From assembly GCA_016783505.1 (NCBI GenBank), contig JADHWK010000039.1, positions 1 to 19,736 of the forward strand: DNA of 19,736 nt, written 5' to 3'. The position numbers and the translations under genes are program-made. The notes below the pieces were generated by a model, which made no database searches, was not told where the DNA came from, and saw only the letters and a program-made list of their open reading frames with translations. Numbering within the stretch: position 1 is the stretch's first letter; each line of letters opens with the position of its first letter. The DNA comes from Candidatus Zhuqueibacterota bacterium. GTDB taxonomy: Bacteria > BS750m-G25. This document shows, in pieces, positions 1-19,736 of the stretch.

Positions 1-176
1 GCCTCTTTACCCACCACATTTGGGTCACCCTGGACCTCAACAACGAGCATTTTTTGCCCGGGCTTGATATGTATCTGGGGCTCCTTTAGGTATTGATATT
101 CACTAAGATCCCGGGCACAACCGAAGAACAACACAAGCATCCCCAGCGCCGTCATTAATATTAGTACCTTCTTCAT
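1..176 (-). CDS. Lipoprotein, probably GyrI-like effector-binding domain (3' end outside window)
   Basis: The first 58 codons are visible. The protein starts MKKVLILMTALGMLVLFFGC, a short Lys-Lys N-region, a hydrophobic core and a lipobox (LFFGC) with the lipidated Cys at residue 20, so it should be a membrane-anchored lipoprotein. The mature part reads 'KPGQKMLVVEVQGDPNVVGKE', which resembles the start of GyrI-like (AraC effector-binding type) small-molecule binding domains. That assignment rests on a short stretch and is moderate at best. A strong SD (AAAGGAGG, 187-193) sits about 10 bases before the ATG at 176, which fixes the start. A consensus promoter lies about 320 bases upstream (493-521), so the mRNA would have a long leader containing palindromic repeats. 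The ligand is unknown. Confidence 0.7.
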   Translation of the reverse strand, partial: MKKVLILMTALGMLVLFFGCARDLSEYQYLKEPQIHIKPGQKMLVVEVQGDPNVVGKE

Positions 177-230
177 CTTTTCTTCCCTCCTTTCGTTTTT
201 AACTTTAGCCCCTTAGCGGTAAATGGCCAA

Positions 231-247
231 TCCCGAGTTACTCGGGA
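231..247. repeat. TCCCGA...TCGGGA palindrome (copy 1)
   Basis: Perfect 8-base arms around a single central T (TCCCGAGT-T-ACTCGGGA). It lies in the leader of the lipoprotein gene at 1-176 and is one of eight such palindromes, all intergenic. Confidence 0.75.
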
Positions 248-249
248 GA

Positions 250-431
250 ATCTCTGAGGCATTAGGTTACGTCAAAGGGTTGCGGTTACGAAACTCGTTT
301 AGTCTGTCGTCAATCGGTCTTAGGCCGTCGGCACGCAACCGTTTGCCGTAATCCCGATTTTCGGGACAACCGAGGGCCGTATTACGCAACCTACTGATTT
401 GTTGAAGTAAATGCCTAGGAATTCAGAGACA
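250..431. repeat. Imperfect inverted-repeat element in the lipoprotein leader
   Basis: The left end (TCTCTGAGGCATTAGGTTACG, about 251-271) and the reverse complement of the right end share TCTCTGA, GGCATT and TAGGTTRCG in the same order, with extra bases between the blocks on the right side. This looks like a decayed palindromic element. It contains the TCCCGA palindrome at 352-366. No ORF of note lies inside. Confidence 0.5.
352..366. repeat. TCCCGA...TCGGGA palindrome (copy 2)
   Basis: TCCCGA-TTT-TCGGGA, a 6-base perfect stem with a 3-base loop. It is nested inside the inverted-repeat element at 250-431. Confidence 0.75.
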
Positions 432-492
432 TTGAAGTTATTACCTCTGAAATATACAATATAATTGTGACAACAGTATGTCAGCCTATTTT

Positions 493-521
493 AAGATAAC
501 AAATTTTTCTAAAAATGTCAA
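493..521 (-). promoter_or_regulatory. Sigma70-type promoter for the lipoprotein gene
   Basis: On the minus strand: TTGACA (516-521), exactly 17 bases, then TATCTT (493-498). The start point would be near 486, giving a leader of roughly 310 bases before the ATG at 176. The layout matches the promoters at 3616-3644, 4415-4443 and 9268-9296. Confidence 0.6.
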
Positions 522-554
522 ACCTAAAAGTCAAAAATCCCCCAACAAATAGGA

Positions 555-1052
555 CTAGATGTAGCCGCAGGCTTTACGCCTGCGAGCATAACTGCGCACC
601 CCGAGCTTTGGTGGGGCTACGTCTTTTATTATCTCTCGACAGAACGGGCGGTTAGAACCCAGATAAAAGAGGTGGGACCGACATCGGCTTCGGCAATCGG
701 ACGCCCCAAAACCGGGTGCGATTATCTGAACCCCATCCGAACCCTTGACCTTCTCGGCAACCTGGCATTCGTTTCTATTCGGGCTCGGGAAAAGATAGGT
801 AGCCACTATCCTGGCGTTTTCATCGGCGAGCAGGTAGTCAACATGCCAGTGGACCTTTTTGCCCCGCTTTTTTCGATGTCTCTCTACCCGGGCCCTTAGC
901 CCCTGCATGGCGCTGCCGACGTAAGCATAATATCCAGCGGGAAAATCCAACTTACCCAATTTCCCTATTCTTAGGCAGCGGTTTTTCTCAAGATGGATCA
1001 GAAGCACATAAGCACCGCGGTCCAGGAACTCAGCGCTTTCCCTTTTATTCAC
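555..1052 (-). CDS. GIY-YIG / DUF123-type nuclease-fold protein with a repeat-derived C-terminus
   Basis: 165 aa. The GIY-YIG core is visible as GYYAYVGSA (residues 40-48) followed by LRARVERH. HWHVDYLL lies at 68-75, ECQVAEK at 95-101, and PGFGASDC...RSHLFYLG at 113-132. This order is typical of the DUF123 branch of GIY-YIG proteins, which is also found next to or fused with endonuclease III; the biological substrate is not settled. The start is GTG at 1052, with a G-rich SD-like stretch (AAGGGGGA) about 13 bases upstream. Residues from about 145 to the TAG stop are encoded by a hairpin repeat (560-621), so the last 21 residues (VAPPKLGVRSYARRRK...) are probably not native. Nuclease activity is inferred from the family only. 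Confidence 0.8.
   Translation of the reverse strand: MNKRESAEFLDRGAYVLLIHLEKNRCLRIGKLGKLDFPAGYYAYVGSAMQGLRARVERHRKKRGKKVHWHVDYLLADENARIVATYLFPSPNRNECQVAEKVKGSDGVQIIAPGFGASDCRSRCRSHLFYLGSNRPFCREIIKDVAPPKLGVRSYARRRKACGYI
560..621. repeat. Hairpin repeat providing the 3' end of the GIY-YIG gene
   Basis: Bounded by GTAGCC (561-566) and its complement GGCTAC (615-620). It contains the stem CGCAGGC-TTTAC-GCCTGCG and a second short stem around CACC/GGTG. It overlaps the last coding bases of the gene at 555-1052. Confidence 0.65.
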
Positions 1053-1088
1053 ACCCAGACTAATTCCCCCTTTTCAAGAAATAGAAGA

Positions 1089-1191
1089 GTAGGTCCGAAA
1101 TGTCCCAAAGCTTCGAGACTTTCGGACAATTAGAAAGAAAAGTCGGAAAGTCCCGTTCCGAGACTTCGGTATCGAGACATTTCCGACCTAC
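1089..1191. repeat. Inverted-repeat element between the GIY-YIG and methyltransferase genes
   Basis: GTAGGTCCGAAATGTC (1089-1104) pairs with GACATTTCCGACCTAC (1176-1191) with one mismatch. Inner segments (CTTCGAGACTTTCGGAC and CCGAGACTTCGG) are related as well. The right end supplies the last codon and the TAG stop of the methyltransferase gene. Confidence 0.7.
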
Positions 1192-1718
1192 GATGCTTTC
1201 AAAAAAATATACGACCCTTTCCCTTTTCTTGACAATTTAAACAAATTCTTTTTTGTTATTTTAGATATTATTTCATCGTATTTCATATGGTGATCGCTGA
1301 AAGACAAAATAGAATTGGGCTTCAATATTCGATGTAACTCTTCTAACACCACATCTGGATCAGTTAAACCATGATAGGTATCATATAATAAAATTACATC
1401 TATACTACCATTTTCTAATCCAGTTTCGCAATCGGAACAAATGGTTTCCACATTCGATAGTTGCTTTCTTGAAGCGATTCTCTGAACCCTCCAAATCGCA
1501 AGTGGATGGTTATCCAGGGCGTAGACCTTCCCTGATTTGCCCACCAATTCTACAAGGGGGATTATATAACTCCCGGGTCCACAGCCATAATCAAGTACAT
1601 GGAACCCCGGTTTTATCTCCACCTCTTTCAAGATATTAATGCGGGGTAAGAAGAAATCGCGAAATTTGAAACCAAAAGACATGAATTTGAAGTGAAAATT
1701 GCTCGTTGGCTTTTCCAT
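1188..1718 (-). CDS. Class I SAM-dependent methyltransferase (UbiE/Methyltransf_11-like)
   Basis: 176 aa from the chosen ATG. Motif I is VLDYGCGPGSY near residue 42; an acidic motif II (YALDNHP), motif post-II (IDVILLYDTYH) and the LHRILKPNSILSFSDHH strand follow. This is the standard Rossmann order of small soluble methyltransferases. An in-frame ATG lies 18 bases further upstream (1736), but GAAAGGGG just before the ATG at 1718 is a good SD, so I prefer 1718. The substrate cannot be told. The final residues (KAS) and stop come from the inverted repeat at 1089-1191, so the native C-terminus may have been slightly altered. A dead relative appears to lie just upstream (1745-2192). Confidence 0.85.
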   Translation of the reverse strand: MEKPTSNFHFKFMSFGFKFRDFFLPRINILKEVEIKPGFHVLDYGCGPGSYIIPLVELVGKSGKVYALDNHPLAIWRVQRIASRKQLSNVETICSDCETGLENGSIDVILLYDTYHGLTDPDVVLEELHRILKPNSILSFSDHHMKYDEIISKITKKNLFKLSRKGKGSYIFLKAS

Positions 1719-1744
1719 AATAACCCCTTTCACCATCTACAATA

Positions 1745-2192
1745 TTATTTTCTTAACCAGATTTCCAAGTTTATCCCTTCCGCCTTAATTTCAAAATCTG
1801 CAAATTGAGTGTCCTCTATGATTTTCTCAATTTGCCTAGATTATTCATAGAATTTAGCCACGAAAACTCTAAGTCACTAAGAATATAAAATATAAAAGCC
1901 GTCCCGTTTGTAAACTGAGTTTCTCTCTATTAATCTGTGAACATTTGCTTAATCTAAATTTAATCAAGACTTTGTGTCTTGGTGTCTTTGTGGCATATGA
2001 ATTATTCAGGTTTGCTTTGCTGTGTAGCTTTCCCTAAATGAATGCTTCAATCCCCAACGCATGATTTTATAATCAACAATGTCTGTCCGCTAATCTTCTG
2101 TACTCTTTCTGCATCTTTTCGGTATTTTTGGCCCATTCCGCGTATTTGATTGCAAAATAGCCTTCAACCCCTTAAGACACAAGTTGCTTCAT
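1745..2192 (-). pseudogene. Probable methyltransferase pseudogene, middle replaced by an inverted repeat
   Basis: Two coding-like fragments on the minus strand flank the inverted repeat at 1857-1994. The 5' fragment (2073-2192) reads MKQLVS, an in-frame TAA, then GVEGYFAIKYAEWAKNTEK followed by MQKEYRRLADRHC. This resembles the N-terminal lead-in of small SAM methyltransferases, just before motif I. The 3' fragment (1745-1840) reads SRQIEKIIEDTQ followed by FADFEIKAEGINLEIWLRK and a stop, like the last beta strands of that fold. The catalytic core is missing. That both pieces belong to one gene is inference. Confidence 0.35.
1857..1994. repeat. Inverted-repeat element (GCCAC-RAARAC type)
   Basis: The left arm GCCACGAAAACTCTAAGTCA (from 1857) is matched by the reverse complement of the right arm (1968-1994), which reads GCCACAAAGACACCAAGACA. 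About three quarters of positions agree. This type of dispersed sequence, which reads 'TTTGTGTCTTGGTGTCTTTGTGGC'-like on one strand, recurs in many bacterial genomes. A weaker relative lies near 3752-3782. Confidence 0.6.
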
Positions 2193-2254
2193 TGTCTGAA
2201 ATAAATTCAACCCCCTTGATTGTTTTTGCACTTTATCCTAACTCCAGGATGAAA

Positions 2255-2581
2255 TTACGTTTGTTGATCTGATGCTGCTGGGGATTTTTCCCCTTCGTCA
2301 AAGTGCTCCTTGAACTTGGCCCGAAACTTTTCTTTCCACCGATTATGGTCATGATTGTGGTCGTGATCGTATTCGTGATGGTGCCCGGCCTTGAATAATA
2401 GATGGGCCAGGATGACCAATCCCCATGCCTGCCAGAAGGTAATGGTGGATAGTCCAAAAATGGTTGGCATCAACCAATTCCAAAGGATCATGACCAACCA
2501 GCCGAACAAAAAGGCAATCACCACCCCCAATCCGATGCCCCCAATCGCCATCAAGATGATCTTCAAAATTTTCTTTAACAT
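2255..2581 (-). CDS. Small membrane protein with a His/Asp-rich tail, paired with an ECF sigma factor
   Basis: 108 aa. A long hydrophobic segment (about residues 7-36) is followed by NWLMPTIFGL and a second hydrophobic segment (ITFWQAWGLVILAHLLF, 47-63). A soluble tail opens with HHHEYDHDHNHDHN (67-80): seven His and four Asp/Glu in 14 residues, then a basic/acidic helix. The 'WNWLMP..FGL..ITFWQA.GL' core resembles a family of short uncharacterised proteins encoded beside ECF sigma factors. A strong SD (AGGAGG, 5 bases before the ATG) fixes the start. It lies 56 bases downstream of the sigma gene, so they are probably co-transcribed. A role as membrane-bound sigma regulator or metal-responsive partner is inference; no classic zinc anti-sigma motif (HxxxCxxC) is present. 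Confidence 0.75.
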   Translation of the reverse strand: MLKKILKIILMAIGGIGLGVVIAFLFGWLVMILWNWLMPTIFGLSTITFWQAWGLVILAHLLFKAGHHHEYDHDHNHDHNRWKEKFRAKFKEHFDEGEKSPAASDQQT

Positions 2582-2637
2582 GTCTCCTCCTATTATTCTT
2601 GCTTAAACCAATTCTTTATGTTTTTTATCTAATATCT

Positions 2638-3186
2638 TTATTTAACATCATTTAACAAATCTCTTATTTCACTCAATCTTTTTCTCAAAAACAACACCGC
2701 ATATCTTTTCCTTGAGATCAATGTGTTTATAGGTTCACCGGTCATCGCCGAAATCTCTCTGAAGGTCTTTCCTTCTACTGCCTGCCAGATGAAAACATGA
2801 CGCTGTTTCTCTGGTAATTCATCTAAGCTATCGGCGATTGCATCAGCCAGAAGTTTGTGAAAGAACTCTTTTTCGGGATGAAGCCCGCTGTCGGCCAATA
2901 AATCTCCCAGTAACAGACCTTCCTCATTTTCCTGAAGAGAAACCCTGATGGGTCTCTTTTTTCGGTACCAGTCAATGATCTTATTGCGGGCGGCGGTGTA
3001 AAACCAGCCGATCAAATTCTCAATGGGCTGGGTGACACTTATACCCTGCAAGGTATGGTAAAAGACATCATGAAGAATGTCCTCGGCATCCTCGAGGTTC
3101 TCTACTCTGCTTCTGATGTAAGCCAGCAGGCGTCCCCGCTCTTTTCTATAAGCCTCGCCAATTTCCAGTGTCAATACCGCCTCCAT
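2638..3186 (-). CDS. RNA polymerase sigma factor, ECF (sigma-70 family)
   Basis: 182 aa, the usual ECF size. Region 2 spans about residues 11-80, with ENLEDAEDILHDVF (core RNA polymerase contact) and WFYTAARNKIIDWYRKK (-10 recognition). Region 4 spans about 115-172, with LPEKQRHVFIWQAVEGKTFREISAMTG and a helix-turn-helix ending TLISRKRYAVLFLRKRL (-35 recognition). There is no C-terminal extension. The next gene encodes a His-rich membrane protein, the position where an anti-sigma factor is normally found. I do not see a convincing autoregulated promoter in the 250 bases upstream. The signal it answers to is unknown. Confidence 0.92.
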   Translation of the reverse strand: MEAVLTLEIGEAYRKERGRLLAYIRSRVENLEDAEDILHDVFYHTLQGISVTQPIENLIGWFYTAARNKIIDWYRKKRPIRVSLQENEEGLLLGDLLADSGLHPEKEFFHKLLADAIADSLDELPEKQRHVFIWQAVEGKTFREISAMTGEPINTLISRKRYAVLFLRKRLSEIRDLLNDVK

Positions 3187-3276
3187 CTCACTATTAATGA
3201 CGAGAAATTGATGAAAATATTTTAATCTAGATTCGAAAATCTTTTATTACTTTGGTGCAACGTGTTGAAACCCCTA

Positions 3277-3305
3277 GGAAACCCACGATTTCAATCGTGG
3301 GTTCC
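3277..3305. repeat. Hairpin upstream of the sigma factor gene
   Basis: ACCCACGATT pairs with AATCGTGGGT across a TC loop; the stem extends to GGAA/TTCC with a one-base bulge. No T-run follows on either strand, so it is not a standard terminator. It lies in the interval between the short-ORF RNA and the sigma gene. Confidence 0.6.
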
Positions 3306-3436
3306 AGATACTAAAGATAGAATTCAACCGATCAGTCAAGCTCCCGACTGGTTCGTGGGCTACTAAAAGGTGAAATTCATAATCTTGGCTTAAAAAAATA
3401 TGAAAAGTTTTGGAAAAATGCAAGTTAAAAATCCCC

Positions 3437-3472
3437 AAAAAATAAAAAACCCCCGAAGAATTCAGGGGTTTG
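3437..3472 (-). terminator. Intrinsic terminator of the short-ORF RNA
   Basis: On the minus strand AAACCCCTGAA pairs with TTCGGGGGTTT around a three-base loop, with one mismatch. It is followed by TTTTTTATTTTTT. The T-run lies only on the minus-strand exit side. Confidence 0.8.
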
Positions 3473-3499
3473 TAGGTAGTGAGCAGTTTCAGGTCGTGC

Positions 3500-3562
3500 T
3501 CAGGACCATCTAAGGCAACCCTCAGCACAGTGGGCCACAGGTCTCAGCATCCACCTTTTCAT
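3500..3562 (-). CDS. Predicted 20-aa microprotein
   Basis: ATG at 3562, TGA at 3500-3502. The peptide is MKRWMLRPVAHCAEGCLRWS: basic, two Trp and two Cys in an HC-x3-C arrangement. GGAGGTG four to five bases upstream is a good SD. The ORF fills the middle of a transcript with its own promoter and terminator, which is the main reason to believe it. A longer overlapping GTG frame (3274-3528) reads through the terminator and is not credible. No homologue is recognised. It could be a leader peptide, but no attenuated gene follows the terminator closely (the sigma factor ATG is about 250 bases away). Confidence 0.4.
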   Translation of the reverse strand: MKRWMLRPVAHCAEGCLRWS

Positions 3563-3615
3563 ATGACACCTCCATTCATTCTAACCGGGTTTTCTGGCAT
3601 TTATTTTTGCAGATA

Positions 3616-3644
3616 AATATACGGATTTTTAGGGACTTTGTCAA
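3616..3644 (-). promoter_or_regulatory. Consensus sigma70 promoter of the short-ORF RNA
   Basis: TTGACA (3639-3644), 17 bases, TATATT (3616-3621) on the minus strand. The predicted start is near 3609. Confidence 0.75.
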
Positions 3645-3689
3645 CGATTTTTTCTTTTCCTTAGGAAAATGGAAATGTACGAAAAAACC

Positions 3690-3749
3690 TTAATTCAAAA
3701 CCACTATTTTCTTCACCTACACAAAGTTACCTATTTTTATCTGAAAATA
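3690..3749 (-). pseudogene. T9SS type A C-terminal tail relic 1 (outer, copy A)
   Basis: The minus frame reads YFQIKIGNFV, TAG, VKKIVVLN, stop. It matches the closing residues of T9SS type A sorting domains (…AGDFVQVKKMVVLR). No upstream coding sequence survives. Confidence 0.45.
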
Positions 3750-3893
3750 TTTTCATCGCAAAGTTCACTAAGAACGCAGAGAAGAATATTTTCATTTAGC
3801 AATCAACAATCAGCTATCAGCTTCTTTTTTCTTAATTTTTCATTGCTAACTTTAAATTGCTAATTGCTAATTGCTAATTGCTAATTTTAATCA

Positions 3894-3959
3894 TTACCTC
3901 AAAACCACCATCTTCTTTACCTACACAAAGTCACCTGGGCCCATCCGGTCTCCATAGAT
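3894..3959 (-). pseudogene. T9SS type A C-terminal tail relic 2 (inner, copy A)
   Basis: The minus frame reads IYGDRMGPGDFV, TAG, VKKMVVLR, stop. It aligns without gaps to the typical tail YFYRMEAGDFVQVKKMVVLR; the TAG falls where Gln (CAG) is expected, a single C-to-T change. An in-frame TAA precedes it. This is the clearest of the four relics. Confidence 0.55.
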
Positions 3960-3993
3960 TTAATCCCGATGTTTTGGGATTTTATAAGCGACC

Positions 3994-4371
3994 TCATAGC
4001 AACCGTAATCTGGTGACCCTGGGGTCTATGATCACCTCCTCATGCTCAAAGTCAAGTTTGAAACGCCATTTCTGCATCGTAGCCGTCCCAATGATCACAT
4101 CTTCCGATAAATCAGGAATTACCATAAACTCGTCAGAAAAGCGGTAGCCGTCAAGGTAGAAATCAAGGCTCACACGCTCCTTTGCCCCAATCTTTCTTTT
4201 TTTCTCCGCTGTTTCAAACTCCAGGGGAATTGGAATTCGCTCCAAAATTCCCAGACTTTTTGCCAGCCTTCTCTCAATGCAGGAATAGGTGGCACCCGAG
4301 TCAAACAGGCCTTCCAACTCCTTCTCCCCTTTTGAGCCTGCAAGTTTCAGTTTCTTGGTGATAACGGCCAT
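3994..4371 (-). CDS. Retropepsin-like (clan AA) aspartic protease, copy A
   Basis: 125 aa. The catalytic motif is LFDSGATYSCI (Asp24-Ser-Gly), Ser replacing the commoner Thr, as in some pepsins and retropepsins. A flap-region segment follows, then MVIPDLSEDVIIGTATMQKW, matching the hydrophobic 'iiG...l' that ends the retropepsin fold. One monomer is present, so it should act as a homodimer. There is no signal peptide. The start at 4371 is set by AGGAGG eight bases upstream and by a consensus promoter (4415-4443); a longer frame from 4443 would overlap the -35 box and is rejected. It is 77% identical, without gaps, to copy B. The substrate is unknown; bacterial clan AA proteins of this size are poorly characterised. 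Confidence 0.8.
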   Translation of the reverse strand: MAVITKKLKLAGSKGEKELEGLFDSGATYSCIERRLAKSLGILERIPIPLEFETAEKKRKIGAKERVSLDFYLDGYRFSDEFMVIPDLSEDVIIGTATMQKWRFKLDFEHEEVIIDPRVTRLRLL

Positions 4372-4414
4372 TATATAACCTCCTGAAAAACGTCTTCTTT
4401 TTGCTGCTTTTCTT

Positions 4415-4443
4415 AATATAGGAAAATTTAATACGATTGTCAA
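4415..4443 (-). promoter_or_regulatory. Consensus sigma70 promoter of protease copy A
   Basis: TTGACA (4438-4443), 17 bases, TATATT (4415-4420) on the minus strand. The predicted start near 4408 gives a leader of about 37 bases ending in a good SD. Copy B has no equivalent. Confidence 0.75.
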
Positions 4444-4485
4444 TACCGAATTTCGCAGTGGCTGAAATTTATTGGAAGGGGGTTC

Positions 4486-4525
4486 AAAAAAAAAAAAAAA
4501 CCGCCCCGTGCTGAGCTCGGGACGG
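4486..4525 (-). terminator. Strong intrinsic terminator
   Basis: On the minus strand CCGTCCCG pairs with CGGGGCGG (one G-T pair), with an inner GCT/AGC extension, followed by 15 consecutive T. It lies 28 bases past the stop of the T9SS-tail relic at 4553-4612, so it was probably the terminator of that lost gene. Today it insulates copy A from transcription coming through copy B. Confidence 0.85.
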
Positions 4526-4552
4526 CATTTACGACGCTCTGTTTGTTTGGGA

Positions 4553-4612
4553 TTACCTCAATACCGCTATCTTCTTCACCCGCACAAAGTTACCTATTTT
4601 TATCTGAAAATA
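4553..4612 (-). pseudogene. T9SS type A C-terminal tail relic 3 (outer, copy B)
   Basis: Reads YFQIKIGNFVRVKKIAVLR, stop, with no internal stop codon (CGG where the other relics have TAG). A strong terminator follows at 4486-4525. This looks like the least damaged 3' end of a secreted-protein gene whose body has been lost. Confidence 0.5.
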
Positions 4613-4763
4613 TTTTCTTATCAAATTTCACTAAGAACGCAGAGAAGAGTATTTTCATTTAGCAATCAACAATCAGCTATCAGCTTTATTGTTCTTAATT
4701 TTTCATTGCTAATTTTAAATTGTTAATTGCTAATTGCTAATTGCTAATTGCTAATTTTGATCA

Positions 4764-4829
4764 TTACCTCAAAAACACCATCTTCTTTACCTACACAAAG
4801 TCACCTGGGCCCATCCGGTCTCCATAGAT
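4764..4829 (-). pseudogene. T9SS type A C-terminal tail relic 4 (inner, copy B)
   Basis: Reads IYGDRMGPGDFV, TAG, VKKMVFLR, stop. It is nearly identical to relic 2 and shares its TAG, so the mutation predates the duplication. Confidence 0.5.
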
Positions 4830-4863
4830 TTAATCCCGATGTTTTGGGATTTTATAAGCGACC

Positions 4864-5241
4864 TTATAGTAACCGCAATTTGGTGACCCTGGGGTCTATG
4901 ATCACCTCCTCGTGCTCAAAGTCAAGTTTGAAACGCCATTTCTGCATCGTAGTTGTCCCAATGATGACTTCCTCCGATAGATCAGGGATTACCATAAACT
5001 CATCCGAGAAGCGATAGCCATTAAGATAAAAATCGAGCCTCACCACTTCTATTGCCTCTATTTCCTCACCCTCCTTTGCTGTCTCAAAGGAGAGCGGGGA
5101 CGATAACGGAGTAATGATCCCTAATTTCTGAGCCAATCCCTTCTCGATGCAGGAATAGGTGAAACCTGAGTCAAACAGGCCCTCCAACTCCTTCTCCCCT
5201 TTTGAGCCTGCAAGCTTAATCTTCTTTACAATAATTACCAT
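4864..5241 (-). CDS. Retropepsin-like (clan AA) aspartic protease, copy B
   Basis: 125 aa, with LFDSGFTYSCI (Asp24-Ser-Gly) and MVIPDLSEEVIIGTTTMQKW. The reading frame is intact. Compared with copy A, residues 9-33 and 69-125 are almost identical, while 20 of the 29 differences fall between residues 34 and 68, the flap/substrate region in retropepsins. The ATG at 5241 aligns with copy A's start; a TTG three codons earlier is possible. No SD precedes either, and the position where copy A has its promoter is occupied by an inverted repeat (5259-5319). It may be weakly expressed, or depend on a different start signal. Confidence 0.75.
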   Translation of the reverse strand: MVIIVKKIKLAGSKGEKELEGLFDSGFTYSCIEKGLAQKLGIITPLSSPLSFETAKEGEEIEAIEVVRLDFYLNGYRFSDEFMVIPDLSEEVIIGTTTMQKWRFKLDFEHEEVIIDPRVTKLRLL

Positions 5242-5258
5242 GAATGCCAAGAAAAATT

Positions 5259-5319
5259 GTGAAGTTGGAGTCCACCTTTAATAATGTAATTTATAAGGTG
5301 GGCTCCAACTCAACTTCAC
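5259..5319. repeat. Inverted repeat just upstream of protease copy B
   Basis: GTGAAG...TTGGAGTCCACCTT on the left pairs with AAGGTGGGCTCCAA...CTTCAC on the right; the right arm has five extra bases. The centre is AT-rich. It sits where the promoter of copy B should be. Confidence 0.7.
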
Positions 5320-5389
5320 GAAAAATCTTTACTTCCTTAATTCCTGGAAAAAACTTATTTCATTGCCCTTAATTCCGCTAAATGACAAA

Positions 5390-5462
5390 GGTGGGTCAGA
5401 CATTCCTGTCTGACAATAATAAGAGAACAACTATGCGAACAGGCAAGAATGTCTGTTCTACC
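5390..5462. repeat. Inverted repeat (GGTNGNNCAGACATTC type)
   Basis: GGTGGGTCAGACATTCCTGTC (from 5390) matches the reverse complement of 5439-5462, GGTAGAACAGACATTCTTGCC. The region 5463-5649 has no further feature that I can support. Confidence 0.6.
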
Positions 5463-5649
5463 AGTAACAATATAAATACAAATGAACAGCTACAACAAGA
5501 CCTTATAGAAAAATTGAGCGGATTAAAGGGCCTAATCAATTTCCTTTAATATCAAGAAAAATCTCTGGCTTGACCCTTCCCGAACCCCCGATCGTTCCCA
5601 CCAAATCGCTTACATTCATAGATTAGAAGTTGAATTTCCGAAAGCGTGA

Positions 5650-5695
5650 AGCGTGAAAGCGGAAGAGCAAAATTAACGCTCTCCGCTCTTACGCT
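5650..5695. repeat. Inverted repeat (AGCGTRARAGCGG type)
   Basis: AGCGTGAAAGCGGAAGAGC (5650-5668) pairs with GCTCTCCGCTCTTACGCT (5678-5695). A partial direct copy (AGCGTGAAGCG) precedes it. Confidence 0.6.
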
Positions 5696-5746
5696 CTCCG
5701 TTCTACGAAAAAACTTCCAAAATTATTAAAGTTTAGGCGTTTTTTG

Positions 5747-5762
5747 CCCCGACACTTCGGGG
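5747..5762. repeat. CCCCGA...TCGGGG palindrome (copy 3)
   Basis: CCCCGA-CACT-TCGGGG, a variant with an extra G/C pair in place of T/A. It is followed by TGAAATTTA, the same flank as the copy at 12028-12043. Confidence 0.7.
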
Positions 5763-5812
5763 TGAAATTTAGGCAATTCGATATATTATTTACTGTCTGT
5801 GAGGTACTGGGA

Positions 5813-7168
5813 TTAACCGACCTCCCGCCTCGCCCTTTTGTCCATCCAATCGGTGACGGTACGGAAGACAAGAAGCATCAGAAAGGCAAAGACCCCAATT
5901 GCTGCAAACACGTACCATATATAGTGTGCATGAGCATAGGCCTCGGGCATGGGGGCTTGTCCGGCCAACGCCGCCAGCCTCTGTTCTTGCACAGCCATGG
6001 GCAAGGTTTTGGGATCGGGGCAGAAGGCATCCAACAGGTATCCGGAAATGGCAAACCCGAACAGCCAGGCGAAGAAGGTGGTCAGGTGGGAATAGCCCAT
6101 ATACAGCCCCACCTCGCCTTCAGGGGCTTGCTTGGAGGCGTATTCTAAGAAACGGGGGGAAAGGAAGCATTCGGCCAGCCCCTGCAGGGCGATGCCTACC
6201 ATCACCACCACCGTGATAGGGTGAAAGGCCACCGCACCGATAATCTTTACCGAGAGACCGGTTATGGCCTGGAGTTGCGGACTGAGGCTGATGGTAAGGG
6301 CGGAAAGGGGAATGATAAAGAGCCCGATGGCGATTGAGCTCACCGGCCGTATTTTACTGACAAGATGAGTAATGGGAACTACTAATATCACCACCACCAA
6401 GGGATTGATGTTGGCCAGCCATTCCGGAGCCGCTCCCTCCCCCACCAAGCGAAGGACGTATTTGGGCATAGTGGCATAAAGCTGTCCCTTGATGGCCCAG
6501 AAGCCGGCCACGATGAGGATCAAGCACATAAAGCGGATGTTCTTGACCACTTTGATTAACCCGTCCAGGGCCTCTTTGAGGCTTTTGCCCTCCCCGGCGG
6601 TGTCCACGCTCCGATACAAAATAGTCACCAACAGCAGGGCACATAGGGCCATCAGGGCGGCATAGAAATTGATGTATTGGAGTCCCATTTCGGTCCGGAG
6701 GGGCTTGGCGACGGTTTTCCCTAAAAAAGCACCGATGTTCACTACCATGTAGAAGATAGAAAAGGCCCGGGCCCGGTTGTCATCATCTGAGCACTTGGCC
6801 ACCGTTCCCGAGATGATCGGCTTCACGAAAGATCCTCCAAGCATGATCAACCCCAGGGATAGGATGGCCGTGGCTTTGATCTGAAAGGCGCCTAAGAGCC
6901 CATAACCGCAGGCGAGCAGAAAAAAGGCCAGCGAGAGGGCCCTTTTAAAACCCATCATATCCGCTAAGCTGCCCGTAAAGGTAGGCAACAGGTAGATGAA
7001 ACCGGCGAAAAAACCCGCTACCCAGCCGGCCTCTTTGTCGGTAAAACCCACCTCCCGGGTTAGATAAAGAACCAAAGCGATGAACATTCCATAGAAAGCG
7101 GCCCGCTCAAAAAGCTCGATAGCATTAGCGGTCCAGAAGGTTCGGGGGGATAGAATGCGAATTTTCAT
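5813..7168 (-). CDS. POT/PTR-like MFS transporter (proton-coupled peptide transporter family)
   Basis: 451 aa, about 12 membrane helices. The N-terminal helix carries ELFERAAFYG (residues 18-27), the ExxER proton-coupling motif (Glu18, Glu21, Arg22) and aromatic pair of POT transporters. GSFVKPIISG (112-121) and FYMVVNIGAFLG (139-150) match the PTR signature region. The central loop after helix 6 is basic (SLKEALDGLIKVVKN), as in MFS proteins. POT proteins import di/tripeptides with protons; the exact substrate cannot be told, and a divergent bacterial subgroup is likely. The SD AAAGGA lies about eight bases before the ATG at 7168. It is isolated, with repeat-rich DNA on both sides. Confidence 0.85.
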   Translation of the reverse strand: MKIRILSPRTFWTANAIELFERAAFYGMFIALVLYLTREVGFTDKEAGWVAGFFAGFIYLLPTFTGSLADMMGFKRALSLAFFLLACGYGLLGAFQIKATAILSLGLIMLGGSFVKPIISGTVAKCSDDDNRARAFSIFYMVVNIGAFLGKTVAKPLRTEMGLQYINFYAALMALCALLLVTILYRSVDTAGEGKSLKEALDGLIKVVKNIRFMCLILIVAGFWAIKGQLYATMPKYVLRLVGEGAAPEWLANINPLVVVILVVPITHLVSKIRPVSSIAIGLFIIPLSALTISLSPQLQAITGLSVKIIGAVAFHPITVVVMVGIALQGLAECFLSPRFLEYASKQAPEGEVGLYMGYSHLTTFFAWLFGFAISGYLLDAFCPDPKTLPMAVQEQRLAALAGQAPMPEAYAHAHYIWYVFAAIGVFAFLMLLVFRTVTDWMDKRARREVG

Positions 7169-7255
7169 TTACCGATCCTTTCTTGATTACAGTTTAGTCA
7201 ATATTGCTAGCGAAGTCTTTGACCTCAAATCAACGAGGCATGAAGTCAGTAAGAA

Positions 7256-7270
7256 TCCGCCTACGGCGGA
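7256..7270. repeat. Short hairpin TCCGCC-TAC-GGCGGA
   Basis: Perfect 6-base stem with a 3-base loop, upstream of the POT gene. The remaining DNA of 7169-7315 shows nothing else that I can support. Confidence 0.55.
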
Positions 7271-7315
7271 CGAATATCGAAATCTCTCAGAACCGTTGGC
7301 CGAAACAAATTCCAA

Positions 7316-7571
7316 TCAGTCGGGCAGGTCTGTTGTAGAACTATTGCAAGGGAATAAATTTCTGTGCATAAAGTGTGTTGAAACAACGAGATTCTTCACT
7401 GCGTTCAGACTTGTCCTGAGGAACGAAGGAATGACATTTCCCAATGTTGTCATTCTGAAGAATCTAATTTTAATGAACTTTCTTTGAGATAGCGTGATAA
7501 TTTATTATTACGCAAATGGGAAACCATCAATTTCAGAGTTGTGCAACAGGCCCGGGCGCCTGACCGATGCC
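7316..7571. repeat. MITE-like element 1 with IS-like inverted ends
   Basis: The left end is TCAGTCGGGCAGGTCTGTTG followed by TAGAACTATTGCAA (7316-7349). The reverse complement of the right end (7537-7571) reads GGCATCGGTCAGGCGCCCGG followed by GCCTGTTGCACAACT. Both match the ends of the element at 13426-13623. Inside, AGATTCTTC (7389-7397) and GAAGAATCT (7457-7465) bound a nested palindrome that includes AGGAATGACA and TTGTCATTCT, a type widespread in bacterial genomes. There is no transposase. The GGNCTGTTGCA terminus resembles ends of some IS4/IS5/IS1182-type elements (family knowledge, not a match). Confidence 0.6.
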
Positions 7572-7599
7572 TAGAGCAATTCAGCTTTGGGCTGTTTCG

Positions 7600-7615
7600 T
7601 CCCGAGACTTCGGGA
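7600..7615. repeat. TCCCGA...TCGGGA palindrome (copy 4)
   Basis: TCCCGA-GACT-TCGGGA. It lies 29 bases outside the right end of MITE-like element 1. Confidence 0.75.
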
Positions 7616-7700
7616 TAGGATTTCGAATTTCAAACCAGCACAGTTTGATTTCAGCGTAAAAACTGGACATAAGTTTTAAGATCTTAGCTTATGAAGACGT

Positions 7701-8567
7701 CTATTGTGAAACCGCTCTTTTTGAAGTCAAATGTACCCCCCCGATGATCAGAACCCCACTAAAAAGGGTTAATGGGGTAAAAGCCTCGTTCAGTACGATA
7801 ACGGCCCCGAGGGTTGTCACCAACGGTTCCAAATACAGGTAAACCCCTACTTTGGTTGCCTCTAAATCTTTCAACGCCGAAAACCACAGGAAATAGGCGA
7901 TACCAGAACAGAATATCCCCAGGTATAAAACGGCGATCCAACCGCTGGAGGAAAGTTGAAATAAGGGCGAAAACCCTTTACCGGACAAAGCCAATGGGGT
8001 CACCAAAAGCCAGCCTACGGCCATCTGATTGGCGGTGGTCACCAGTGATGGAAACTTTTCCAGAACCCTCTTTCCAAAGACGGAATAGATGGCCCAGGTT
8101 AAGCAACTGATTAGGATAAGTCCATCACCCAGCGTGGATGTAAACCCCAGATTACGAAAACTTCCCCCGGTCAATAGCAGCAGGGCACCGGTGGCGGCAA
8201 TCACGATTCCCAATATTTTATTGGTGGTAAACTTTTCGGCCAGGAAGATCCGCCCTAATATGGCGATAAAAACAGGGATGATCGCCATTAGCCAGCCGGT
8301 GTTGACGGCGGTTGTATACTGGAGAGCCACCACCTGGAGCATCAGGTGAACGAAAACGATCACCCCTAACAGGAGAAATCCACCCCACTCCCTGAGGGGA
8401 AAGATCTTAAATTTTCCCAGAAATATGAGGGATGAAAAAAGTAAAGCTGACCCCAATCCCAGCCTGACGAACAGGATCATGGCCGGGGCCAGCTCTCGGA
8501 GGGCGATTTTGGTAGCAATGAAGGACAGGCCCCAGAAGATGATAGTCAAAAAAGCTTTGATGGACAA
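7701..8567 (-). CDS. EamA/DMT-family exporter (RhaT/YdcZ-like permease)
   Basis: 288 aa with ten predicted hydrophobic helices in two EamA repeats (about residues 3-130 and 145-280). The first repeat starts LTIIFWGLSFIATKIALREL with a conserved W-G-x-x-F; each half ends in the usual P-V-F/E-P-L turn (MAIIPVFIAILGRIFLAEKF and YLYLEPLVTTLGAVIVLNEAF). EamA proteins export amino acids, nucleosides and other small metabolites; the substrate cannot be assigned. The start is TTG at 8567, nine bases after the stop of the PIN gene, with only a weak upstream purine stretch, so translation is probably coupled to the toxin-antitoxin operon. Being downstream of a TA pair is unusual for an exporter and may reflect insertion of the pair in front of it. 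Confidence 0.88.
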   Translation of the reverse strand: MSIKAFLTIIFWGLSFIATKIALRELAPAMILFVRLGLGSALLFSSLIFLGKFKIFPLREWGGFLLLGVIVFVHLMLQVVALQYTTAVNTGWLMAIIPVFIAILGRIFLAEKFTTNKILGIVIAATGALLLLTGGSFRNLGFTSTLGDGLILISCLTWAIYSVFGKRVLEKFPSLVTTANQMAVGWLLVTPLALSGKGFSPLFQLSSSGWIAVLYLGIFCSGIAYFLWFSALKDLEATKVGVYLYLEPLVTTLGAVIVLNEAFTPLTLFSGVLIIGGVHLTSKRAVSQ

Positions 8568-8576
8568 TATCTATAT

Positions 8577-8984
8577 TTACCCTATCCAGACCAATTTGAC
8601 CTTTTCAACCCTTTTCATTTCCGAATCCCCCGTTACCAAATGGCCATCGTACCTGTGCGCCATCATCAATGCAAAGGCGTCGGCATAAGAAACGAGGTAA
8701 CTGCCCTTGATCCTGCATACATCAAGTAGCAGTCCTTCGTCCAACTCATAACTTATTTCCAGTGGATAATTTTTAACAATTCCCCAGATGGCATTGGCGA
8801 TGCTCTCCCCCTCCTCCTTGAAAACATGATAATAAACCTCCCCCAGATTAACGGCGTGCATGAAGATTTTCACCTTTCCCGCCTGCGCATCTGTTAAGAT
8901 TTTTCCGACCCGATCCGCGCCACTCTCATTGTTTAAATAAGCAATGATAGCAAAAGCATCAAAAATGTAATGTTCAGCATTCAT
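8577..8984 (-). CDS. vapC: PIN-domain ribonuclease toxin (VapC-like)
   Basis: 135 aa, typical PIN length. The acidic metal-binding residues are visible: Asp9 (YIFDAFAIIAYL), Glu49 (VNLGEVYY), Asp102 (SYADAFALMMA) and Asp120 (LVTGDSEM). VapC toxins are Mg2+-dependent RNases that cut tRNA or rRNA when free of antitoxin; the target here is unknown. Its ATG overlaps the stop of the AbrB-like gene by four bases (ATGA), the usual TA arrangement with the antitoxin first. Confidence 0.88.
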   Translation of the reverse strand: MNAEHYIFDAFAIIAYLNNESGADRVGKILTDAQAGKVKIFMHAVNLGEVYYHVFKEEGESIANAIWGIVKNYPLEISYELDEGLLLDVCRIKGSYLVSYADAFALMMAHRYDGHLVTGDSEMKRVEKVKLVWIG

Positions 8985-9232
8985 TTCTTTATCAGTCTTT
9001 TTTCCTTCTGTCTTTCCTCTTTTTTCATTCTTAACAGTGACTGGGTTGAGATTTTCGTCCCCCTTAGCATTCCCCGGGAATCTTTGATCGGATCCTCGGG
9101 GATGGGCACAAGGACCAAATTTTGGCCCGTATCCACTATCTCTACTATGGTCTGTGGAAACAAGCCATACTTCTGGCGAAACTTCTTGGGAATGACCAGT
9201 TGACCCTTAGTAGATATAACAGCTCTTTCCAT
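8981..9232 (-). CDS. vapB: AbrB/SpoVT-type antitoxin (VapB-like)
   Basis: 83 aa. The N-terminal swapped-hairpin DNA-binding domain is clear: ISTKGQLVIPKKFRQKYGL (residues 6-24) and the strand QNLVLVPIPEDP. The C-terminal part (about 48-83), with an RGMLRGTK turn and a charged helix (LLRMKKEERQKEKRLIKK), is where such antitoxins bind and block the PIN toxin. A good SD (AAGGAG) lies six to eight bases before the ATG at 9232. A consensus -35 promoter and two direct 11-base repeats upstream suggest autoregulation. All the acidic sites of the partner toxin are present, so the pair looks functional. Confidence 0.88.
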   Translation of the reverse strand: MERAVISTKGQLVIPKKFRQKYGLFPQTIVEIVDTGQNLVLVPIPEDPIKDSRGMLRGTKISTQSLLRMKKEERQKEKRLIKK

Positions 9233-9247
9233 TTTACATCTCCTTAA

Positions 9248-9278
9248 AATGTCTTACTATTTTCAATAATGTAATACT
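9248..9278 (-). promoter_or_regulatory. Candidate operator of the AbrB/PIN operon (two direct repeats)
   Basis: In + orientation AATGTCTTACT (9248-9258) and AATGTAATACT (9268-9278) agree at 9 of 11 positions and start exactly 20 bases apart, two helical turns. One overlaps the -10 box; the other lies between the start point and the SD. Autorepression by the antitoxin is inferred from family behaviour. Confidence 0.4.
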
Positions 9279-9296
9279 TATATATCAAAATGTCAA
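9268..9296 (-). promoter_or_regulatory. Sigma70-type promoter of the AbrB/PIN/EamA operon
   Basis: TTGACA (9291-9296), 17 bases, TACATT (9268-9273) on the minus strand, about 36 bases upstream of the antitoxin ATG. Confidence 0.65.
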
Positions 9297-9391
9297 GAAT
9301 AATCTTTGTCCCAAGTTTGCCCTTCTAATGATCCGATACTGTCGGACAATCTCTTTTTGGAGTGAAGCAACCATGTCACTTCATGCATCAA

Positions 9392-9409
9392 TCCCGATAA
9401 ATATCGGGA
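9392..9409. repeat. TCCCGA...TCGGGA palindrome (copy 5)
   Basis: TCCCGATA-AA-TATCGGGA, 8-base arms. It lies between the DUF3857 lipoprotein gene end and the TA promoter; no T-run follows, so I do not call it a terminator. Confidence 0.75.
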
Positions 9410-9444
9410 CCCTCCAAATTACTCCAAATCTTAAACACCATTTC

Positions 9445-11382
9445 TCATTGAGTCATCTTTTTCAAAATAATTTTCTCCCCATCGTGCCTCGCCATCCACC
9501 CCAGCATTTCTTTGAATTGGGGATACTCTTCGGGTTCCACTTTTATCCGTCCCATTTCGAATGATCTCTTATAGAGCAACGTATCCCCATGCTGGTCATA
9601 AGAAATAGTCATATTTCCGATATCTGAACCCACCCGGTCACTTTGGGGAAGATGGTAAATCTGATAGCCTGTGGGTATGAGAATTTCCACCCGATCAATG
9701 TTCTTCTGCTGATAATCGAATACCAGGGGATAGTTCCTCTCCTTCTCCGGATAAGCATAATCGGATTCAAATCGGTTAAGAACCCCCCCCTCGAAGATCA
9801 AGAAATCCCCTTCCCTGGATGCAAAATGGGGGGCCCAAAAACGGTAGAAAATCGTCAAAGGATCTTGGGGGGGGAAAGGGTCAGGGACAGTAAAACTATC
9901 AATCTCAGCACTTGAACACCAGAAGGAAAGATAGCGAGTGAGCCAATCCTTTCTTTGAACCGGGCTTAATTTCCCCATGGTCTTTCTAATCTTCATGCCG
10001 GATACCCCATAGAAATGGGTCTTGCCCGTGCATTGAATATTCCCCTCCTCATCCAGAACCACGAACAATTCCTGCACCTTACGATTATCTTCGGGCCGGT
10101 TCAATGGGGTTCCCAGAAAGGTTGTTTTGCCTTCCTCCTTAATCACCAGCACATCAATCCCCTGGTCATACCAGGGCAATTGTCCGAAGGGACAATACAG
10201 TTCGGTAGGGTCCAGCCACACCCCGCTGGGGTCCAGGGAGGCGTAGACGATCAGATGGTCGAAGGGCTGCTGGGAGGGCAACTTTCGATCCACCCCGGCC
10301 TTGAAACGGGTGGAGACCAGGGCCGGATAGGTTTGAAGACCTACGGAACGACACAGGGCGATAATCAGGGCTCCCATGTCCTTACAGTCGCCGTATCGGG
10401 CTTCCCACACCTCCCCGGCAAAATGGGGTTGAAACCCCCCGATCCCCACCTCCACGGCCACATAGCGGATGTTCTGTTGCACAAATTGATAGATTACACT
10501 GAGTTTTTCTAAATTATCTTGGCAGTCAGCGGTCAGCCTTTGGGCCAGTTCGGAAATTCCCCGGTCAGGTTTTAACCTCTCCTCTGCCAGTCCATAAAAC
10601 CACTTCCCCACGTCCTCCCAGCTTTCCACCCCGGCCGGGGAAAAGGCCACCCGGGCCCGGATCTCTCCCCTGGGGGGCATACCGTATTCAGGGTCAATCC
10701 CGGGAAGATCCCGGGCTTCCCAGGTTAAAGTCCTTTTGGAGCCTACTCCCCAACTGATTTCCTTAGGTTCTAGATCAATGTCATAGGTTGCCCAATGGAT
10801 CTTCCATTCCGGTGGGATAACCAGTGTGTAGCGGGAGATCAAGGTAGGATCGTCGTGTTGAAAGTTCCATCCCGCACCGTAGATGGGATTTCGTATGTTC
10901 TTGGTATACTGATACTCCACCAGTCCACCATTTTCCAACCCCTTCAGGGTAAAGATTTTGGCACGGACGTCCGAATAGAACACATAATCCGGATACAGGG
11001 TAATGTCGTAAATCTCATCCTTTTCCAGCAGGACAATCTTGCCCTCAGGTGAGATGGCTCTAGCTCGAATGTTTTCGATTTCGGTATGAGACGAATAGGG
11101 AATGACCACGTTGGCGTATTTCCTACCTCGTTCATTCAGAATTTTGATAACCGTGTGCTGGGTCAGGGTGGAAAACGCCAGCTTGCCGGAAAAAACGACC
11201 ATCTCCCCTTCGTCCAAGAGAAAGAGGGCCACGGCCCCAGGATACTCCTCAACACCCGGGATTTGATCAAAGGTGAAATCATCCCAGATCAGGCTTTTCT
11301 TCCACTGGGTGTTATAATAGGCGCATCCTGAAATTAGAATGACTGAAAGGAGAAATTTGGCTGATGTATAAAGTGCTTTCAT
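9445..11382 (-). CDS. Lipoprotein with DUF3857 and transglutaminase-like domains
   Basis: 645 aa from the ATG at 11382. The N-terminus MKALYTSAKFLLSVILISGC is a lipoprotein signal with lipobox LISGC. A beta-rich DUF3857-type region follows (about residues 50-225). Then a transglutaminase-like cysteine-protease fold has its triad visible: Cys333 (ARYGDCKDM), His376 (PFDHLIVY) and Asp391 (VWLDPTE). A C-terminal beta domain covers about 420-645. Proteins with this architecture are widespread in Bacteroidota and related groups, anchored in the envelope; activity on proteins or peptidoglycan is suspected but not established. The frame extends to 11424, but that would put 14 residues before the signal peptide. 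The ATG lies eight bases after the stop of the DUF2284 gene, suggesting coupled translation. Confidence 0.85.
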   Translation of the reverse strand: MKALYTSAKFLLSVILISGCAYYNTQWKKSLIWDDFTFDQIPGVEEYPGAVALFLLDEGEMVVFSGKLAFSTLTQHTVIKILNERGRKYANVVIPYSSHTEIENIRARAISPEGKIVLLEKDEIYDITLYPDYVFYSDVRAKIFTLKGLENGGLVEYQYTKNIRNPIYGAGWNFQHDDPTLISRYTLVIPPEWKIHWATYDIDLEPKEISWGVGSKRTLTWEARDLPGIDPEYGMPPRGEIRARVAFSPAGVESWEDVGKWFYGLAEERLKPDRGISELAQRLTADCQDNLEKLSVIYQFVQQNIRYVAVEVGIGGFQPHFAGEVWEARYGDCKDMGALIIALCRSVGLQTYPALVSTRFKAGVDRKLPSQQPFDHLIVYASLDPSGVWLDPTELYCPFGQLPWYDQGIDVLVIKEEGKTTFLGTPLNRPEDNRKVQELFVVLDEEGNIQCTGKTHFYGVSGMKIRKTMGKLSPVQRKDWLTRYLSFWCSSAEIDSFTVPDPFPPQDPLTIFYRFWAPHFASREGDFLIFEGGVLNRFESDYAYPEKERNYPLVFDYQQKNIDRVEILIPTGYQIYHLPQSDRVGSDIGNMTISYDQHGDTLLYKRSFEMGRIKVEPEEYPQFKEMLGWMARHDGEKIILKKMTQ

Positions 11383-11390
11383 CCCTCTGT

Positions 11391-11954
11391 TTAATCCAGA
11401 AGAATCAACGCGCAATACCGACACGGGGAGTCAAGCGTTTGAGCTACTTCTAGATCGAAACCGGCCTTGCGCACCGTCCGGAAGACGTCTATCCCGCAGG
11501 CCTCCATGGATGGCCTCGCCAGGTGTTGAAATTTACAGGGCTGAGTGATGTCACAGGGGACGCAGAAGTTGCAGGGGCCCATCACCAGGGCGAAGGCCTT
11601 GTAGTGGCCGGAAAGAAAAAGCTCCCGCTCAAATTCGGCGATTTGCTTTCGGATCTCTTTCCGCCTCTGCTTCTCATTCTCATCAACAGCTAAGTCGAAG
11701 ATCATCAGTAAAGCCGAAGAATAGAAACGAAGCATATTCCGTGTGGTTTCCGGCCTCGGGGAATAGGGCGGGCAGGTCAAGCGGGTGCCATAGGCGTCAC
11801 AGCCGTATTGGCACTTCAACCTCACCCATTCCTCAACGACCACTTCCTTAGGGTTGATGATCTTTGTCCCTCCCACCCCCATCGCCCGGGCCTTTTGCAG
11901 GATTTCTTCCTGATTCATATCTAACGTGCTAAAATCCTCAATAAAAAAATACAT
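11391..11954 (-). CDS. DUF2284 Cys-rich predicted metal-binding protein
   Basis: 187 aa. Two Cys clusters are seen. The first is WVRLKCQYGCDAYGTRLTCPP (about residues 43-63). The second is GPCNFCVPCDITQPC...SMEACGIDVF (about 126-157), which resembles a ferredoxin-like iron-sulfur site. A further C-x2-C (SPCRYC) lies near the C-terminus. This is the DUF2284 pattern (COG5423); the function is unknown, with iron-sulfur binding inferred from spacing. A perfect SD (AGGAGGTCG, 11983-11992) lies about 28 bases from the ATG at 11954, too far for it; the nearer ATG at 11967 opens only a 9-codon frame. The native start may instead be the Met 12 codons in (11918, MNQEEILQKARAMG). It is followed closely by the DUF3857 lipoprotein gene. 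Confidence 0.82.
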   Translation of the reverse strand: MYFFIEDFSTLDMNQEEILQKARAMGVGGTKIINPKEVVVEEWVRLKCQYGCDAYGTRLTCPPYSPRPETTRNMLRFYSSALLMIFDLAVDENEKQRRKEIRKQIAEFERELFLSGHYKAFALVMGPCNFCVPCDITQPCKFQHLARPSMEACGIDVFRTVRKAGFDLEVAQTLDSPCRYCALILLD

Positions 11955-12027
11955 TTAAATAATTCATCTGTTTTCGGTTAGGCGACCTCCTGAAATTTAT
12001 TTTATCAATCGTATTGTTTTGGATTTG

Positions 12028-12043
12028 TCCCGAAGCTTCGGGA
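12028..12043. repeat. TCCCGA...TCGGGA palindrome (copy 6)
   Basis: TCCCGAAGCTTCGGGA, a perfect 16-base palindrome followed by TGAAATTTA, between the DUF362 and DUF2284 genes. No T-run follows on the minus strand. Confidence 0.78.
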
Positions 12044-12077
12044 TGAAATTTATCCTTATCATGTAACATTATATTAC

Positions 12078-13379
12078 CTATTGTTTACTCACACTAATCC
12101 AAGAAGAGCCGATATTTTTTATTGCTCCCTTAAGCCAGCTTATGGGTCCCCAGAAATAGGAATCCATTATCATGTCAAACCGAAAGAGGGGGGCTCTGAT
12201 CCCCGCCTTCAGGAAAAACTGAAGGATCAGATCTTTATGCCGGGGGGGACATCCTTTGATTTTTCTCAGCTTTTTAGTTTTCAGCTTTCCGATCACCCGG
12301 GTGCAACTGCCCACCAGCATCACCCTTTCCACTTCCACATCGCCCTGGTATTCCCCGATCACCACCGTCCAACGGGGAAGATTTCGATAAAGCTCCGGAT
12401 TGCGATCCCTTATCATGTACAGCCAGTCTAGCATTATTCCGTGGCAGCCACCGGTGCAGTAGGGCTCCCCGGAGCGGATGTCGAAATTTATGTCCAATTC
12501 ATGGACGGGCTGGAAACCGTTCTCCCAGCCTTGGGTCCTCTTCTGAAGTTCCTCTAAGGAAACGTCGCCAGAAAGGTCAATTTCCGCCAGGGATAAAGGG
12601 CCATATCCCCGCCGATGGGACTCAATGAGATACTCTAAGGTTTCCGGCTTAAAACCAAATATATGGGCACATACGGCATCGTGGGCCACTGGATTGGTAG
12701 CCATAATGATGACCCCTAGAGGATGGCCGTGTTGGGTCATTTGGTTACCACCTAAGGCAATCTCAACAGCATCCGTAAGGATTAGATCGGGATAACCCAC
12801 CTCCAATAAGTCAGCAATTTTTTGATCCAAATCGTAATGGTGATGGTACATGCGTTCTTTGCTGTACATAATGCCGATGTTTAGTTTGATGGCCGCGGTC
12901 ATCCCCCCGACTAAAACATTCGATTTTAGCTTGGGGGCATAGATTAAAAAATCACGGTCCACCACCGGCCTGGCAACGGTTATAGTTTTGTGAATTTTTC
13001 CCTTTTTCAGCGTCAATTTAATTCTCCTGTCCTCTTCCTGGGGCGACAATTTAAGGTGGTGATTCTCCCGTAATTTTTTATACGCCGCCCTTTTAAACAT
13101 CCTGGCCGTGGGAATTCCCACCCCGGAGTTTTCGGATAATATGATAGGCAATTCGTTCTTTTTTATGCCCTCAATTTCATATAAAAGGGCATCCAGGAAT
13201 TCAGGACGGGTGAAACCGGAAGGGGCGATCTCGGGGTGGGCCAATACCACGTTGGGTTTGATGGTCACTCTACCCCAAATCTTCGGGGTAACCCCCAACC
13301 CCTCAATACCCGTCCTGATAATCTCCCGCATCCTCTCAAGATCGTAATTTTCACAACGTCTGATAATAACCTTTTCCAT
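12078..13379 (-). CDS. DUF362 domain-containing protein
   Basis: 433 aa. It starts MEKVIIRRCENYD. VTIKPNVVLAHPE (about residues 38-50) and a later LIYAPKLKSNVLVGGMTAAI...KLNIGIM (about 145-175) are the hallmark blocks of DUF362. Next come DLILTDAVEIALGGNQMTQHGHPLGVIIMATNPVAHDAVCAHIFGF, then a Cys-containing segment (GEPYCTGGCHGIM) and two more Cys near 355-380. Some DUF362 proteins carry a ferredoxin domain; a canonical 4Fe-4S ferredoxin motif is not present here, so iron-sulfur binding is uncertain. It has no signal peptide or membrane segment. A good SD (GAAGGGGAAA) precedes the ATG at 13379. The gene downstream also encodes a Cys-rich predicted metalloprotein, separated by about 120 bases. 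Confidence 0.85.
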   Translation of the reverse strand: MEKVIIRRCENYDLERMREIIRTGIEGLGVTPKIWGRVTIKPNVVLAHPEIAPSGFTRPEFLDALLYEIEGIKKNELPIILSENSGVGIPTARMFKRAAYKKLRENHHLKLSPQEEDRRIKLTLKKGKIHKTITVARPVVDRDFLIYAPKLKSNVLVGGMTAAIKLNIGIMYSKERMYHHHYDLDQKIADLLEVGYPDLILTDAVEIALGGNQMTQHGHPLGVIIMATNPVAHDAVCAHIFGFKPETLEYLIESHRRGYGPLSLAEIDLSGDVSLEELQKRTQGWENGFQPVHELDINFDIRSGEPYCTGGCHGIMLDWLYMIRDRNPELYRNLPRWTVVIGEYQGDVEVERVMLVGSCTRVIGKLKTKKLRKIKGCPPRHKDLILQFFLKAGIRAPLFRFDMIMDSYFWGPISWLKGAIKNIGSSWISVSKQ

Positions 13380-13425
13380 TTTCCCCTTCCCTGATTTTAA
13401 TGGTAGTCATTATGGGTAGGTCTGG

Positions 13426-13623
13426 TCAATCAGGCGCCTGGGCCTGTTGCAGAACTATCGCAATTGATAATTTAGTTTTGTTTAGAACCGCTCTAAAGAG
13501 CGGTTCTGGTTGATTAATTGCTAAACAAAACGTTAACCAGAACCTTATCCCGATAGTTCGGGATAGGTTCTGGACATTAGCAACGTTTACTAGTTGTACC
13601 ACAGACCCGCCTGACTGATGCCC
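13426..13623. repeat. MITE-like element 2 with IS-like inverted ends
   Basis: The left end is TCAATCAGGCGCCTGGGCCT followed by GTTGCAGAACTATCG; the reverse complement of the right end (13592-13623) reads GGGCATCAGTCAGGCGGGTC followed by TGTGGTACAACT. Inside are an 11-base-arm hairpin (13484-13507; AGAACCGCTCT / AGAGCGGTTCT) and a longer hairpin built on the TCCCGA palindrome (13537-13572). Inverted segments related to TTTTGTTTAG flank the first hairpin. No coding capacity. The ends match element 1 at 7316-7571. Confidence 0.65.
13548..13563. repeat. TCCCGA...TCGGGA palindrome (copy 7)
   Basis: TCCCGA-TAGT-TCGGGA, extended by CCAGAACC...GGTTCTGG arms with a one-base bulge. It lies inside MITE-like element 2. 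Confidence 0.75.
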
Positions 13624-13700
13624 GACTGATAATAAATTTGACAACAGTTTATCACCAAAATTTATTTCTGAATCTTCTGCCCTTTTTGGCCTATCTCAAA

Positions 13701-13766
13701 GTCCTCCTTTGAACCCCCCTTTTATTCCCCTCTTTAATAAAGGGGGGCTGGGGGGGATTTAGGGGG
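13701..13766. repeat. G/C-run palindromic repeat
   Basis: Runs of C (AACCCCCC, TTCCCCTCTTTA) face runs of G (TAAAGGGGGG, TGGGGGGGATTTAGGGGG) around a TTTAATAAA centre. Sequences of this 'CCCCTTTATTAAAGGGG / GGGGGATTT' type recur as dispersed elements in many bacterial genomes. It lies downstream of the DUF401 gene. It lacks the T-run of a terminator. Confidence 0.6.
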
Positions 13767-13864
13767 AAAACGACATAGAGTCAATTTTAAGAATTATCAT
13801 ATTCGTTTTTCACTATACCTTGTCCCAAAGGTATTCCATCGGGAGTTGACTTGTCACGAAGTGA

Positions 13865-13880
13865 TCCCGATATTTCGGGA
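13865..13880. repeat. TCCCGA...TCGGGA palindrome (copy 8)
   Basis: TCCCGA-TATT-TCGGGA, about 70 bases downstream of the DUF401 stop codon. Confidence 0.75.
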
Positions 13881-13947
13881 GTGGCTGAACTATTACGATA
13901 TTTGTTATGTTCGGGACAAATGTCCTATTGTTTTACCCCTTATGGAC

Positions 13948-15162
13948 TTACCTGACTACCAGCAGTACCGCGGTAAACAAAACGATCAACAGGACGGGTT
14001 TGATCAACAATTTATAAATTTTGGCGAAATCCGCATTAAAGTAATCCTTGGTCAGCGAAAGGCAGAGGTGAACCGGTGAAAGCAGCACCCCCATAAATCC
14101 GCTTACATAGGCAAACATGGCCAGCGATAGATCCGGTGATGGTTGACCCATAAAGGGGAGCAGCAGCGGGAACGAAATCCCGATATAGGCCTGATTGACA
14201 CCGGTTAAAAGGCCCACCAGGAAAGGGACAGAAAAGAGCAAAAAAAGGGGCGAAAGCCCCAGTTGTTGAAAGGAATTGGGAAGCACGGTAAGGGCATTTG
14301 AGGCCTCCAGCATTCCCTTGAAGATCATAACGGAGACTAAAAGCAGAATTGTCCGCCACGAAAATCCCTCTTTGACGGACTGCCATCTTTCCCGCCAATC
14401 GAGCGGGGAGGTCACCAAAAAAATTAAGGTGACAGCAAAAACGACCCAGATTAATTTCACCCGAAATGCGATCATCACCCCGATGATGAACAGCACAGGC
14501 CAGATACTTCTTGTAATGCCCCATAGTCCGGCCCAAAAATCGGGTGATCCCCGTTTTTCCCTTTTTAGCTTAGGAACCTGAACCAGCCCCAGCAATACCC
14601 CGCCGAAGATAGCCACCAGGGTTAATGGCCATTGAACCGCCATCAGCTTCCGAATGGATACCTGCAGAATAACGGCTTCCATAATCAGGCCTGGATACAG
14701 GGGCCACCAGTATTCCCACAGGTGGCGGAACCAGTAGTTAAAAAAGGTCTTTTGCTGGGGTGTTAGATTGAGCTTTTCCCCCGTCTCCTGGACCATGGGA
14801 GCTGAGAACATAGCCCCCCCGGGCATGGGCAGAAGCCCGATCAGGGCCGGAGGTATCACCAGGGCCACCCTCCGGTCGGCCACCAGCCCCTCCATGGATT
14901 GGGACATCAGGGTTAGGTTTCCGCTGTCCTTGAGCAGTCTCCCCAGGATAATAATGATAATCACCACCCCCACCAGTTCCAGGGTTGAGCGGTCAACCGC
15001 GGTGTAAACCACATTTTTTATAAGGCTTAAGGGACCCAGCCCAAACAACAGACCCAACAGGATGGATGCCAGAACTAAGTTTAGCCCCAGGTCCCATTTA
15101 CGCCAGATAAAAAAAACGATGAACAGTACCACCAATAGGATTTTAATCAGTTCAAGCATCAT
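13948..15162 (-). CDS. DUF401 family membrane permease
   Basis: 404 aa with about ten hydrophobic segments, starting MMLELIKILLVVLFIVFFIWRK. The characteristic blocks are LIGLLPMPGGAMFSAPMV (about residues 105-125), with Pro-Met-Pro-Gly-Gly in a likely re-entrant loop, and TFFNYWFRHLWEYWWPLYPGLI (about 139-160). These match DUF401 (COG1906), a family related in layout to anion/gluconate-type permeases; the substrate is unknown. The start overlaps the end of the TIGR04076 gene by 11 bases, so translation is probably coupled. It is the last gene of a tight three-gene series. No terminator is evident downstream. Confidence 0.82.
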   Translation of the reverse strand: MMLELIKILLVVLFIVFFIWRKWDLGLNLVLASILLGLLFGLGPLSLIKNVVYTAVDRSTLELVGVVIIIIILGRLLKDSGNLTLMSQSMEGLVADRRVALVIPPALIGLLPMPGGAMFSAPMVQETGEKLNLTPQQKTFFNYWFRHLWEYWWPLYPGLIMEAVILQVSIRKLMAVQWPLTLVAIFGGVLLGLVQVPKLKREKRGSPDFWAGLWGITRSIWPVLFIIGVMIAFRVKLIWVVFAVTLIFLVTSPLDWRERWQSVKEGFSWRTILLLVSVMIFKGMLEASNALTVLPNSFQQLGLSPLFLLFSVPFLVGLLTGVNQAYIGISFPLLLPFMGQPSPDLSLAMFAYVSGFMGVLLSPVHLCLSLTKDYFNADFAKIYKLLIKPVLLIVLFTAVLLVVR

Positions 15163-15448
15163 AAGTCCCTATTTCAAAAATCACCGTTCCCCCACCCGTA
15201 AATTCACAGGGATCCAGACATTGCACAAAGGCCTTACCGTTTTCACACCTGGTAAGGCCTAAATCCTTCGCCGCCACCCCCCGGGACAGAGCCACATAGT
15301 AGGGCATCAGGGAAGCCAGCGAATGCATACAGATCTTTTGATCCTTATCCGCCTCTAACACATACCCATCCCTTATAATGATTTCGTCACCCTTCTGATA
15401 AACAGGACAACGTCCTTTGATCTGATGAACCCTGACAATCAGCTTCAT
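15152..15448 (-). CDS. TIGR04076 family protein
   Basis: 98 aa. Cys residues sit at 14 (GRCPVYQKGD), 40 (KICMHSLASLMPYYVALSRG), 68, 77 and 81 (VQCLDPCE), followed by TGGGTVIFEI. The 'CPVY..GD', 'C.H.LASL.P...ALSRG' and 'VQC.DP.....GGTV.FE' blocks define TIGR04076. The function is unknown; the conserved Cys and His suggest metal or redox chemistry, which is inference. The ATG at 15448 lies six bases after the stop of the beta-helix gene, and its 3' end overlaps the DUF401 gene by 11 bases. Such packing suggests that it works with the permease. Confidence 0.82.
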   Translation of the reverse strand: MKLIVRVHQIKGRCPVYQKGDEIIIRDGYVLEADKDQKICMHSLASLMPYYVALSRGVAAKDLGLTRCENGKAFVQCLDPCEFTGGGTVIFEIGTYDA

Positions 15449-15454
15449 CGAAAT

Positions 15455-17203
15455 CTACGGAGAAATTTCCCAATCCCCCCCAGGGCCCCCATAGGCTCCC
15501 ATATCAACCCCGTCCTGTCCAGTACCTTTACAAGGTGACCCGTCTTGAAGATGATAGTCCCCACCTCCAACGAAGTGGGGAAGAGTATCGATACACGTTG
15601 AGGTGAACCACGGTTCACCCGTTCCCTCTTGAACATCAGAATATGATACTTCGATGAGGGGTACAGACCAGATCTCGTCCAGAGTATTTCCCCATAAAAT
15701 GGTGTTTTTTACCTCTGTGTTGGATGATTGAAAGGTCCCGATGCCCATCCCGGAACCGTCGGCGATGGTATTATTCACGATTGAGGGATGAGAAGAATAA
15801 ATGCCTATTCCAATTCCCCCCTCAACATTGGGAAGGTTATCTATTAAAATATCAAGCGCATCAGCTATAAATGAGAGGTCTTCCGTTGAAATAGTCACGG
15901 AATTGACAATAAGGTTGTTGTAAATCTCGGGATCAGGCGATGAAGGTCCAGATAAAATAATTCCTCCTCCATTCCCAGTAAAGAAATTTTGCTTAATTGT
16001 AAGGGATGATCCATCACATCCAATTCCCAACATATTACCTTCAAAAGTATTCAATTTAACTTCTTCTAAGTCGGAATCCAAAATGGCAATCCCCAATAGA
16101 TTATTTTGAAATGAATTTTGTTGAATTGAGGGTGGGGATGATTCTTTACACCAGATTCCGACCACATTAACCCTAAAAGTATTTAAATGAACCTCTTCTG
16201 GATTTGAATCTCTTAGGTAAATTCCCAGAGAGTCATATTCAAAAATGTTTCCCTGAATGACCGGGTTGGAATACCGACAATGAATTCCGTACTCTGGATT
16301 ATTGGAGATTGTATTGTTTTTAATGATCGGTGTTGTATTGGCACCTGTTATCTTAATCCCCATTTTAGAATTGTTAAGAATTTGATTGCTCTCAACCACT
16401 GGATTTGACCCATCGGAAAGGATACCGGCATAGGTATGATCTTTGATATGGTTGTTTCGGATAATTGGATCGGCTGAGCTTAGCTCAATACCCGCGTAGC
16501 TATTTTCCAAGTAATTACCCTGAATTAAAGGATGGGCCTGCACACAATAAATGCCTGTATAGGTCAGAGCATCCACAATTTTAATGGTAAAACCCTGAAT
16601 TACAGCAGTCGTATCTTCCCCATGATTAAAAGTTACTACGTCAGCGTCCAATCCGGTTCCATCCAAAATGGTAACCCCATACCCCTCCCCTTTCAGAACA
16701 ATTTTTTTGCCGTTGAAATTGATGGCTTCATTATAGGTCCCCGCTTTCACAAAGACCGTATCCCCATCTAACACATCGTCGGAATTAATCATCTCCTGAA
16801 TGGAAGACCCAGGATATACTATGAACCGGACACAAACGGTGTTATCCACCATCACCGTAACCGTATCCGAAAGGACTTCCTCATCCGGATAAAAAGCTTT
16901 GGCAAAAATTTCATGATAACTGCTGTCCGGGTGCACAGTAGTATCCCATTGATAAGGAAAACGAGGCACGGAGTCGGAAGGCGCCGTTACTGTTCCCCCA
17001 GGAGGATCAACCTGTCGAATAGAATATTCGACACTATCAACGTCATAATTGGTATTTATACTAATGCTACATTCCCGATAGACCACAGTCCCGTCCACCG
17101 GTCTGAAAATAGTGACCTCTTTCTCCTCGTCTTCATCCATATCACATCCAATGATGAAAACGGTGGCCACTAAAAAAACGGAAAACATCTTCAGGGTTTT
17201 CAT
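15455..17203 (-). CDS. Right-handed beta-helix lipoprotein with an N-terminal Ig-like domain
   Basis: 582 aa. MKTLKMFSVFLVATVFIIGC is a lipoprotein signal (Cys20), followed by DMDEDEEKE. Asp after the Cys is an inner-membrane retention signal in E. coli, but need not be here. Residues about 28-122 look like an Ig-like beta domain. DGDTVFVKAGTYNEAINFNGKKIVLKG (about 145-175) starts a NosD/pectate-lyase-like parallel beta-helix, with many 'p.I.nN.i..n..GI' coils to about residue 500. Near the end is DGSPCKGTGQDGVDMGAYGG, a tail common in such proteins. A tandem repeat of about 47 residues (…EEVHLNTF… / …EEVKLNTF…) lies near 325-420. It has no T9SS tail. The SD (AAGGAGGA) is strong. Polysaccharide binding or cleavage is possible; no catalytic residues can be assigned. 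Confidence 0.85.
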   Translation of the reverse strand: MKTLKMFSVFLVATVFIIGCDMDEDEEKEVTIFRPVDGTVVYRECSISINTNYDVDSVEYSIRQVDPPGGTVTAPSDSVPRFPYQWDTTVHPDSSYHEIFAKAFYPDEEVLSDTVTVMVDNTVCVRFIVYPGSSIQEMINSDDVLDGDTVFVKAGTYNEAINFNGKKIVLKGEGYGVTILDGTGLDADVVTFNHGEDTTAVIQGFTIKIVDALTYTGIYCVQAHPLIQGNYLENSYAGIELSSADPIIRNNHIKDHTYAGILSDGSNPVVESNQILNNSKMGIKITGANTTPIIKNNTISNNPEYGIHCRYSNPVIQGNIFEYDSLGIYLRDSNPEEVHLNTFRVNVVGIWCKESSPPSIQQNSFQNNLLGIAILDSDLEEVKLNTFEGNMLGIGCDGSSLTIKQNFFTGNGGGIILSGPSSPDPEIYNNLIVNSVTISTEDLSFIADALDILIDNLPNVEGGIGIGIYSSHPSIVNNTIADGSGMGIGTFQSSNTEVKNTILWGNTLDEIWSVPLIEVSYSDVQEGTGEPWFTSTCIDTLPHFVGGGDYHLQDGSPCKGTGQDGVDMGAYGGPGGDWEISP

Positions 17204-17240
17204 CTTTCCTCCTTAAATTATTATCGTTTCTTTCGGTTAA

Positions 17241-18773
17241 TTACAGCCACAAGTTCCGGTCCAGGCTCCGGTATTGGATGGCTTCTGAGATGTGGACCGG
17301 AAGGATATCATCAGAGCCCTCCAGGTCGGCGATGGTCCGGGATACCTTCAGAATGCGATCGTAGGCCCGGGCGGAAAGCCCCAGCTTGGTGATTGCCATT
17401 TTCAAAAGTTCCTCCCCCTCCTCATCAATGGGACAATATTTCCGAATATCCTTGGATTCCATGTCTGCATTTGAGAACTTACCCGTCTGGGCAAACCTTT
17501 TCAATTGCCCCTTGCGGGCCTGGATTACCCGTTGACGGATGACCTCCGATCGCTCGCCGGCCTGTTTGCTGGACATATCTTTGTATCTAACGGCGGGCAC
17601 TTCGATATGAATATCAATGCGGTCCAATAGGGGTCCCGAAATCCGGCTCATATATTTCTGAATCTGGGGAGGGGTGCAGGAGCATTCATTGTTCGGGTCG
17701 GTCAAAAAACCGCAAGGGCAGGGGTTCATGGCCGCCGACAGCATAAAATTAGCCGGGTAGGTCAAAGAAATAGCCGCCCTTGCGATGGAAACCCATCCGT
17801 CCTCCATCGGTTGCCGCATCACCTCGAGCACGTTCTTTTTAAATTCCGAGAGCTCATCTAAGAACAACACCCCGTGATGGGCCAGGCTCACCTCCCCGGG
17901 CCTGGGAATATGCCCCCCGCCGATCAACCCCGCATCGGAGATCGTATGGTGAGGGGAGCGATACGGCCTGGTGGCAATTAAAGCCTTATGGGAGGGAAGC
18001 AGCCCCGCCACCGAATGGATTTTGGTGGTCTCCAGAGCCTCCTCTAAGGACAAATTTGGCAGGATGGTGGGCAACCGCTTGGCCAACATGGTCTTGCCCG
18101 ATCCCGGGGGACCGATCATAAGGATGTTGTGATTCCCGGCGGCAGCCACCTCCAAGGCCCGTTTGACCTGTTCCTGTCCCTTGACGTCGGAGAAGTCAAC
18201 ATCGTAGCTCTGACTTTCACTGAATACTCCTTCAAGATCTATGGTAAAGGGTTCAATCTTCGACTTGTCGTTCAGAAAATCCACCGCCTCTTTCAGGCTT
18301 TCTACGGGATAGACCCTTACCGCATCCACGATGGCCGCCTCCTCGGCGTTCTCCATCGGCAGGATGATCCCCTTGAGACCCTCCTCCTTGACGGCGACCG
18401 AGATGGGCAGCGCCCCCCGGATGGGCCTTAAGGCCCCATCCAAGGACAGCTCACCCAGAATGGCAAAGTCCAGCAGTCGCTCCGGGGAGACCTGACCGGT
18501 GGCCGCCAGGATGCCAATCGCCATCGGTAGATCGAAGGCCGAACCCTCCTTTTTGATGTCAGCCGGGGCCAGGTTGACGGTAATCTTCTTCCGGGGGAAA
18601 TAGTAGTCCGAGTTCTTTATGGCCGCGTTGACCCTCTCCTTGCTCTCCTTCACCGCCCCGTCTGGCAGGCCCACGGTGGAAAAGGAGGGCAGCATGGGCT
18701 CTAAGTGGGCCTCCACTTGCACAATATAGGCGTCAATACCGAGAACAGAAGCGCTTAAGGCTTTAGCGAACAT
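17241..18773 (-). CDS. comM: YifB/ComM family Mg-chelatase-like AAA+ ATPase
   Basis: 510 aa, full length. The N-terminal domain (about 1-180; [19 protein letters not shown] and [20 protein letters not shown]) is Lon-protease-S5-like. The AAA+ core follows, with Walker A GPPGSGKT (221-228), Walker B VLFLDE (302-307), a zinc-type Cys set (Cys352, 354, 364, 366) and an arginine-containing [12 protein letters not shown] (383-393). The Mg-chelatase C-terminal domain closes it ([22 protein letters not shown]). In naturally competent bacteria ComM is a helicase that promotes branch migration of incoming DNA; the protein is common in bacteria not known to be competent. No other competence gene is in view. 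It lies 54 bases after the threonine aldolase stop and 37 bases before the beta-helix gene. Confidence 0.95.
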
Positions 18774-18827
18774 GGTTAGTTCTATCCTTAAAGTAGAGAA
18801 ATTTTGGTCGAAAAACAGTGCTCAAGA

Positions 18828-19736
18828 TCACTTTTTGGCAAATATATTTCGGAAAACCCCAACTGCTTGCTCAATCTCTTCCTCAGTAACATCAAGATGG
18901 GTCACCGCCCGCAGTTGATTCTTCCTCAGCCCAGTGGGTAAAATCAACACCCCCTGCTCCTTCAAACCTCGAAGGGCGTCTTCAAGGGTCAGTCCCGACT
19001 GATCTATATTGACGATGACAATATTGGTCTGTACGCTCTCCAGGTCAATCTCAAGACCATTGATCTTGGCCAGTTCCTCTGCCAGATAGCGGGCTTTTTG
19101 GTGGTCCTCCTGGAGACGCTCAATATGATGATCCAGGGCATATAGGCAGGCAGCGGCCAGCACCCCGACCTGCCTCATTCCCCCACCGAAGGTCTTTCGA
19201 AAGCGATGGGCCCGGTGGATAAAATCCTTCGATCCCACCAGGATTGAACCTACCGGCGCTCCCAGACCCTTGGAAAAACAGAGGGAGATCGAATCAAAAT
19301 AACTGCAATATTCCTCCAGACTGATCCCCGTTGCCACCGAGGCGTTCCACAGCCGGGCCCCGTCCAGATGCATCTTCAGATCCCTCCGCAGGGCCACCAT
19401 CCGGATGCGGCGAATCTCATCAACAGGGAAAATAGTCCCCCCCGCCCGGTTGTGGGTATTTTCGATGAGGACCAATTGGGTGTGGGGAAAATGATCATCT
19501 GGGGGCCTGATGTCCGATTCAATCTGTTCCGCAGTGATCATCCCCCGTTTTCCCCGAAGGGGATGGAGCTGGACTCCGGAAAGAAAAGCCGGGGCTCCGG
19601 ATTCAAAATTGTAGGGATGGCTGCCTTCTTCGAGGATGACCTCGTCCCCGGGCTGGGTATGGGTTTTGATGGCCACCTGGTTGGACATGGTGCCCGATGC
19701 CATGAACAGAGCCGTTTCCTTCCCACACATTTCGGC
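18828..19736 (-). CDS. ltaE: Low-specificity L-threonine aldolase (N-terminus outside window)
   Basis: About 302 residues are visible, reading AEMCGKETALFMASGTMSNQ at the window edge. Full-length family members are about 340 aa and have some 40 more residues before this point, so the Met in view is internal. The fold-type I PLP enzyme motifs are present: SGTMSNQ (phosphate contact), HLDGARLWNAS (Asp to the pyridine ring, Arg to the substrate carboxylate) and SKGLGAPVGS with the PLP lysine. The enzyme splits L-threonine or L-allo-threonine into glycine and acetaldehyde in the cytoplasm. The C-terminal small domain ends normally (FRNIFAKK). It lies upstream of yifB/comM and may share its transcript. 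Confidence 0.93.
   Translation of the reverse strand, partial: AEMCGKETALFMASGTMSNQVAIKTHTQPGDEVILEEGSHPYNFESGAPAFLSGVQLHPLRGKRGMITAEQIESDIRPPDDHFPHTQLVLIENTHNRAGGTIFPVDEIRRIRMVALRRDLKMHLDGARLWNASVATGISLEEYCSYFDSISLCFSKGLGAPVGSILVGSKDFIHRAHRFRKTFGGGMRQVGVLAAACLYALDHHIERLQEDHQKARYLAEELAKINGLEIDLESVQTNIVIVNIDQSGLTLEDALRGLKEQGVLILPTGLRKNQLRAVTHLDVTEEEIEQAVGVFRNIFAKK

Follow-up and report, generated by a model that had tools for sequence, protein, structure and literature searches.

A minute bacterial gene joining a conserved microprotein to a 27-nt pseudoknot that phages also carry

What is the short, well-signalled unit at positions 3,437 to 3,644 of this stretch: a gene for a very small protein, an RNA, or both at once? 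The window, as the whole 19,736-nt stretch of DNA analysed is called here, was read in the initial annotation as holding a compact stand-alone unit at this place, with no strand named. The description holds: promoter, Shine-Dalgarno (SD) sequence, 20-codon ORF and terminator can all be located, in this order and all on the minus strand, read from 3644 to 3447 (Table 1). The predicted mRNA would measure about 165 nt, from a strong housekeeping-type promoter to the terminator, and the unit is presumably both transcribed and translated. Most relatives of the gene, described below, likewise have a G-rich, SD-like stretch 5-15 nt 5' of the start codon.

Table 1. Features of the unit, in order of transcription (window coordinates)
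Feature	Position	Strand	Basis
Promoter TTGACA-N17-TATATT	3616..3644	-	sequence; 53 own-genome copies vs 0 reversed
Shine-Dalgarno GGAGG	3569..3573	-	sequence
Microprotein ORF, MKRWMLRPVAHCAEGCLRWS and stop	3500..3562	-	ATG at 3562; profile match; codon-position differences
Conserved 16-codon core, C-terminal ...VAHCxEGC	3515..3562	-	alignment of relatives
8-nt spacer, codon 16 to RNA structure	3507..3514	-	equal length in 22/23 loci
27-nt H-type pseudoknot GTCCTGAGCACGACCTGAAACTGCTCA	3480..3506	-	stem 1 3506-3504/3495-3493; stem 2 3502-3497/3485-3480
Intrinsic terminator AAACCCCTGAATTCTTCGGGGGTTT plus T run	3447..3471	-	11-bp stem

As for the promoter, the 2.5-Mb genome of the source organism holds the exact string 53 times and its backward reading not once; a close copy that agrees at 27 of 31 bases precedes the ribosomal L21/L27 genes, and the string looks like the housekeeping promoter of this lineage. 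One of the 53 copies stands 5' of a cobalamin riboswitch (L060, RF00174). The comparison genomes all share only the domain with the source, and conservation is thus judged on distant relatives. There the ORF proved to be conserved, in answer to the check on related genomes that the initial annotation had proposed; DNA similarity to the whole unit, sought in the own genome (searched by pattern and by profile) and 58 others, was confined to the promoter. The unit is also not found beside the ECF sigma gene in the best relative (L003, 61% identity), where the sigma gene and the genes following it are present. Could this then be chance, a functionless orphan ORF that happens to have good signals? 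The genomes compared include none from the phylum of the window, which leaves that idea some room, but conservation both as a peptide and as an RNA in 20 families refutes it for the sequence, and we consider it next to negligible.

The peptide of the window, MKRWMLRPVAHCAEGC-LRWS, has 20 residues, contains cysteine and is a member of a conserved microprotein family. Its members share the core M-[KR]-[KR]-[WYF]-M-[LIV]-x-x-V-A-H-C-x-E-G-C, followed by a variable tail of 0-12 residues. They were collected with the pseudoknot motif, then with a combined pattern, and then with a profile of 16 peptides that is independent of the pseudoknot. The motif search of 386 genomes gave G199 and G083; both have the same small ORF 5' of the pseudoknot, in the same register. 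The profile found members in 22 of the 386 diverse genomes, spanning 20 families, with E values from 3e-5 to 2.5e-14; many of these matches are rows of the profile itself, and the new finds outside its rows are G126, G268, G120, G149, G320, G308 and G093. The window peptide, whose row is included in the profile, scores an E value of 5.5e-13. In the 16-row alignment C12, G15 and C16 are invariant, and two weaker members vary at position 16. Pairwise differences amount to 0.29, 0.32 and 0.63 at codon positions 1, 2 and 3, the third being about twice the others, and the frame is under selection in the relatives, as in a protein-coding microgene. A microprotein, as the initial annotation had proposed, is therefore supported by relatives in 20 families and by this third-position excess, the very codon check it had suggested.

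The family reaches beyond cellular genomes: a 735-kb phage genome encodes MKRYMLRPCARCANGCRCYKSK, which has no canonical pseudoknot, and a viral contig carries MNLESYSRHWFLRPVAHCKKGC directly 5' of a terminase-like gene, whose function was read by eye. No member was found on plasmids, and the Pfam and NCBIfam profiles gave no match to the peptide at E values up to 10. That the peptide belongs to an undescribed family scattered widely over bacteria is, as far as sequence comparison goes, well supported. A selenoprotein with a SECIS element was considered and rejected, since several relatives have TGG or CGG where the window has its TGA.

What, then, of the RNA? When phage records were searched with high sensitivity, two Paracoccus phages and a Christensenellales phage matched, and only over the 3' part of the unit; the one exception, a weak match (H1, Microviridae), falls elsewhere in it. 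Exact copies of the shared string, GTCCTGAGCA-N-GAC-NNN-AAAC-TGCTCA, are present in at least 120 viral contig stretches. In the window it forms an H-type pseudoknot that overlaps the stop codon of the ORF, with GUC/GAC as stem 1 (positions 1-3 with 12-14) and UGAGCA/UGCUCA as stem 2 (positions 5-10 with 22-27); the outermost pair 5:27 is optional. Scans in which one base was forced to change and its partner left free found pairing retained throughout: in 134 of 134 cases for pair 1:14 (73 A-U, 40 U-A, 19 C-G, 2 U-G), in 27 of 27 for pair 3:12, and in 54 of 54 for pair 7:25 (50 G-C, 3 G-U, 1 U-A). Among 62 distinct copies, 99.5% of cells are paired and six pairs have changed on both sides. The covariation score was attained by 0 of 500 shuffles, and slid registers also stayed far below it. 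Searched with a descriptor of the structure alone, 3.9 Mb of DNA, part of it retrieved with these very covariation patterns, yielded 465 copies, and its reversed sequence 3.

Compensatory changes thus occur in both crossing helices, as an H-type pseudoknot demands, and the class is well supported by this covariation. The search for compensatory pairs that had been recommended at the outset was accordingly positive, and the structure suspected then has its counterpart in the 27-nt pseudoknot; the TGCTGAG and ACCTG repeats named as its basis do not account for it. The minimum-energy fold of the whole unit is unremarkable (z -1.55), because the true structure is a pseudoknot, which ordinary folding does not see. 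Unpaired C4 and AAAC at 18-21 are nearly invariant across phages of many hosts, a constancy partly built into the search patterns.

No Rfam 15 family scored above its curated threshold at the pseudoknot, permissive scans included, and no known riboswitch or RNA family was found in the unit, in keeping with the first reading, which had recognised no known RNA. Searches of the open literature described neither peptide nor pseudoknot, a weak negative in that subscription papers and bioRxiv lie mostly outside their coverage. Both elements may therefore be new relative to Rfam 15, Pfam, NCBIfam and the open literature, and an earlier description elsewhere is possible.

Where do phages keep this structure? 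Among the annotated phages with the pseudoknot or a near variant are those of Staphylococcus aureus, Mycobacterium, Arthrobacter, Corynebacterium, Synechococcus, Nostoc, Moorella, Vibrio and Lactobacillus; it was not found in E. coli genomes. The placement is regular: 360 of the 450 copies away from contig ends lie at most 120 nt 3' of the stop codon of a same-strand ORF, in sense orientation. Of 289 non-redundant distances from stop codon to pseudoknot, only 5 are below 6 nt, and the counts at 6 to 12 nt run 52, 31, 18, 13, 13, 10 and 9. A tRNA gene starts 1-13 nt 3' of the pseudoknot in 53 to 55 copies (about 12%; 38 sequence clusters), against a background of about 1% of random positions with one within 150 nt; upstream tRNAs are rare. 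Known readthrough and frameshift pseudoknots share the geometry of a 6-7 nt spacer behind the stop codon, which would suit such a role here. However, the spacer lacks three-base periodicity, the stop codon is TAA in 103 of 150 cases, an in-frame extension of at least 60 codons lies behind it in only 12%, and slippery sites number 5 in 150. The TAA stops, the aperiodic spacer and the short extensions argue against readthrough, and we hold this role to be very improbable.

Some single phage loci are worth recording. Five exact copies of the pseudoknot lie within 15 kb of one phage contig (L118), where none is expected by chance. In a Christensenellales phage (L082, 3001-3184), it stands immediately 5' of a DUF2800 RNA (RF02960), and the flanks in L131 and L150 look similar to those of L082 by eye. 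A hammerhead-like sequence follows within about 40 nt 3' of the pseudoknot in L178 and L196, too few for enrichment; behind phage copies in general such sequences number 3 versus 1 in controls.

In the bacterial genes, peptide and RNA are tied to each other. Of 23 loci, the window included, 22 have a structure that begins exactly 8 nt past codon 16, while the position of the stop codon varies from codon 17 to codon 25; the pattern behind the first detections fixed this spacing, and the loci found later by profile are free of that constraint. By inspection, G126 and G093 have stems of new sequence with pairing retained. The pseudoknot gives way at that place to a plain GC hairpin with another sequence in G120 and G320, and in G149 a hairpin lies directly behind the last codon; a 4-bp stem 1 with a 5-bp stem 2 can also pair in G320, which is perhaps a genuine pseudoknot variant. 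Judging by these replacements and the fixed spacing, what is conserved is stable folding at a constant distance from a ribosome at codon 16 or 17. The ORF of the window and of most relatives ends within the pseudoknot, whereas phage copies keep at least 6 nt free. Translation to the stop codon would then melt the knot, so that knot and ribosome must alternate.

How might these pieces work together? Our preferred reading, which we judge evenly balanced between right and wrong, is a microprotein gene that stands on its own and has a portable barrier at the 3' end of its mRNA, where it would protect the message, meet the ribosome, or both. It draws on the observed gene anatomy, conservation of the peptide, covariation and fixed placement of the pseudoknot, and adjacency to phage tRNAs. 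The pseudoknot between ORF and terminator, of a class that phages place shortly after stop codons as a portable element, could act as a compact barrier 3' of the coding region that blocks 3'-to-5' exonucleases, and might lie right against a ribosome positioned on codon 16/17 or on the stop codon. The message would thereby outlive processing or decay from its 3' end. In the phage tRNA cases, the upstream mRNA would have the pseudoknot at its new 3' terminus once RNase P has cut. The peptide itself would be a trans-acting product. A 3' barrier seems the simplest reading of the phage placement, which agrees with a stabiliser of mRNA 3' ends. Several observations count against it: the stop codon lies inside the knot, which a ribosome terminating there would unfold, as it would not in phages; terminator-like hairpins are not enriched behind the phage copies; and the conservation of C4, T5 and AAAC goes past base pairing, more than a barrier needs. 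More tentatively, and with a little less than even confidence, the 27-nt pseudoknot can be seen as a new RNA class, a general 3' mRNA shield in tailed phages near tRNA and gene boundaries, which in bacteria became fixed in an old gene for a microprotein, as its second half, with ribosome position and fold coupled.

An alternation of ribosome and knot is also predicted if the product is an arrest (leader-type) peptide, and this is the main rival. The 16-residue core, together with the structure 8 nt downstream, would stall the ribosome as it decodes codon 16 or 17, and the stall would sense a signal and control either the short RNA or genes lying downstream of it. All the conserved residues would then sit in the exit tunnel, the spacing stays at exactly 8 nt although the stop wanders from codon 17 to 25, and a same-strand gene often comes next (the ECF sigma gene in the window). 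The following genes are unrelated, however, a terminator stands directly behind about half of the relatives' loci, and the spacing may be mere inheritance because most copies are homologous; we rate arrest as unlikely, if worth keeping in mind. Or does the pseudoknot serve chiefly as the binding site of a conserved protein or small molecule, a phage/host regulatory element for which mRNA protection is secondary? The near-invariance of several unpaired bases speaks for this, and the excess conservation at C4, T5 and AAAC could reflect a bound protein or ligand. Yet downstream genes differ widely, plain hairpins substitute for the knot in some bacterial members, and tRNA adjacency would go unexplained, so a binding site as the main function appears rather improbable to us.

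The neighbours of the bacterial loci are mostly unrelated to each other. Genes that follow include those for EF-P, a MerC-like protein (in G376), a thiol peroxidase, an ABC transporter, a YHS protein and, in the window, the ECF sigma factor, on the same strand and 328 nt after codon 16. A few neighbours are metal or redox genes. In G296 a CsoR-type repressor lies directly upstream and a YHS protein downstream, and a second copy in this genome has a hybrid-cluster protein and a thiol peroxidase on either side; G093 has an ArsR-type regulator upstream, and G083 has a CsoR-type repressor with HMA/YHS and PCYCGC proteins in the region. Metal binding or thiol reactivity of the conserved His-Cys/Cys pair is a guess, for which these few metal and redox neighbours give a lead only.

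Known H-type pseudoknots include frameshift and readthrough elements, the leader of phage T4 gene 32 and the preQ1-I riboswitch. The element described here shares with them two crossing helices, a one-base first loop and an A-rich third loop, but differs in sequence, in combining a 3-bp stem 1 with a 6-bp stem 2, in its site behind stop codons and in having no Rfam match. REP hairpins, as in malE-malF, are 3' stabilisers of bacterial mRNA, and the likeness lies in a structure just 3' of the coding region, within operons and before processing sites; here it is a pseudoknot rather than a palindrome, common to phages and bacteria of many groups. Leader and arrest peptides such as TnaC, SecM and the Erm leaders similarly have about 16-24 codons, conserved residues and an RNA structure close behind, whereas this microgene is often monocistronic with its own terminator and has no shared downstream gene. 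HDV-like theta ribozymes, self-cleaving double pseudoknots near phage tRNAs, have been discussed in tRNA 3' processing (PMC10879173). They too are small RNA elements adjoining phage tRNAs, but the present knot has 27 nt and lies on the 5' side of the tRNAs, after a stop codon.

The appeal of the system is that two parts lend themselves to joint tests in laboratory strains. One is a pseudoknot of very small size and strong conservation, found in phages of Staphylococcus, cyanobacteria, actinobacteria and other hosts, for which a clear role in the fate of mRNA 3' ends is predicted; the other is a 16-residue core peptide common to bacterial families, which standard annotation would overlook. If the pseudoknot does act as a 3' barrier, bacteria and phages would own a knotted counterpart of the hairpin stabilisers, and a 27-nt part would be usable in expression design.

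The surroundings of the unit hold two further features. Between it and the ECF sigma gene, at 3280-3304, lies the palindrome AACCCACGATTGAAATCGTGGGTT, which recalls REP or IS200-type hairpins. On its other side, window positions 3690-5241 contain a tandem duplication with a spacing of about 870 nt and 84-91% identity over three blocks; the duplicated item is a small aspartyl-protease-like gene with its downstream sequence, whose copies at 3994-4371 and 4864-5241, both on the minus strand, match Pfam Asp_protease_2, the second slightly under the cut-off.
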